Part shown: piece after piece, positions 1 through 64,000 of the stretch
Layout of the letters: each line of letters begins with the position of its first letter
How positions within the stretch are numbered: position 1 is the stretch's first letter
Assembly (NCBI RefSeq): GCF_900102745.1
Contig: NZ_FMZF01000006.1
Span: 217,559-281,558 of the forward strand
From: Geodermatophilus telluris
Lineage (GTDB): Bacteria > Actinomycetota > Actinomycetes > Mycobacteriales > Geodermatophilaceae
DNA length: 64,000 bases
Direction: 5' to 3'
Translations under genes and position numbers: made by a program
Notes under the pieces: generated by a model
Told to the model about the DNA's origin: nothing
Database searches by the model: none
Seen by the model: the letters and a program-made list of their open reading frames with translations, nothing else

Positions 1-1
1 G

Positions 2-892
2 ATCGTCGTCGGCCAGCTCTTGCGGCTGGGACCGCACCTGGTCGAGGTGCCGATCAGCGCGATGCTGGTGCTCGGGGTCGGCGCCTCCGGAGCCGAGTCC
101 TACGGCGGCGACCGGGTGCTGGAGACGCTCCTGGGCGCGGCCGTCGGCATGCTCGTCAACGTGGCGTTCCCACCGGCCGTGCGGACCCGGCACGCGATCC
201 GGTCCGTCGAGCGGTTCGCCGGGGAGATCGCCGCGCTCCTCGACGACGCCGCGGGCACGCTCCTGGCCGGCCCGGTGTCCCCGGAGCAGTCCGCGCGCTG
301 GCTGCAGGACGCCCGCCGGCTCAACCGGCACGTCCCCCGCCTGGACCGGGCGCTCGCCCACGCCGAGGAGAGCCGCCGGCTCAACGTGCGCGCCCTGCGC
401 TCGCCCTGGGCGCCCAGCGGCGTGCGCGCCGGGCTGGACGCGCTGGAGTACACCTCGGTGTCGCTGCGGACGCTGTTCCGCGCGGTGGACGACGCCACCC
501 GCGAGCGCACCGGGATCGGCGAGGACGCCGGGTACGCCGACACCGTCCGGCGCACCACGGCCAGCCTGCTCGAGCGCATGGGCACCGTCGTGCAGGAGTT
601 CGGCCGGGCGCTCACGGCGGGGCCCGGGGACGCCCGGCGCGCCGCGGAGGAGCGGCTGGCGTCCGCCCTCACGGCCCTGGCCAGCGGCCGGGCACTGGTG
701 GCGGACCTGCTCATCGGCGACCCGCGCAGCCGCACGGGGCTGTGGGAGCTGAACTCCGCGCTGCTCACCACCGTCGACCGCATGCTCGACGAGCTGGGTC
801 CCGGGCCGGCCGGCGCCGCCGAGGCGCTGCCGGCCCCCCGCGCCGCGCTGCTCGCCCCGCACCGGCTGCGGCTGGGCCGCCGCCCGTCCTGA
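2..892 (+). CDS. FUSC-family membrane protein, 3' part
   Basis: The reading frame is open at the left edge, so the gene starts outside the window; about 296 C-terminal residues are visible. The first 60 residues hold two hydrophobic segments (around VPISAMLVLGVGAS and LLGAAVGMLVNVAFP) with the R-x-L-E-T-L-x-G-x-x-x-G pattern of FUSC / aromatic acid exporter proteins. The rest is a long soluble helical Arg/Ala-rich tail, as usual for this family. Such proteins are inner-membrane exporters or uncharacterised transport-like proteins; the substrate cannot be read from sequence. It converges on the tautomerase gene, with a hairpin between them. The family call is fairly secure, the role is not. 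Confidence 0.7.
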   Translation: MVVGQLLRLGPHLVEVPISAMLVLGVGASGAESYGGDRVLETLLGAAVGMLVNVAFPPAVRTRHAIRSVERFAGEIAALLDDAAGTLLAGPVSPEQSARWLQDARRLNRHVPRLDRALAHAEESRRLNVRALRSPWAPSGVRAGLDALEYTSVSLRTLFRAVDDATRERTGIGEDAGYADTVRRTTASLLERMGTVVQEFGRALTAGPGDARRAAEERLASALTALASGRALVADLLIGDPRSRTGLWELNSALLTTVDRMLDELGPGPAGAAEALPAPRAALLAPHRLRLGRRPS

Positions 893-903
893 GGCCGGCC
901 GTC

Positions 904-926
904 CCCCGGCGGCGGGGCCGCCGGGG
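904..926. terminator. Hairpin between convergent genes
   Basis: A perfect 10-bp stem (CCCCGGCGGC with GCCGCCGGGG) encloses a 3-nt loop, starting 12 nt after the FUSC stop codon and 78 bp beyond the end of the convergent tautomerase. There is no U tract, as is common in actinobacteria. Confidence 0.6.
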
Positions 927-1003
927 AGGACCGGGTGCCGTGCGGTCACGTCGTGCCTCCTCGGGTGCGGGGGTGGGTGGGGCGCCGGGGTTCCGGGCGC
1001 GGG

Positions 1004-1396
1004 TCAGAGGTCGCCGTCGAGGAACTGCGCGCGGCCGAGTCCGAAGGACCAGTCGGCGCGGGTGTTGCCGACGACGGACACGACGAGGTCGCCCGGGGGC
1101 AGCCCGGTGGCCTCCCCGAGGCGGGCGCACAGCCCGGCGTAGAGGGCGCGCTTCTGCTCGTCCGAGCGCCCCTGCTGGACGACCTGCAGCACGACCAGGT
1201 CGTCGGTGCGCTCGATGCCCAGGCCGGTGTCCTCGCAGATCAGCTGCCCGGGCCGGTGCTCGGTGAGCACCTGGTAGCGGTCGCCGGGCGGTGCGGCGAA
1301 GACGTCGAGCAGGACCTCCTGCACGGTGTCGGCCAGCAGGCGGAGCTGCTCGGGGGTGCGCCGTCCCTCGACGACGTCGATGCGGACCAGGGGCAC
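1004..1396 (-). CDS. Tautomerase-family protein (inositol regulon member)
   Basis: This 130-residue protein begins M-P-L-V-R-I, so Pro2 would be the N-terminal base once the initiator Met is removed, the hallmark of the 4-oxalocrotonate tautomerase superfamily. At about 130 residues it is a long single-chain type rather than the 60-residue 4-OT type. The GTG start at 1396 follows a GGGAGG ribosome site. Its promoter contains the same operator as the inositol operon (see 1451-1479), which suggests it handles a keto/enol intermediate of inositol breakdown or an inducing compound; that role is inference. The enzyme family is well supported, the substrate unknown. Confidence 0.8.
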   Translation of the reverse strand: MPLVRIDVVEGRRTPEQLRLLADTVQEVLLDVFAAPPGDRYQVLTEHRPGQLICEDTGLGIERTDDLVVLQVVQQGRSDEQKRALYAGLCARLGEATGLPPGDLVVSVVGNTRADWSFGLGRAQFLDGDL

Positions 1397-1450
1397 GGGG
1401 CCTCCCTCGACGTGGGGTCGGCCGGCGTGACGCCGGCCACACGCTGAGGG

Positions 1451-1479
1451 ACTATGTCAGGACATTAGGACTTTGTGAA
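1451..1479 (-). promoter_or_regulatory. Tautomerase promoter with inositol-type operator
   Basis: Read on the minus strand, TTCACA (1474-1479) and CATAGT (1451-1456) are separated by exactly 17 nt and resemble -35 and -10 boxes. The near-palindrome ATGTCAGGACAT (1454-1465) sits between and over them. Its core, read as TGTCCTGACA, recurs at 2461-2470 before iolC. It also fits the consensus I recall for the Corynebacterium IolR repressor (KGWCHTRACA). Repression by the neighbouring GntR protein is inferred. Confidence 0.65.
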
Positions 1480-1593
1480 GCCCCATTCGGCAGATCCCGC
1501 GCCCGGTCCGTCGGGACACGCCGGGAGGCGGGGCGGGCAGGCGGGCACTCCCCGTGCCGGAGGGCGCGGGGCGCGGGGGTCGGCGGGGTGCCG

Positions 1594-2331
1594 TCAGCGG
1601 CCGACGAGCGTCGTCTCGAAGTCGTAGCGCGAGGCGCGGTAGACGTGCCGGCCGTGCTCGACCGCGACGCCCTTGTCGTCGAAGGCGGTGCGCTGCATGG
1701 TCAGCAGCGCCGAGCGCGGCGGCTCGTCGAGCAGCCGCGCCTCGTCGGCGCGGGCCAGCCGGGCGCCGATGCGCTGGTGCGCCACGCGCAGGTGCACCCC
1801 CTGGCCGCGCAGGTACTGGTAGAGCCCGCGCTCGCCGAGCTCGGCCGGCGTCGGGTCGAAGCGCCCGGGCAGGTAGTTGGTCAGCACGGCCAGCGGCTCG
1901 CCGCGGGTCCGGCGCAGCCGGCGCAGGGTGACGACCTCCTCCCCCGCGGCCAGGTCCAGCTCCGCGGCGACGTCGGCCGGCGCGGGCACCCGCTCCAGGG
2001 AGAGCACCTCGGTCGTGGGCGCCTCGCCGCCGCGCGCCAGGTCGTCGTAGAGGCTGGTCAGCTCGACCGAGCGGCGCACGTGCGGCGCGATCACCTGGGT
2101 GCCCACGCCGCGCTTGCGGACGAGCAGCCCCTTGTCGACGAGCTCCTGGACGGCGCGGCGCACGGTGGGCCGCGACAGCCCGTAGGACTGGGCGAGCAGG
2201 ATCTCGTTCTCCAGCTTCGACCCCGCGGGCAGGCTGCCGTCGGTGATCGCCCGCTCGAGGGCCTGCGACAGCTGGAAGTACAGCGGGGTCGGGCTGGAGC
2301 GGTCGATGTCGAAGGTCGGCGTGACGGCCAC
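1594..2331 (-). CDS. GntR-family (HutC/UTRA) transcriptional repressor, IolR-like
   Basis: This 245-residue protein has an N-terminal winged helix (about residues 10-75, with SRPTVRRAV in the recognition helix). A C-terminal UTRA effector domain follows (about 95-240). It is divergent from iolC, and operator copies lie in both the shared intergenic region and the tautomerase promoter, so it is very probably the local repressor of inositol catabolism, possibly also autoregulated. The effector may be inositol or a phosphorylated breakdown product; this is not visible. The Corynebacterium inositol cluster also has a GntR-type regulator beside iolC. Confidence 0.85.
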   Translation of the reverse strand: MAVTPTFDIDRSSPTPLYFQLSQALERAITDGSLPAGSKLENEILLAQSYGLSRPTVRRAVQELVDKGLLVRKRGVGTQVIAPHVRRSVELTSLYDDLARGGEAPTTEVLSLERVPAPADVAAELDLAAGEEVVTLRRLRRTRGEPLAVLTNYLPGRFDPTPAELGERGLYQYLRGQGVHLRVAHQRIGARLARADEARLLDEPPRSALLTMQRTAFDDKGVAVEHGRHVYRASRYDFETTLVGR

Positions 2332-2443
2332 CTGGTCCTCCTCGTGCGGGCGCCGGCGGAACGGCTCCGGCGGGGGCGCACCCGGATGATCGCACCCGCC
2401 GCCGCGCCCCGGCCTCCCCCCGTCGGGGCATCGAGACGTCCCG

Positions 2444-2504
2444 ATGTCCTGCTGTGCTTATGTCCTGACAAAGTCTTGACGCGGCCCTGTGCGGTGGAGC
2501 ACAG
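2444..2504 (+). promoter_or_regulatory. iolC promoter with three operator-like sites
   Basis: ATGTCCTGACAA (2460-2471) shares an 11-bp core with the tautomerase operator in opposite orientation. A half-site ATGTCCTG lies at 2444-2451 and a degenerate copy AAGTCTTGACG at 2471-2481. The last contains TTGACG (2476-2481), a plausible -35 box followed 17-18 nt later by a weak GCACAG/CACAGT -10. A repressor bound here would cover the -35, consistent with induction by derepression. The same sites may also control the divergent GntR gene. Confidence 0.6.
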
Positions 2505-2545
2505 TCCCTGGCACCGCAGGACGACGCACAGGGACGGAGCGCACC

Positions 2546-3526
2546 GTGCAGAACGCACCCGACGTGGTGGTCATGGGCCGCAGCGGCGTCGACGTCTACC
2601 CGCTGCAGGTGGGCGTCGGGCTGGAGGACGTCGAGACCTTCGGCAAGTACCTGGGCGGCAGCGCGGCGAACGTCGCGGTGGCCGCCGCCCGCCTCGGGGA
2701 GTCCGTCGCGCTGGTCACCGGGGTCGGCGACGACCCCTTCGGCCGGTTCGTGCGGCGGGCGCTGCGGGAGCTGTCGGTCGACGACCGCTTCGTCGTCGTC
2801 GACCCCGAGCACCCGACGCCGGTGACCTTCTGCGAGGTCTTCCCGCCCGACGACTTCCCGCTGTGGTTCTACCGCCGGCCCACCGCCCCCGACCTGCAGG
2901 TGCGGCCCGCCGACCTCGACCTCGACGCCGTCCGCGGCGCCCGGCTGTTCTGGGCCACGGTGACCGGCCTGTCCGAGGAGCCCTCCCGCTCGGCGCACCA
3001 CGCCGCCTGGGCGGCCCGCGGGCGGCAGCGGCACACCGTGCTCGACCTGGACTACCGGCCGGTGTTCTGGTCCTCCCACGACGAGGCCGCGCGGCAGGTG
3101 CGGGCGGCGCTGCCGCACGTGACCGTCGCCGTCGGCAACCGCGAGGAGTGCGAGGTCGCCACCGGCGAGACCGACCCCGACCGGGCCGCCGACGCGCTGC
3201 TCGACGCGGGGCTCGAGCTCGCCGTGGTCAAGCAGGGCCCCCGCGGCGTCCTCGGCAAGACCCGCACCGAGCGGGTGGTCGTGCCGCCCACGCCGGTCGA
3301 GGTGGTCAACGGCCTCGGCGCCGGTGACGCCTTCGGCGGGTCGCTGGTGCACGGCCTGCTCGCCGGCCTGCCGCTGGAGCAGGTGCTGCGCAACGCCAAC
3401 GCCGCCGGGGCCATCGTCGCCTCGCGCCTGGAGTGCTCGACCGCCATGCCCACCGCCGACGAGGTCGCCGCGCACGTCGCCGCGCACGCCTCCCCCACCC
3501 CCCGCCTGGAGAGCACCCGTGCCTGA
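2546..3526 (+). CDS. iolC: 5-dehydro-2-deoxygluconokinase (PfkB family)
   Basis: IolC phosphorylates 2-deoxy-5-keto-D-gluconate in the inositol pathway. The GTG start at 2546 is chosen because a GGACGGAG site precedes it and the PfkB fold begins at once (V-V-V-M-G-R-S-G-V-D). Ribokinase-family signatures are GGSAANVAV (residues 37-45) and GLGAGDAF, with the catalytic Asp near residue 261. The length of 326 residues is normal. It is the first gene of the operon and overlaps the next start by 8 bp. Inositol context, rather than motif alone, makes this IolC and not another sugar kinase. Confidence 0.9.
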   Translation: MQNAPDVVVMGRSGVDVYPLQVGVGLEDVETFGKYLGGSAANVAVAAARLGESVALVTGVGDDPFGRFVRRALRELSVDDRFVVVDPEHPTPVTFCEVFPPDDFPLWFYRRPTAPDLQVRPADLDLDAVRGARLFWATVTGLSEEPSRSAHHAAWAARGRQRHTVLDLDYRPVFWSSHDEAARQVRAALPHVTVAVGNREECEVATGETDPDRAADALLDAGLELAVVKQGPRGVLGKTRTERVVVPPTPVEVVNGLGAGDAFGGSLVHGLLAGLPLEQVLRNANAAGAIVASRLECSTAMPTADEVAAHVAAHASPTPRLESTRA

Positions 3527-4445
3527 CACCGCCCTGGACCTGCCCGACCTGGGCACGACCGTGCCGCTGTGCGCCACCTACGCCGAGGTCACCGAGCTGC
3601 GCAGCCGCCACCCCGAGGCCGTCGCGCGGGCGCTGGCCACCCGCCGGCGGCGCCCCGCCTTCCTCCCCGAGGACGGCCGGCTCATGCTCGTCGCCGCCGA
3701 CCACCCCGCCCGCGGCGCGCTGGCCGCGCAGGGCCGGCCGACGGCGATGAACAGCCGCACCGACATGCTCGACCGGCTGCGCACGGCGCTGGCCCGGCCC
3801 GGCGTCGACGGCCTGCTCGCCACCGCCGACATCGCCGAGGACCTCCTGCTCATGGGCGCGCTGGAGGACAAGGTCGTCGTCGCCTCGATGAACCGCGGCG
3901 GCCTGGCCGGCTCGGTCTTCGAGATGGACGACCGGATGACCGCCTACGACGTGCGCGGCGTGGTCGAGGCCCGCTTCGACGCGGCCAAGATGCTCAACCG
4001 CTTCGACCTCGACGACCCCGGCACCGTGGTGTCGATGGAGTCGGCCGGCCGGGCGGTCACCGAGCTGGCCCGCGCCGGCGTGGTGGCCATGCTCGAGCCC
4101 TTCCTGTCCCGCCGCGTCGACGGCCGGGTGGTCAACGACCTCTCCCCCGACGCGGTCATCCGCAGCGTGCACATCGCCCAGGGCCTGGGCGCCACGTCGG
4201 CCTACACCTGGCTCAAGCTCCCGGTGGTCGACGAGATGGCGCGGGTCATGGACGCGACCACGCTGCCCACGCTGCTGCTCGGCGGGGACCCCTCGCGGCA
4301 CCCGGAGGAGACCTACGCGCAGTGGGGCGACGCGCTGGCGCTGCCCTCCGTGCGCGGCCTGGTGGTCGGCCGCACGCTGCTCTACCCGCCCGGTGACGAC
4401 GTCGAGGCCGCGGTCGACACCGCCGTCTCCCTCGTCCACGGGTGA
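3519..4445 (+). CDS. Class I-type aldolase, Cgl0159-like (inositol pathway)
   Basis: This 308-residue (beta/alpha)8 protein resembles the actinobacterial family annotated as deoxyribose-phosphate aldolase-like or Cgl0159-like, found beside iolC in Corynebacterium. Lysines in strand-like contexts (for example Y-T-W-L-K-L-P) could form a Schiff base, but I cannot assign the catalytic one. The operon has no obvious iolJ, so this is the best candidate to split 2-deoxy-5-keto-gluconate 6-phosphate into dihydroxyacetone phosphate and malonate semialdehyde. The GTG start overlaps the iolC stop, implying translational coupling. Fold and context are good; the reaction is inferred. Confidence 0.75.
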   Translation: MPDTALDLPDLGTTVPLCATYAEVTELRSRHPEAVARALATRRRRPAFLPEDGRLMLVAADHPARGALAAQGRPTAMNSRTDMLDRLRTALARPGVDGLLATADIAEDLLLMGALEDKVVVASMNRGGLAGSVFEMDDRMTAYDVRGVVEARFDAAKMLNRFDLDDPGTVVSMESAGRAVTELARAGVVAMLEPFLSRRVDGRVVNDLSPDAVIRSVHIAQGLGATSAYTWLKLPVVDEMARVMDATTLPTLLLGGDPSRHPEETYAQWGDALALPSVRGLVVGRTLLYPPGDDVEAAVDTAVSLVHG

Positions 4446-4449
4446 CGCC

Positions 4450-5400
4450 GTGACCGCCACCGTGCCCGCACCCGACACCCGCGCCCTGCACCTGCCCGCC
4501 GGCAGCGCCGCCGCCGGCGACTACGCCCTCGAGGTCACCCCCGAGTCCGCCGGCTGGGCCCACTCCGGCCTGCGCGTGCTGGAGCTCGCCCCCGGCGGGC
4601 GGCACACCCTGGCCACCGGCGAGGACGAGGTGCTCGTCGTGCCGCTGTCCGGCGGGCTGCGCGTGTCCTGCGACGGGCAGGACCTGGAGCTGACCGGCCG
4701 GCCGGACGTCTTCGCCGGCCCCACCGACTTCGCCTACCTGCCCCGCGAGGCCACCGCGGAACTCGCCAGCGAGCACGGGGGCCGGTTCGCCCTCTGCAGC
4801 GCCCGCGCCCGCCGGCGGCTGCCGGTCCGGTACGGCCCCGCGGCCGGCGTGCCGGTCGAGCTGCGCGGCGCCGGCGCCTGCAGCCGGCAGGTGAACAACT
4901 TCGCCACCGCCGGCGTGTTCGAGGCCGACGCGATCATCGCCTGCGAGGTGGTCACGCCCGGCGGCAACTGGTCGAGCTACCCGCCGCACAAGCACGACGA
5001 GACCAGCGACGTGGAGAGCGAGCTCGAGGAGGTCTACTACTTCGAGGTCGCCCCCGGCCCGCAGGGGCAGCCCGGCCTGGCCTACCACCGCGTCTACGGC
5101 ACCCCCGAGCGGCCGATCGACGTGCTCGCCGAGGTCCGCGACCGCGACGTCGTCCTCGTCCCGCACGGCTGGCACGGGCCCTCGATCGCCGCGCCCGGGC
5201 ACGACCTCTACTACCTCAACGTCATGGCCGGCCCCGGCCCGGAGCGGGCCTGGCGCATCGTCGACGACCCCGAGCACGCCTGGGTGCGCGAGAGCTGGGC
5301 GCAGCAGGACGTCGACCCGCGGCTGCCCCTGCACTCCCCCGCCCGAGCCGCCACCCCTCCCCCCGCCCGACCCGAGCAGAACGGAGCGACCCGACCGTGA
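4450..5400 (+). CDS. iolB: 5-deoxy-glucuronate isomerase
   Basis: IolB isomerises 5-deoxy-D-glucuronate to 2-deoxy-5-keto-gluconate. The 316-residue product has the bicupin form of KduI/IolB, with metal-ligand motifs P-P-H-K-H-D-E, E-E-V-Y-Y-F and P-H-G-W-H-G in the second half. The GTG at 4450, 4 nt after the aldolase stop, is preferred; an in-frame GTG at 4393 would add 19 residues overlapping the aldolase. The Pro/Ala-rich C-terminal tail is longer than usual and its end carries the ribosome site (ACGGAGCG) for iolD. Confidence 0.92.
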   Translation: MTATVPAPDTRALHLPAGSAAAGDYALEVTPESAGWAHSGLRVLELAPGGRHTLATGEDEVLVVPLSGGLRVSCDGQDLELTGRPDVFAGPTDFAYLPREATAELASEHGGRFALCSARARRRLPVRYGPAAGVPVELRGAGACSRQVNNFATAGVFEADAIIACEVVTPGGNWSSYPPHKHDETSDVESELEEVYYFEVAPGPQGQPGLAYHRVYGTPERPIDVLAEVRDRDVVLVPHGWHGPSIAAPGHDLYYLNVMAGPGPERAWRIVDDPEHAWVRESWAQQDVDPRLPLHSPARAATPPPARPEQNGATRP

Positions 5401-7334
5401 GCGCGCCGTCCCACCCCCCGGCCGAGACCGAGACCGTCCGGCTGACCGTCGCCCAGGCGGTCGTGCGGTTCCTCGCCCAGCAGCACACCGAGCGCGACGG
5501 GCAGCGGCAGCGGCTGTTCGCCGGCTGCCTGGGCATCTTCGGTCACGGCAACGTCGCCGGCCTCGGCCAGGCGCTGCTGCAGGCCGAGCTCGACGAGCCC
5601 GGCGCGCTGCCCTACGTGCTCGGCCGCAACGAGCAGGCCATGGTGCACACCGCCGTCGCCTACGCCCGCGCCAAGGACCGGCTGCAGACCTGGGCGATCT
5701 CCACCAGCGTCGGGCCCGGCTCCACCAACACGCTCACCGGCGCGGCGCTGGCCACCATCAACCGGCTGCCGGTGCTGCTGCTGCCCGCCGACACCTTCGC
5801 CACCCGCTCGGCCGGCTCGCTGCTGCAGGAGCTGGAGCTGCCCGCCTCCGGCGACGTCACCGTCAACGACGCCTTCCGCCCGGTGTCGCGCTACTTCGAC
5901 CGCGTCTGGCGGCCCGAGCAGCTGCCCGGCGCGCTGCTGGGCGCCATGCGGGTGCTCACCGACCCGGCCGAGACCGGCGCGGTCACCCTCTGCTTCCCGC
6001 AGGACGTGCAGGCCGAGGCCTTCGACTGGCCGGTGGAGCTGTTCGCCGAGCGCACCTGGCACGTCGGCCGCCCGCTGCCCGAGCGCGCCGCGCTGGCCCG
6101 CGCCGTCGAGGCCATCCGCTCGGCCCGGCGGCCGCTGGTCGTGGCCGGCGGGGGCGTCGTCTACTCCCACGCCACCGAGGCCCTCGACGCGTTCGCCACC
6201 GCCACCGGCGTGCCGGTCGCCCAGACCCAGGCCGGCAAGGGCGCGCTGCCCTTCGACCACCCGCAGTCGGTCGGCGCCATCGGCTCCACCGGCACGACGG
6301 CGGCCAACGCCCTGGCCCGCGAGGCCGACGTCGTCATCGGCATCGGCACCCGCTACCAGGACTTCACCACCGCCTCCCGCACCGCCTTCAGCGACCCCGG
6401 CGTGCGCTTCGTCAACGTCAACGTCGCCTCCCCCGACGTGGTCAAGCACGCCGGCATCGCGGTGCAGGCCGACGCCCGCGAGGCGCTCACCGCGCTGACC
6501 GACGCGCTGGCCGGCTGGTCGGTCGACGACGCGTACCGGACCCGCACCGCCGAGCTCGCCGCCGCGTGGGAGGCCACCGTCGAGGCCGCCTACCACCCGC
6601 CGGTGCCCAGCGCCGGCGAGGGCGGCCGGCTCACCCAGAACGAGGTCATCGGCCTGGTCAACGAGGTGTCGGCGCCCCGCGACGTGGTCGTCTGCGCCGC
6701 GGGCTCCATGCCCGGCGACCTGCACAAGATGTGGCGGGTCCGCGACCCGAAGGGCTACCACGTCGAGTACGGGTACTCGTGCATGGGCTACGAGATCCCC
6801 GGCGGCATCGGCATCCGGATGGCCGCCCCCGACCGCGACGTGTTCGTCATGATCGGCGACGGCTCCTACCTGATGATGCCGACCGAGCTGGTCACCGCCG
6901 TCCAGGAGGGCGTCAAGATCGTCGTCGTCCTGGTGCAGAACCACGGCTTCGCCTCGATCGGCGCGCTGTCCGAGCAGCTCGGCTCCCAGCGCTTCGGCAC
7001 CCGCTACCGCGCCCGCGCCGCCAACGGCCGCCTCGAGGGCGACGTGCTGCCGGTCGACCTCGCCGCCAACGCCGCCAGCCTCGGCGTCGACGTCCTCACC
7101 GCCCAGGACGGCCCGAGCCTGGAGGCCGCCCTGCGCAAGGCCAAGGCCAGTGACCGCACCACCGTCGTCCACGTCGAGACCGACCCGCTGGTCGACGCCC
7201 CCTCCAGCGAGTCGTGGTGGGACGTGCCGGTCAGCGCGGTGTCCACGCTCGAGAGCACGCAGCAGGCCCGCGGGGTCTACGAGCAGTGGAAGGCCCGCCA
7301 GCACCCCTACCTGACGCCGTCCGAGCGTTCCTGA
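5397..7334 (+). CDS. iolD: 3D-(3,5/4)-trihydroxycyclohexane-1,2-dione acylhydrolase
   Basis: IolD is a thiamine-diphosphate enzyme that opens the inositol ring to give 5-deoxy-glucuronate. The 645-residue chain has the three-domain acetolactate-synthase fold: an N-terminal Pyr domain with a long insertion, a central Rossmann-like domain (around [16 protein letters not shown]) and a C-terminal PP domain. The PP domain carries the ThDP/Mg motif starting G-D-G-S-Y and ending at V-Q-N-H-G. The GTG start overlaps the iolB stop by 4 bp. Length and motifs match IolD well. Confidence 0.93.
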
Positions 7335-7357
7335 GCACCCTCCGAGGAGAGGCAGAC

Positions 7358-8314
7358 ATGACCGTGCAGCAGCCCGGAGGCGCCCGGATCCGCGTCGGGT
7401 CCGCGCCCGACTCGTGGGGCGTCTGGTTCCCCGACGACCCCCAGCAGGTGCCCTGGCCGCGCTTCCTCGACGAGGTCAGCGCCGCCGGCTACGAGTGGAT
7501 CGAGCTCGGCCCCCACGGCTACCTGCCCACCGACCCCGCCCGGCTCGCCGACGAGCTGGCCGCCCGCGGCCTGCGCGTCTCGGCCGGCACCGTGTTCGAG
7601 CACCTGCACCGACCCGACTCCTGGGACGACGTGTGGCGGCAGGTCGGCGACGTGGCGACGCTCACCGCCGCGATGGGCGGCACCCACGTCGTCGTCATCC
7701 CCGACGTCTGGCGCGACCACAAGACCGGCGAGGCCATCGAGCCGCGCGAGCTCACCGCCGAGGCCTGGGCGCGGCTGGCCGCCGGCGTCGACCGGCTCGG
7801 CCGCGCGGTGCAGGAGGAGTTCGGCCTGTCCATCGCCTTCCACCCGCACGCCGACAGCCACGTCGGCCGCCAGCCCGACATCGAGCGCTTCCTCGCCGAG
7901 ACCGACCCGGCGTACGTGCCGCTGTGCCTGGACACCGGGCACGTCAGCTACTACGGCGGGGACAACCTCGACCTCGTCCGCCGCTACCCCGAGCGGATCG
8001 GCTACCTGCACCTCAAGCAGGTCGACCCGGCCGTGCTCGAGCGGGTGCACGCCGAGGACGTCCCCTTCCCCCAGGCCGTGCAGCTCGGCGCCATGATCGA
8101 ACCGCCGCACGGCGTGCCCGACCTGCCGCCGCTGCTGGCCGAGGTCGAGCGGCTGGGCCTGGACGTGTTCGCCATCGTCGAGCACGACCTCTACCCCTGC
8201 CCGCCCGACGTGCCGCTGCCCATCGCGCAGCGCACCCACCGGCTCATCGGCTCCTGCGGACTGCCCTCGCTGCAGCTCGGCCGGCCCCGCACCCCCGCGG
8301 CGGAGCAGGCGTGA
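7358..8314 (+). CDS. iolE: Inosose dehydratase-type sugar phosphate isomerase/epimerase
   Basis: This 318-residue TIM-barrel protein opens with an A-P-D-S-W-G-V-W-F motif. Metal-ligand patterns [18 protein letters not shown] and H-L-K-Q-V follow. Actinobacterial inositol clusters carry this subfamily as myo-inosose-2 dehydratase (IolE). The step is dehydration of 2-keto-myo-inositol to the 1,2-dione used by IolD. The ATG start at 7358 has an excellent GAGGAGAGG site. It overlaps iolG by 4 bp. A second barrel of this superfamily (9375-10250) follows, so assignment between IolE and IolH rests on family resemblance. Confidence 0.8.
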
Positions 8315-9378
8315 CCGCCGCCGAGGTGCTGCCCGCCGCCGCGGCCGCCGGGCCGGACACCGCCGACCTGCGCGTCGCCGTGCTCGGCGTCGGCCTGATG
8401 GGCGCCGACCACGTCGCCCGGCTCTCCCGCCGGGTGTCCGGGGCCCGGGTGACCGTGGTCAGCGACGCCGCCACCGACCGCGCCGACCAGGTCGCCGCCG
8501 AGGTGCCCGGCTGCCGGGTGGTGCCCGACCCGCTGGCCGCGATCGCCGACCCCGAGGTCGACGCCGTCGTCGTCGCCAGCCCCGGCCGCTTCCACGAGGA
8601 GCAGGTGCTCGCCTGCATCGAGCGCGGCACCCCGGTGCTGTGCGAGAAGCCGCTGACCATGGACGCCGACAGCTCGCTGGCCGTCGTCCGCGCCGAGGAC
8701 GCGCACACCGCGCGCACCGGGCGCCGGCTGGTGCAGGTCGGCTTCATGCGCCGCTTCGACCCCGAGTACGCCGCGCTGCGCGAGCTGGTCGCCTCCGGCG
8801 GCCTCGGCGAGCCGCTGCTGGTGCACTGCGCGCACCGCAACCCCGCGGTGCCCGCCGGCGTCACCACCGAGTCGGTCGTCAACGACTCCGTGGTGCACGA
8901 GGTCGACGTCGCCCGGTTCCTGCTCGGCGAGGAGATCGCCGCGGTCACCGTGCTGCGCCCCCGGTCCACCCGGCGCGCCGCCGAGGGCCTGTCCGACCCG
9001 CTGGTGGTGCTCCTCGAGACCACCGGCGGCCGGCTGGTCGACGTCGAGTGCTTCGTCAGCACCGGCCTGGCCTACGAGGTGCGCACCGAGGTCGTCGGCG
9101 AGGACGGCAGCGCGCTGATCGGCCTGGACGCCGGCCTGGTCCGGCAGCAGGCCGGGCCGGGCGGCGCCGTGCGCGGCACCGCGGTCACCCCCGGCTTCCG
9201 CGAGCGGTTCGGCCGCGCCTACGACGTCGAGGTGCAGCGTTGGGTGGACGCCGCCCGACGCGGCGGCATCGACGGCCCCGGCGCGTGGGACGGCTACGCC
9301 GCCCAGGCGGTCTGCGCCGCGGGCGTGGAGGCGCTGCGCACCGGCCGGCGCACCGAGGTCCGGATGGAGGAGCGATGA
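8311..9378 (+). CDS. iolG: Inositol 2-dehydrogenase (Gfo/Idh/MocA family)
   Basis: IolG oxidises myo-inositol to 2-keto-myo-inositol with NAD+, the first pathway step. The 355-residue protein has an N-terminal Rossmann domain (G-V-G-L-M-G-A-D-H near residues 27-35), the family C-E-K-P-L motif with its catalytic Lys, and a C-terminal alpha/beta domain. The GTG start shares 4 bp with the iolE stop and the ATGA at its end starts the next gene. Related members act on scyllo- or chiro-inositol, so the stereoisomer is not certain. Confidence 0.88.
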
Positions 9379-10250
9379 GGATCGCGCTGGACCCGCAGAT
9401 GCTGCGGACGACGCCCCTGCTGGAGCTGCCCGACGAGGTGGCCCGGATGGGCTACGGGTGGATCGAGCTCTCGCCCCGCGAGGACCTGGTCCCCTTCTTC
9501 AAGCACCCCCGCATCGACACCGCCACCGTCCGGGCGTTCAAGTCCCGGCTGGCCGACGCCGGCGTCGGGATCACCTCGGTGCTGCCGGTCATGCGCTGGT
9601 CGGGGCCCGGTGAGGTGGAGCGGCAGGCGGCCGTGCGCTACTGGCGGCGCGCCATCGAGATCTGCGTCGAGCTCGGCGTGGACACGATGAACAGCGAGTT
9701 CAACGGCCGGCCCGAGGCCCCCGAGCTCGCCGAGGCGATGTTCTGGCGCTCGATGGAGGAGCTGCTGCCGGTGTTCGAGCGCGAGGGGATCCGGCTCGCG
9801 CTCGAGCCGCACCCAGACGACTTCATCGAGCTCGGCCACCCGGCGGTCGACATGGTCCGGGGCATCGACAGCCCGGGCGTGTCCTTCCTCTACTGCCTGC
9901 CGCACACGTTCCACCAGGGCGACGACGCACCGGGGGTCATCGCCCACGCCGGCGACCTGCTCACCCACGTGCACGTGGCCGACTCGATGGACCACCGCGC
10001 CTCCGACGGGCTGCGGTACATCACCAACCCGCCGGGCAACACCACCCGTGTGCACCAGCACATGGAGATCGGCCGGGGCGACGTCGACTTCGACGAGGCC
10101 TTCGCCGCCCTGGCCGGCATCGGCTTCGACGGCGTCCTGACCACCTGTGTCTTCGGCTGGGACGACCAGGCCCGCGAGTCCGGCACCCGGATGCTGCAGG
10201 CCATCCGCGAGCTGGTCACCAAGCACTTCCCCGACACCACCGTCTCCTGA
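9375..10250 (+). CDS. iolH: IolH-type sugar phosphate isomerase/epimerase
   Basis: This second 291-residue TIM-barrel epimerase-like protein starts M-R-I-A-L-D-P-Q-M. Metal-ligand patterns are L-E-P-H-P-D-D, H-T-F-H-Q-G-D, H-V-H-V-A-D and the Glu of H-M-E-I-G-R-G-D. It fits the IolH subfamily of inositol clusters, whose exact reaction is poorly settled. It is coupled to iolG by an ATGA overlap and followed 9 nt later by iolA, so it belongs to the same transcript. Confidence 0.75.
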
Positions 10251-10259
10251 GGAGCGAGC

Positions 10260-11753
10260 ATGCCCACCGCCATCCCGCACTGGATCGACGGCGCCCGCCG
10301 CGAGGGCACCAGCGGCCGCACCGGCGAGGTCACCGACTCCGCGACCGGCGAGGTCACCGGCGAGGTCGCGCTGGCCAGCGTCGAGGAGGTCGACGCGGCC
10401 GTCGCCGCCGCGACGGCCGCCTTCCCCGCCTGGCGCGACACCTCCCTGGCCAAGCGCACCGCGGTGCTCTTCCGGTTCCGCGAGCTGCTCAACGCCCGCA
10501 AGCCCGAGCTCGCCGCGATCATCACCGCCGAGCACGGCAAGGTCCTCGACGACGCCCTCGGCGAGGTCTCCCGCGGCCAGGAGGTCGTCGAGTACGCCTG
10601 CGGCGTGCCCTCGCTGGTCCGCGGCGGGTTCACCGAGAACGCCTCGACCAACGTCGACGTGCACTCGATCCGCCAGCCGCTCGGTCCGGTGGCGGTCATC
10701 AGCCCGTTCAACTTCCCGGCGATGGTCCCGATGTGGTTCTTCCCCGTCGCGATCGCCACCGGCAACACCGTCGTCCTCAAGCCCAGCGAGCAGGACCCCT
10801 CCGCGGCGCTCTGGATGGCCGAGCTGTGGAAGGAGGCCGGGCTGCCCGACGGCGTGTTCAACGTCGCCCAGGGCGACAAGGTCGCCGTCGACCGGCTGCT
10901 GGAGCACCCCGACGTGAAGGCGGTGTCCTTCGTCGGGTCCACCGCGATCGCGCGCTACGTCTACGAGACCGGCACCCGGCACGGCAAGCGGGTGCAGGCC
11001 CTGGGCGGGGCGAAGAACCACATGGTCGTGCTGCCCGACGCCGACCTCGACCTCGCCGCCGACCAGGCGGTCAACTCCGGGTTCGGCTCGGCCGGCGAGC
11101 GGTGCATGGCCATCAGCGCGGTGCTCGCCGTCGGCGGGATCGGTGACGACCTGGTCGCCCGCATCGCCGAGCGCACCCGCACCCTGCGCACCGGCGACGG
11201 TCGCAAGGGCTGCGACATGGGGCCGCTGATCAGCGCCAAGCACCGCGACCGGGTCGCCTCCTACGTCGAGGCCGGCGAGCAGCAGGGCGCCAAGGTCGTC
11301 GTCGACGGCCGGCAGGTGACCCCCGACGGCGGCGAGGACGGCTTCTGGCTCGGCCCCACGCTGGTCGACCACGTCGAGCCGCACATGAGCGTCTACACCG
11401 ACGAGATCTTCGGCCCGGTGCTGTCGGTGCTGCGGGTGGACACCTACGAGCACGCCGTCGAGCTGATCAACGGCAACGAGTACGGCAACGGCACGGCCAT
11501 CTTCACCAACGACGGCGGCGCCGCCCGGCGCTTCCAGCACGAGGTGGAGGTCGGGATGATCGGGATCAACGTGCCCATCCCGGTGCCGATGGCCTACTAC
11601 TCCTTCGGCGGGTGGAAGAACAGCCTCTTCGGCGACTCCCACGCCCACGGCGCCGAGGGCGTGCACTTCTACACCCGGGGCAAGGTCGTCACCTCCCGCT
11701 GGCTCGACCCCAGCCACGGCGGCCTCAACCTCGGCTTCCCGCAGAACACCTGA
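10260..11753 (+). CDS. iolA: CoA-acylating (methyl)malonate-semialdehyde dehydrogenase
   Basis: IolA/MmsA converts malonate semialdehyde to acetyl-CoA and CO2, the last inositol step, and also acts on methylmalonate semialdehyde. The 497-residue aldehyde dehydrogenase has the family's F-N-F-P-A-M-V-P motif, F-V-G-S-T in the cofactor region and the nucleophile Cys in G-S-A-G-E-R-C-M. The ATG start follows a GGAGCGAG site. A strong hairpin begins 6 nt past the stop, so it closes the operon. Confidence 0.93.
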   Translation: MPTAIPHWIDGARREGTSGRTGEVTDSATGEVTGEVALASVEEVDAAVAAATAAFPAWRDTSLAKRTAVLFRFRELLNARKPELAAIITAEHGKVLDDALGEVSRGQEVVEYACGVPSLVRGGFTENASTNVDVHSIRQPLGPVAVISPFNFPAMVPMWFFPVAIATGNTVVLKPSEQDPSAALWMAELWKEAGLPDGVFNVAQGDKVAVDRLLEHPDVKAVSFVGSTAIARYVYETGTRHGKRVQALGGAKNHMVVLPDADLDLAADQAVNSGFGSAGERCMAISAVLAVGGIGDDLVARIAERTRTLRTGDGRKGCDMGPLISAKHRDRVASYVEAGEQQGAKVVVDGRQVTPDGGEDGFWLGPTLVDHVEPHMSVYTDEIFGPVLSVLRVDTYEHAVELINGNEYGNGTAIFTNDGGAARRFQHEVEVGMIGINVPIPVPMAYYSFGGWKNSLFGDSHAHGAEGVHFYTRGKVVTSRWLDPSHGGLNLGFPQNT

Positions 11754-11758
11754 CGCCC

Positions 11759-11798
11759 GGCCGGCGCCGGTGGGGACCCGTCCCCGCCGGCGCCGGCC
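11759..11798 (+). terminator. Terminator of the inositol operon
   Basis: Arms GGCCGGCGCCGG and CCGGCGCCGGCC are perfectly complementary. An inner stem GGGGAC/GTCCCC caps the hairpin after a single T/G step. It lies directly after iolA and separates the operon from the following SDR gene. Confidence 0.75.
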
Positions 11799-11835
11799 GC
11801 CCTCCCGCACCCACCGACACACGAGGACCGAGGAC

Positions 11836-12690
11836 ATGGCCCAGACAGCGTTCGACCCCAACCGCTTCGCCGGGAGGGTCGCCTTCATCAGCGGCGCCGG
11901 GCGGGGCCAGGGCCGGCAGTTCGCCGTCGACCTCGCGAAGGAGGGCGCTGACATCGTCGGCTTCGACGTCTGCGAGGACATCCCCGGCGCCAGCACGCCG
12001 ATGGCCACCAAGGCCGACCTCGAGGAGACCCGCGCCCTCGTGGAGGCCACCGGCCGGCGGATGGTCGCCGAGCGCGCCGACGTCCGCGACTACGCCGCCG
12101 TCGAGGCGGTGCTGCAGAAGGGCCTGGCCGCGTTCGGCCGGGTCGACGTCGTGGTGGCCAACGCCGGCATCTGCTGCGGCGCCGGGCCGTTCTGGGAGAT
12201 CGGCCTGCAGGAGTGGAAGGACACCGTCGACACCGACCTCACCGGCGTCTGGCACACCGTCCGCGCCGCCACCCCCGCGATGATCGAGGGCGGCCGCGGC
12301 GGCGCGATCGTCATGATCGCCTCGGCCGGCGCGACGAAGGGCTTCCCGAACATCACCCACTACGTCGCGGCCAAGACCGCGCTGGTGGGGATGCTCAAGC
12401 CGATGGCCGCCGAGCTCGGCCCGCACTCCATCCGGGTCAACGCGCTCTCCCCCACCAACGTCAACACGGCCATCTACATGACCGAGACGAACAAGCGGCT
12501 CTTCCTCCCCGACAACCCGAACCCCACCGACGAGGAGTACGAGATCGCCTCCCGGCCCCAGCACGTGCTGCCCATCGGCTGGATGGAGACCCGGGACACC
12601 TCGGCCGCGCTGCGCTACCTCGCCTCCGACGACGCCCGCTACGTCACCGGGCTGGAGCTGCGGGTCGACGCCGGGGTGGTGCTGCGCTGA
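11836..12690 (+). CDS. Mycofactocin-dependent-type SDR oxidoreductase
   Basis: This 284-residue short-chain dehydrogenase has G-A-G-R-G-Q-G-R (cofactor loop, residues 20-27), Ser163 and Y176-x-x-x-K180. After the second beta strand it carries the insertion typical of mycofactocin-coupled SDRs (residues 44-65, containing PMATKADLEE), which is thought to keep NAD(H) bound so that mycofactocin is the external electron acceptor. The alcohol substrate is unknown. It sits after the inositol terminator with its own ribosome site and may oxidise a polyol or related alcohol; that link is speculative. Confidence 0.85.
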   Translation: MAQTAFDPNRFAGRVAFISGAGRGQGRQFAVDLAKEGADIVGFDVCEDIPGASTPMATKADLEETRALVEATGRRMVAERADVRDYAAVEAVLQKGLAAFGRVDVVVANAGICCGAGPFWEIGLQEWKDTVDTDLTGVWHTVRAATPAMIEGGRGGAIVMIASAGATKGFPNITHYVAAKTALVGMLKPMAAELGPHSIRVNALSPTNVNTAIYMTETNKRLFLPDNPNPTDEEYEIASRPQHVLPIGWMETRDTSAALRYLASDDARYVTGLELRVDAGVVLR

Positions 12691-12695
12691 ACCGG

Positions 12696-12727
12696 CCCTA
12701 CCGGCCGGGGTCCGCCGGCCGATAGGG
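12696..12727. terminator. Bidirectional hairpin at SDR/Lrp junction
   Basis: CCCTACCGGCCGG (12696-12708) pairs with CCGGCCGATAGGG (12715-12727) with one mismatch and a 6-nt loop. It overlaps the last codons of the convergent Lrp-type gene, so it can serve both transcripts. Confidence 0.6.
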
Positions 12728-13219
12728 CGAGCGGCCCGACCCGCGGGCCGCCTCGGAGGCGAGCAGGGGCAGCGTCCGCCACGCCACGAGCTCCGAGAGC
12801 ACCACCACGCTGGTGGAGCGGACCACCGCCGCGGACCGGTTGAGGTCGACCAGGATCTGCTGCAGCGCCTCGTGCGATCGCGCAGCCACCCGGCACAGCA
12901 CGTCGCCGCTGCCGGTGGTGGCGTGCGCCTCCAGCACGCCGGGGATGGCCTCGAGGTCGCGGCGGACGGCGTCGATGGCGCCCTGCGCGATCTCCAGGGT
13001 GACGAAGGCCTGCACGCCGAAGCCCGCCGCGGCGACGTCGACGTCGGGGCCGTGGCCGGTGACCACGCCCGCCTCCTCCAGGCGCGCCAGCCGGGCGGTC
13101 ACCGTCGCGCGGGCCACGCCGGTGCGCCGGGACAGCTCCAGGTCGCCGGCGCGGGGGTGCTCCCGCAGCGCGGTGAGCAGGGCGACGTCCAGCGCGTCGA
13201 GCGGCCGACCCGGGGTCAC
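12698..13219 (-). CDS. Lrp/AsnC-family transcriptional regulator
   Basis: This 173-residue protein has an N-terminal AsnC-type winged helix (about residues 8-55, L-S-R-R-T-G-V-A-R-A-T-V) and a C-terminal RAM effector domain (about 70-145). The GTG start at 13219 gives the standard family beginning. It is transcribed away from hppD across a 156-bp shared promoter region, so it most likely controls tyrosine/4-hydroxyphenylpyruvate catabolism in response to an amino acid. Lrp-type regulators beside hpd genes are common in actinobacteria; direct control here is inference. Confidence 0.88.
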   Translation of the reverse strand: MTPGRPLDALDVALLTALREHPRAGDLELSRRTGVARATVTARLARLEEAGVVTGHGPDVDVAAAGFGVQAFVTLEIAQGAIDAVRRDLEAIPGVLEAHATTGSGDVLCRVAARSHEALQQILVDLNRSAAVVRSTSVVVLSELVAWRTLPLLASEAARGSGRSPYRPADPGR

Positions 13220-13231
13220 GGTGCCTCCAGC

Positions 13232-13281
13232 TGTGCTCGTTGCCCACCCTGCGCCGGGTGCAGCTGTGCCATCTGAGCACA
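13232..13281. promoter_or_regulatory. Possible Lrp-type operator between regulator and hppD
   Basis: TGTGCTC (13232-13238) and GAGCACA (13275-13281) form an inverted repeat with 36 nt between arms, centred in the divergent intergenic region. Lrp octamers can bind such spaced sites. This is a weak, motif-only call. Confidence 0.3.
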
Positions 13282-13321
13282 CCGGGCAGTCCCAGCGGCA
13301 CCGGTTGCCCAGCCCGGGTGA

Positions 13322-14581
<1,260 letters not shown>

Positions 14582-14612
14582 CCCGGCGCCCGCCGTCTGG
14601 GCCACCGCCGGG

Positions 14613-14672
14613 GAGGCAGTCGTGGTCGGCGACACGGGCGGACACGCCGTGCCCGGCGACCACGACTGCCTC
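14613..14672. terminator. Long-stem hairpin between hppD and transketolase-like gene
   Basis: Two perfect 16-nt arms, GAGGCAGTCGTGGTCG (14613-14628) and its complement (14657-14672), flank a 28-nt loop that itself contains GC-rich complementarity. The element lies between convergent stops and probably terminates both transcripts. Confidence 0.6.
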
Positions 14673-14686
14673 TTCGGCCGGAGAGG

Positions 14687-17011
14687 TCAGTCGACCAGGT
14701 CCAGCGCGGCGCCCACCAGCGAGTCGACGTCGAGGCCGTGGGAGCGGTACACGCTGTCGAGGTCGCCGGACTGCCCGAAGCGGGTCACGCCCAGGTGGGT
14801 GGCCGGCACGCCGCGCACCCCGGCCAGGAACGCCAGCGTGTGCGGGTGGCCGTCGAGCACGGTGACCAGCGGCGTGGCCCGCTCGGCGGGGAACACCGCG
14901 TCGAGCACCCAGCCGGGCGCCTCGTCCAGCCCGCGGCGGGCCTGCACCGCCCGGAACAGCAGGTCGGGGCTGGTCACGACGACGACGTCGGCGGGGAAGC
15001 CGAGCCCGTCGAGCCGCTCGGCGGCGGCCAGCGCCTCGGGGACGACGGCGCCCACCGCGGCGAGGGTGACCGCCGGGCGCGGCACCCGCCGCAGCGGGTA
15101 GGCGCCGGCCACGACCTGGCGGCGGCGCCGCTCGCGGGCCGCGGGGTCGGCCGGGACGGCGGCCAGCGCCTGGTCCACCGGCCGGGTGGAGAGCCGGACG
15201 TAGGAGCTCGACCCGCCCGGCCGCCCCATCTGCCCGAGCGCGGCCAGCAGGCACCACTCGGTGTCCAGGGCGAACGCCGGCTCGTAGGACAGGCAGCCGG
15301 GCTGCTCCAGCCCGATCGACGGCGTGGTGATCGACTGGTGCGCACCGCCCTCGGGGGCCAGCGTGACCCCGGAGGGCGTGCCCACCAGCAGCGACTGCCC
15401 GCCGGCGTAGACCGTGAACGACCACGGCTCCAGCGCCCGCTCGACGAACGGGTCGTAGAGGACGCCGACCGGCAGCAGCGGCTGCCCCCACCGCGACCAG
15501 GTGGCGCCCAGCTCGCCGATCGCGCCGACCAGGTTGGTCTCGGCGATGCCGAGCTCCACGTGCTGGCCCGACGGCCGCTCCCGCCAGTGCAGGATCGTCT
15601 CGGCGTCGTCGGCGAACCAGTCGCGGCGGTCCTCGTGCGACCACACGCCCACCTTGTTCACCCAGCCGCCGAGGTTGGTCGAGCTCGACACGTCGGGGCT
15701 GACGGTCACCACCCGCCGGCCCACCTCGGGCGCGGCCCGGTTGAGGTCGAGCAGCGTGCGGCCCAGCGCCGCCTGCGTCGTCGCCGTCCCCGACGGGGTG
15801 CGGCCGAGGTCGGCCGGCACCGGCGGCGGCACCTGGGGCGCGACGTCGGTGCGCCGCAGCCGGCCGGCGGCCGCGGCGAGCAGCCGGCCGGGCGCGCTGT
15901 CGGCGGGGAAGCCCGCCCAGGGATCGGCCGGGTCGACGCCGACGTGCCCGGCCAGCTCGTGCAGCTGGGCCTCGGTGAGCAGCGCGGAGTGGTTCTGCGG
16001 GTGGCCCTCGGTGGCCAGCCCGTAGCCCTTGAGCGTGTAGGCGATGACCACGGTGGGCCGGGTGTCGTCGATCCGGGTGAACGCCTGGCGCAGCGCGGCG
16101 AGGTCGTGGCCACCGAGGTTGCGCACCGCGGCCACCAGCTCGTCGTCGGGCACGCCGGCGACGAGCGCGGCGACGTCGTCCGCGCCGGGCCCCTCCCCGG
16201 GCAGCGTCCGGCGGACCTCGTCGGGGGTGCGGCGCAGCATCCGCTGGTACTCGGCGTTGCTCATCCCGTCGATGCGGTCGCGCAGCGCCGGCCCTCCGGG
16301 GCGGGTGAACAGCCCCTCGAGCAGCGCGCCGTACTTGACGGTGAGCACTTGCCAGCCGGCGGCGGCGAACATGCCCTGCAGCCGGGTGGCGCCCATCGTG
16401 GGGACGACGCGGTCGAGCGACTGCCGGTTGAGGTCGACCACCCACACGACCTCACCGAGCTCGGCCACCATCGGGTCGAGGACGGCCTCCCACACCGCGC
16501 CCTCGTCGAGCTCGGCGTCGCCGACCAGCGACCACTGCCGGCCCGTCCCGCCGGCGCCGAACTGGGTGTTGACGTAGCGGCGGGCCAGCGCGCCCCAGAT
16601 CGGGGCGGTGGCGCCGATGCCGACCGAGCCGGTCGAGTAGTCGGCCGGGACGGGGTCCTTCAGGCGCGAGGGGTAGGACTGCAGCCCGCCGAACGCGCGC
16701 AGCGTGGTCAGCCAGGAGGCGTCGAGCTGCCCGAGCAGGAACTCCAGGGCGTGCAGCACCGGGGAGGCGTGCGGCTTGACGCTCACCCGGTCGTCGGCGC
16801 GCAGGTGCTCCAGCCACAGCGCCGTCATGATCGTCACCATCGACGCGCTGGAGGCCTGGTGGCCGCCCACCTTCAGGCCCGAGGGGTCGGTCCGCACCCG
16901 GTTGGCGTGGTCCACCACCGCCGTCGCCAGCCACAGCACGCGCTGCTCGACCTCCCGCAGCGCGGCGTCGTCGGAGCCGGTCGCGGGCGGTCGCGGGGCG
17001 GTGAGCGTCAT
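14687..17011 (-). CDS. Transketolase / pyruvate dehydrogenase E1-like ThDP enzyme
   Basis: This 774-residue protein is built like transketolase and homodimeric PDH E1. An N-terminal ThDP-binding half has G-H-Q-A-S-S-A-S-M and G-D-A-E-L-D-E-G-A-V-W with the downstream D-L-N-R-Q. A pyrimidine-binding domain follows (V-E-L-G-I-A-E-T-N-L), then a C-terminal transketolase domain. It is shorter than AceE (about 890-920 residues), lacks an obvious E2-binding N-terminus and has no E2/E3 neighbours. Substrate is unknown; nearness to hppD hints at aromatic or keto-acid metabolism. The ATG at 17011 follows AGGAGA. Confidence 0.8.
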   Translation of the reverse strand: MTLTAPRPPATGSDDAALREVEQRVLWLATAVVDHANRVRTDPSGLKVGGHQASSASMVTIMTALWLEHLRADDRVSVKPHASPVLHALEFLLGQLDASWLTTLRAFGGLQSYPSRLKDPVPADYSTGSVGIGATAPIWGALARRYVNTQFGAGGTGRQWSLVGDAELDEGAVWEAVLDPMVAELGEVVWVVDLNRQSLDRVVPTMGATRLQGMFAAAGWQVLTVKYGALLEGLFTRPGGPALRDRIDGMSNAEYQRMLRRTPDEVRRTLPGEGPGADDVAALVAGVPDDELVAAVRNLGGHDLAALRQAFTRIDDTRPTVVIAYTLKGYGLATEGHPQNHSALLTEAQLHELAGHVGVDPADPWAGFPADSAPGRLLAAAAGRLRRTDVAPQVPPPVPADLGRTPSGTATTQAALGRTLLDLNRAAPEVGRRVVTVSPDVSSSTNLGGWVNKVGVWSHEDRRDWFADDAETILHWRERPSGQHVELGIAETNLVGAIGELGATWSRWGQPLLPVGVLYDPFVERALEPWSFTVYAGGQSLLVGTPSGVTLAPEGGAHQSITTPSIGLEQPGCLSYEPAFALDTEWCLLAALGQMGRPGGSSSYVRLSTRPVDQALAAVPADPAARERRRRQVVAGAYPLRRVPRPAVTLAAVGAVVPEALAAAERLDGLGFPADVVVVTSPDLLFRAVQARRGLDEAPGWVLDAVFPAERATPLVTVLDGHPHTLAFLAGVRGVPATHLGVTRFGQSGDLDSVYRSHGLDVDSLVGAALDLVD

Positions 17012-17082
17012 GGTCTCTCCTGTCGGACGGTGGGGCACCAGGATGGCGGGTGCCCGCGCCGCCGTCGCGAGAGGACCCGCCC

Positions 17083-17466
17083 ATGACCACGGACCCGTCC
17101 CCGACCGCAGACCCGTCCGCACCGGACCGCGCGGCGCGGCTGCGCGCGCTGTACCGGGCCTTCACCGCCCGCGACCTCGACGCGGTGCTGGCCGCGATGA
17201 GCCCCGACGTCGACTGGCCCAACGGCTGGGAGGGCGGCCGCGTGCACGGGCACGACGGCGTGCGCGCCTACTGGGAGCGGCAGTGGGCGCAGATCCGGCC
17301 CCTGCTGCGGCCGACCGGCGTGCAGGAGCGGCCCGACGGCTCGGTGGCGGTGACCGTGGCGATGACCGTGCGCGACCCCGGCGGCACGGTGCTGTCGCGG
17401 GAGACCGTGCGGCACGTGTACCGCTTCGCCGGCGACCTCGTGCGGCGGATGGACGTCGAGCGGTAG
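17083..17466 (+). CDS. NTF2/SnoaL-like family protein
   Basis: This 127-residue cone-fold protein shows typical SnoaL-like features: L-Y-R-A-F-T-A-R-D-L-D-A at the N-terminus, P-D-V-D-W-P-N in the first strand and a V-T-V-A-M-T-V strand near the middle. Such proteins include small isomerases, hydrolases and non-enzymatic binders; the function is unknown. The ATG at 17083 follows GAGAGGA. Its last codons are part of a 15-bp tandem triplication that continues past the stop. Confidence 0.7.
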   Translation: MTTDPSPTADPSAPDRAARLRALYRAFTARDLDAVLAAMSPDVDWPNGWEGGRVHGHDGVRAYWERQWAQIRPLLRPTGVQERPDGSVAVTVAMTVRDPGGTVLSRETVRHVYRFAGDLVRRMDVER

Positions 17467-17495
17467 GACGTCGAGCGGGTGGACGTCGAGCAGTG
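17451..17495 (+). repeat. 15-bp tandem repeat, three units, across a stop codon
   Basis: Units GGACGTCGAGCGGTA, GGACGTCGAGCGGGT and GGACGTCGAGCAGTG lie head to tail. The first contains the end of the NTF2-like gene and supplies the T-A of its TAG stop; the other two would encode more of the same D-V-E-R/Q motif. It is a recent local duplication. Confidence 0.85.
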
Positions 17496-17526
17496 GGCCC
17501 CGGCCGGCGGTCCGGCCGGGGCCCAC
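17493..17526. terminator. Bidirectional terminator
   Basis: A perfect 15-bp stem (GTGGGCCCCGGCCGG with its complement) has a 4-nt CGGT loop. It lies between the NTF2-like gene and the convergent alcohol dehydrogenase gene. Confidence 0.8.
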
Positions 17527-17533
17527 CCGGTGC

Positions 17534-18559
17534 TCACGGCACGAGGATCGCGCGCCCCCGCACCTTGCCGGCATCGAGGTCGCGGATGGCGTCCACGGCC
17601 CGGTCCAGCGGGTACTGCTGGGTGTGCAGGGTGACCTTCCCGGCCTGGGCGAGCACCATCAGCTCGGCCAGGTCGGTGTAGGTGCCGACGATGTTGCCGA
17701 CGACGTTCTTCTCGCCGGCGACGAACTCCAGCGTCGGGATGCGCAGCTCGCCGCCGTAGCCGATGACGTAGAGCGAGCCGGCCGGGGCGGTCATGTGCCA
17801 GCCGTCCGTCTCCGCGCCCTGCTCGGCGACGAAGTCGAAGACGACGTCCGCGCCGCCGCCGGTGAGCTCCTGCACCGCCTGCACCTGGTCGCCGTCGGCG
17901 ACCACGGTCTCGTCCGCCCCGATCTGGCGGGCGAGCTCGAGCGCCTCGGGGTTGCGGTCGACGACGACCACCCGGGTGCCCGACAGCGCGGCCAGGCACT
18001 GCACGCCGATGTGGCCGAGCCCGCCCGCGCCCTGCACGACCGCCGTCGTGCCCGGGTGCAGCAGCGGCAGCGCCTTGCGCACGGCGTGGTAGGCGGTGAT
18101 GCCGGCGTCGGCGAGCGCGGCGACGTCCGCCGGGTTGGTCGACGGGTCGAGCTTCACGCAGGCACGGGCCGTGGTGCGCAGGTACTCGGCCATGCCGCCG
18201 TCGTCGTTGCTCAGCCCGGGGAAGAAGGCGTGCTCGCACTGCATGTCGCGGCCGGCGCGGCAGGCCAGGCACAGCCCGCAGCTCGGCTGCGGGTGCAGGA
18301 TCACGGTGTCCCCGACGGCGACGTTGGTGACCCCCTCCCCCACCTGGTGCACCCAGCCGGCGTTCTCGTGCCCGATCACGTAGGGCAGCTCGGGGTTCTG
18401 GATGTCGGCCCACTGGCCCTCGAGGATGTGCAGGTCGGTGCGGCACACCCCCGCCCCGCCGATCTTGACGATGACGTCGAGGGGTCCCTGGAGCTGCGGC
18501 TCCGGGACGTCGTCGATGCGGGGGTCGACGTGGTACTCGTGCACGCGGACGGCCTTCAT
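17534..18559 (-). CDS. Zinc-dependent NAD(P) alcohol dehydrogenase
   Basis: This 341-residue medium-chain dehydrogenase has catalytic zinc ligands Cys39 and His64-Glu65 (G-H-E-N-A-G). Structural zinc cysteines are at 94, 97, 100 and 108, and the Rossmann motif is G-A-G-G-L-G-H-I-G. It is the third gene of a 4-bp-overlapping operon after an amidohydrolase and a DUF59 protein. The same order occurs downstream of propane monooxygenase genes in Mycobacterium, Rhodococcus and Gordonia, where the ADH oxidises the resulting alcohol. A substrate such as 2-propanol is a family-based inference. Confidence 0.88.
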   Translation of the reverse strand: MKAVRVHEYHVDPRIDDVPEPQLQGPLDVIVKIGGAGVCRTDLHILEGQWADIQNPELPYVIGHENAGWVHQVGEGVTNVAVGDTVILHPQPSCGLCLACRAGRDMQCEHAFFPGLSNDDGGMAEYLRTTARACVKLDPSTNPADVAALADAGITAYHAVRKALPLLHPGTTAVVQGAGGLGHIGVQCLAALSGTRVVVVDRNPEALELARQIGADETVVADGDQVQAVQELTGGGADVVFDFVAEQGAETDGWHMTAPAGSLYVIGYGGELRIPTLEFVAGEKNVVGNIVGTYTDLAELMVLAQAGKVTLHTQQYPLDRAVDAIRDLDAGKVRGRAILVP

Positions 18560-19341
18560 GAGCGCACCTCCAGGGGCAGCAGGGGACGGTCCTCGGGTCG
18601 GGGCGTCTGGTCGGCCTCGGACCCGGGGTAGCGGGTGGTGAGCAGGCCGCGGCAGAAGTGCGCGTTGCCGTCGACCGAGATGCGCACCGAGCGGGCCCGG
18701 CGCAGGAAGTGCGCCGCGGCGTCGCCGGCGGGGCGGGTGCCGTCGGCCTCGACCAGCACCGGGGACGCGGGGTCCAGCGGCAGGCCCACCGCGGCCCGGC
18801 GGCGCAGCAGCGCCCCGGTGGTGGGCTCCCCCGCCGGCAGGTCGCCCAGGGTGAGCGCGGCGACGTCGACGGCCGGGTCGAGCCGGAGCAGGGCGGTGAC
18901 CGCCCGCTCCATCGCGGCGGTGTGCGCCTTGCGGGTGAAGGTCGCCCGCAGCTCGTCGAGCGACTGCTCCGCCTCGTGCCCGAAGGTGCCCCGGTAGCCC
19001 AGGCCCGCGGCCAGGCCGCGGTTGATCAGCTCGGAGTCGTGGTGGTCGTCGAGCTCGACAACCACCCGCGCCACCCCGGGCAGGCCCGAGACCGCGTCGT
19101 GGGCGTCGGAGACCATCAGCCAGGCGAAGTTGGGCGCACAGAACGAGGTGGGCAGCCGCAGGTGCACCTCGACGCGCACCCCGTCGTCGGTGTCGTCGTC
19201 GGTGTCGTCGACCGCCACCGAGCGGACGAAGCCGACGTCGGTGATCGGCTCGTCGAGCTCGGGGTCGACGACGGTGCCGAGCGCCGCGCGCACCGCCGCC
19301 TCGTCGACCCGGGCGGCCCGGGCGGGGAGGACGGCCGTCAT
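18556..19341 (-). CDS. DUF59/MIP18-type protein of alkane monooxygenase clusters
   Basis: This 261-residue protein has an N-terminal DUF59/MIP18-like domain with V-V-D-P-E-L-D-E-P-I-T-D-V-G-F (residues about 23-37) and a single F-C-A-P-N cysteine motif, as in iron-sulfur assembly factors. The C-terminal half has no recognised domain. An Asp-rich insert (D-D-T-D-D-D-T-D-D) lies in the loop after the first strand pair. Homologues sit between an amidohydrolase and an ADH in Mim/Prm clusters, where they may help mature the di-iron monooxygenase. Both ends overlap neighbours by 4 bp. Confidence 0.75.
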   Translation of the reverse strand: MTAVLPARAARVDEAAVRAALGTVVDPELDEPITDVGFVRSVAVDDTDDDTDDGVRVEVHLRLPTSFCAPNFAWLMVSDAHDAVSGLPGVARVVVELDDHHDSELINRGLAAGLGYRGTFGHEAEQSLDELRATFTRKAHTAAMERAVTALLRLDPAVDVAALTLGDLPAGEPTTGALLRRRAAVGLPLDPASPVLVEADGTRPAGDAAAHFLRRARSVRISVDGNAHFCRGLLTTRYPGSEADQTPRPEDRPLLPLEVRS

Positions 19342-20384
19342 CAGACGCTCGCCAGGTCGGCCGCGGCCGGCTCGCGCGGGCCGGTCGGGGTCTCGTCGGC
19401 CTCGGCCACCTGCAGGTGCTCGGGCACGGGCAGGTCGTAGAGGCGGGCGGCGTTGAGGCCGAGCACCTTCTTCTTCTGCGCGGTGGTGATCGGCGAGTAC
19501 TCGGTCATGTCCTCGGGGATCTGGAAGTCCACGAACCGCTCGACCAGCCACTTCGGCGTCCAGAGGGCGTAGTCGCTGGAGAACAGGATCCGGTCCTCGC
19601 CGATCCAGTAGAGGAGCTCACCCATGATCTGGGCGAAGTAGCGCGGCCGGGTGTGGATGAACGGCATCGCGACGGCCAGGCCGCCGTAGACGTTGGGCTC
19701 CTGGGTGGCGATCCAGCAGAAGTCCTCCAGCCGCGGCAGCCCGACGTGCTCCACGACGAAGTTCAGGTCGGTGAAGTCGGTGGCGGCGTGGTCGACGTCG
19801 GCGACGTCGAAGGCGTCGCGGTCCAGCGGGCGGATGGTGGGGCCCTTGTGGATGTGGATGTTGCGGATGCCCAGCTCGCGACAGGCCTCGAAGTAGCGGT
19901 AGGCCATCGGGTCGGTGAGCTTCCAGCCGCGGGACTCGCCGTGCCAGTCGGCGGTGTAGAGCTTCACGCCCTTGAGGTGCATGCGCTCGGCGTTCTCGCG
20001 CAGCTTCTCCAGCCCGTTCTCGCCGTCGCGCGGGTCCCAGTAGTGGTTGTAGGTGAGCTTGTCCGGGTGGGCCTGGGCGAGGGCGAACGCCTCCTCGGTC
20101 TGGCCGAAGCCCCGGTGGTAGAACTCCGCCAGCCGGGCGGGCTGGAAGATCGCGTGGTCGACGATGCCGTCGACGAACACGTCGCGCATCAGCCGCTCGC
20201 CGCCCTGGTAGAGGTACTCCTCGTAGCCCCAGGTCTCCGACTCCGGCGACAGGTTGCGGTGGTAGTCGTAGAAGCAGTCGATGAACTGCTTGCCGTGCAC
20301 GTTGCGCTGGTTCTCGGGACGGGCGTCCCACAGCGCGATGTGGGCGTCCACGACGTGGTACTGCTCGCCGTCCTTGCTGTACAT
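19341..20384 (-). CDS. Amidohydrolase-2-type protein of alkane monooxygenase clusters
   Basis: This 347-residue protein has an amidohydrolase_2 TIM-barrel pattern: H-V-V-D-A-H-I-A-L-W-D at residues 10-20, N-I-H-I-H-K-G, V-E-H-V-G-L-P-R and F-S-S-D-Y. The usual H-x-H metal pair at strand 1 is H15-x-A17 here, so one ligand is lost and catalysis is doubtful. The ATG at 20384 with GGAGG upstream gives the expected short N-terminus. It is the first gene of the operon and divergent from an activator. Homologues lie directly after mimD/prmD; they may have an assembly role. Confidence 0.78.
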   Translation of the reverse strand: MYSKDGEQYHVVDAHIALWDARPENQRNVHGKQFIDCFYDYHRNLSPESETWGYEEYLYQGGERLMRDVFVDGIVDHAIFQPARLAEFYHRGFGQTEEAFALAQAHPDKLTYNHYWDPRDGENGLEKLRENAERMHLKGVKLYTADWHGESRGWKLTDPMAYRYFEACRELGIRNIHIHKGPTIRPLDRDAFDVADVDHAATDFTDLNFVVEHVGLPRLEDFCWIATQEPNVYGGLAVAMPFIHTRPRYFAQIMGELLYWIGEDRILFSSDYALWTPKWLVERFVDFQIPEDMTEYSPITTAQKKKVLGLNAARLYDLPVPEHLQVAEADETPTGPREPAAADLASV

Positions 20385-20406
20385 CCGTGGCCTCCGTCGG
20401 CTCGGT

Positions 20407-20487
20407 GTGAGTGGGGTCACTACCTGGGGCCGACGCTAGGCAGCCGCGGCGGGGCGGCACAGCCGCCGGGTGTCTCACTTCGGGACA
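20407..20487. promoter_or_regulatory. Candidate activator sites in divergent promoter region
   Basis: Two interrupted palindromes lie between the amidohydrolase and activator genes: GTGA-N6-TCAC (20407-20420) and TGTCTC-N5-GGGACA (20471-20487, one mismatch between arms). AcoR/MimR-type activators bind inverted repeats upstream of their targets. Assignment rests on position and symmetry only. Confidence 0.35.
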
Positions 20488-20579
20488 GCCGCCCGCTCGC
20501 TGGACCGCGTACATTCGGTGGTCTGCGCCACACGCCGCGCGGCCCGTCGTGGCCGGCCTCCCAGCACCGGAGGGACCCC

Positions 20580-22052
20580 GTGGACGACCTGCCGGCCCGC
20601 AGCCTCGCCGACCCCGAGCTCGCCGCCCGCGCCGCCGCACCACGGCTGCGCGCGTCGTGGCACCGCAGCCAGGACTACGGCGTGCCGCCCGACGAGGTCA
20701 TCCCCGTCTTCACCGGCTCCCCCGACACCGGCTCGCTGCTCTACGAGTGCGCCCACCGGGTGCTCACCGACCTGCAGGCGACCATCGCCAACGAGCCGGT
20801 GAGCCTGATGGTCGCCGACTCCGAGGGGCTGGTGCTCGCCCGGCTCGGCGACGACCGCGACATCCGGCGCTCGCTGGACCGGGTGCACCTGGCCCCCGGG
20901 TTCACCTACAGCGAGCGCAACGCCGGCACCAACGGCCTGGGCCTGTCGCTGGCCGACCGCGCGCCGTCGCTGGTGCGCGCCGGCGACCACTACGTCACCG
21001 ACCTGCGCGGCTACACCTGCGCGGCCGCCCCCGTGCTCGAGCCGCTCACCGGGCAGCTGGCCGGCAGCATCAACCTGACCACCTGGTCGGAGTCGTCCTC
21101 GGAGCTGCTGCTCGGCCTGGCGCAGACCGCCGCGTCGGCCACCAGCGCGCTCATGCTCGTGCGGGCCGGCGGCCGCACCGTCCGGCCCGCGCCGCGCGGT
21201 GAGGTGTTCTCCGTCGTCCGCGGGTCCGCCGCCGGGGACGACGTCGGCGACCCGTGCGCGTCGGCCGGCTGGCGGTCCGCGCTCGACGAGGCCGCGGGCG
21301 CCGTCGCGGCCGGGCGGGTGCTCACCGTCCTCGGCGAGCCCGGCGCGGGCAAGGCGACGCTGGCCGCGCTGGCCCGGCGCCGGGTGGCGGCGCGGCAGCG
21401 GCTGCTGCACGCCCGCGCGCCGGAGGGCGGGGACGTCGCGGCCTGGCTGGAGCTGTGGACGCCGGAGCTGCGCGACCCGGGCACCTGCGTGATCGTCTCG
21501 GGCCTGCCGCACCTGCCCGCGTGGGCCGCCGGCGACCTCGCCCGCACCCTGGCCGCCGCCCGCCGGGCCGGCCGGCCGCAGCCGTTCGTGCTGTCGGCGC
21601 CGGAGTTCGCCGCGCTGCCCGACCCGCTCGCCCGGCTGGCCGACGCGGTCGTGGAGGTGCCGCCGCTGCGGGCCCGCGCCGAGGACGTGCTGCCGCTGGC
21701 CGGCCTGTTCGCCCGCCAGGAGCGGCACCGCGCCGTCGCCCTCACCCCGCGGGCGGCCCGCGCGCTGACCGGCTGCCCGTGGCCGGGCAACGTGCGCCAG
21801 CTGCGCCGGGTGGTGCGCGACGCCGCCGCCCGCGCCGACGTCGTCGACGTCCACCACCTCGCGCCGGAGGTGCTCGACGGCGGCAGCCGGCCGCTGTCGC
21901 GGCTCGAGCGGCTGGAGCGCGACGAGATCGTCCGGTGCCTGACCGAGCCGGGGACGACGATGACCCGGGTCGCCGAGGAGCTCGGGATCGGCCGGGCCAC
22001 CCTCTACCGCAAGATCGCCCAGTACAAGATCGCGGTCCCGAAGGCCGGCTGA
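20580..22052 (+). CDS. AcoR/MimR-like GAF-AAA-Fis transcriptional activator
   Basis: The 490-residue protein starts with R-A-S-W-H-R-S-Q-D-Y-G-V, typical of AcoR-type regulators. A GAF sensor follows (about residues 60-190), then a shortened AAA+ region with Walker A-like G-E-P-G-A-G-K-A, a C-W-P-G-N-V-R-Q-L motif and a C-terminal Fis helix-turn-helix. No GAFTGA loop is present, so it should not work through sigma-54, which actinobacteria generally lack. The GTG at 20580 has a GGAGGGA site. Divergent placement suggests it activates the amidohydrolase-DUF59-ADH operon, as MimR does for mim genes. Confidence 0.82.
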   Translation: MDDLPARSLADPELAARAAAPRLRASWHRSQDYGVPPDEVIPVFTGSPDTGSLLYECAHRVLTDLQATIANEPVSLMVADSEGLVLARLGDDRDIRRSLDRVHLAPGFTYSERNAGTNGLGLSLADRAPSLVRAGDHYVTDLRGYTCAAAPVLEPLTGQLAGSINLTTWSESSSELLLGLAQTAASATSALMLVRAGGRTVRPAPRGEVFSVVRGSAAGDDVGDPCASAGWRSALDEAAGAVAAGRVLTVLGEPGAGKATLAALARRRVAARQRLLHARAPEGGDVAAWLELWTPELRDPGTCVIVSGLPHLPAWAAGDLARTLAAARRAGRPQPFVLSAPEFAALPDPLARLADAVVEVPPLRARAEDVLPLAGLFARQERHRAVALTPRAARALTGCPWPGNVRQLRRVVRDAAARADVVDVHHLAPEVLDGGSRPLSRLERLERDEIVRCLTEPGTTMTRVAEELGIGRATLYRKIAQYKIAVPKAG

Positions 22053-22124
22053 GCCCGCCCGCTCCGGACGCCGCCCCGCCGCCGCGCCCCTAGGGTCGCG
22101 GGCAGGGGGCGGAGGGAGACGAGG

Positions 22125-24182
22125 GTGTCGGACGGGCTCTACCTCACCGGCTGCGAGCCGGCGACCGGCAAGTCGGCCGTGGCCCTGGGGGTGTTCGAGC
22201 TGCTGGCGCGGCGGGTCGGCCGGCTCGGCGTGTTCCGCCCGGTGGTGTCCACCCGCGACGGCGCCGACCCGGTGGTGGACCTGCTGCTGCCGCGCTCCCC
22301 CACCGCGCTGCCCGAGGAGGCCTGCGTCGGGGTGCCCTACGCCGACGTGCTGGCCGACGAGGACCGGGCGCTGTCGGAGATCGTCGCCCGCTACCGGGCG
22401 CTGGCGGCGCGCTGCGACCGGGTGCTGGTCGTCGGCTCGGACTTCAGCGAGGCCGGTGCCTCCCGCGAGCTGGCGCTCAACGCCCGCATCGCGGCCAACC
22501 TCGGCCTGCCGGTGCTGTGCGTCGTCTCCGGCCGCGACCGCGACCCCGGTGACGTGGCGGTGGCCGTCGGCGTGGGCGAGACCGCGGTGCGGGCGGCCGG
22601 CGGCGAGGTGGTCGCGGTCGTGGCCAACCGGGTGCCGCCGCGGCTGCTGCCGGCGGTCCGCGAGCGGGTCGGCGGCCGCGCGGTGCCGGTGTACGTGCTG
22701 CCCGAGGCGCCGGTGCTCACCGCGCCCACCGTGGCCGAGGTGGCGCGGGCCTGCGCCGCGCGGGTGCTGGCCGGCGACGAGGCGGCGCTGGGCCGGGAGA
22801 CCTCCGGCGTGCTGGTAGCGGCCATGACCATCCCCAACCTGCTCGAGCGGCTGGTCGACGACGTCGTGGTGATCACCCCGGGCGACCGCGCCGACGTCGT
22901 CCTCGGGGTGCTCGCCGCGCACCTGTCCGGCGGGCTGCCCGCCCCGGCCGGGCTGGTGCTCACCGGCGGCATCGAGCCCGCCGCGTCGGTGATGCGGCTG
23001 GTCGAGCGGCTGCCGGCCGTCGTCCCCGTGGTGGTCACCGACGAGGACACCTACGCGACCGCCACGCTGGCCGGGTCGGTGCCCGGCCGGATCGGCCCCG
23101 GGGCGCCGCGCAAGGTGGACGTCGCGCTGGCGCTGGTGGAGGAGCACGTCGACGGCGCGGAGCTGCTCGACCGCACCGCGGTCGCGCGGCCGCGGGTGAC
23201 CACGCCGCTGATGTTCGAGTACGAGCTGCTCGACCGGGCCCGCGCCGACCGCCGCCACGTCGTCCTCCCGGAGGGCACCGACGAGCGGGTGCTGCGGGCC
23301 GCCGAGCGGCTGCTGCGCCGCGGCGTCGTCGACCTGACCCTGCTCGGCGACGCCGGGGAGGTGCGCGCCGCGGCCGCCCGCGCCGGCGTCGACGTCGCCG
23401 GGGCGCGGCTGCTCGACCCGTGCGAGCCCGACCTGCGCGAGCGCCTCGCCGTGGAGTACGCGCGGCGGCGGGCGCACCGCGGCGTGACCATGGACGCCGC
23501 CCGCGACCTGGTCGTCGACGTCTCCTACGCGGGCACCCTGATGGTCGCCCTGGGCCTGGCCGACGGCATGGTCTCCGGCGCCACGCACACCACCGCGCAG
23601 ACCATCCGCCCGGCGCTGGAGCTGATCCGGACCACCGAGGGGGTCTCGCTGGTCTCCAGCGTGTTCTTCATGTGCCTGGCCGACCGGGTGGTCGTCTACG
23701 GCGACTGCGCGGTCAACGTGCACCCCAGCGCCGAGCAGCTCGCCGAGATCGCGGTCACCTCGGCGCGCACGGCGGACCGCTTCGGCGTCGAGCCGCGGGT
23801 GGCGATGCTGTCCTACTCCACCGGCAGCTCGGGCAGCGGCGAGGACGTCGAGCGGGTGCGCGCGGCCACCGAGCTGGTGCGCGCCCGCGCCCCCGGGCTG
23901 CCGGTGGAGGGGCCGATCCAGTACGACGCCGCCGTCGACGCCGGGGTGGCGCGCACCAAGCTGCCCACCAGCGAGGTGGCCGGGCGGGCCACCGTGTTCG
24001 TCTTCCCCGACCTCAACACCGGCAACAACACCTACAAGGCGGTGCAGCGCAGCGCGGGCGCGGTGGCCGTCGGCCCGGTGCTGCAGGGGCTGCGCCGGCC
24101 GGTCAACGACCTCTCCCGCGGCGCGACGGTGCAGGACATCGTCAACACGGTGGCGATCACGGCGATCCAGGCGCAGTCGTGA
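22125..24182 (+). CDS. pta: Phosphate acetyltransferase, long form
   Basis: Pta interconverts acetyl-CoA and acetyl phosphate. The 685-residue protein has an N-terminal P-loop/BioD-like domain (G-C-E-P-A-T-G-K-S), a central DRTGG domain (about 215-330) and a C-terminal catalytic PTA domain (about 350-680, with P-E-G-T-D-E-R-V and Y-S-T-G-S-S-G-S-G). The GTG start follows GGAGGGAGACGAG. It is followed by ackA after a 13-nt gap created by a small tandem duplication. Confidence 0.95.
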   Translation: MSDGLYLTGCEPATGKSAVALGVFELLARRVGRLGVFRPVVSTRDGADPVVDLLLPRSPTALPEEACVGVPYADVLADEDRALSEIVARYRALAARCDRVLVVGSDFSEAGASRELALNARIAANLGLPVLCVVSGRDRDPGDVAVAVGVGETAVRAAGGEVVAVVANRVPPRLLPAVRERVGGRAVPVYVLPEAPVLTAPTVAEVARACAARVLAGDEAALGRETSGVLVAAMTIPNLLERLVDDVVVITPGDRADVVLGVLAAHLSGGLPAPAGLVLTGGIEPAASVMRLVERLPAVVPVVVTDEDTYATATLAGSVPGRIGPGAPRKVDVALALVEEHVDGAELLDRTAVARPRVTTPLMFEYELLDRARADRRHVVLPEGTDERVLRAAERLLRRGVVDLTLLGDAGEVRAAAARAGVDVAGARLLDPCEPDLRERLAVEYARRRAHRGVTMDAARDLVVDVSYAGTLMVALGLADGMVSGATHTTAQTIRPALELIRTTEGVSLVSSVFFMCLADRVVVYGDCAVNVHPSAEQLAEIAVTSARTADRFGVEPRVAMLSYSTGSSGSGEDVERVRAATELVRARAPGLPVEGPIQYDAAVDAGVARTKLPTSEVAGRATVFVFPDLNTGNNTYKAVQRSAGAVAVGPVLQGLRRPVNDLSRGATVQDIVNTVAITAIQAQS

Positions 24183-24205
24183 GCGGGGCGCAGTCGTGAA
24201 CGGGC
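24172..24205 (+). repeat. 17-bp tandem duplication at pta/ackA junction
   Basis: GGCGCAGTCGTGAGCGG is followed directly by GGCGCAGTCGTGAACGG, one difference in 17. The first copy carries the pta stop inside GTGA, the second carries the ackA GTG start. An ancestral 4-bp stop/start overlap appears to have been split by this duplication. Confidence 0.85.
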
Positions 24206-25392
24206 GGGTGTTGGTCGTCAACTGCGGCTCGTCGTCGCTGAAGTACCGGCTGGTCGACGTCGGCGCGGTGCAGGCGCTGGCGTGGGGACTGGCCGAGCGC
24301 GTCGGGCAGCCCTCGGGCCGGCTCACCCACTCCCGGGCGGGCGCGGAGCCAGCGGTGGTGGAGCAGCCGCTGCCCGACCACGCCGGCGCGCTCGCCGCCG
24401 CGCTGCAGGCCTTCGAGCACGCCGGGCCGTCACTGGCCGACGCCGGCCTGACCGCCGTCGCGCACCGGGTGGTGCACGGCGGCGACCGCTTCTCCGCGCC
24501 CGTGCGCATCGACGATGACGTCGTCCGCGCGGTGCGCGAGCTGGCCACGCTGGCGCCGCTGCACAACCCGGTCAACGCCGTGGGCATCGAGGTGGCCCGG
24601 CGCGCCTTCCCCGGCCTGCCGCACGTGGCGGTGTTCGACACCGCCTTCCACGCCACGCTGCCACCGCACGCGCACACCTACGCCGTGCCGCCGCAGTGGG
24701 CCCGCGACCACGGGGTGCGCCGCTACGGCTTCCACGGCACCTCGCACGCCTACGTCTCCCGCGCCGCCGCCGAGCTGCTCGACCGGCCGCCGGCCGAGAC
24801 CAACACCGTGGTGCTGCACCTGGGCAACGGGGCCAGCGCCAGCGCCGTCGCCGGGGGCCGCAGCGTGGAGACCTCCATGGGCATGACGCCGCTGGAGGGG
24901 CTGGTCATGGGCACCCGCTCCGGTGACCTCGACCCCGCCGTCGTCGCGCACCTGCACCGGGTGGCGGGGCTGTCCCCGGAGGAGGTGGACCGGGCGCTGA
25001 ACTCCTCCAGCGGGATGCTGGCGCTGGCCGGCACCAACGACCTGCGGGAGGTGCACCGGCGCATCGCAGACGGCGACGAGGCGGCCGCGCTGGCCCTCGA
25101 CGTGTTCTGCCACCGGGTGCGCAAGTACGTGGGCGCCTACCTGGCGGTGCTGGGCCGCACCGACGCGATCGCCTTCACCGGCGGCATCGGCGAGAACGAC
25201 CCGGTGGTGCGGTCCCGCTCGCTGGCCGGCCTGGAGGCGCTGGGCATCCGGCTCGACGAGCAGCGCAACGCCGTCCGCGCCCCGGGCGGGCGGCGGGTGT
25301 CGGCCGACGACAGCCCGGTCGCCGTGCTCGTCGTCCCCACCGACGAGGAGCTGGAGATGGCCCGGCAGACGGTGGCCCTGCTCGCCGGCTGA
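24196..25392 (+). CDS. ackA: Acetate kinase
   Basis: AckA interconverts acetyl phosphate plus ADP and acetate plus ATP. The 398-residue protein has both family signatures: V-V-N-C-G-S-S-S-L-K-Y at the N-terminus and the G-F-H-G-T-S-H-A-Y region in the middle. T-G-G-I-G-E-N-D lies near the C-terminus. It is co-transcribed with pta, giving substrate-level phosphorylation or acetate assimilation. A short hairpin follows the stop. Confidence 0.95.
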   Translation: MNGRVLVVNCGSSSLKYRLVDVGAVQALAWGLAERVGQPSGRLTHSRAGAEPAVVEQPLPDHAGALAAALQAFEHAGPSLADAGLTAVAHRVVHGGDRFSAPVRIDDDVVRAVRELATLAPLHNPVNAVGIEVARRAFPGLPHVAVFDTAFHATLPPHAHTYAVPPQWARDHGVRRYGFHGTSHAYVSRAAAELLDRPPAETNTVVLHLGNGASASAVAGGRSVETSMGMTPLEGLVMGTRSGDLDPAVVAHLHRVAGLSPEEVDRALNSSSGMLALAGTNDLREVHRRIADGDEAAALALDVFCHRVRKYVGAYLAVLGRTDAIAFTGGIGENDPVVRSRSLAGLEALGIRLDEQRNAVRAPGGRRVSADDSPVAVLVVPTDEELEMARQTVALLAG

Positions 25393-25403
25393 CCGCGACG
25401 CCG

Positions 25404-25421
25404 TGTCGGGGAAGCCCGACA
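25404..25421 (+). terminator. Hairpin after pta-ackA
   Basis: A perfect 7-bp stem TGTCGGG/CCCGACA with a GAAG tetraloop begins 12 nt after the ackA stop. It is a modest terminator, but well placed before the next independent gene. Confidence 0.5.
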
Positions 25422-25479
25422 GCGGACCGGCCGGGCAGCAGGATGGGACCGTGACCGTCCCGCCGCCAGGCTCGTCGGC

Positions 25480-26787
25480 ATGAGCACCGACACCGCCGTC
25501 CTGCCACCGATGACACCCGCAGCGCCCGACCCGGCCCGCCCGCGCGACCGGCTGCGCGCCCTCGGCGTGGACACCGCCTACGCCCTCGCCGGCTTCCCCG
25601 TCGCCACCGTCGCCTTCGTCGTCGTGGTGACCGGCCTGTCCCTCGGCGCGGGGCTCCTGGTCGTCTGGGTCGGGCTGGCCGTGCTGGCCGGCACCCTGCT
25701 CGCCGCGCGCGGCCTGGCCGGTGTCGAGCGGGCCTGGCTGCCCGCGGTCCTCGGCACGCCGCTGCCCCGGCCGGCCTACCGGCCCGCCGAGGGCGGCGCC
25801 GTCCGCCGGCTGCTGACGCCGGTGCGCGACCCGCAGACCTGGCTGGACGCGCTGCACGCGCTGGTCCGCTTCCCGCTGGCGGTGCTGGCGTTCAGCGTGA
25901 CGGTGAGCTGGTGGGCCGTGGCGCTCGGCGGCCTGAGCTACGGGCTGTGGGACTGGGCGCTGCCGCGCGACGAGGGCAACCAGGACCTGCTCGAGCTGGT
26001 GGGCCTGGAGAGCTCGCCGTTCCGGCGCATCCTGCTCTACACGGTGATCGGGGCGCTGTTCGCGCTGCTGCTGCCGCTCGTCGTCCGCGCGGTCGCGCTG
26101 CTGCAGGCCCAGCTCGGGCGGGTGCTGCTCACCGGCCGGGCCGCCACCCAGGCCGAGCTCGGCCGGCTGGCCGGGGGCCGCGACGCCGCCGTCGCCGCCG
26201 AGGCCGTGGCGCTGCGGCGGCTCGAGCGCGACATCCACGACGGGCCGCAGCAGCACCTGGTCCGCCTGGGCATGGACCTCTCCCGCGCCCGGCGCCAGCT
26301 CGACCGCGACCCGGACGCCGCGCGCGCCACGCTCGGCGAGGCCGCCGACCTGGCCCGGGAGGCGCTGGAGGAGCTGCGGGCGCTGTCCCGGGGCATCGCG
26401 CCGCCGGTGCTCGCCGACCGCGGCCTGGCCGCCGCGCTGGCCGCCGTCGCGGCGCGGTCCCCGGTGCCCGTCGAGCTGGCCGTCGACCTGCCCCGCGAGC
26501 GGCTGGCGCCGGTGGTGGAGAACACCGCCTACTTCGTGGTCAGCGAGGCGCTGGCCAACGTGGCCAAGCACAGCGGCGCGACCGCCTGCCAGGTCGTCGT
26601 GGTCGCCGCGGGCCCAGCGCTGCGCGTCACCGTGGAGGACGACGGCCCCGGCGGGGCGGTGCCGGTGCCCGGGCACGGCCTGGCCGGGCTCGCCGACCGG
26701 CTGCGCGCCGTCGACGGCGTGCTCACCGTCGACAGCCCGGCCGGCGGCCCCACCCGGCTGGTCGCGGAGCTGCCGTGCGGGTCGTGA
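25480..26787 (+). CDS. NarL-type sensor histidine kinase (HisKA_3)
   Basis: This 435-residue kinase has an N-terminal membrane sensor with four hydrophobic segments (roughly residues 35-75 and 125-215), resembling the actinobacterial putative-sensor domain. The dimerisation/phosphoacceptor region has the active His in E-R-D-I-H-D-G-P-Q-Q. The HATPase domain has E-A-L-A-N-V-A-K-H-S and D-D-G-P-G-G. Its end overlaps the response regulator start by 13 bp, so they form a cognate pair. The signal is unknown; nothing nearby identifies the target. Confidence 0.9.
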   Translation: MSTDTAVLPPMTPAAPDPARPRDRLRALGVDTAYALAGFPVATVAFVVVVTGLSLGAGLLVVWVGLAVLAGTLLAARGLAGVERAWLPAVLGTPLPRPAYRPAEGGAVRRLLTPVRDPQTWLDALHALVRFPLAVLAFSVTVSWWAVALGGLSYGLWDWALPRDEGNQDLLELVGLESSPFRRILLYTVIGALFALLLPLVVRAVALLQAQLGRVLLTGRAATQAELGRLAGGRDAAVAAEAVALRRLERDIHDGPQQHLVRLGMDLSRARRQLDRDPDAARATLGEAADLAREALEELRALSRGIAPPVLADRGLAAALAAVAARSPVPVELAVDLPRERLAPVVENTAYFVVSEALANVAKHSGATACQVVVVAAGPALRVTVEDDGPGGAVPVPGHGLAGLADRLRAVDGVLTVDSPAGGPTRLVAELPCGS

Positions 26788-27419
26788 TCGCCGACGACTC
26801 GGTGCTGCTCCGCGAGGGGCTGGTGCGCCTGGTCGAGGAGGAGGGCAGCGAGGTGGTCGCCGTCGTCGGCGACGGCCCCTCGCTGGTCCGGGCGGTGGCC
26901 GAGCACCGCCCCGACGTCGCCGTGGTCGACGTCCGGATGCCCCCCACGCACACCGACGAGGGGCTGCGCGCCGCCGTCGAGGCGCGCGCCGCCGTCCCCG
27001 GGACGGCGGTGCTGGTGCTGTCGCAGTACGTCGAGGTGGCCTACGCTGACGAGCTGCTCGCCGACGGCCGCGGCGGGGTCGGCTACCTGCTCAAGGACCG
27101 GGTGGCCGACCTCGACGCCTTCCTCGCCGCGCTCACCGGCGTCGCGGCCGGCGGCACGGTGCTCGACCCGCAGGTGGTCGCCCAGCTGTTCGCCCGCCGC
27201 CGCGCCGACGACCCGGTGCGCCGGCTGACCCCCCGCGAGCGGGAGGTGCTGGAGCTCGTCGCCGAGGGGCACTCCAACGCCGCGATCGCCCGCCGGCTGG
27301 TGGTCAGCGGCGGCGCGGTGGAGAAGCACACCCAGCGGATCTTCGCCAAGCTCGGCCTGGCCCCCGACGAGGACCGCAACAGCCGCGTGCTGGCCACCCT
27401 CGCCTACCTGCGCTCCTGA
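26775..27419 (+). CDS. NarL/FixJ-family response regulator
   Basis: This 214-residue regulator has a receiver domain with acidic pocket A-D-D, phosphoacceptor Asp in V-V-D-V-R-M-P and the conserved Lys of L-L-K-D-R. A LuxR-type helix-turn-helix follows (L-T-P-R-E-R-E-V-L-E-L, with V-E-K-H-T in the recognition helix). The GTG start lies inside the kinase gene. It converges on metH with only 4 nt between stops. Confidence 0.93.
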   Translation: MRVVIADDSVLLREGLVRLVEEEGSEVVAVVGDGPSLVRAVAEHRPDVAVVDVRMPPTHTDEGLRAAVEARAAVPGTAVLVLSQYVEVAYADELLADGRGGVGYLLKDRVADLDAFLAALTGVAAGGTVLDPQVVAQLFARRRADDPVRRLTPREREVLELVAEGHSNAAIARRLVVSGGAVEKHTQRIFAKLGLAPDEDRNSRVLATLAYLRS

Positions 27420-27423
27420 CCGG

Positions 27424-31227
<3,804 letters not shown>

Positions 31228-31350
31228 GGGCGTCCTCGGGAGTCGGTCGGCGGCGGACGGGCCTGCTGCACGGGCAGCGGTCCCGGGCCCTGCCTTTGTT
31301 CCGCGGGTCATCCTCCCACCTCGACGTCCCGGCGGGAGGCCGCGACCGAC

Positions 31351-31367
31351 GTAGGCTCGCAGGGGTG
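31351..31367 (+). promoter_or_regulatory. -10 box of a probably leaderless PAC2 transcript
   Basis: TAGGCT (31351-31356) lies 8 nt before the GTG start at 31365, the spacing expected when transcription begins at or next to the start codon. A clear ribosome site is absent. Confidence 0.4.
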
Positions 31368-32228
31368 ACCGACCCGAAGTCCGCCTCCGAGGACCTGCCC
31401 CAGCTCGACCGGCCGGTGGTGGTGGTCGCGTTCGAGGGCTGGAACGACGCCGGGGACGCCGCGACCGGGGCGCTGGAGCACCTGGAGCTCATCTGGGACG
31501 CCACCCCCCTCGCGGCGCTCGACCCCGAGGACTACTACGACTTCCAGGTCAACCGGCCCACCGTCTCCCTGGTGGGCGGCATCAGCCGGCGCATCGAGTG
31601 GCCGACCACGCGCATCTCGGTGGCCCGCCCACCGGGCAGCGACCGCGACGTCGTGCTCATCCGCGGCATCGAGCCGAACATGCGCTGGCGCGGCTTCTGC
31701 GAGGAGCTCATCGAGCTGTGCCGCGAGCTCGACGTGCAGACCGTCGTGGCCCTGGGCGCGCTGCTGGCCGACACGCCGCACACCCGCCCCACCCCGGTCA
31801 CCGGATCGGCCTACGACGCCGAGTCCGCCGAGCGCTGGGGGCTGCAGACCTCCACCTACGAGGGGCCCACCGGCATCCTGGGCGTCTTCCAGGACGCCTG
31901 CGTGCAGGCCGGGCTGCCGGCGGTGAGCTTCTGGGCCGCCGTGCCGCACTACGTCTCCCAGCCGCCCTCGCCGCGGGCCACCGTGGCGCTGCTGCAGCGC
32001 GTCGAGGAGGTGCTCGAGGTCGCCGTGCCGCTCGGCGCGCTGCCCCAGCAGGCCGACGAGTGGGTGAAGACCGTCGACGAGATGGCCCAGGAGGACGCCG
32101 AGGTCGTCGAGTACGTCCGCTCGCTGGAGGAGCGGCAGACCGAGTCCGACCTGTCCCAGGCCGACGGCGACCAGATCGCCCGAGAGTTCGAGCGCTACCT
32201 GCGCCGCCGGGGCTCCTCCCCCAACTGA
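31365..32228 (+). CDS. PAC2-family protein
   Basis: This 287-residue protein of the PAC2 (proteasome assembly chaperone-like) family has [12 protein letters not shown] near the N-terminus and [14 protein letters not shown] in the middle. Actinobacterial members such as the Mycobacterium homologue beside metH are conserved, but their role is not established. The C-terminal 50 residues are acidic and probably helical. Its place next to metH matches the mycobacterial gene order. Confidence 0.85.
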
Positions 32229-32235
32229 GCCGGTC

Positions 32236-32265
32236 CCGGCCGCCGCGTCGTCGTGCGGCGGCCGG
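32236..32265 (+). terminator. Terminator after PAC2 gene
   Basis: CCGGCCGCCGC and GCGGCGGCCGG form a perfect 11-bp stem with an 8-nt loop, 7 nt after the stop codon. Confidence 0.75.
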
Positions 32266-32358
32266 TGTCCCGCGACAAGTTGGGGATAACGGTCGTGCCG
32301 GTGGTGGCGTCCCGGCTAGCGTGACCGCGACGGTCCCCGACCCCGCGACGGAGGCGGC

Positions 32359-33108
32359 GTGTCCATCCGGCACCGGCTGCGGCCCTTCGACGACCGCTCC
32401 CCGGCCCTGGACCGCTTCGGCGCGCTGCTCGGGCTGACCGCCGGTGCGCTGGTGACGCTGTCGCTGACCGGCGTGACCCCGGGCCGCGCGGGCACCTCGG
32501 AGTCGGTGGCCGAGGCCGTCGTCACCGTCTTCGTCGGCGCGGTGCTCCTGCTCGCGCTGCGCACCTCCGGGGTGTCCCGCCGCTGGCTGCACCCGGCCAC
32601 CGTCCTCGTCGGCCTGGCCGTGGCGGTCACCGTCGTCGGCGTCGTGCTGCGGCTGCCGGTCGTGGCCGAGGAGGCGGCCGGCGCGGACTCCGGCGCGGTG
32701 CCGGTGCTGTGGATCGTGCTGTCGGCGCTGGCGCCGGTGGTGGTCATCCGGCGGCTGCTGCACCACCACGAGGTGACGCTGCGGACGGTGCAGGGCGCGG
32801 TGGCGGCCTACCTGCTGATCGCGCTGGCGTTCTTCTTCGCCTTCCTCGGCGTCGAGTCCGCGGCCGGGGACTTCTTCGGCCGCCCCGAGCCGACGACGTC
32901 GTTCATGTACTTCAGCCTGTCGACCCTGACCACCACCGGGTACGGGGACCTGGCGGCCGTCTCCCGGGTGGGCCGGCTGCTGGCGACGACCGAGGCGCTG
33001 GTGGGCCAGGTCTTCCTGGTCACCTTCGTCGCCCTGCTGGTGGGGCTGCTCGCCGAGCGCTGGCGGGACCGCCGGTCGGCCGGGGGCGGGGACGCCGAGC
33101 GCCCCTGA
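32359..33108 (+). CDS. Potassium channel-family membrane protein
   Basis: This 249-residue protein has about six hydrophobic segments. Between the last two lies a pore loop with the K+ selectivity filter T-T-T-G-Y-G-D-L (about residues 192-199). It lacks the arginine-rich S4 of voltage-gated channels and has no cytosolic RCK domain, so gating is not evident. It probably assembles as a tetramer in the cytoplasmic membrane. A GTG start is used. Confidence 0.85.
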   Translation: MSIRHRLRPFDDRSPALDRFGALLGLTAGALVTLSLTGVTPGRAGTSESVAEAVVTVFVGAVLLLALRTSGVSRRWLHPATVLVGLAVAVTVVGVVLRLPVVAEEAAGADSGAVPVLWIVLSALAPVVVIRRLLHHHEVTLRTVQGAVAAYLLIALAFFFAFLGVESAAGDFFGRPEPTTSFMYFSLSTLTTTGYGDLAAVSRVGRLLATTEALVGQVFLVTFVALLVGLLAERWRDRRSAGGGDAERP

Positions 33109-33114
33109 GCCCCC

Positions 33115-33160
33115 TCCCGGGGCGTTCCTCGTCCTCCCGGGGTCCGGCAGCGCCCCGGGA
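33115..33160. terminator. Hairpin between channel and dgt genes
   Basis: TCCCGGGGCG (33115-33124) and CGCCCCGGGA (33151-33160) are perfectly complementary with a 26-nt loop. They lie between convergent stop codons. Confidence 0.5.
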
Positions 33161-33194
33161 CACCGGAGAACACCCCGGGAGCGACGACGCGCGA

Positions 33195-34250
33195 TCAGGT
33201 GCGCAGCAGCGGGGTCATGCGGGCCGCGGCGTCGTCGCCGAAGAGCCGGTCGTGGGTGGCCAGCGCGAACCGGTCGGTCATCCCCGACACGTGGTCGACG
33301 ACCTGGGTCACCAGGTCGGCCTCGGTGTCGCGGTAGGTGTCCGGGATGAGCCCGGGGTGGGCCAGGTGGTGGTCGACCAGCCGCCGGATGACGTCGACGG
33401 CCAGCTGCTTCTGCCCCGCGGCGGTCTCGGACACGTACACCCGCGCGAACATGAACGCCCGCAACTCGTGCATCGCCGCCAGCGGCCCGGGGGCCATCAC
33501 CACCGCTCCCCCGTCGGCCAGCGACCCGGCGACGACGGCGTCGACCATCGCCCCGACCATCGCGCTGCCCGGCTCGCCGAAGGCCGCGCGCGCGACCGCG
33601 GGCAGGTCACCGGGCCGCAGCACCCCGGCGCGGACGGCGTCGAGCGCGTCGTGGGACAGGTAGGCGATCCGGTCGGCGTACCGCACGCACTCGCCCTCCC
33701 GGGTGGCCGGCGGCGGGCTGATCTTCCAGCTGTGCGCGCGGATGCCGTCGCGCACCTCCCAGGTGAGGTTGAGCCGCTCGAGCACCTCGACGATCCGCAC
33801 GCCCTGCGCCGCGTGGTGCCAGCCGCCGGGGACGTAGGGGTCGAAGGCGTCCTCGCCGATGTGCCCGAACGGCGAGTGCCCGACGTCGTGGCCGAGCGCG
33901 ATCGCCTCGGCCAGCGTCTCGTTGAGGCCCAGCGCCCGGGCGATCGCGCGGGCCACCTGGGTGACCTGCAGCGTGTGGGTGAGCCGGGTGACGAAGTGGT
34001 CGCCGTCGGGGTTGAGGAAGACCTGCGTCTTGTGCTTGAGCCGGCGGAAGGCCTTGGCGTGCAGGATCCGGTCGCGGTCGCGCTCGTAGGCGGTGCGCAG
34101 CCGGTCCTCGGGCTCGGCGACGGCGCGGCCGCGGGTGGCCACCGAGCGCGCCGCGGCCGGGGCGAGCCCGGACTCCTCCGCCTCACGCGCGGCGCGACCG
34201 GTGAGCCGGAACCCCTCGGCCGGGGCGCCGTCCCGGGACCCGCCGGGCAT
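33195..34250 (-). CDS. dgt: dGTP triphosphohydrolase-like HD protein
   Basis: Dgt-type enzymes hydrolyse dNTPs to nucleoside and triphosphate. The 351-residue protein has the HD-domain ligands in R-L-T-H-T-L-Q-V, L-G-H-D-V-G-H-S-P-F-G-H and D-R-I-A-Y-L-S-H-D, and a Dgt-type F-R-R-L-K-H-K-T-Q-V segment. The ATG at 34250 shares one base with the mshC stop (TGATG), so translation is coupled to mshC. In many actinobacteria dgt lies near dnaG instead; this location is less usual. Confidence 0.9.
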   Translation of the reverse strand: MPGGSRDGAPAEGFRLTGRAAREAEESGLAPAAARSVATRGRAVAEPEDRLRTAYERDRDRILHAKAFRRLKHKTQVFLNPDGDHFVTRLTHTLQVTQVARAIARALGLNETLAEAIALGHDVGHSPFGHIGEDAFDPYVPGGWHHAAQGVRIVEVLERLNLTWEVRDGIRAHSWKISPPPATREGECVRYADRIAYLSHDALDAVRAGVLRPGDLPAVARAAFGEPGSAMVGAMVDAVVAGSLADGGAVVMAPGPLAAMHELRAFMFARVYVSETAAGQKQLAVDVIRRLVDHHLAHPGLIPDTYRDTEADLVTQVVDHVSGMTDRFALATHDRLFGDDAAARMTPLLRT

Positions 34251-35554
34251 CAGCCGTCCTGCAGCGCAGCGCCGAAGAGGTCGATGCCCAGCAGGGCGTC
34301 GACGGCGTCGGCCACGACGGCCGGGGCGCCGTCCTCGGTGTCGCCGTCGCCGGTGCCCGTGCCGTCCCCGGTGCCGCGGAGGGTGGCCGCGGCCCAGGCG
34401 TCGACGACGGCGATGGCGCCGGGGCTGTCGAGGTCGTCGGCCAGGCGCTCGCGCAGGCCGGCCAGCACCGGCGCGGCCGGGGCGCCGGTGTCGCGGACGA
34501 CGGCACGCCGCCAGGTGGCCAGCCGGCTCTCCGCGGTGGTCAGCAGGTCGGCGGTCCAGGCGCGGTCGGTGCGGTAGTGGCCCGACAGCAGGGCCAGCCG
34601 GATGGCCATCGGGTCGACGCCCCCGCCGCGCAGCTTGGAGACGAACACCAGGTTGCCCCGGCTCTTGCTCATCTTCTCGCCGTCCAGGCCGATCATCGCC
34701 GCGTGCACGTAGGCCCGGGCGAAGGGCAGCTTCTCCCCCGTCGCCGCGGCGGTGAGCGCCTCGGCGTGGACGGCGGAGTACTCGTGGTGCGGGAAGACCA
34801 GGTCGCTGCCGCCGCCCTGCACGTCGAAGCCCATGCCGATGGTGTCCAGCGCGATCGCCGCGCACTCGATGTGCCAGCCGGGCCGGCCGGCGGTGCCGCG
34901 CGGGCCGGGCCAGGACGGCTCGCCCTCGCGGTGGCCGCGCCACAGCAGCGGGTCGAGCCGGTTGCGCTTCCCCGGGCGGTCGGGGTCGCCGCCGCGCTCG
35001 GCCGAGAGCGCCAGCATGGTGGCCTCGTCGTAGCCGGACTCCTCGCCGAAGCCGGGCGCCTGCGCGACGTCGTGGTAGACGTCGCCGGTGCCGTCGTCGA
35101 GCACGTAGGCCAGGCCCTCGTCGAGCAGGGTCTCCACGTGCACGACGATCCGCGGGATGGTCGCCACCGCGCCCACGTAGTCGTCGGGCGGCAGCACCCG
35201 CAACGCCGTCATGTCCTCCCGGAAGAGGGCGGTCTCGCGCATCGCGAGCACCACCCAGTCCTCGCCGTCGCGCTCGGCGCGCTCGAGCAGCGGGTCGTCG
35301 ACGTCGGTGACGTTCTGCACGTAGTGCACGCCGTGGCCGGCGTCCCGCCACACCCGGTTGACCAGGTCGAAGGCGAGGTAGGTGGCGGCGTGGCCGAGGT
35401 GGGTGGCGTCGTAGGGGGTGATCCCGCAGACGTACATCCGCGCGACCCGGTCGGGCGTGGTGGCCACGACCTCCCCCCGGGCGGTGTCGAACAACCGGAG
35501 GACCGGGCCGGGGCCCGGCAGGGTCGGCAGGAGCGGGGCGGGCCAGGCGAGCAC
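34250..35554 (-). CDS. mshC: Cysteine:GlcN-Ins ligase (mycothiol biosynthesis)
   Basis: MshC joins cysteine to glucosaminyl-inositol using ATP in mycothiol synthesis. The 434-residue protein looks like cysteinyl-tRNA synthetase (H-L-G-H-A-A-T-Y-L in place of HIGH, K-M-S-K-S). Its short length, lack of the tRNA-binding C-terminus and N-terminal L-A-W-P-A-P...L-R-L-F-D-T segment are MshC features. Zinc ligands include the Cys of Y-V-C-G-I-T-P and W-H-I-E-C. A Gly/Thr/Asp-rich insert (around [10 protein letters not shown]) lies near the C-terminus. It precedes dgt with a one-base overlap. Confidence 0.93.
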
Positions 35555-35594
35555 GACACCGAGCCTAGTTGCGTGGCCCGCCCCACCCCGCGGA

Positions 35595-35616
35595 CGCCGC
35601 CCCACCGGGGACGGCG
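35595..35616 (-). terminator. Terminator after glpK
   Basis: Read on either strand, CGCCG-CCCC-ACC-GGGG-A-CGGCG forms a 9-bp stem with one bulged base. It lies between the glpK stop and the mshC start and should end the glycerol transcript before mshC. Confidence 0.55.
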
Positions 35617-35631
35617 CCCGTGGGGGACCGC

Positions 35632-37152
35632 TCAGGCGTCGTCGTCGTCGTCGACCCAGTCCAGCGTGCGGGCGACGGCCTTCTGCCACTTGCGGTAGTA
35701 GCGGTCGCGCGTGCCGGCCTCCATGACCGGCGACCACCGCTTGTCCTCGGCCCACTGGCTGGTCAGCTCGTCCTCGTCGGCCCAGAAGCCGACCGCGAGG
35801 CCGGCGGCGTAGGCCGCGCCGAGCGCCGTCGTCTCGGCGATCTGCGGCCGGACGACGTCGACGCCGAGGACGTCGGCCTGGAACTGCATGAGCAGCTCGT
35901 TGACCACCATGCCGCCGTCGACGCGCAGCTCGGTGAGGTCGACGCCGGAGTCGGCGTTCATCGCCTCGACCACCTCGCGCGTCTGGTAGGCGGTGGCCTC
36001 CAGGACGGCGCGGGCCAGGTGACCGCGGTTGACGTAGCGGGTCAGCCCGACCAGCGCGCCGCGGGCGTCGGAGCGCCAGTGCGGGGCGAACAGGCCGGAG
36101 AAGGCGGGCACGAAGTAGGCCCCGCCGTTGTCCTCCACCGAGCGCGCCACCGCCTCGATCTCGCCGGCGCCGCCGATGAGCCGCAGGTTGTCGCGCACCC
36201 ACTGCACCAGCGAGCCGGTGACGGCGATGGAGCCCTCGAGGGCGTAGACCGGCTTGCGGTCGCCGATCTTGTAGCAGACCGTCGTCAGCAGGCCGTTCTT
36301 CGACGACACCGCCTCCTCGCCGGTGTTGAGCAGCAGGAAGTTGCCGGTGCCGTAGGTGTTCTTGGCCATGCCGGGCGAGAAGCAGACCTGCCCGAAGGTG
36401 GCCGCCTGCTGGTCGCCCAGCGAGCCGGCGATCTTCACGCCCGCGAGCGCGCCGGCCTTGCGGCCCTCGCCGTAGACCTCGGAGTTGGAGCGGATCTCCG
36501 GCAGCATCGACACCGGGATGCGCATGTCCGCGGCGATCGACTCGTCCCAGGCCAGGGTCCGGTAGTCCATGAGCATCGTCCGCGAGGCGTTGCTGACGTC
36601 GGTGATGTGCTGACCGCCGTCGGTCCCGCCGGTCATGTGCCACAGCAGCCAGCAGTCGATCGTGCCCATGAGCAGGTCACCGCGCTCGGCCCGGTCGCGG
36701 GCGCCCTCGACGTTGTCGAGGATCCAGGTCACCTTGGGCCCGGCGAAGTAGGTGGCCAGCGGCAGGCCGACCTTCTCCTTGTACCGGTCGGCGCCGCCGC
36801 CGAGCTCGCCGAGCTCGGTGACGATGCGGTCGGTGCGGGTGTCCTGCCAGACGATGGCGTTGTAGACCGGCTCGCCGGTGTGCCGGTCCCAGACGACGGT
36901 GGTCTCGCGCTGGTTGGTCAGGCCGACGGCGGCGAGGTCGGCGCCGGTCAGGTCGGCGCGGGCCAGCGCCTGGCCGACCACCTCGCGGACGTTGGCCCAG
37001 ATCTCGACCGGGTCGTGCTCCACCCAGCCGGCGCGCGGGAAGATCTGCTGGTGCTCCTTCTGGCCGACGGCCACGACGGCGCCGTCGTGGTCGAAGACCA
37101 TGCAGCGGGTGCTGGTGGTGCCCTGGTCGATGGCGGCGATGTACTGGCTCAC
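35632..37152 (-). CDS. glpK: Glycerol kinase
   Basis: GlpK phosphorylates glycerol to sn-glycerol 3-phosphate. The 506-residue FGGY kinase begins [15 protein letters not shown]. It contains [19 protein letters not shown] and G-G-M-V-V-N in the usual order. The last residues are a run of aspartates (W-V-D-D-D-D-D-A). The GTG start at 37152 has a GGAGG site. It lies 59 nt downstream of glpF and is probably on the same transcript. Confidence 0.96.
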
Positions 37153-37211
37153 GGGGACCTCCGGGTGCGTCGTTGCAGGTGGGGGTGCGGGACGGGGAGA
37201 GCGGGCGCGGG

Positions 37212-37937
37212 TCAGAAGACCTGGGAGAGCAGGCCGGCGAGGACACCGCCGAGGACGGGGCCGACCACCGGGACCCACGAGTAGCCCCAGTCGCTGCCCT
37301 TCTTGCCGCGGATGGGCAGCACGGCGTGCGCGATGCGCGGGCCGAGGTCGCGGGCGGGGTTGATGGCGTAGCCGGTGGGCCCGCCGAGCGAGGCGCCGAT
37401 GCCGACGACCAGCAGGGCGACCGCGAGCGGGCCGATCTCGGTGGGGGTGTTGCCGAACTTGAGGATCACGTAGACCAGCACGAAGGTGCCGATGAGCTCG
37501 GTGACGGTGTTCCACGCCGGCCGGCGGATCGCCGGTGCGGTGGAGAACGTCGCCAGCACCTCGCCGGGATCCGGGTGGGCGGTGTAGTGCTCGTGGTAGG
37601 CCAGCCAGGCCACGACCGCGCCGAGGAAGGCACCGACGAACTCGCCGGCGAAGTAGACCAGCGTGCTGCCGAACGTGACGTCGACCCCGGGGGCGTACTC
37701 GTCGGCGCCCGAGGCCCACAGGCCCAGGGTGACCGCCGGGTTGAGGTGGGCGCCGCTGCGGTAGCCGGCGTAGACGCCGATGAAGACCGCCAGGCCCCAG
37801 CCGAAGTTGATCAGCAGCCAGTCGGCGCCGCGGCCCTTCGACTCGGTGAGCAGGACGTTCGCGACGACGCCGACGCCGCCGAGCAGCAGCAGTCCGGTGC
37901 CGAGCACCTCGGAGAAGAAGACGGAGACCAGTGACAC
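37212..37937 (-). CDS. glpF: Glycerol facilitator (MIP/aquaporin family)
   Basis: This 241-residue membrane channel has six transmembrane segments and the two pore motifs H-L-N-P-A-V-T and I-N-P-A-R-D. The second is followed by Asp, as in glycerol-conducting aquaglyceroporins. It supplies glycerol to GlpK. The GTG start at 37937 follows an AGAGAGG-type site. Hairpins in the 147-nt gap after glpD suggest that glpF-glpK are partly uncoupled from glpD. Confidence 0.92.
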
Positions 37938-37973
37938 GCCAGGGACCTCTCTGTCCGGTTGTGCCGTACGGGG

Positions 37974-37994
37974 GCCCGCCCGGTCCGGGCGGGG
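37974..37994 (-). terminator. Small hairpin upstream of glpF
   Basis: CCCGCCCG and CGGGCGGG flank a short spacer in the glpD-glpF gap. It may attenuate read-through or belong to the glpF leader. Confidence 0.35.
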
Positions 37995-38050
37995 TCGTGC
38001 GGGATCTGCGTGCTCCTCCTCTCGCGGGCTCGCGGTCGACGGGGTGGGGC

Positions 38051-38080
38051 GGGGCCGGCCGCGGGGTCCCGGCCGGCCCC
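38051..38080 (-). terminator. Terminator after glpD
   Basis: GGGGCCGGCC and GGCCGGCCCC form a perfect 10-bp stem with a 10-nt loop, ending 4 nt from the glpD stop codon. Confidence 0.65.
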
Positions 38081-38084
38081 GGGC

Positions 38085-39836
38085 TCAGGAGGCGTCGGCG
38101 AAGGGCCGGATCTCCGGCGCCTGCAGCCGGGCGGCCTCGGCGGAGCTGTCGTCGGGCATGACCTCGGCGGCGCGCTCGGCCTCGACGCGGGCGAGGTAGC
38201 TCGACACCTCGCGCTCGAGCTGCGCGTCGTCCCAGCCCAGCGGCCCGGCCATGAGCTGCGCGGCCGCGCGCGCCGACGCCGTCCCCCGGTCGGCCTGCTC
38301 GTAGGACAGCCGGGTGCGCCGGGTGAGGACGTCCTCCAGGTGCAGCGCACCCTCGGCGGTGACGGCGTAGACGACCTCGGCGCGCAGGTAGTCCGGGGCG
38401 CCCTCGAGCGGCCGGCCGAGGTCGGGGTCGGCGTCGACCAGGGCCAGGACCTCGTCGACGAGGCTGCCGTAGCGGTCGAGCAGGTGCTCCACGCGCGTCT
38501 CGGTCCACCCGTGCGCGGCGGCGAGGTGGGCCTTGCGGTTCCAGCGCACCTGGTACCCGTCGGCGCCGACCAGGGGCAGCTCCTCGGTGAGCGAGGCCGG
38601 CACCGGCGCGGCCGGGTCCTCCCCCGGTGCGCGGTCGGCCAGCGCCATGTCGACGACGTCGCGGGCCATGACCCGGTAGGTCGTGTACTTGCCCCCGGCG
38701 ATGACGGTCAGCCCCGGCCGGACGGTGGCCACGGTGTGCTCGCGGGAGACCTTGGTGGTCGAGCCGCTGCCGTCGTCGACCGGCTGCAGCAGGGGGCGCA
38801 GGCCGGTGTAGACGCCGAGGACGTCGTCGCGGGTGAGCGGCCGCTGGAGGACGGCGTTGGCGTGCTCGAGCAGGTAGTCCACGTCGGCCGAGGAGGCGAC
38901 CGGGTGGTCCTTGGCCAGGTCCCAGGGGGTGTCGGTCGTGCCGATCACCCAGTGGGTGGGCCACGGGATGATGAACAGCACGCTCTTCTCGGTGCGCAGG
39001 ATGAACCCGTCCTCACCGGCGATGGCCGACCGCGGGACGGCGATGTGCACGCCCTTGGAGGCGCGCACGGTCAGGCCCTGGGCGCGGAAGAGCTCCTGGG
39101 TGTGGTCGGTCCACACGCCGGTGGCGCCGACGACGTGGCGGGCGCGGATGGTGAGCTCGCGGCCGGTCTCGAGGTCCACGGCCCGCACGCCGGCGACCCG
39201 GCCGTCCTCCTCGAGGTAGCCGGTCACCTGGGTGCGGCTGGCGGCGAGCGCGCCGTGGCCGACGGCGGTGCGCACGAGCACCTGGACCAGCCGGGCGTCG
39301 TCGACCTTGGCGTCCCAGTAGCGGATCGCGCCGATGGCGGCGTCCTCGCGCAGGGAGGGGGCGACCCGGCGCAGCGACCGCTTGGACAGGTGCCGGTGCA
39401 GCGGGACGCCGCGGCCGCCGACGCGCCCGAGCAGCCCGCCGAGGGTGTCGTAGAGGGCGATGCCGGCGCCGATGTAGACCCGCTCCCACAGCCGGTGGCG
39501 GATCGGGTACAGGAAGGGCACCGGGTGCACCAGGTGCGGGGCGAGCCGGCCGACGAGCAGGCCGCGCTCGTGCAGCGCCTCGCGGACCAGCGCGAAGTCG
39601 AGCATCTCCAGGTAGCGCAGGCCGCCGTGGACGAGCTTGCTGGCCCGGCTGGAGGTGCCCGAGGCCCAGTCGCGCTGCTCGAGCAGGCCGGCGGTCAGGC
39701 CGCGGCTGGCCGCGTCCAGGGCGGCTCCGGCACCGGTGACACCACCTCCGATCACCAGGACGTCGAGGACCTGCGAGGACATGCGGTCGAGTGCGTCGGA
39801 ACGGTTCTGCAGGGACAGGGCGGTGGGCACGGGCAC
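38085..39836 (-). CDS. glpD: Aerobic glycerol-3-phosphate dehydrogenase (FAD)
   Basis: GlpD oxidises glycerol 3-phosphate to dihydroxyacetone phosphate and passes electrons to quinone. The 583-residue protein has the FAD-binding [17 protein letters not shown] motif near residue 30. A family L-V-H-G-G-L-R-Y-L region and a C-terminal DAO_C domain follow. A GTG start at 39836 is used; a second GTG two codons later is possible. It is divergent from a SorC-type regulator whose operator lies about 90 bp upstream. Confidence 0.95.
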
Positions 39837-39925
39837 TCCCGGGAGGTGTGCTGGTCACCGACGGGGGGCCGCCGGTGCGCTGAACAGTCCAGAGCCTGCC
39901 GCGCTCGCGCCGCCAGATCAGCTCC

Positions 39926-39941
39926 GTGCACGCATGTGCAC
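39926..39941. promoter_or_regulatory. Palindromic operator in glpD/regulator intergenic region
   Basis: GTGCAC-GCAT-GTGCAC is an inverted repeat of a self-complementary hexamer, 90 bp before glpD and 53 bp before the regulator start. A second copy with the same spacing, GTGCAC-GGAC-GTGCAG, lies inside the regulator gene at 40156-40171. Binding by the divergent SorC-type protein is the simplest reading. Confidence 0.55.
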
Positions 39942-39993
39942 GCGCGGACTACCGTCGTCGACGGCGGCGGACCGCGCGGAGGGAGGGGCCGGG

Positions 39994-41019
39994 ATGACAC
40001 CCGACGACCGGGTCGAACGGGTCGCCCGGAGGTTCTGGCTGGACAGGGCCACGATGGAGACGATCGCGAACGAGGAGGGCGTCTCCCGGTCGACGATCTC
40101 CCGCGCCCTGGACACCGCCCGGGCGACCGGTGTCGTCAGCATCACGGTCAACCCCGTGCACGGACGTGCAGCCGCGATGGCCGCGGAGCTCGGTCGCCGG
40201 CACGGCATCGCGGCCCGCGTGGTGCCCGTCCCGGACGACGCGCCGGGTCCCGCGCGGCTGCAGGCGGTCGCGGCCGAGACCGCCGTGCTGCTCGACGCGG
40301 TCGTGGACACCGGCACCACCCTGGGCCTGGCGTGGGGCACCACGACCAGCGCGGTGGGGCAGCACCTGCGCGCCCGCCCGCTGCGCGACGCGCACGTCGT
40401 CCAGCTCAACGGGGCGATGAACACCCACAGCAGCGGCGTCGGCTACGGCAGCGACGTCCTGGGCCGGTTCGGCACCGCGTGGGACGCGCGGGTGCACCAC
40501 TTCCCGGTGCCGGCGTTCTTCGACCGGCCCGAGACGCGCCAGGCGATGTGGCGGGAGCGCAGCGTGCGCCGGGTGCTCGACCTGCAGCAGGGCGCCGGCG
40601 TCGCGCTCTTCGGCATCGGCGCGATGACCGGGGCGGTGCCCTCCCGGGTGCACACGGAGGGGTACCTGACGCCCGGCGACCGGGCCGACCTGGTCGCCGC
40701 CGGCGTCGTCGGCGACGTCTGCACGGTCTTCCTGCGCGCCGACGGCTCCTGGGAGGGGATCCCGCTCAACGCCCGCACCAGCGGGCTGCTGCCCCCGGTG
40801 CTGCGCCGGATCCCCCGGCGGGTGTGCGCGGTCGCCGGCGACGACAAGGTCGCCGGTCTCGTCGCCGCGCTGGCCGCCGGGCTGGTGACCGACCTGGTGC
40901 TCGACTCGCGGGCGGCCCAGGAGCTGCTGACCTCCCGTCCGCCGACCCGGCCCGCGCCGCTGTGGCGGCCGCCGTCGGGCCACCCGCCGCCGACCGGCGC
41001 TAGCGTCCGGGGCACCTGA
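39994..41019 (+). CDS. SorC/DeoR-type sugar-binding transcriptional regulator
   Basis: This 341-residue protein has an N-terminal helix-turn-helix (about residues 20-45, I-A-N-E-E-G-V-S-R-S-T-I-S-R-A). A C-terminal SorC effector domain (about 60-315) has D-T-G-T-T-L-G-L-A-W-G-T. The family binds phosphorylated sugars or polyols. Divergence from glpD and a shared palindrome make it the likely regulator of the glycerol genes, with glycerol 3-phosphate a plausible effector. The ATG at 39994 follows GGGAGGGGCC. The tail is Pro-rich. Confidence 0.85.
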   Translation: MTPDDRVERVARRFWLDRATMETIANEEGVSRSTISRALDTARATGVVSITVNPVHGRAAAMAAELGRRHGIAARVVPVPDDAPGPARLQAVAAETAVLLDAVVDTGTTLGLAWGTTTSAVGQHLRARPLRDAHVVQLNGAMNTHSSGVGYGSDVLGRFGTAWDARVHHFPVPAFFDRPETRQAMWRERSVRRVLDLQQGAGVALFGIGAMTGAVPSRVHTEGYLTPGDRADLVAAGVVGDVCTVFLRADGSWEGIPLNARTSGLLPPVLRRIPRRVCAVAGDDKVAGLVAALAAGLVTDLVLDSRAAQELLTSRPPTRPAPLWRPPSGHPPPTGASVRGT

Positions 41020-41035
41020 CCCCGGGGAGGTCGCC

Positions 41036-41758
41036 GTGGAGCCGTCCGCCTACCTGCCGGCGCTGCGCCGGGCCGACGCCCGGTTCGCCGACGCCGCCGC
41101 CGAGGCCGTGCTGAGCGCGGGCTGGCGCGCCGCGGTGCCCGGCTGCCCCGGGTGGACGCTGTCGGACCTGGTCTGGCACCTGGGCGAGGTGCAGCACTTC
41201 TGGGCGTGGGTGGTGCGCACCCGCGCGCCGCACCCCGGCGGCTACGACGGCCCGCACCGGCGGCCCGACGACGAGCTGCTGGGCTGGTCGGCCGGGCAGT
41301 CGGCGGAGCTGGAGGTCGCGCTGGCCGCCGCCGACCCCGCCGAGCGGGTGTGGACCTGGGCGCCCCGGCAGGACGTCGGCTTCGTGCTGCGCCGGCAGGT
41401 GCACGAGGCCGTCGTGCACACCGTCGACGTGGAGCAGGTGCTCGGCGACGTCCGGCCGGTCCCGCCCGAGGTCGGCCTCGACGGCGTCGACGAGTGGCTG
41501 GAGGTCGTGGTGCCCGGCGTCTTCCCCGACGGGCCGCCGGAGGGCGCCCACCCGGTGGTGCTGCACGCGATCGACGCCGGGGAGGAGCGGACGCTGTTCG
41601 CCGGCAGCCGCCCGCAGCCGGTGGCCACGCTGCGCGGCACGGCCGGCGACCTGCTGCTGGCCTGCTGGCGCCGGGTGCCGCTGGAGGTGCTCACCGTGGA
41701 CGGCGACGGCCTGCAGGCGGCGGCGATGATCGACCTGGTGCGCCTCGACGCGCCCTAG
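41036..41758 (+). CDS. Mycothiol-dependent maleylpyruvate isomerase-family protein
   Basis: This 240-residue protein has an N-terminal MDMPI (DinB-like four-helix) domain with metal-ligand candidates His48 (D-L-V-W-H-L-G), Glu124 and His128 (H-E-A-V-V-H-T-V-D). A C-terminal SCP2-like half follows. Family members use mycothiol as thiol cofactor, which fits the mshC gene nearby, but the substrate is unknown. The GTG start has a GGGGAGG site that partly overlaps a small hairpin around the preceding stop. Its own stop overlaps the convergent VOC gene. Confidence 0.82.
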   Translation: MEPSAYLPALRRADARFADAAAEAVLSAGWRAAVPGCPGWTLSDLVWHLGEVQHFWAWVVRTRAPHPGGYDGPHRRPDDELLGWSAGQSAELEVALAAADPAERVWTWAPRQDVGFVLRRQVHEAVVHTVDVEQVLGDVRPVPPEVGLDGVDEWLEVVVPGVFPDGPPEGAHPVVLHAIDAGEERTLFAGSRPQPVATLRGTAGDLLLACWRRVPLEVLTVDGDGLQAAAMIDLVRLDAP

Positions 41759-42150
41759 GGCCAGCGGACGGCGTACCGGTCGAACGCCTCCCCGGTCTGC
41801 ACGCCGACCACGCAGAACACCAGCCCGGCGGGGTCGGTCATCTGCCAGAACGAGCCCATGTCGGCCAGCCGGCGGGCGCCGAGGGCCTCCAGCCGGGCCA
41901 CCTCGGCGGGGACGTCGTCGGTCTCCACGTCGACGTGCCAGCGCGGCGGCGTCCCCTCCCCCGTGCGCTGCACCTCCAGGGAGAGCCCGCCGGCGAGGGA
42001 GCCGAGCGAGGCCCAGTCGCCGTCGGCGGGGTCGGGGACGGCGGTGCGGCCGGTGGCGCCGGCCCAGAACGCGGTGCCCGCGGCGTGGTGCGCGGGCGGC
42101 AGGTCGAGCAGCAGGACGGCCAGGCGGGAGCGGTGCGGCACGTGCCGCAT
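41755..42150 (-). CDS. VOC-family (glyoxalase-like) protein
   Basis: This 131-residue protein is one vicinal-oxygen-chelate unit with V-L-L-L-D-L-P-P, W-H-V-D-V-E-T-D-D-V and the closing T-D-P-A-G-L-V-F-C-V-V pattern of the glyoxalase-like subfamily. These are small dioxygenase-, lyase- or resistance-type proteins; function is not determined. The ATG at 42150 is preferred because upstream in-frame sequence is low-complexity. The stop overlaps the neighbouring stop by three bases. Confidence 0.78.
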   Translation of the reverse strand: MRHVPHRSRLAVLLLDLPPAHHAAGTAFWAGATGRTAVPDPADGDWASLGSLAGGLSLEVQRTGEGTPPRWHVDVETDDVPAEVARLEALGARRLADMGSFWQMTDPAGLVFCVVGVQTGEAFDRYAVRWP

Positions 42151-42164
42151 GCTGCCCGCCGGCA

Positions 42165-42227
42165 CCGACGGTGTGCGCCGACGCCCCCTTCCCTGCCTCG
42201 GAACGGGGCCGGGGCGCACACCGTCGG
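42165..42227. terminator. Long-stem hairpin between VOC and SCO1664 genes
   Basis: CCGACGGTGTGCGCC (42165-42179) and its exact complement (42213-42227) are separated by 33 nt with further GC-rich pairing. It directly follows the SCO1664-family stop and precedes the VOC start. Confidence 0.5.
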
Positions 42228-42241
42228 CCGCCGGCCTCGGC

Positions 42242-42985
42242 TCAGAACGGCGGCCAGGGCAGGGCGGGCCACTCGCCGGAGGGCTCGGGGTGCAGCTGGC
42301 TGCGCAGCAGCTCGGCCACCCGCTGCTGCGTGCTGCGGACCTCGCGGCGGGTGAGGTGCTCGTGCAGCGCGTCACCGAGGTCGCCGCGCAGGTCGTCGGC
42401 GAGGCGCTCGAGCACCTCCAGCGCCTCCAGCGGCAGCGGCTTGCCGGCCCAGCGCCACAGCAGGGTGCGCAGCTTCGGGTCGGAGGAGAAGCAGATGCCG
42501 TGGTCGACGCCGTACACGTGGCCGGCCGAGGTCGGGATGATGTGCCCGCCCTTGCGGTCGGCGTTGTTGACCACCGCGTCGAAGACCGCCATGCGGCGCA
42601 GGCCGGGGTGGTCGGAGCGGACGAAGGCGGCCAGGTCGACGTCGGGGTCGCCGTCGACCCACAGCTGCACCATGCCGGGGCCGAACGGACCGTCGCGCAG
42701 CACCGTGGGTGGCACGACCGACCAGCCGGTGGCCTCGCTGACCAGCGCCGCGGACACCTCGCGACCGGCCAGCGTGCCGTCGGGGAAGTCCCACAGCGGC
42801 CGCTCGCCGGCCACCGGCTTGTACACGCACTCGGCCTCGAGCTCGCCGGTGCGCACGACCCCGACGAGGGTCACGTTGCTGGCGTCGAGCATCCGGCCCT
42901 CGAGGTCGATGTCCCCCTCGAGCAGCAGGCGGCGCGCCTCGGCGTCGCCGACCGGGGTGCGCAGCTCCCGCGCGGGCTCGCTCAC
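42242..42985 (-). CDS. SCO1664-family (PI3/4-kinase-like fold) protein
   Basis: This 247-residue protein belongs to a conserved actinobacterial family (Streptomyces SCO1664, Mycobacterium Rv2133c region). Visible motifs include E-C-V-Y-K-P-V-A-G-E-R-P-L-W-D-F (nucleotide-binding Lys), N-N-A-D-R-K-G-G-H (catalytic-loop-like) and V-D-H-G-I-C-F (metal-binding-like). These recall HipA and phosphatidylinositol-kinase-like folds. Target unknown. It follows the DUF3090 gene by 13 nt in the same conserved group. Confidence 0.82.
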   Translation of the reverse strand: MSEPARELRTPVGDAEARRLLLEGDIDLEGRMLDASNVTLVGVVRTGELEAECVYKPVAGERPLWDFPDGTLAGREVSAALVSEATGWSVVPPTVLRDGPFGPGMVQLWVDGDPDVDLAAFVRSDHPGLRRMAVFDAVVNNADRKGGHIIPTSAGHVYGVDHGICFSSDPKLRTLLWRWAGKPLPLEALEVLERLADDLRGDLGDALHEHLTRREVRSTQQRVAELLRSQLHPEPSGEWPALPWPPF

Positions 42986-42998
42986 CGTCGTCCCCGGT

Positions 42999-43550
42999 TC
43001 AGCGGCGGTAGCCGTTCTGCCGGGGGCAGACGTGGCCGGTGGGGTCCAGCGGCAGCGAGCACAGCGGGCAGGACGGGCGGCCGGCGGCGACGACGCGGCG
43101 GGCGCGGGCGACGAACGAGCGGGCCGCGCCGGGGGTGATCGTCACGCGCAGCGCGTCGGGGCCCTCCTCGGCGTCGGAGAGGATGGCCTCCTCGTCGACC
43201 GGCTCCTCGCCGGCGGCCACGGCCTCGACGACGACGGCCTGCGTCTCGCCGTCCCAGGCCAGGCCCATCGCGGCGACCCGGAACTCCTCGTCGACCGGCG
43301 CGGTCAGCGGCTCCAGGTCGTCGACGTCGGCCTCGGCGGGGACGACGGTCCCGGGCCGGGTGGCCACCTCGTCGAGCAGCTCGTCCATGCGCTCGGCGAG
43401 CACCTGCACCTGCGACTTCTCCAGCGCGACGCTGACCACGCGGCCCTCGGCGTCGGAGGCCTGCAGGTAGAAGGTCCGCTCGCCCGGCTGCCCGACCGTG
43501 CCGGCGACGAACCGGGACGGGCGGTCGAAGCGGTAGACCTGGCGGGGCAC
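42999..43550 (-). CDS. DUF3090-family protein with C-terminal zinc-ribbon-like motif
   Basis: This 183-residue protein is of a family almost confined to actinobacteria. It begins P-R-Q-V-Y-R-F-D-R-P and ends with C-P-L-C-S-L-P-L-D-P-T-G-H-V-C, a probable metal site. It lies between the histidine phosphatase and the SCO1664-type gene, an arrangement conserved from Mycobacterium to Streptomyces. The three are likely one functional unit, though no activity is established. Confidence 0.85.
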   Translation of the reverse strand: MPRQVYRFDRPSRFVAGTVGQPGERTFYLQASDAEGRVVSVALEKSQVQVLAERMDELLDEVATRPGTVVPAEADVDDLEPLTAPVDEEFRVAAMGLAWDGETQAVVVEAVAAGEEPVDEEAILSDAEEGPDALRVTITPGAARSFVARARRVVAAGRPSCPLCSLPLDPTGHVCPRQNGYRR

Positions 43551-43585
43551 GCGCCCAGGTTACGCGGGCCCGCCGACCACCGCGT

Positions 43586-44290
43586 TCAGGGAACCGCCGC
43601 GCCGGCGCCGCCGCCGACGACCGCGTCGGAGTCCCTCCCCCGGCGGCGCCGCGGCCGCTTCCTCGGCGGGACCAGCGCGGCGACGTCCCCGCCGGTGTCG
43701 TTGACGCGGACGACGAACGGGCGGGTCTCGGTGTAGGTGACCACCGAGACCGACGCCGGGTCGACGACGATGCGCTGGAAGCCGTCGAGGTGCAGGCCCA
43801 GGGCGTCGGCGAGCACCGCCTTGATGACGTCGCCGTGGCTGCAGGCCAGCCACACCGCGTCGGGGCCCAGCCGGGCGTTCCACTCGCGGACGGCGGCCAC
43901 CGCGCGGGCCTGGGTCTGCGCCAGCCCCTCCCCCTCGGCGCCGGGGAACACCGCCGCGGAGGGGTGCTGCTGCACGACCTTCCACATCGGGTCCTTGACC
44001 AGCTCCTTGAGCGGCCGGCCGGTCCAGTCGCCGTAGCGGGCCTCGCCGAGCCGCTCGTCGGTCCGCAGCTCCAGGTCGCGGCCGGCGAGCACCGCACCGG
44101 CCGTCTGCCGGCAGCGCTCCAGCGGGCTGCTCACCACGGCGGCGAGCGGCACCGGGGCCAGCCGCTGCCCCACCGCGGCCACCTGCGCCTGCCCGGTCTC
44201 GTCGAGCTCGACGCCCGGGGTCCAGCCGGCCAGCACACCTCCGGCGTTCGCCGTCGTCCGGCCGTGCCGCAGGAGGATGACGGTGGTCAC
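43586..44290 (-). CDS. Histidine phosphatase (MSMEG_4193-type)
   Basis: This 234-residue phosphoglycerate-mutase-like protein has the catalytic L-L-R-H-G-R-T-T-A-N motif at the N-terminus, E-A-R-Y-G-D-W in the middle and A-C-S-H-G-D-V with the second His. The GTG at 44290 gives V-T-T-V-I-L-L-R-H-G. The basic C-terminal tail is probably disordered. Conserved linkage with DUF3090 and SCO1664 genes matches the Rv2135c neighbourhood. The substrate is unknown. Confidence 0.88.
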   Translation of the reverse strand: MTTVILLRHGRTTANAGGVLAGWTPGVELDETGQAQVAAVGQRLAPVPLAAVVSSPLERCRQTAGAVLAGRDLELRTDERLGEARYGDWTGRPLKELVKDPMWKVVQQHPSAAVFPGAEGEGLAQTQARAVAAVREWNARLGPDAVWLACSHGDVIKAVLADALGLHLDGFQRIVVDPASVSVVTYTETRPFVVRVNDTGGDVAALVPPRKRPRRRRGRDSDAVVGGGAGAAVP

Positions 44291-44350
44291 CCGGCCGAGC
44301 CTAGGTGCGCGCAGCGGACGGCGCCGTCCCCTGGTGAGGTGCTGGAACGG

Positions 44351-44402
44351 CCCCCTCGCAGGGGCCCGCCGCGAGCGTGCGAGCGGTGGGGGGGCGAGGG
44401 GG
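44351..44402 (-). terminator. Hairpin after uppP
   Basis: CCCCCTCGC (44351-44359) pairs exactly with GCGAGGGGG (44394-44402), with further pairing around a bulge outside and a GC-rich loop. It lies just past the uppP stop, before the phosphatase gene. Confidence 0.45.
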
Positions 44403-44409
44403 TCCTTCA

Positions 44410-45243
44410 TCAGTTGGGGGCGAGCACGCCCACGCCGACCAGCGCGAGCAGTGCCAGGCCGAGCACCACCCGGTAGACGACGAACGGGGTGAAGGTGCCG
44501 CGGTCGAGGTAGCGCAGCAGCCAGGCGATGACCGACAGGCCCACCCCGAAAGCGATGACCGTGGCCAGGATCGTCGGCCCCCAGGAGATCGTCTCGCCGG
44601 CCACGTCGCCGGTGAACGTCTCGTAGACCTGGAAGAAGCCCGACCCGAGGACGGCGGGGACGGCCAGCAGGAAGGAGTACCGCGCGGCCGCGGCCCGGGT
44701 GTAGCCGAGGAAGAGCCCCATGGTGATCGTGCCGCCGGAGCGGGACACGCCGGGCACCAGCGCCATCGCCTGCGCCAGGCCGAACAGCAGCCCGTCGCGG
44801 ACGGTGAGCTGGTGCAGCTCCCGCCGCTTGCGGCCCACCCGGTCGGCCCAGTACAGGACCAGCGAGAACGCCACCAGCGCGATCGCGACGATGCGCAGGT
44901 CGCGGAAGGTGGTCTCCACGTCGTCCTGGAACAGCAGGCCGAGCACCACGATCGGGACGCTGCCGACGATGATCAGCCAACCCATCCGGGCGTCGGGGTC
45001 CGAGCGCAGCGAGCGGTCGGTCAGCGCCCGCAGCCAGGCGACGACGATCCGCGCGATGTCGCGGCGGAAGTAGAGCAGGACGGCGGCCTCGGTGCCGATC
45101 TGGGTGATCGCGGTGAACGCCGCCCCCGGGTCACCCCAGCCCGACGCCTCGCCGACCACCCGCAGGTGGGCGCTGGAGGAGATCGGGAGGAACTCCGTCA
45201 GGCCCTGCACCAGGCCCAGGACGACGGCCTCGAACCAGCCCAC
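44410..45243 (-). CDS. uppP: Undecaprenyl-diphosphatase
   Basis: UppP (BacA) dephosphorylates undecaprenyl diphosphate at the membrane for cell-wall lipid carrier recycling. The 277-residue protein has about eight hydrophobic segments and both family motifs, T-E-F-L-P-I-S-S-S-A-H-L and P-G-V-S-R-S-G-G-T. The GTG start at 45243 gives the standard N-terminus M-G-W-F-E-A. It heads the leftward conserved group phosphatase-DUF3090-SCO1664, as in mycobacteria. Confidence 0.95.
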   Translation of the reverse strand: MGWFEAVVLGLVQGLTEFLPISSSAHLRVVGEASGWGDPGAAFTAITQIGTEAAVLLYFRRDIARIVVAWLRALTDRSLRSDPDARMGWLIIVGSVPIVVLGLLFQDDVETTFRDLRIVAIALVAFSLVLYWADRVGRKRRELHQLTVRDGLLFGLAQAMALVPGVSRSGGTITMGLFLGYTRAAAARYSFLLAVPAVLGSGFFQVYETFTGDVAGETISWGPTILATVIAFGVGLSVIAWLLRYLDRGTFTPFVVYRVVLGLALLALVGVGVLAPN

Positions 45244-45406
45244 CGCCGGTCAGCCCCGGCGTCCGGACGACGGGCGGGCGGGCGCGGCGGAGGTCAGCGG
45301 AGGCACGGGCGGACAGCCTAGGTCGCCGCCCCCGGACCGACCGGGCGCGACCCGCGCGCCGTCCACCACACCCGCCGCGTCCCCGGCCGGTGTCGGTGTC
45401 CGGCGG

Positions 45407-45423
45407 TAGGTTGGCCGGTCGTG
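45407..45423 (+). promoter_or_regulatory. -10 box of a probably leaderless aldo/keto reductase transcript
   Basis: TAGGTT (45407-45412) lies 8 nt before the GTG at 45421 and no ribosome site is present, as expected for a leaderless actinobacterial message. Confidence 0.45.
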
Positions 45424-46401
45424 GAACAACGGGCGCTGGGACGCAGCGGCCTGGTCGTCTCCCGGCTGGCGCTGGGCACCATGACCTGGGGCCGGGACAC
45501 CGACGAGGACGAGGCGGCGCTGCAGCTGACCGCGTTCGCCGACGCCGGCGGCACCCTGGTCGACACCGCCGACGTCTACTGCGACGGCGACAGCGAGCGC
45601 CTGCTGGGCCGGCTGATGGCCGACGTCGTCCCCCGCTCGGAGCTGCTGGTGGCCACCAAGGCCGTGGGCCGCACCGGCGCCGGGCCGATGGGGCGCGGCG
45701 GCTCCCGCGGGCACCTGCTGGCCGCGCTGGACGCCTCGCTGGAGCGGCTCGGCGTCGACCACGTCGACCTCTGGCAGCTGCACGCGTGGGACGAGCTCAC
45801 CCCGGTCGAGGAGACCCTGGCCGCCTGCGACGCCGCCGTCACCTCAGGGCGGGTGCGCTACGTCGGGGTGAGCAACTTCACCGGCTGGCAGACCGCGCAG
45901 GCGGCGACCTGGCAGCGCGCCTGGCCCGGCCGCGCGCCGCTGGTGAGCACCCAGGTCGAGTACTCGCTGCTGCAGCGCGGCGTCGAGCGGGAGGTGGTGC
46001 CCGCCGCCGAGGCGCTGGGGCTCGGCGTCCTGGCCTGGTCGCCGCTGGGCCGCGGGCTGCTCACCGGCAAGTACCGCACCGACACCCCCGACGGGTCCCG
46101 CGGCGCCTCGCCGCAGTGGGCCGGGTTCATCGACGACCTGCGCTCACCGGCCGCCGACCGGATCGTCGAGGCGGTGGTGACCGCCGCCGACGGGCTGGGC
46201 ACCACCCCGCTGGCCGTGGCGCTGGCCTGGGTGCGCGACCGGCCCGGGGTGGTCGCGCCGGTGGTCGGCGCGCGCACCGCCGAGCAGCTGCAGTCCTCCC
46301 TCGACGCGGAGTCGGTGCGGCTGCCCGCCGCGATCCGCACCGCGCTGGAGGACGTGTCGGCGCCGCACTTCTCCTACCCCGACCAGCGGTCGGCCCGATG
46401 A
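45421..46401 (+). CDS. Aldo/keto reductase
   Basis: This 326-residue NADPH-dependent oxidoreductase begins M-E-Q-R-A-L-G-R-S-G-L-V-V-S-R. Tetrad positions are visible: D-T-A-D-V-Y (Asp, Tyr), A-T-K-A (Lys) and L-H-A-W-D (His). The C-terminal cofactor-binding V-V-G-A-R-T-A-E-Q motif is intact. The substrate is unknown. It overlaps the following helicase start by 4 bp (ATGA), although the functional link is unclear. Confidence 0.9.
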   Translation: MEQRALGRSGLVVSRLALGTMTWGRDTDEDEAALQLTAFADAGGTLVDTADVYCDGDSERLLGRLMADVVPRSELLVATKAVGRTGAGPMGRGGSRGHLLAALDASLERLGVDHVDLWQLHAWDELTPVEETLAACDAAVTSGRVRYVGVSNFTGWQTAQAATWQRAWPGRAPLVSTQVEYSLLQRGVEREVVPAAEALGLGVLAWSPLGRGLLTGKYRTDTPDGSRGASPQWAGFIDDLRSPAADRIVEAVVTAADGLGTTPLAVALAWVRDRPGVVAPVVGARTAEQLQSSLDAESVRLPAAIRTALEDVSAPHFSYPDQRSAR

Positions 46402-48356
46402 CCGCGGCCCCCACCCCCGCGGCCCCCGACCCGGTCTTCGCCGCCTTCTGCGCGGCGGGGCTGTGGCCGGGCCTGGGCAAGCGGGCCGCCGCCGAGCTGC
46501 CCGGCGCCGGGATCACCTCGCCCGACGACGTGACCGCCACGCGGCTGCAGAAGCTGCCGCGGGTGGGGACGCAGCGCGCCGAGCGACTGTTCTCCTCGTT
46601 CCTGTCCGCCCAGCCCACGTACGGCGTGGTGGAGCTGCTGGTGACGGCCGGCCTGGAGGCGAAGCTGGCGTCCTCGGCCGCCGACGCCCTGGGCGACGAC
46701 GCCGCCCGGCGGCTGCGCGACGACCCGTGGGCGCTGCTGCGGCTGCCGGCCGTCAGCCTGCGCGACGCCGACCGGCTGGCCATCTCGCTGCTGCCGGGCG
46801 CCGACCGCAGCGACAGCCGCCGCGGCCGGGCGATCGTCGTCATGACCCTGCGGACGGCGGCGCGCGACGGGCACACCGTGCTGCCCGCCGACCTGGTGGT
46901 GGCCGCGCTGCGCGCCGAGGGCGTGGCCGACCCGGCGGCCGCGGTCCTGGCCGCGGTCGAGTCCGGGGAGGTGCTCGACCACGAGCCGCCGGAGCCGGAG
47001 TTCGACGAGGACGCCGACCCCGACGAGCTGCCCGAGCCCGACCCGGCGCTGCGGATGCTGTCGCTGGGCCGCTTCGGCATGGCCGAGGAGGCCGTCGCCG
47101 AGGGCGTGGCGCGGCTGGCGGCCACCGCCGAGCGGATCGCCGACCCCGCCGCCGTCCGGTCGGTGGCCAAGGGGCTCGACGACGCGCAGAAGGCCGCCGT
47201 CGCGCAGGTGCTCGGCGCCGGCGTGTCGCTGCTCACCGGCGGCCCCGGCACCGGGAAGAGCCGCACCGTGGCCGCCGTCGTCAAGCTGCTCATGGCCAGG
47301 GGCAGCGAGGTGGCGCTGGCCGCGCCCACGGGACGGGCGGCCAAGCGGCTGGAGGAGCTCACCGACCACCCGGCGACGACGGTGCACCGGCTGCTGGGCT
47401 CGCAGGGTTTCGGCGGCGGGTTCGCCCGCACCGAGGAGTGGCCGCTCGACGCCGACGTCGTGGTGGTCGACGAGGCCTCGATGCTCGACGTCGAGCTCAC
47501 CGCCGCGCTGGTGGAGGCCTGCCCCGACGGCACCCACCTGCTGCTGGTCGGCGACCCCGCGCAGCTGCCCTCGATCGGCCCCGGGCACGTGCTGGGCGAC
47601 CTCATCGACTCCGGCGTCGTGCCGGTCACCGAGCTGACCACCCTCTACCGGCAGGCCGAGGGCGGCGCGATCGCCCGGCTGGCCAACGCCGTCCGCGGTG
47701 GGCAGCTGCCGCCGGTGGACTCCCCCGACCGCGAGGTGGTCGTGGTCCCCGCGTCGGGCAGCGGCGAGGCGGCCCGGCGGGTGGTGCAGCTGGTCACCGA
47801 CTCGATCCCGCGGGCGCTGCGCATCGACCCGCGCAACGTCCAGGTGGTGACGCCGGTCCACCGCGGGCCGGCCGGGACCATCGAGCTCAACCGCGCGCTC
47901 AAGGAGCGGCTCAACCCGGGCGATGGCACCGTCTTCGGCTTCGACGTCGGCGACCGGGTGGTGGCCACCGCCAACCACCTCGACATCGAGCCGATCGGGT
48001 TCGCCAACGGCGAGGTGGGCGTGGTGACCGGCACCGGCGACGGCACGCTCGACGTCGCCTTCGCCTCCGGGCCGGTGACGGTGCCCAACGACGCGCTGCC
48101 CGACCTCAAGCACGGCTGGGCGATCACGGTGCACCGCGCGCAGGGCTCGGAGTGGCCGGGCGTGGTGGTGGTGCTGCCCCCGGAGGCCGGCGGGATGCTC
48201 TCGCGGCCGCTGGTCTACACCGCGCTCACCCGGGCGCAGCAGCACCTGTCGATCGTGCACGCGTCCGGGGCGGCCCTGGCGCGGGCGGTGCGGGAGGTCG
48301 ACGTCCGCCCCCGCCGCACCCGGCTGGCCCAGCTGCTGCGCGAGAACGCCGGCTGA
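46398..48356 (+). CDS. RecD-like superfamily 1 DNA helicase
   Basis: This 652-residue protein has an N-terminal helix-hairpin-helix-like region (around P-R-V-G-T-Q-R-A) and an acidic linker at about 195-220. The SF1 helicase core has Walker A G-G-P-G-T-G-K-S, Walker B V-V-V-D-E-A-S-M, motif III G-D-P-A-Q-L-P-S-I and a C-terminal motif VI Y-T-A-L-T-R-A-Q-Q. It resembles RecD2, the form not bound to RecBC. It probably acts in DNA repair or recombination as a 5'-3' helicase. Confidence 0.9.
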   Translation: MTAAPTPAAPDPVFAAFCAAGLWPGLGKRAAAELPGAGITSPDDVTATRLQKLPRVGTQRAERLFSSFLSAQPTYGVVELLVTAGLEAKLASSAADALGDDAARRLRDDPWALLRLPAVSLRDADRLAISLLPGADRSDSRRGRAIVVMTLRTAARDGHTVLPADLVVAALRAEGVADPAAAVLAAVESGEVLDHEPPEPEFDEDADPDELPEPDPALRMLSLGRFGMAEEAVAEGVARLAATAERIADPAAVRSVAKGLDDAQKAAVAQVLGAGVSLLTGGPGTGKSRTVAAVVKLLMARGSEVALAAPTGRAAKRLEELTDHPATTVHRLLGSQGFGGGFARTEEWPLDADVVVVDEASMLDVELTAALVEACPDGTHLLLVGDPAQLPSIGPGHVLGDLIDSGVVPVTELTTLYRQAEGGAIARLANAVRGGQLPPVDSPDREVVVVPASGSGEAARRVVQLVTDSIPRALRIDPRNVQVVTPVHRGPAGTIELNRALKERLNPGDGTVFGFDVGDRVVATANHLDIEPIGFANGEVGVVTGTGDGTLDVAFASGPVTVPNDALPDLKHGWAITVHRAQGSEWPGVVVVLPPEAGGMLSRPLVYTALTRAQQHLSIVHASGAALARAVREVDVRPRRTRLAQLLRENAG

Positions 48357-48359
48357 CCC

Positions 48360-49124
48360 TCAGTCGCGGCGGCTGAGGCCGGCGCGGAGGGCGCACAGCA
48401 GCCGGGACGTCGCCGCGCGCAGCTGGCCCGGGCAGGTCAGCGGCCGCGCGAAGGGCACCCGGACGTCGCGGTGCCCGCCGGGCCGCTCCACCCGCAGCCG
48501 GTAGCCGAACCGGTCGACGCCGAGCGGGCGCACCACCTCGCCCGCGCCGGCGGCGACCCGGCTGCGCAGCAGGGCCAGCACGTCGGGGTGGTCGCGCTCC
48601 AGGTGCTGCAGCACCCCGGCCTCCACGGCGGCCAGCGGGTCGGGGCGGGCGGCGGCGAACCCGGCCGGCGAGACCTCGGTGCAGCCGCCGCCCTCGCGCA
48701 GCACCACCTCGGCGAGGTCCAGTCGCAGCAGCAGGGCACCGGCGCCGACGTCGAGCAGCGCGCCCTCGGGCCGCACCTCGGCGAAGGCCAGCGCGGCGGC
48801 GGTGCGGTCGGCCGGGCGCACCGGCGTCAGCCAGCCGGAGAGCCACAGCGTGGCGCGCACCGGGTCGCGCAGCGGCACCGGCGCCCGGTCGCTGACCATG
48901 AGCAGCGCCGAGACGTCGGCCCGCCCCTCGAGCGCGCGGGCGGCCTCGCCGTCGGCGGGGACGAGCACCAGCACCTGGCCGGCGGCCGTGGTGGCGTGCG
49001 CGAGCGGGCGGCCCGGCTCGTGCCCGGGCAGGCAGAGGGCGGCGGCCGCCCGGGTGGCGGCGGTGCGGGCGCGCTCGGCGGCGCCGGCGACGGCCGGCGC
49101 CTGCGGGCCGGAGCAGGTGGTCAC
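48360..49124 (-). CDS. DUF2470-domain protein (HugZ-like), iron-box controlled
   Basis: This 254-residue protein has a pattern of heme/iron-utilisation proteins: an N-terminal split-barrel-like flavin/heme-binding half and a C-terminal DUF2470-like domain (around D-V-L-A-L-L-R-S-R and G-V-D-R-F-G-Y-R-L-R-V). DUF2470 also occurs in plant and bacterial heme-binding proteins. The GTG start at 49124 lies 22 bp from a DtxR/IdeR-like box (49147-49165), supporting iron-dependent repression. No neighbouring siderophore or heme-uptake genes are present. Confidence 0.72.
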   Translation of the reverse strand: MTTCSGPQAPAVAGAAERARTAATRAAAALCLPGHEPGRPLAHATTAAGQVLVLVPADGEAARALEGRADVSALLMVSDRAPVPLRDPVRATLWLSGWLTPVRPADRTAAALAFAEVRPEGALLDVGAGALLLRLDLAEVVLREGGGCTEVSPAGFAAARPDPLAAVEAGVLQHLERDHPDVLALLRSRVAAGAGEVVRPLGVDRFGYRLRVERPGGHRDVRVPFARPLTCPGQLRAATSRLLCALRAGLSRRD

Positions 49125-49146
49125 GGGTCCCCCTCGGATCGGTGAG

Positions 49147-49165
49147 TTAGGGCAGCCTAACCACA
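49147..49165. promoter_or_regulatory. DtxR/IdeR-type iron box
   Basis: The 19-mer TTAGGGCAGCCTAACCACA matches the known iron-box consensus TTAGGTTAGSCTAACCTAA at 15 of 19 positions, with both TTAGG and CTAACC blocks intact. It lies between the DUF2470 gene (minus) and surE (plus) and could control either. Confidence 0.7.
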
Positions 49166-49217
49166 CTCGGCGTCCGGTGGAGGGGTGAGGGCCCGCGTCC
49201 CGGGGAACGGGGAGGCG

Positions 49218-49985
49218 GTGCGCGCCCTGGTGACCAACGACGACGGGATCGACAGCCCCGGCCTGCACGCGCTGGCCCGGGTGGCGGTGGCGGCCGGGCT
49301 GGAGGTGACGGTCGCCGCTCCGCACGAGGAGTCCAGCGGGTCGAGCGCCGCGGTGAGCGCGGTGCACTCCTCGGGCCGGCTGGCACTGCACCGGCACGAG
49401 CTGCCCGGGGTGGACGCCGTGCGGACGCTGTCGGTGGAGGCCTCCCCCGGGTTCATCGCCTTCGCCGGCATCCGCGGCGCGTTCGGCGAGCCGCCCGACG
49501 TCGTGCTCTCCGGCGTGAACAAGGGACCCAACACCGGGAGGATGGTGCTGCACTCGGGCACCGTGGGCGCCGCGCTCACCGCCACCACGCACGGGCTGCC
49601 GGGGCTCGCGGTCTCCCTCGAGGGCGCGGCGGACTGGACCGCCGAGCACGCCTGGGACACCGCCGAGGAGGCCGCCGCCCGGGCGCTGCGCTGGCTGCTG
49701 GCCCACCCGCCGGGCCCGGTGGTGGTCAACGTCAACGTGCCCGACGTCCCGCCCGACCGGCTGCGCGGGCTGTGCGCGGCGCGGCTGGCCCCGCACGGCG
49801 CGGTGCAGGTCGACGTCGGCGAGGCCGGCGAGGACTTCGTCACGCTCACCTACCGCGAGACCCCGGAGGCGCCGGCGCCCGGCAGCGACGTCGCGCTGCT
49901 GCGCGAGGGCTGGGCGACGGTGACCCTGCTCGGCCCGCCGGCCGAGGTGCCCGGCGCCGGCTACCCCGGTCTCGGCTCGGCCTGA
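49218..49985 (+). CDS. surE: 5'/3'-nucleotidase SurE
   Basis: SurE hydrolyses nucleoside monophosphates and is linked to stationary-phase survival. The 255-residue protein begins V-R-A-L-V-T-N-D-D-G-I-D-S-P-G-L, with metal ligands Asp-Asp. It has S-G-V-N-K-G-P-N-T-G and H-S-G-T-V-G-A-A motifs. I chose GTG 49218 because the SurE fold begins there; an in-frame GTG at 49185 would add 11 residues. Neither has an ideally spaced ribosome site. An iron box lies just upstream but may serve the opposite gene. Confidence 0.9.
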   Translation: MRALVTNDDGIDSPGLHALARVAVAAGLEVTVAAPHEESSGSSAAVSAVHSSGRLALHRHELPGVDAVRTLSVEASPGFIAFAGIRGAFGEPPDVVLSGVNKGPNTGRMVLHSGTVGAALTATTHGLPGLAVSLEGAADWTAEHAWDTAEEAAARALRWLLAHPPGPVVVNVNVPDVPPDRLRGLCAARLAPHGAVQVDVGEAGEDFVTLTYRETPEAPAPGSDVALLREGWATVTLLGPPAEVPGAGYPGLGSA

Positions 49986-49996
49986 GCGGCGGCCGG

Positions 49997-50257
49997 TCAG
50001 TCGGTGCGCTCGTCGTCGTCCAGGGGGACGTCGGCCTCCTGCTCGAGGACGTCGGCCTCGTCGGCGTCGCGGTCGCCGACGCCGCGCGGGGTGCCCGCGG
50101 TGCCGGGCGAGGTGGCCAGCTGCTGCTCGAGCGCGTCGGCCTCGGGGACGCCGTCGCCGATGCCGCCGACCTCGCCGGCGAGGGTGGGGGCGGCGGGCTC
50201 GAGGAGCGCCTCCTGCTCGGCGCGATCGGCGTCGTCGGCGGTGCCGGGATCGGTCAC
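49997..50257 (-). CDS. Small acidic hypothetical protein
   Basis: This 86-residue, strongly acidic protein (many Asp/Glu, few Lys) has no cysteines, transmembrane segment or recognised domain and is probably disordered. The GTG at 50257 follows GGAGGACGAC, a good ribosome site, and third positions are GC-rich as in real genes. It shares the region upstream of the DUF5703 gene, which contains a 13-bp tandem repeat. Function unknown. Confidence 0.55.
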   Translation of the reverse strand: MTDPGTADDADRAEQEALLEPAAPTLAGEVGGIGDGVPEADALEQQLATSPGTAGTPRGVGDRDADEADVLEQEADVPLDDDERTD

Positions 50258-50270
50258 GTCGTCCTCCCTC

Positions 50271-50322
50271 GGTGCGGTGCTCCGGTGCGGTGCTCCGGTG
50301 CGGTGACCCGGTGCGGTGGCCC
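50271..50322. repeat. 13-bp tandem repeat, four units
   Basis: GGTGCGGTGCTCC occurs twice exactly, followed by GGTGCGGTGACCC and GGTGCGGTGGCCC, all head to tail. It lies just upstream of the small acidic gene, in its probable promoter or leader. Confidence 0.85.
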
Positions 50323-50426
50323 GGGTCGCCGTCCATCCTGCCGCCCGGTCCCCGTCCCGGCAGCCCCGGGAACGGCGGGTGGCAGACGGGTGACCGGGGG
50401 TCGTCGCCCGTGGCAACATCGGTCGG

Positions 50427-50630
50427 GTGGACGGCGCCGACGACTACGAGTACGCGCCGCTGCGGATCCCGCCGGGCACGTCCCGGTCCGCAGCGGCGAC
50501 GATGCTGAGCCTCCAGGTCGACGTCGGTGGGTGGGAGCTCGCCCGCCTCCAGCTGCACGCCGACGGCACCCGCAAGGCCGTCCTGCGGCGGCGGGCGCGG
50601 CTGTCCTACCTGCCGATGCCCGTCACCTGA
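50427..50630 (+). CDS. Small DUF5703-type protein
   Basis: This 67-residue protein contains D-Y-E-Y-A-P-L-R-I-P-P-G-T-S-R and G-G-W-E-L-A-R-L-Q-L-H-A-D-G-T-R, typical of a small conserved actinobacterial family (DUF5703) of unknown function. The GTG at 50427 lies 7 nt after a -10-like CAACAT (50414-50419), so the message may be leaderless. It converges on the quinone reductase gene with 4 nt between stops. Confidence 0.7.
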   Translation: MDGADDYEYAPLRIPPGTSRSAAATMLSLQVDVGGWELARLQLHADGTRKAVLRRRARLSYLPMPVT

Positions 50631-50634
50631 GCGG

Positions 50635-51612
50635 TCAGGGCACGAGGACGACCTTGCCGACCGTGCCGCGGTCGGCCAGGGCGGCCAGCGCCCGCGGCGC
50701 CTGGTCCAGCGGCAGCACCTGCCCGACCAGCGGGTCGATCGCGCCCTCGCCGACCAGCCGGACCAGCTCGTCGTGCGTCCGCCCGATCACCGCCGGGTCC
50801 TTGCGCTTGTACAGCCCCCAGTGCAGGCCGACGACGCTGTAGTTCTTCACCAGCGCGTGGTTGGCCGGCGCGTCGGGGATGCGCCCGCTGGTGAAGCCGA
50901 CGACGACCAGCCGGCCCTCGAAGGCCACGCACCGGCGCGAGCGGTCGAAGACGTCGCCGCCGACCGGGTCGTAGACGACGTCGGCGCCCTCGCCGCCGGT
51001 GAGCTCCTTGACCACGGGGACGAAGTCCTCGGCGGTGTAGTCGACGACGTGGTCGGCGCCGAGCTCCCGGCAGACCTCGACCTTGTGCGCGCCGCCCGCG
51101 GTGGCGATCACCCTCGCCCCGGCCGCCTTGCCGAGCTGGATGGCGGCCGACCCGACACCGCCGGCCCCGGCGTGCACCAGCAGCCACTCCCGCGGCTGCA
51201 GGTGCGCGCGGCGGTGCAGGCCGACGTGCCCGGTCTGGTAGGTGATCCACAGCGCCGCGGCCTGCTCGTCCGAGAGCGCGTCGGGCACCGGCCAGGCGTC
51301 GGCGGCGTCCATCAGCGCGTACTCGGCGAAGGCCCCGGGCCCGCCGGCCGGCGCGCCGACCACCCTCCGGCCGTCCTCGGTCTCCCCGCACAGCTCCATG
51401 CCCGGCGTGTAGGGCAGCGGCGGGCGCTCCTGGTAGCGCCCCTGCGCCATGAGCACGTCGGGGAAGTTCAGCGCCGCCGCGCGCACCCGCACCCGGAGCT
51501 GCCCCTCGCCCGGGGTGGGCGGCTCGACGTCCTCCAGCCGCATCACCTCGGCGGGGTCGCCGAGCTCGTGCACCCGCCAGGCCCGCATGCGCCCGCTCAC
51601 CGCCCCGGTCAC
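50635..51612 (-). CDS. NADPH:quinone reductase-type MDR oxidoreductase
   Basis: This 325-residue medium-chain reductase lacks zinc ligands and is thus quinone-reductase-like. It has A-L-N-F-P-D-V-L-M-A-Q-G near the N-terminus, H-A-G-A-G-G-V-G-S-A-A-I-Q as cofactor motif and a G-A-D-H-V-V-D-Y segment. The GTG start overlaps the upstream SDR stop by 4 bp; an ATG 8 codons in is an alternative. Coupling to an SDR suggests a two-step oxidoreductive function. The substrate is unknown. Confidence 0.88.
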   Translation of the reverse strand: MTGAVSGRMRAWRVHELGDPAEVMRLEDVEPPTPGEGQLRVRVRAAALNFPDVLMAQGRYQERPPLPYTPGMELCGETEDGRRVVGAPAGGPGAFAEYALMDAADAWPVPDALSDEQAAALWITYQTGHVGLHRRAHLQPREWLLVHAGAGGVGSAAIQLGKAAGARVIATAGGAHKVEVCRELGADHVVDYTAEDFVPVVKELTGGEGADVVYDPVGGDVFDRSRRCVAFEGRLVVVGFTSGRIPDAPANHALVKNYSVVGLHWGLYKRKDPAVIGRTHDELVRLVGEGAIDPLVGQVLPLDQAPRALAALADRGTVGKVVLVP

Positions 51613-52415
51613 CGCATCGACGGGGGCCGCAGGGCCTCCGGGACGACGGCGGTCTCGCCGGTCGGCGTCTTCGCGCTCGGCACGCCCTTGAACCGGTAGG
51701 GCACCGTGCCGACGCCGGGCTGGATGACGTAGGCCGCGCCCGGCTCGCCGGACTCCCAGGCCATGACCATCGCGGCGGCGACCTCGGCGGCGGGGATCAC
51801 CGGGAAGGACGCCGCCTCGAACTCGTGCCGGATGCGGTCGATGATCGCGGTGTCGGCGAACCCGGGGCAGATCGCGGTGATGGTGGTGCCCTCCCGCGCC
51901 AGCCGCGGCGCCATCGAGCGGACGAACGCGATCGCGCCGCCCTTGGCCACGCTGTAGCTGGGGTCGGTGGCCATCGGCGAGAGGCCGGCCAGTGACGCCG
52001 TCACCACGATCGCCCCGCCGCCGGCCCGCCGGATCGCCGGGCGGGCGGCCTGCACGCCGTAGACGACGCCGAACAGGTCGATCTCCACCACGCGCAGGAA
52101 CTCGTCGAGGTCCAGGGCGTCGTCGCTCTTGGCCGCGGAGATGCCGGCGTTGAGGTAGGCGGCGTCGAGCCGGCCGTGCTCGGCCTCCACCTGCGCGACG
52201 ACGGCCTCGTTGGCCGCCCGGTCGGCGACGTCGAGGGCGACGAAGTGCGCGCCCAGCTCCTGCGCCACCGACCGGTTGCGCTCGGTGTCGAGGTCGGCGG
52301 CGACCACGGTGACGCCGCGCTCGCGCAGCTGCTGCGACAGCGCCCGGCCGAAGCCACCGGTGCCCCCGGTGATCAGCGCGACGGATCCGGGACCGGGAGG
52401 TGTGGGAGGTGTCAC
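51609..52415 (-). CDS. SDR-family oxidoreductase
   Basis: This 268-residue classical short-chain dehydrogenase has T-G-G-T-G-G-F-G-R-A as NAD(P) loop, L-N-A-G-I, a catalytic Ser in V-T-A-S-L-A-G and Y-S-V-A-K. Asp after the second strand (A-A-D-L-D) suggests NAD preference. It is translationally coupled to the downstream quinone-reductase-like gene. The Asp/Glu racemase stop is 7 nt upstream, so all three may be one transcript. Confidence 0.9.
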   Translation of the reverse strand: MTPPTPPGPGSVALITGGTGGFGRALSQQLRERGVTVVAADLDTERNRSVAQELGAHFVALDVADRAANEAVVAQVEAEHGRLDAAYLNAGISAAKSDDALDLDEFLRVVEIDLFGVVYGVQAARPAIRRAGGGAIVVTASLAGLSPMATDPSYSVAKGGAIAFVRSMAPRLAREGTTITAICPGFADTAIIDRIRHEFEAASFPVIPAAEVAAAMVMAWESGEPGAAYVIQPGVGTVPYRFKGVPSAKTPTGETAVVPEALRPPSMR

Positions 52416-52422
52416 CCGGGCA

Positions 52423-53121
52423 TCACACCACGGCAGCCGGGACGGCCAGCGCGCGGTCGACGGCGGCGGTCACGTGCAGCCGGGCCGACGGCAGCAGGGG
52501 CACCGGGGAGTCGTCGGGGCCGAGCAGCAGCTCGAGCTCGGTGCAGCTGAGCGCCACGGCCAGCGCGCCGCGGGCGGCGAGCCGGGCGACCACCGCGCGC
52601 AGGTCGGCCCGCGTCGCGTCGGTGAGCACGCCGCGGCACAGCTCGCCGAAGATCGCGGTGTCGACGCGGTCCACGTCGTCGTCCGGCGGCACCAGCACGG
52701 TCAGCCCGCGGGCGGCGAGGCGGTCGCGGTAGAACGGCTCGCGGACCGTCCCGGCGGTCCCGAGCAGCCCGACCACCGGCCCGGGCGCGGCGGCGGCCAC
52801 CGCGTCGGCGATGTGCAGGAAGGGCACCGACAGCGCGGCCTCCAGCGCCGGGGCCACCCTGTGCATGTAGTTCGTGCACAGCAGCACCAGGCCGGCGCCG
52901 GCCGACTCCAGCGCCCTCGCCTCCGCGGTGAGCAGGGCCGCGGCGTCGTCCCAGCGGTCCTCCAGCTGGCAGGCGCGCACGGGGCGGAAGTCGAGGCTGC
53001 GCACCAGCAGCGACGCGCTGGCCAGCCCGCCGAGGCGGTCGCGGACCAGCTCGTTGGCCACCCGGTAGTACAGCGCCGTCGACTCCCAGCTCATCCCGCC
53101 CAGCAGTCCGATCGTCTCCAT
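52423..53121 (-). CDS. Aspartate/glutamate racemase-family protein
   Basis: This 232-residue cofactor-independent racemase-like protein has both catalytic cysteines in L-L-C-T-N-Y-M-H and L-S-C-T-E-L-E-L-L, and an N-terminal G-L-L-G-G-M-S-W-E-S-T. That combination is typical of the aspartate racemase branch. The ATG start at 53121 gives M-E-T-I-G-L-L-G-G. It is divergent from a LysR regulator with a palindrome between them, suggesting regulation by an amino-acid-like signal. Confidence 0.9.
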   Translation of the reverse strand: METIGLLGGMSWESTALYYRVANELVRDRLGGLASASLLVRSLDFRPVRACQLEDRWDDAAALLTAEARALESAGAGLVLLCTNYMHRVAPALEAALSVPFLHIADAVAAAAPGPVVGLLGTAGTVREPFYRDRLAARGLTVLVPPDDDVDRVDTAIFGELCRGVLTDATRADLRAVVARLAARGALAVALSCTELELLLGPDDSPVPLLPSARLHVTAAVDRALAVPAAVV

Positions 53122-53179
53122 GCCGCCAGGCTGGCCGCTGACGAGCTCCCTGACCAGACCGTCGGGACGACCACCGGAC

Positions 53180-53194
53180 CCAAGCGCTGCTTGG
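53180..53194. promoter_or_regulatory. LysR-type palindrome
   Basis: CCAAGC-GCT-GCTTGG is a 15-bp inverted repeat, 8 bp before the LysR start and 58 bp before the divergent racemase start. It is a natural autoregulatory and activation site for the LysR protein. Confidence 0.5.
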
Positions 53195-53202
53195 ATGTCG
53201 GC

Positions 53203-54075
53203 GTGGACTCCCGCCGGCTGCTGGTCTTCCGCGAGGTCGCGCACGCGGGTTCCCTGTCCGGTGCGGCCCGGGCCCTGGGCTGGACGCAGCCGGCGGTCAG
53301 CCAGCAGGTGAAGCGGCTCGAGGCCGAGGCCGGCACGCCGCTGGTCGTGCGCGAGGGGCGCGGCGTGGCGCTCACCGAGGCCGGCCGGCGGCTGCTGCGC
53401 CACGCGGAGGCGATCGCCGACCGGCTCGCGGCCGCCGAGCAGGACCTGGCCGCGCTCGCCGGCCTGGCCACCGGGAGGGTGCGCATCGCCGCCTTCCCGA
53501 CCGCCGCCGCGGTGCTGGTGCCCCCGGCGCTGGCCGCGCTGCGCGACCGGGCGCCGGGAGTGGAGGTGCACTTCGCCGAGCTCGAGCCACCCGAGGCCGA
53601 GGCGGCGGTGCGCGACGGGGAGGCCGACCTGGCCGTCGTCTTCCGGCACGAGGACGACGCCGACGCCGTCCCCGGCGACCTGCTGCGCGAGCCGCTCACC
53701 CGCCACCCCGTGCAGGCCGTCGTCCCCGCGGGGTCGCCGACACCGGCGTCGCTGGCCGACCTGCGCGAGGAGCCGTGGATCGCCGGCTGCGCACGCTGCC
53801 GGCGGCACCTGCTGCGCTGCGCGCGGCGGGCCGGCTTCGTCCCCGACGTCCGGTTCGCCACCGACGACCACGTGGTCGTGCAGCGCCTGGTCGCGCGGGG
53901 GCTCGGCGTGGCGCTGCTGCCGAGCTGGGCGTTCGCGGTCGGCGCCCAGCCCGGCGTGGCCGCCGTCGACCTGCCCGACGTCGACGGGCGGGTGGTGGAG
54001 ACCCTCGTCCGCCCCGACGCGCGACGGGTGCCCGCGGTGGCCGCGGCGCTCGAGGCGCTGCGGGCCGCCTGTTGA
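53203..54075 (+). CDS. LysR-family transcriptional regulator
   Basis: This 290-residue regulator has a winged helix at residues 1-60 (S-L-S-G-A-A-R-A-L-G-W-T-Q-P-A-V-S-Q-Q-V), then a periplasmic-binding-protein-like effector domain from about 90. The effector domain has an unusual C-A-R-C-R-R-H-L-L-R-C cysteine cluster near residue 190, which could bind metal or sense redox state. The likely target is the divergent racemase-SDR-quinone reductase group. It converges on the M20 gene. Confidence 0.9.
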   Translation: MDSRRLLVFREVAHAGSLSGAARALGWTQPAVSQQVKRLEAEAGTPLVVREGRGVALTEAGRRLLRHAEAIADRLAAAEQDLAALAGLATGRVRIAAFPTAAAVLVPPALAALRDRAPGVEVHFAELEPPEAEAAVRDGEADLAVVFRHEDDADAVPGDLLREPLTRHPVQAVVPAGSPTPASLADLREEPWIAGCARCRRHLLRCARRAGFVPDVRFATDDHVVVQRLVARGLGVALLPSWAFAVGAQPGVAAVDLPDVDGRVVETLVRPDARRVPAVAAALEALRAAC

Positions 54076-54078
54076 GGG

Positions 54079-55398
54079 CTAGACCGAGCGCAGGAACCGG
54101 TCGAGCACCCGGACGCCGAACTGCAGCGACTCCACCGGCACCCGCTCGTCGATGCCGTGGAAGAGGGAGGCGAAGTCCAGGTCGGCGGGCAGCCGCAGCG
54201 GCGAGAACCCGAAGCAGCGCATGCCCAGGCGCTGGAAGCTCTTGGCGTCGGTGCCGCCGCTCATGGTGAACGGCACCGGGCGGGCGCCGGCGTCCTCGGC
54301 CTTCAGCGCCTCGACCATCAGGTCGACGAGCGGGCCGTCGAACGTCGTCTCCACGGCCTGGTCGTGCACGATCCACTCGCGCTGGACGCCCTCGCCGACC
54401 AGCGAGGCGAGCTGGCGCTCGAACTCCTCCTCCTGGCCGTGCAGGAAGCGGCCGTCGACGGTGGCGCTCGCGGTGCCGGGGATGACGTTGGCCTTGTAGC
54501 CCGCCTGCAGCATCGTGGGGTTGGCGGTGTTGCGCAGCGCCGCGCCGATCATCCGGCTGATGGAGCCGAGGCGAGCGAGGGCCTCCTCGGGTGCGTCGGG
54601 GTCGATCTCGATGCCGTAGGCGTCCTCGACGGCGGCGAGGAACTGCCGCATCGGCGGGGTGAGCACGGTGGGCAGCCGGGAGGCGCCGATCCGGGCGACG
54701 GCCTGGCACAGCCGGGTGACGGCGTTGTCGTCGTGCACGAACGAGCCGTGCCCGGGCCGCCCGCCGGCGGTCAGCCGCATCCAGGCCAGGCCCTTCTCGG
54801 CGGTCTGGACGAGGTAGAGGCGCAGGTCGTCGCGGACGGTGATGCTGAAGCCGCCGACCTCGCTGATCGCCTCGGAGCAGTCGGCGAACAGGTCGGGGTG
54901 CTCGTCGACCAGCCAGCGGGCACCGAGCTTCCCGCCCGCCTCCTCGTCGGCGACGAAGGCGAGCACGACGTCGCGCGGCGGCTGCACGCCGGTGCGGGCC
55001 CAGTCGCGCACCAGCGCCAGGACCATCGCGTCCATGTCCTTCATGTCGACCGCGCCGCGGCCCCAGACGTAGCCGTCGCGCTCCTCGCCGGAGAACGGGT
55101 GCACGCTCCACTCGGCCGGGTCGGCGGGGACGACGTCGAGGTGACCGTGCACCAGCAGCGCGGGCCGGCTGCGGTCGGCGCCGGGGATGCGGGCGACGAG
55201 GCTGGCCCGCCCGCGCTCGGACTCGTGGATGACGCTGTCGATGCCGACCTCGTCGAGCTTGCCGGCCACCCACTCGGCGGCGGCCCGCTCACCGGCGCTG
55301 GTGGCGGTGTCGCCGGTGTTGGTGGTGTCGATCCGGATCAGCTCGCTGAGCAGTTCGGCGACCTCGGACTGGGCCCGGCTGGGCGCGGTGCTGTCCAC
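54079..55398 (-). CDS. M20-family metallopeptidase
   Basis: This 439-residue zinc hydrolase has H-G-H-L-D-V-V-P, R-G-A-V-D-M-K-D-M, A-D-E-E-A-G-G as metal and catalytic motifs, a dimerisation domain near the middle and G-G-T-D-A-K near the end. It is probably a dipeptidase or amino-acid deacylase. The mycobacterial counterpart (Rv2141c region) also lies a few genes from uppP, so the location is conserved. A GTG start is used. Confidence 0.9.
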   Translation of the reverse strand: MDSTAPSRAQSEVAELLSELIRIDTTNTGDTATSAGERAAAEWVAGKLDEVGIDSVIHESERGRASLVARIPGADRSRPALLVHGHLDVVPADPAEWSVHPFSGEERDGYVWGRGAVDMKDMDAMVLALVRDWARTGVQPPRDVVLAFVADEEAGGKLGARWLVDEHPDLFADCSEAISEVGGFSITVRDDLRLYLVQTAEKGLAWMRLTAGGRPGHGSFVHDDNAVTRLCQAVARIGASRLPTVLTPPMRQFLAAVEDAYGIEIDPDAPEEALARLGSISRMIGAALRNTANPTMLQAGYKANVIPGTASATVDGRFLHGQEEEFERQLASLVGEGVQREWIVHDQAVETTFDGPLVDLMVEALKAEDAGARPVPFTMSGGTDAKSFQRLGMRCFGFSPLRLPADLDFASLFHGIDERVPVESLQFGVRVLDRFLRSV

Positions 55399-55520
55399 CG
55401 GCCGAGCGTAGGGCGCCCGCCGACCGGCCGCCGCGAGCGGTCCTGTCCCCTGACCTGGTTATCCTCCGCCGCCGACGGCCGGTGCCCCGGTCCCCGATCC
55501 TGCGGAGGTGAGCCCCGCCG

Positions 55521-56609
55521 ATGTCCCTGCGGGCACGCGACCCCCTCGCGGCCGCGCGCAGTGCCGTGCCGCTCCTCGTGGTGTGCGCGGTCGCCGTCGC
55601 CGCGTGGACGCTCGTCGAGGCGGGCGCGCTGAGCGCGGCGGGCACCGCCGTGTCCTGGGCGGTGGTCGGCCTGCTGGCCGCCGCGGCCGCCCTGTTCCGG
55701 CTCGTCCCGGCCGGCCGGCTCGACCGCGTGCGCGCCGGCGCCGTGGCGGCGGTGACCGGTGTCCTGCTCGTCTGCGGGCTGCGGCTGGTCACCGCCGACA
55801 CCTCGGCCGCCGCCCACGCCTTCCTCACCTTCCCGGTGCTGTGGAGCGCCGTGCACCTCCGGCGCGGGGGCGTCGTCCTGGTGACCGGGGTGGCGCTGGC
55901 GGCCGACGCCGCGACGGCGCTGCTGCTGCTCCCGCTGGGTGCGGCGCTGACCGACCTGGTGTTCTCGGGCGGGGTGCTGGTCGTCGTCGCCGTGGTCCTG
56001 CACCGGGCGGCAGCGACGCAGGCCCGGCTGGTCGCGGCCCTACAGGAGCAGGCGGACGTGGACGCGCTGACCGGGCTGGTCAACCGCCGCGTCTTCGACC
56101 AGGCGCTGGCCGGCCAGCGGGCCCGGCGGACGTCGTCGGGCACCGCGCTGCTGCTCATCGACGTCGACACGTTCAAGCAGATCAACGACGCGCACGGCCA
56201 CCCGGTGGGCGACGCGGTCCTCGTGCACCTGGCCGGCGTGCTCCGCGAGCAGGTGCGGGCCGACGACGCCGTCCTGTCCCGGCTCGGCGGCGACGAGCTC
56301 GCCGTCCTGCTGCCGGACTGCCCGGCCGACGTGGCCGCCGAGCGCGCCGGGCGGGTGCACGAGGCGGTGCGCGGGACGCCGCTGCGACTGGCCGACGGGA
56401 CGGCGCTGCCCCTGTCGGTCAGCCTGGGTGTGGCGCACACCGCCGGCTCCGTGCTCGACGTCCGGGACCTGTACTCGGCCGCCGACCGGGCGCTGTACGC
56501 CGCCAAGCGGGCCGGCCGCGGGCGGGTGGCGGTGGCGCCGGCCGTTCCCCCGCGCCCGACCGTGCCGCGGCGGCGGGGGGTGCACGAAGCCGCGCCCTCG
56601 GTCGGGTAA
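55521..56609 (+). CDS. Membrane diguanylate cyclase (GGDEF)
   Basis: This 362-residue protein has about five to six hydrophobic segments in residues 12-165, forming a MASE-like membrane sensor. A GGDEF domain (about 180-340) follows, with D-A-L-T-G-L-V-N-R-R and the active-site loop R-L-G-G-D-E-L. The Phe to Leu change at the last position is tolerated in other cyclases. An R-A-D-D lies before the loop but one residue further away than the usual inhibitory RxxD. It probably makes cyclic di-GMP. Its stop overlaps the tRNA promoter. Confidence 0.88.
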   Translation: MSLRARDPLAAARSAVPLLVVCAVAVAAWTLVEAGALSAAGTAVSWAVVGLLAAAAALFRLVPAGRLDRVRAGAVAAVTGVLLVCGLRLVTADTSAAAHAFLTFPVLWSAVHLRRGGVVLVTGVALAADAATALLLLPLGAALTDLVFSGGVLVVVAVVLHRAAATQARLVAALQEQADVDALTGLVNRRVFDQALAGQRARRTSSGTALLLIDVDTFKQINDAHGHPVGDAVLVHLAGVLREQVRADDAVLSRLGGDELAVLLPDCPADVAAERAGRVHEAVRGTPLRLADGTALPLSVSLGVAHTAGSVLDVRDLYSAADRALYAAKRAGRGRVAVAPAVPPRPTVPRRRGVHEAAPSVG

Positions 56610-56625
56610 GCTCTGCTCCGCACTC

Positions 56626-56710
56626 GTCCGGGTGGCGGAATGGCAGACGCGCTAGCTTGAGGTGCTAGTGCCCTTTATCGGGCGTGGGGGTTCAAGTCCC
56701 CCCTCGGACA
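56626..56710 (+). tRNA. tRNA-Leu (anticodon GAG)
   Basis: Acceptor GTCCGGG pairs with CTCGGAC (one G-T). A D-arm follows, then anticodon stem CTAGC/GCTAG around loop TTGAGGT, a long variable arm GCCC/GGGC typical of class II tRNAs and a T-arm GGGGG/CCCCC with TTCAAGT. The 3' CCA is not encoded. A -10-like TAAGCT lies at 56607-56612. Confidence 0.95.
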
Positions 56711-56912
56711 CCCAGGAGTGGGATCCATCCCACCTGCTCGGGCCGGAGTCCCGCTCCGCGCCCACGACCGGCACGGTCCCCGCCGATCCCCGATGGGCAA
56801 CCCTCCCTTCCCCGCGGCTCCCGGCCGCCTCCGGCGCAGCGGTGCTGCGGCGCGTCCTGGGCGCGACTGCCGAGCAGGTGGCGGCTCGGACGGAGGCCGG
56901 CCGCAGGCTGTC

Positions 56913-59447
56913 TCACCGGACTGCCGAGCGGGCCGACGACGGAGCGAGCTCCGCCCTCGGCAGCCGGGGGGCGAGGAAGCGGGCGGTCTGGCTCGCCGGC
57001 GTGGTGGCCACCTGTTCCGGCGTGCCGGCGGCCACGATCCTGCCGCCCTGGTCACCCGCTCCGGGACCCAGGTCGATGACCCAGTCGGCGTCGGCGACGA
57101 CGTCCATGTCGTGCTCCACCACCACCACGGTGTTGCCCGCGTCGACGAGCTGGTGCAGCTGGCGCACCAGCAGTTCCACGTCAGCGGGGTGCAGCCCGGT
57201 GGTCGGCTCGTCGAGGACGTACAGCGTGTGCCCCCGTCGGGCCCGTTGCAGCTCGCTGGCCAGCTTCACCCGCTGCGCCTCGCCGCCGGACAGCTCCGTC
57301 GCCGGTTGTCCGAGGCGGAGGTAGCCCAGACCGACCTCCTGCAGCACGCGCAGGCTCCTGGCCACCGGCGCGAGGTCGGCGAGGAAGTCCGTGGCCGCGT
57401 CGACGGTCAGGTCGAGCACCTCGGCGATGTTCTTGCCGCGGTGCGTGATCTCCAGCGTCTCGGGGTCGTAGCGCGCACCGTGGCAGGTCGGGCAGGGCGA
57501 GTACGTCCCGGGGAGGAAGAGCAGTTCCACGGTCACGAAGCCCTCGCCCTGACACGTCGGGCAGCGCCCCTCGGCCACGTTGAAGGAGAACCGCCCGGCG
57601 CCGTAGCCGCGCCTGCGGGCCTCCTCGGTGGCCGCGAAGAGCTTGCGCACCGCGTCGAAGAGCCCGGTGTAGGTGGCCAGGTTGGACCGGGGGGTCCGGC
57701 CGATGGCCTTCTGGTCGACGCGCACCAGACGGTCGACGGCCGCGGGCCCCTCGACCTGCACCGTCACCCCCACGGTGTCCTGGACGACGTCGTCCGGGTC
57801 GCCGGTCGGGTCGTCACCGGCGTCGCCCTCGCCGTCCGCGGCCGTCGCGGGTGAGCCGAGCTGCCGGGAGACGACGTCGGCCAGCACCTGGCTGACCAGC
57901 GTCGACTTGCCCGAGCCGGAGACGCCGGTGACCGCGGTGAGGACCCCGAGCGGGAACTCCGCCTCGACGTCGCGCAGGTTGTGCCGGTCGATGCTCCCCA
58001 GGTGCAGCTGCCCCGCGGGCTGCCGTCGCGGCCGACCGACCGGCGGCTCCCGGTCGAAGAGGAAGCGCCGGGTGACCGAGGCCTCCACGTGGGACAGGCC
58101 GGCGACGGGCCCGCTGTAGAGGACGCGGCCGCCCCGCTCACCTGCCATCGGGCCGACGTCGACGATCCAGTCGGCGCGGTGGGCCAGCGCCATGTCGTGC
58201 TCGATGACGAACAACGAGTTGCCGGCCGCGGTCAGCTGGTCGAGGACCCTCAACAGTGGTTCGGCGTCGGCCGGGTGCAGCCCCGCGGACGGCTCGTCCA
58301 GGACGTACACCACGCCGAACAGCCCCGACCGCAGCTGGGTCGCGATCCGCAGCCGCTGCAGCTCGCCCGGCGACAGGGTCGGGGTCGTCCGGTCCAGGCT
58401 GAGGTAACCGAGGCCCAACGTGGTGAGCACCTCGATCCGGCCGAGGAGGTCCGCCGTGATCCGCGCCGCGACGTCGGTCGCCTGCGGTGCCTGGCGGAGC
58501 GTCTCGACGAGCGCGGTCAGCGGCAGGGCCGCCAGCTCGGCGATGTTCCGGCCGCCGACGGTGACGGCCAGGGACTCGGGCCGCAGCCGGGTGCCCGAGC
58601 AGACCGGACAGGTCGAGGTCCGCACGAACCGCAGGACCCGCTGCCGCATGGTCGGGCTCTTGGTGTTGGCCAGGGTGTGCAGCACGTAGGCCCGCGCGCC
58701 GGTGTACCGGCCCTGGTAGTCGCGCTGGACCTGACCCACCCCGCGGACGGGGCGCACGGTGACCTCCGGCTGCTCGTCGGTGAACAGGATCCAGTCGCGC
58801 TCGGCCTGTGGCAGGTCCCGCCACGGCCGGTCGATGTCGTGGCCGAGCTCGACCAGGATGTCGCGCAGGTTCTTGCCGTGCCAGGCGCCCGGCCAGGCGG
58901 CGATCGCGCCGTCCCGGATGCTGAGCGATGCATCCGGGACCAGGCTGTCCTCGGTCACCAGGTGGACCCTGCCCAGACCGGAGCACTCGGGGCAGGCGCC
59001 GGCGGCGGTGTTGGGCGAGAAGGCGTCGGAGTCCAGCCGACCGGTCGACCCCGGCGGGTGGGTGCCGGTGCGCGAGAACAGCATCCGCAGCGAGTTGGAC
59101 AGCGTCGTCACGGTGCCGACGGTGGACCGGCTGCTGGGGGTGCCCCGGCTCTGCTGCAGCGCCACCGCCGGCGGCAGCCCGGTGATCTCGTCGACGACGG
59201 GTGCGCCGACCTGGTGGATGAGCCGCCGGGCGTACGGGGCCACGGACTCGAAGTACCGGCGCTGCGCCTCCGCGTAGATCGTGCCGAAGGCCAGCGAGGA
59301 CTTCCCGGATCCGGAGACGCCGGTGAAGACGACCAGGGCGTCCCTCGGCACGTGGACGTCGACGTTGCGCAGGTTGTGCTCGCGGGCGCCGCGCACCCGG
59401 ACGAACGGGTCCGTCGGCGAGGACGCGCGGCCCGGTTCGTCGATCAC
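56913..59447 (-). CDS. UvrA-like ABC ATPase (short UvrA paralogue)
   Basis: This 844-residue protein has two ABC modules, each with G-V-S-G-S-G-K-S; signatures are L-S-P-G-E-L-Q-R (first, SPGE variant) and L-S-G-G-E-A-Q-R (second). Zinc modules include C-P-E-C, C-P-V-C and C-P-T-C. It is about 100 residues shorter than housekeeping UvrA (roughly 950), like UvrA2 paralogues linked to DNA-damage tolerance or drug resistance. The GTG at 59447 gives a start shortly before the first ATPase. No UvrB/UvrC genes are near. It is divergent from a cobalamin-type MerR regulator. Confidence 0.9.
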
Positions 59448-59785
59448 GGCTCCAGCCTGACCTGCGCCCGGGCCGGAGGGGCACCCGGGGCACACCCGGT
59501 CCCGCCGGCGTTGCCCGGACCGTCGCTGCGGGCACCGAGCGGGACGTTCCCCGAGCCGGCGCTGCCGGCCGGGCAGCGCGGGGTCACCCGCCGGCTCCTC
59601 GCTCGCCCAGCGCGCGGGCGGCATCGGCGACGTCCTCCGCGGTGATCGTGGTGACGTCAGCACGGATCCGGGGGCGCCCGCGTCGCGGGAGACCGGGGCG
59701 AGGAGCGTCGCGCTGCTGACGCCGACCCGGTGCTGCACCTCCCGGGACACTCGCCCTCAGCGACGAAGCAGGGGACGATTCCGGG
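59448..59785. other. Divergent intergenic region with possible gene remnant
   Basis: This stretch separates the UvrA-like and MerR genes. The minus strand holds a coding-like segment ending at a TGA (59584-59586) that reads ...V-T-T-I-T-A-E-D-V-A-D-A-A-R-A-L-G-E-R. Coding-like sequence in a different frame precedes it, compatible with a frameshifted gene remnant of unknown family. I found no clear operator palindrome. Confidence 0.3.
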
Positions 59786-60817
59786 GTGGCGCGGCCGCCC
59801 GAGCAGTCCAGCGCGGACCCGCGGCTGAGCGTCGCCGTGGTGGCCCGGCGACTGGGCGTTGCGCCGACGACGCTGCGGTCCTGGGACCGCCGCTACGGCC
59901 TCGGCCCATCCGACCGCCGGCCCGGCCAACACCGCAGCTACACCAGTGAGGACGTCGCCCGGCTCGAGGCGGTCCGGCTGCTGCTGCTGGAGGGAGCCAC
60001 CGTCGCCGAGGCGGTGCGTCTGACGCGAAGCGCCACGGACACCCCACACGGAGCGGAGGTCGGGGCCGACGCGCCCACCGCCGTCCTTCCCCGCCCCTCA
60101 CCGCCGTCGTGGCCCGCGCGCCTCCGGCGGTTGCATGCCTCGACACGTCAGATGGACGCCGACCGCGTCGTCGCCGTGCTCGACCAGGCCGTCGACGCGC
60201 ACGGCGTGACCGCGACCTGGGACCACCTGCTGCGGCCGGCACTCGCCGCGCTGGGCGAACAGTGGAGGAGCGACGAGCGGTGCATCGCCGAGGAACACCT
60301 GCTCAGCGAGTGCGCGACCCGGCTGTTCCACCAACTGGTGGGGGCACGCCCCGTCACCGCCCGGCGCCCGGTGCTGTTGCTCAGCGCATCGGCCGAAGGT
60401 CATGTCCTGCCCCTGCACGCACTCGCAGCGGCACTGGCCGAGCAGGGGGCGCCGAGTCGGCTGCTCGGCTCCACGCCCACGGCGGCCGCGCTGGCGGCGA
60501 TCCGACGGATCCATCCGTCGGCGGTCGTCATCTGGGCCCAGGCGTCGGAGAACGCGACCATCGACGTCTTCACCCGATTGCCCCGGATCCGTGGAGGACT
60601 GCAGACCCTGGCGGCCGGCCCCGGGTGGAGCACCGTCCCCGTACCGCCGGGCGTCGCACGCGCGAACAGCTTGCAGACGTCCCTGGACCTGCTCGGAGAC
60701 ACCGCTCGAGGGCGACGCGCCCCCGCACGCCGCGGCGCGTCGCCGCTACGACCGGTGCCGCCGGCACCGCGACCGGGACGACCGGCACCACCCGGGGACG
60801 ACCGGAGCCCGGAGTAG
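59786..60817 (+). CDS. MerR-family regulator with cobalamin-binding domain (CarH/LitR-like)
   Basis: The 343-residue protein has a MerR winged helix (residues 13-80, S-V-A-V-V-A-R-R-L-G-V-A). A four-helix segment follows with the W-x9-E-H signature (Trp160, Glu170, His171), then a B12-type Rossmann domain with S-A-S-A-E-G-H-V-L-P-L. His206 lies exactly 46 residues after the Trp, as I recall for the lower axial ligand of Thermus CarH (Trp131, His177). Arg161 replaces the CarH His132 thought to make the light-state bis-His adduct. The Pro/Arg tail is probably disordered. It is probably an adenosylcobalamin-dependent, possibly light-sensitive repressor. Confidence 0.82.
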   Translation: MARPPEQSSADPRLSVAVVARRLGVAPTTLRSWDRRYGLGPSDRRPGQHRSYTSEDVARLEAVRLLLLEGATVAEAVRLTRSATDTPHGAEVGADAPTAVLPRPSPPSWPARLRRLHASTRQMDADRVVAVLDQAVDAHGVTATWDHLLRPALAALGEQWRSDERCIAEEHLLSECATRLFHQLVGARPVTARRPVLLLSASAEGHVLPLHALAAALAEQGAPSRLLGSTPTAAALAAIRRIHPSAVVIWAQASENATIDVFTRLPRIRGGLQTLAAGPGWSTVPVPPGVARANSLQTSLDLLGDTARGRRAPARRGASPLRPVPPAPRPGRPAPPGDDRSPE

Positions 60818-60884
60818 CCCGGCGGGCGGAGGTCTCCCGGAACGGCGGGTTGCCGAACAGGACACTCGCGTTGGCGAAGGACAG

Positions 60885-61110
60885 GCCTCGGCCCGCTCGT
60901 GGAGTCGGCGCCAGCAGGTCCAGCCCGAGCCGCAGCCGAGCTCGGTCAGGTGCTTGGTCCAGCCGTGCCGGTGCCGAGCACGAAGACGATGCTCTCGAGC
61001 AGGTCGCGGTCGGAGGTTCGCGGTCTACCGGTGCGGCCGCGAACGGCCGGCTTGCCCGGTGGATCAGCGGCTCGACCCGTGCTCACAGCTCGCCACTGAT
61101 CAGCGCGGCG
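60885..61110 (-). pseudogene. IS5-family transposase N-terminal relic
   Basis: On the minus strand, L-I-S-G-E-L-stop-A-R-V-E-P-L-I matches the start of IS5-type transposases with a TGA in place of the conserved Trp. After a frameshift near 61045 the sequence reads S-D-R-D-L-L-E-S-I-V-F-V-L-G-T-G. It continues W-T-K-H-L-T-E-L-G-C-G-S-G-W-T-C-W-R-R-L, a clear DUF4096-type core. The catalytic C-terminal part is absent. No terminal inverted repeats were recognised. It is a decayed fragment marking past insertion. Confidence 0.75.
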
Positions 61111-61683
61111 GCGGGGAAGACGCCGAGGAGCTCAGGGTCCGCACCCGCGCCGAGGCATGTCCGACCGGCAGGACCTGAGGACCCACTTCGGCAACGTCCT
61201 CCACGCACCGGATGACGGCTCGACGCCAGCCGTCGAGTCGTGTGCGGGTGTACCGAGTCGCTCCTCGGACCCCTCACCGCCCCTCAGGGGCCGTCCCTCA
61301 CCGCAGCACCGACCCGCAGGGTGCGCTGACGGCTGCCGCCTGCGGCGGAGCCGGGGGTGCTCGCCGACGCGGGGTCGGACCAGACCGGTGCGACGGCGCT
61401 CCGCCGCACCTGTCCGGCACCACGGCCGGCAGGCTCCCCACTCCGCCGACCCCCTGCCGCCGGCTCCAGCCCTCCTGGGAACGACGGCTGCGACGAGCGG
61501 TCCGGGCGAGGGCCCGGGTGCGACCGAGCGCTCGGGGCCGTCTCGTCCGGCGTCCGCAGCTGCACTGTCCTGCCTGCGCCGGCCTGGTCGTTGCTGCACC
61601 ATCCACGGGAAGATCCCGAGGGACGTGCCCACCTGACCGGACGGTCGGCCGGCACGCCGTGTGCGAGGAGGTCACGTGGGGCG
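61111..61683. other. Non-coding or degraded stretch
   Basis: No convincing gene is present. Open frames overlap on both strands without ribosome sites or recognisable domains. A short minus-strand segment near 61160-61240 (R-L-D-G-W-R-R-A-V-I-R-C-V-E-D-V) looks coding-like but is isolated. With the transposase relic beside it, this is best read as eroded sequence. Confidence 0.4.
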
Positions 61684-62409
61684 GTGAGGGACGAGTCCGC
61701 ACCGGCGAGCGAGGCCGGGGCCGAGGAGCCGGTGCCCGCGAGGACGGGTCCAGGTCGGTGGCAGCGCAGCCGGGCCCGTGTCGAGCGAGTGGCGCTCGAG
61801 CTGTTCGACCGACACGGTGTGGAAGCCGTGACGGTCGAGCAGATCTGCGCGGCGGCCGGCATCGGCCCTGCGACCTTCTACCGCCACTTCGGTACCAAGG
61901 ACGGGGTGCTCTTCGCCTACCGGCCGCTCTTCCTGGAGGCCATCCGGACCGCCGTGTCCAGGGCGCCGGCGGGTACCGCCTCCGACCAGGTGGAGGCTGC
62001 CCTCCTCGACTTCGCCGAATACCTCGAGGCACACGCTGACGAACTCGCGATGCGGGACCGCATCGTCGCCGCGAACCCGGTCCTGCTGCCCCGCACGCTC
62101 CTCGTGCAGCGCGAGTGGGAGGCGGAGCTCACCCGCGCGCTGGCAGCAGCGCGCGGTGTGCCGGACACCGACCCCACCGTGTGGTGGAACGCAGCCCTGG
62201 GGCTGGTCGTCATCCGCGCTGCCTTCCGCCGCTGGCGGGGCGAGGCGGCAGCCACCCTCCGGGGGTGCGTGCGGGAGAGCCTCGCGGAGGCACGCGCGAC
62301 GATCGCCACGCGTGCCGCCCCGGGCACGACTCCGGCCCACCCGGACCCGGCGACTCCTCCGGCGCTCGAGGACGAGAGGGCGCGGGAGGGACACGACGGC
62401 GACGGGTGA
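61684..62409 (+). CDS. TetR-family transcriptional regulator
   Basis: This 241-residue regulator has an N-terminal helix-turn-helix at about residues 25-75 (A-L-E-L-F-D-R-H-G-V-E-A-V-T-V with G-P-A-T-F-Y-R-H-F-G-T-K) and a helical ligand domain. The GTG at 61684 has a GAGGAGG site 12 nt upstream, rather far; the frame extends further upstream without a better start. Codon GC3 is slightly lower than in the core region. The target is unknown; the minus-strand genes downstream are candidates. Confidence 0.85.
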   Translation: MRDESAPASEAGAEEPVPARTGPGRWQRSRARVERVALELFDRHGVEAVTVEQICAAAGIGPATFYRHFGTKDGVLFAYRPLFLEAIRTAVSRAPAGTASDQVEAALLDFAEYLEAHADELAMRDRIVAANPVLLPRTLLVQREWEAELTRALAAARGVPDTDPTVWWNAALGLVVIRAAFRRWRGEAAATLRGCVRESLAEARATIATRAAPGTTPAHPDPATPPALEDERAREGHDGDG

Positions 62410-62457
62410 CGGTCGTCCCCCGGCCGGTCCCGCACCGGTCGGCCGGGGACGGGCCGC

Positions 62458-62817
62458 TCAGGAACTCGCAGGACGACCTCCTCGCAGCCGGGGTGTCGGA
62501 GGACGACGGCCGGCGCGTCCCGGTACGGGTGGTGGGCACCGATCGGCGACGTCTGCCCGCAGGCCGGGTTCGCCCCACCGGAGATCGAGGAGACGCGCGG
62601 CTCGCCGGTCCCCCACCTCGTCGTCGAGGAGCTCCCGGTCGGTGTCCCGGCTGTCACCGAGTCCGTCGCCGTCGTCCTCGTCGAGGTGCTGCGGCCACTC
62701 CCTCGCCGAGCGAGCGCCCAGGCTCTCCCCGGTGACCTGCTCCCAGTGCGTCGTCCCCCGGTCACGGACGGCCCCACGGCCGGTCGACGTGCCGACCAGC
62801 CGCGTGCCACCCCGCAC
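62458..62817 (-). CDS. Hypothetical protein (doubtful gene)
   Basis: This possible 119-residue protein starts with GTG 11 nt after the DipZ-like gene stop. The middle is acidic (H-L-D-E-D-D-G-D-G-L-G-D-S-R-D) and the end is Pro/Arg-rich. A competing minus-strand frame across the second half also looks coding-like (reading S-P-I-G-A-H-H-P-Y-R-D-A-P-A-V-V-L), so this may be a frameshifted or decayed gene. No domain is recognised. Apart from this, 62410-62828 holds nothing I can identify. Confidence 0.3.
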   Translation of the reverse strand: MRGGTRLVGTSTGRGAVRDRGTTHWEQVTGESLGARSAREWPQHLDEDDGDGLGDSRDTDRELLDDEVGDRRAARLLDLRWGEPGLRADVADRCPPPVPGRAGRRPPTPRLRGGRPASS

Positions 62818-62828
62818 GGGTGGGGCGC

Positions 62829-63776
62829 TCAGCCGAAGGTGGAGGCGTAGGCGTCCGCGCCGGCCTCGAGGAACTGGACCTCCAGCGTGCGGTCGCGGAT
62901 CGGCCCCTGCTGACGGATCAACTGGTAGAGGCGGCCCTCGCGCAGCACACCCGTTCCCTCCTCGCTGACGTCCAGGCCGTGTGCCGAGGCGGGGGCCTCG
63001 CCGTCGAGGACGACACGGAAGGGAACCGGTCGCCGGCCCCCCGGAGCGAGCACCAGGTGCACATCGCGGGCGTGGAAGCCGATGGCGATGCTCCCGCCGG
63101 CCTCACGCAGCCGCACGCTCTCGGCGCCGACGGACCAGTCGCCCCGGAGGCTCCACCGTCCGGGCCGGAGGCCGGGCGACGACGTGTGGCTGGTCGAGCC
63201 GTCGGTCGCGTACCCGCTCGGCGGTACGGGCGGCAGTCCGCGCCCGCTGCCGAGGTAGGTCTCGGGCGTCCGCAGGTTCGCCCAGTCGGCTGCCGCCTCG
63301 ACGCCGGCCGCGACGACGTCGACGAGTTCCCGGTCGACCCCGAGCAGCCGCTGGACGAGGCGCTCGGACTCCTCGTAGCGTCCCTCGCCGGAGTACTGGT
63401 CACGGATGACGCCGTCGGCGTCGACGAAGTACAGCGCCGGCCAGTAGTGGTTGCCGAAGGCGTCCCAGATCCGGTGGTCGTCGTCGACGGCCACCGGGTG
63501 GTCGATCCCACGGACCTCGATCGCCTGTCGCACGCCGTCGAGGGAGCGTTCGAAGGAGAACTCCGGCGTGTGCACTCCCACGACCAGGAGCCCGTCGGCC
63601 CGGTAGGCCCGTGACCAGGCCCGGATCCAGGGCGCCGTGCGCAGCCAGTTGATGCAGGTGAGGGTCCAGAAGTCGACCAGGACGACGTGGCCGCGCAGCG
63701 CGGCAGCGCTCAGCGGGCCGCTGTTGAGCCAGCCGGACGCGCCGTCGAGCGGGGGCATGTGGACGCGGGTCAGCAT
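62829..63776 (-). CDS. DipZ-like thioredoxin-fold protein lacking the second active-site Cys
   Basis: This 315-residue protein has an N-terminal redoxin domain (residues 15-155) with V-V-L-V-D-F-W-T-L-T-C-I-N-W. A C-terminal jelly-roll, carbohydrate-binding-like domain (about 200-310) follows, the layout of the soluble part of DipZ proteins. The usual C-I-N-C is C41-I-N-W44, so dithiol chemistry is not possible with this motif alone. No signal peptide or membrane part is visible. The ATG at 63776 follows GGGAGGACCGAC. It may act as a peroxidase-like or monothiol protein, or be inactive. Confidence 0.78.
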   Translation of the reverse strand: MLTRVHMPPLDGASGWLNSGPLSAAALRGHVVLVDFWTLTCINWLRTAPWIRAWSRAYRADGLLVVGVHTPEFSFERSLDGVRQAIEVRGIDHPVAVDDDHRIWDAFGNHYWPALYFVDADGVIRDQYSGEGRYEESERLVQRLLGVDRELVDVVAAGVEAAADWANLRTPETYLGSGRGLPPVPPSGYATDGSTSHTSSPGLRPGRWSLRGDWSVGAESVRLREAGGSIAIGFHARDVHLVLAPGGRRPVPFRVVLDGEAPASAHGLDVSEEGTGVLREGRLYQLIRQQGPIRDRTLEVQFLEAGADAYASTFG

Positions 63777-63933
63777 GTCGGTCCTCCCGGGACGTCGCGC
63801 CGCTCCGACGGGCTGCAGGTGGACCCGGGACGCGCTACGCCGTCCCGGGCCGATGCGGATGGCCGTCGACGTGACGGCCCGTGCGGCCCGCCCCGGCTGC
63901 GCCTGGCCGCCGCCACGACCCCGCGGATGCACC

Positions 63934-64000
63934 TCAGCTGGGTGGCTGCTCTCCGGTCTGCTCGCGCCGCATGAACTCGGCGTACCACTGCGGCCAGTCG
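63934..64000 (-). CDS. 3' end of a gene running off the window
   Basis: Only the last 21 codons are visible on the minus strand, ending D-W-P-Q-W-Y-A-E-F-M-R-R-E-Q before an acidic/Pro tail and TGA (63934-63936). Trp-Tyr-containing C-termini of this kind occur in small cytosolic enzymes such as VOC-type proteins, but this is too short to classify. It lies 157 bp upstream of the DipZ-like start. Confidence 0.5.
   Translation of the reverse strand, partial: DWPQWYAEFMRREQTGEQPPS

Follow-up and report, generated by a model that had tools for sequence, protein, structure and literature searches.

Arginine at the light-state histidine position of a CarH-like MerR regulator in Geodermatophilus telluris

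Introduction

In CarH, His132, which directly follows a signature tryptophan, is thought to form a bis-His cobalamin adduct after exposure to light. A CarH-like protein of Geodermatophilus telluris has an arginine at this place, which raises the question of whether a regulator of this kind can still be a light sensor and, if so, whether this particular copy is likely to act as one. A sequence-only reading of the DNA had proposed that the protein may sense the level of adenosylcobalamin (AdoCbl) rather than light, or else may use another photoproduct. The window analysed here, the whole stretch of 64,000 nucleotides, contains the gene and its surroundings, and we compared both with homologs and their neighbourhoods in related genomes and on plasmids.

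A CarH-like protein with a divergent Rossmann half

The gene lies on the forward strand (59786..60817), begins with a GTG codon and encodes 343 residues; the features described within it are all on the same strand. Its open reading frame, Pfam and NCBIfam searches, alignment and a tree identify the product as a CarH-like MerR regulator of an actinobacterial group, which we call the HxLP subgroup. The N terminus carries a MerR-type helix-turn-helix DNA-binding domain (residues 15-81, 59828..60028; Pfam MerR_1, E 1.3e-14), as CarH and class I LitR do, followed by a B12-binding_2 four-helix bundle (residues 114-182, 60125..60331; PF02607, E 4.2e-10). The Rossmann B12-binding family PF02310 has no match in the 343 residues by Pfam at E 0.001. 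By sequence, the best-scoring solved relatives are Thermus CarH and CtMerR, and the NCBIfam CarH equivalog NF052513 gives 76.3 bits against a cut-off of 400. Two AlphaFold predictions have mean pLDDT values of 50.5 and 46.2, too low to judge by.

Motif by motif, the protein agrees with published definitions in part. Wx9EH, named as defining for CarH and class I LitR in the cited section of PMC8156234, is present as W160-x9-E170-H171 (Trp160, 60263..60265, the counterpart of CarH Trp131 by alignment; Glu170-His171, 60293..60298). The B12 motif, written in the section of PMC9304148 drawn on here as D/ExHx2G/P, then SxT/V, then GG, begins as E204-G-H206-V-L-P209, and its HxLP portion (60401..60412) runs from His206, the lower axial histidine (His177 in Thermus thermophilus CarH, TtCarH), to Pro209. 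The proline is allowed because this wording has G/P at the motif glycine; the older wording of PMC8156234, with Gly only, would leave the protein out. At the following x41 SxT/V the window protein reads A251-Q-A253 by spacing, or W250-A-Q by alignment to TtCarH Ser222, with Trp250 (60533..60535) at the serine position, and the place of GG is taken by A277-G278-P279-G280, overlapping a GPGW (residues 278-281, 60617..60628) at the classic GG region. The light-responsive CBD signature from SignatureFinder (PMC11796333) is represented by GxxW and EH (G157-E-Q-W160; E170-H171), while its GxxH and GxxxP are replaced by A203-E-G-H206 and by G-S-T-P, one residue short. The traits of the HxLP subgroup, namely HxLP, Trp at the motif serine and GPGW, are all present. 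Since SxT/V, GG, GxxH and GxxxP are missing and the equivalog score is 76 bits against 400, we describe the protein as CarH-like rather than as a CarH.

Among the closest known systems, CtMerR (PDB 8JBS/8JBT) shares with the window protein the MerR plus cobalamin module, Wx9EH, the lower histidine and an arginine right after the tryptophan; it differs in a DxHxxA lower motif, a retained GxxxP and a light response that has been shown experimentally. CarH of T. thermophilus (PDB 5C8D, 5C8E, 5C8F) has the same domain order, and its W131, E141, H142 and H177 have counterparts in the window protein, whereas the residues at His132, Gly180, Ser222 and one Gly of GG differ. Moreover, Thermus carH adjoins phytoene synthase and lies near phr, unlike the window gene.

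Arg161 occupies a variable position

Whether Arg161 (codon AGG, 60266..60268) is truly the counterpart of His132 was examined by local alignment to full-length Thermus HB27 CarH (L132; W131-H132, E141-H142, H177) under three matrices and three gap settings. R161 pairs with H132 without a gap in 9/9 settings, and W160/W131, E170/E141, H171/H142 and H206/H177 are likewise paired in all nine. The correspondence from which the sequence-only reading started is thus correct, and no other histidine occupies the site under any of these settings.

Across relatives, the histidine turns out not to be the rule. Homologs were gathered from genomes of the window's own genus, family and order as a selection, in which stretches were taken for stronger matches and weak HTH-only and several partial matches were left out. 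The alignment had 69 rows, or 68 once a misaligned frame (L107) was dropped (L049, of 19 residues, had been dropped earlier); less the window protein and two PDB chains, it holds 65 homologs, and 47 of them keep the tryptophan. None of these 47 has His next to it. The 36 that lack the Gly of HxxG have Ala (13), Gln (6), Arg (5), Glu (4), Pro (2), Val (2) and Ser, Asn, Leu and Thr (1 each), the five Arg rows being near-identical and worth about one event; the 11 with HxxG have Gln (6), Ala (2) and Met, Thr and Ile (1 each). The single row with His in this column is itself without the tryptophan.

Plasmid loci give a similar count. His occurs only in the three Thermus loci among the 14 that are readable, the others having Glu (5), Ala (3), Thr (1), Gln (1) and Arg (1). 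The records read were 9/9 non-Thermus, 3/5 Streptomyces and 3/33 Thermus; one Caballeronia record has three places, one of which was read, and a Gemmatirosa locus (L139) with no readable motif stands outside the 14. By its title, a 2016 paper on LitR reportedly describes the histidine as 'semi-conserved'. Overall the site is semi-conserved, since the histidine is absent from the Trp-bearing rows of our mostly actinobacterial homolog sample and is carried by 'many' myxobacterial CarH proteins according to the cited section of PMC9304148.

Light responses without the histidine

Proteins with other residues at this site can respond to light. CtMerR (PDB 8JBS), with Arg at the His132 position, responds to green light, its cobalamin domain changes in solution from tetramer to monomer in the light, and its crystal after anaerobic illumination shows a water-mediated Glu contact but not the bis-His state, the cobalamin being in the aquo/hydroxo form (PMC11796333). 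Two other photoreceptors have Gln and Tyr at this site (PMC11796333). Furthermore, a Streptomyces relative with a LitR-like gene arrangement has Glu at the Arg161 position, and the LitR of S. coelicolor is described as a B12-based light sensor in the part of PMC12705666 cited here. The suggestion of another photoproduct therefore has a precedent in CtMerR, but the arginine is no argument for sensing AdoCbl level over light, and that half of the earlier proposal is unsupported by this residue.

In favour of a sensor of AdoCbl level that is blind to light, the AdoCbl-cap residues are present in the window protein without the light-state histidine. Moreover, PMC10442372 reports that H132A Thermus CarH remains mostly tetrameric in the light, and thus a protein that relies on the histidine can be affected by losing it. 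The same source cites an earlier report (Jost 2015) in which H132A CarH disassembles; it also describes a light spectrum of H132A that is still of the hydroxocobalamin type, photolysis being possible without the histidine. With these data and the monomerisation of the Arg-bearing CtMerR domain standing against it, we regard a light-blind sensor as highly improbable. There is nothing unusual in itself about Arg161 at this variable position, because relatives differ there and one that carries Arg is light-responsive. By analogy with CtMerR, the absence of this histidine should not be equated with the absence of a light response.

The HxLP subgroup and its cofactor

The 54 homologs without HxxG and the window protein form a set of 55 with an SH-aLRT value of 99, in a quick tree that has SH-aLRT support only and carries a long-branch warning; the window protein itself sits on a long branch without a close partner. 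Among the 54 other members, the B12-motif Gly is Pro (Pro209) in 50, the lower histidine (His206) is kept in 46 and lost in eight, and the capping tryptophan is missing in 18. The Trp at the motif serine (Trp250) occurs in 52/52 members with a letter there (2 gaps), and the GG region is mostly G-P-G-W, its last residue (Trp281) again found in 52/52 (2 gaps). The Gly of GxxH is replaced by another residue in 49 of the 69 aligned rows.

Changes of this kind could mean that the protein is a B12-independent regulator, which has kept the fold and lost the cofactor, like CarA or class II LitR, and which is controlled by a partner or oligomerises without ligand. Such a regulator would account for the missing PF02310 match, for Trp and Ala-Gly at the B12-motif Ser and GG, and for subgroup members that have lost the lower histidine or the tryptophan; class II LitR, as described in the cited section of PMC9758184, retains the helical B12 domain alone and acts together with a LOV protein. 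However, Trp160, Glu170, His171 and His206 are all retained in the window protein, whereas CarA is without the Trp and flanking residues in the account given by the section of PMC9304148 used here. In addition, two Streptomyces HxLP proteins (L129, L130) match PF02310 above its cut-off, and another two members of the subgroup (L037, L035) match it only below. Loss of the cofactor is possible, but we think it somewhat unlikely.

Two sets of homologs depart from CarH in their own ways, and not all members resemble a B12 protein. Ten carotenoid-linked homologs (L035, L036, L092, L111, L113-L116, L118, L122) have His exactly at the capping-Trp site and keep EH and the lower histidine, and their cofactor state could be different. 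Five near-identical groEL-linked homologs (L117, L119, L121, L123, L126) have Arg after the Trp, but their lower His is replaced by Asp and the His of EH by Tyr, and so, by these residues, they are probably not cobalamin-binding.

Neighbourhoods of the homologs

Neighbouring genes were read over about 8 kb on each side where the contig allowed, and over less for seven loci with short flanks (L022, L023, L025-L027, L029, L030), so that an empty neighbourhood there means little. By the genes in the stretch, 20 of the 65 homologs are linked to carotenoid genes, 6 to rhodopsin and 18 to groEL or guaB, and 21 to none of these. The rhodopsin-linked genes (L038, L041, L044, L045, L046, L047, the last three from the window's own genus) lie about 1 kb from the rhodopsin gene, and 6/6 of their products keep Wx9EH and the lower histidine. 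These proteins also share HxLP, Trp250 and GPGW with the window protein; they differ from it in the Ala or Glu after the Trp and in the adjoining rhodopsin gene, and are 38-42% identical to it. A BCD-type (retinal-forming) gene is present in 5/6 rhodopsin loci by protein clustering and in 3/6 by a stricter search; family names of neighbours were taken from representatives, with Pfam confirming rhodopsin and BCD in one representative each. The dropped row L107 also has a rhodopsin gene, about 3.5 kb off. B12-based light control of rhodopsin genes is possible; a literature search for a rhodopsin-CarH link with cobalamin binding in Actinobacteria found none, and one could still be published.

The Streptomyces plasmid relatives (L128-L130) resemble the window protein in HxLP, Trp at the motif serine and GPGW, and differ from it in a Glu after the Trp and one extra residue between Trp and EH. 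The HxLP gene of the Streptomyces atratus plasmid (L130) has an ECF-type sigma gene on one side and carotenoid genes on the other, like litS-litR, and from this gene arrangement we infer that the Streptomyces plasmid relatives are LitR orthologs.

The window copy lies in a rearranged place

The window gene has no rhodopsin, carotenoid or groEL neighbour; it is flanked by a conserved uvrA-like segment on one side and by a transposase remnant on the other. The former encodes a divergent UvrA-like protein of 844 residues (56913..59447, - strand), which is conserved in congeners without an adjoining CarH-like gene. Five congeners carry this gene at 94-96% identity, and at least 13 of 81 genomes, counting that of the window, have a match of E 1e-200 or better. 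Around nine uvrA-like loci, tblastn with E up to 1 over the flanks that were read found no CarH-like gene, only short pieces (best E 0.007). The uvrA-like gene was accordingly rejected as an established partner, its congener loci being conserved without a CarH-like gene in these flanks.

Synteny with one congener (G001) stops at 59748, 38 bases ahead of the start codon, which leaves a stretch at 59749..59785 between its end and the GTG; this junction was not found in congeners. In another congener (G006), the genes further downstream and the uvrA-like gene are on separate contigs, and the 12.5 kb read holds no CarH-like gene. Downstream of the window gene is a broken IS4/5-type transposase remnant (60881..61210, - strand), of which one of three frame pieces matches DUF4096 by Pfam (E 0.0016, below its cut-off) and the rest was recognised by eye; similar stretches recur many times across the genus, mostly 74-82% identical among the matches listed. 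Strong matches along most of the CarH-like protein (E 1e-37 or better) occur in 3 of 25 congeners searched, all of the rhodopsin-linked type.

The gene has a GC3 of 0.857, whereas 36 genes of the window average 0.985 (sd 0.017, minimum 0.927), a contrast that is overstated because these genes come from a GC3-scoring caller that favours high values and missed the CarH-like and TetR genes. GC3 falls to 0.698 over the last 43 residues, and the C-terminal tail is low-complexity. In other genomes, the 8 homologs measured have values of 0.873 to 0.970, and the TetR-like gene downstream has a similarly low GC3 (0.849-0.877); by composition alone, therefore, the CarH-like gene does not stand out. Junction, remnant and GC3 together suggest that the window copy is a recent arrival or under relaxed constraint. 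One may go further and argue that the gene has been moved, lacks a functional promoter or target and is decaying into a pseudogene, which would fit the end of synteny just before the start codon, the transposase remnant, the low GC3 of gene and tail, and the few congeners with a strong match. Nevertheless, the frame runs uninterrupted through the entire length of the domains, with the functional residues preserved, and we hold this explanation to be distinctly unlikely.

No RNA element was found at the site by Rfam, which at gathering thresholds finds only a tRNA gene in the window (56626-56710, + strand). Several short GC-rich direct and inverted matches in 59400-59840 were considered as operator repeats and are indistinguishable from chance. 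Elsewhere, the host genome encodes a rhodopsin, on another contig, together with a CobA/CobO/BtuR adenosyltransferase family protein and several B12-binding proteins, one of them inside the window; a scan of genome contigs gave one distant locus. The genome's best B12-binding match (G000:C4:246236-246511) lies in a large ORF at window positions 27424-31227, which is probably MetH.

Discussion

We put at about one half the probability that the window protein is a CarH/LitR-like MerR regulator, from an actinobacterial subgroup without the light-state histidine, that binds AdoCbl and responds to light without a bis-His state. In the dark, His206 would be the lower ligand of the AdoCbl cobalt, the adenosyl group would be capped by Trp160 and Glu170, and the protein would oligomerise on DNA and repress. 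Light would cleave the Co-C bond and yield aquo/hydroxocobalamin with no bis-His adduct, as in CtMerR, whereupon the oligomer may loosen and DNA binding be lost. This reading is preferred because Wx9EH and the lower histidine are intact, because CtMerR is light-responsive with Arg and His is found in 0/47 Trp-bearing homologs at residue 161, because rhodopsin-linked members keep the motifs, 20/65 homologs have a carotenoid gene and L130 has a litS-litR-like locus, and because the host encodes an adenosyltransferase family protein and B12-binding proteins. Against it stand the changes of the Rossmann half (no PF02310, Trp250 for Ser222, Ala-Gly for GG, no GxxH or GxxxP) with the low equivalog score, the subgroup members without the lower histidine (8/54) or the tryptophan (18/54), and, for the window copy, its long branch, GC3, low-complexity tail and a junction absent in congeners. 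Since the window copy sits at a rearranged site, its own activity is uncertain.

A bolder proposal, very unlikely in our estimate, would set the HxLP subgroup apart as a separate class of light regulators that use cobalamin, in which the near-invariant W250 and W281 rebuild the pocket for the cobalamin tail, no upper His is used, the light state is aquo-cobalamin, and actinobacterial rhodopsin/retinal and carotenoid genes are controlled; the window copy would then have moved beside the uvrA-like gene and brought it under light control.

For the family, loss of light sensing should not be predicted from Arg replacing His132. The published light-response signature would miss many such proteins, although a good part of them adjoin rhodopsin or carotenoid genes, and the departure of the Rossmann half, common to the actinobacterial subgroup, is more informative than Arg161.
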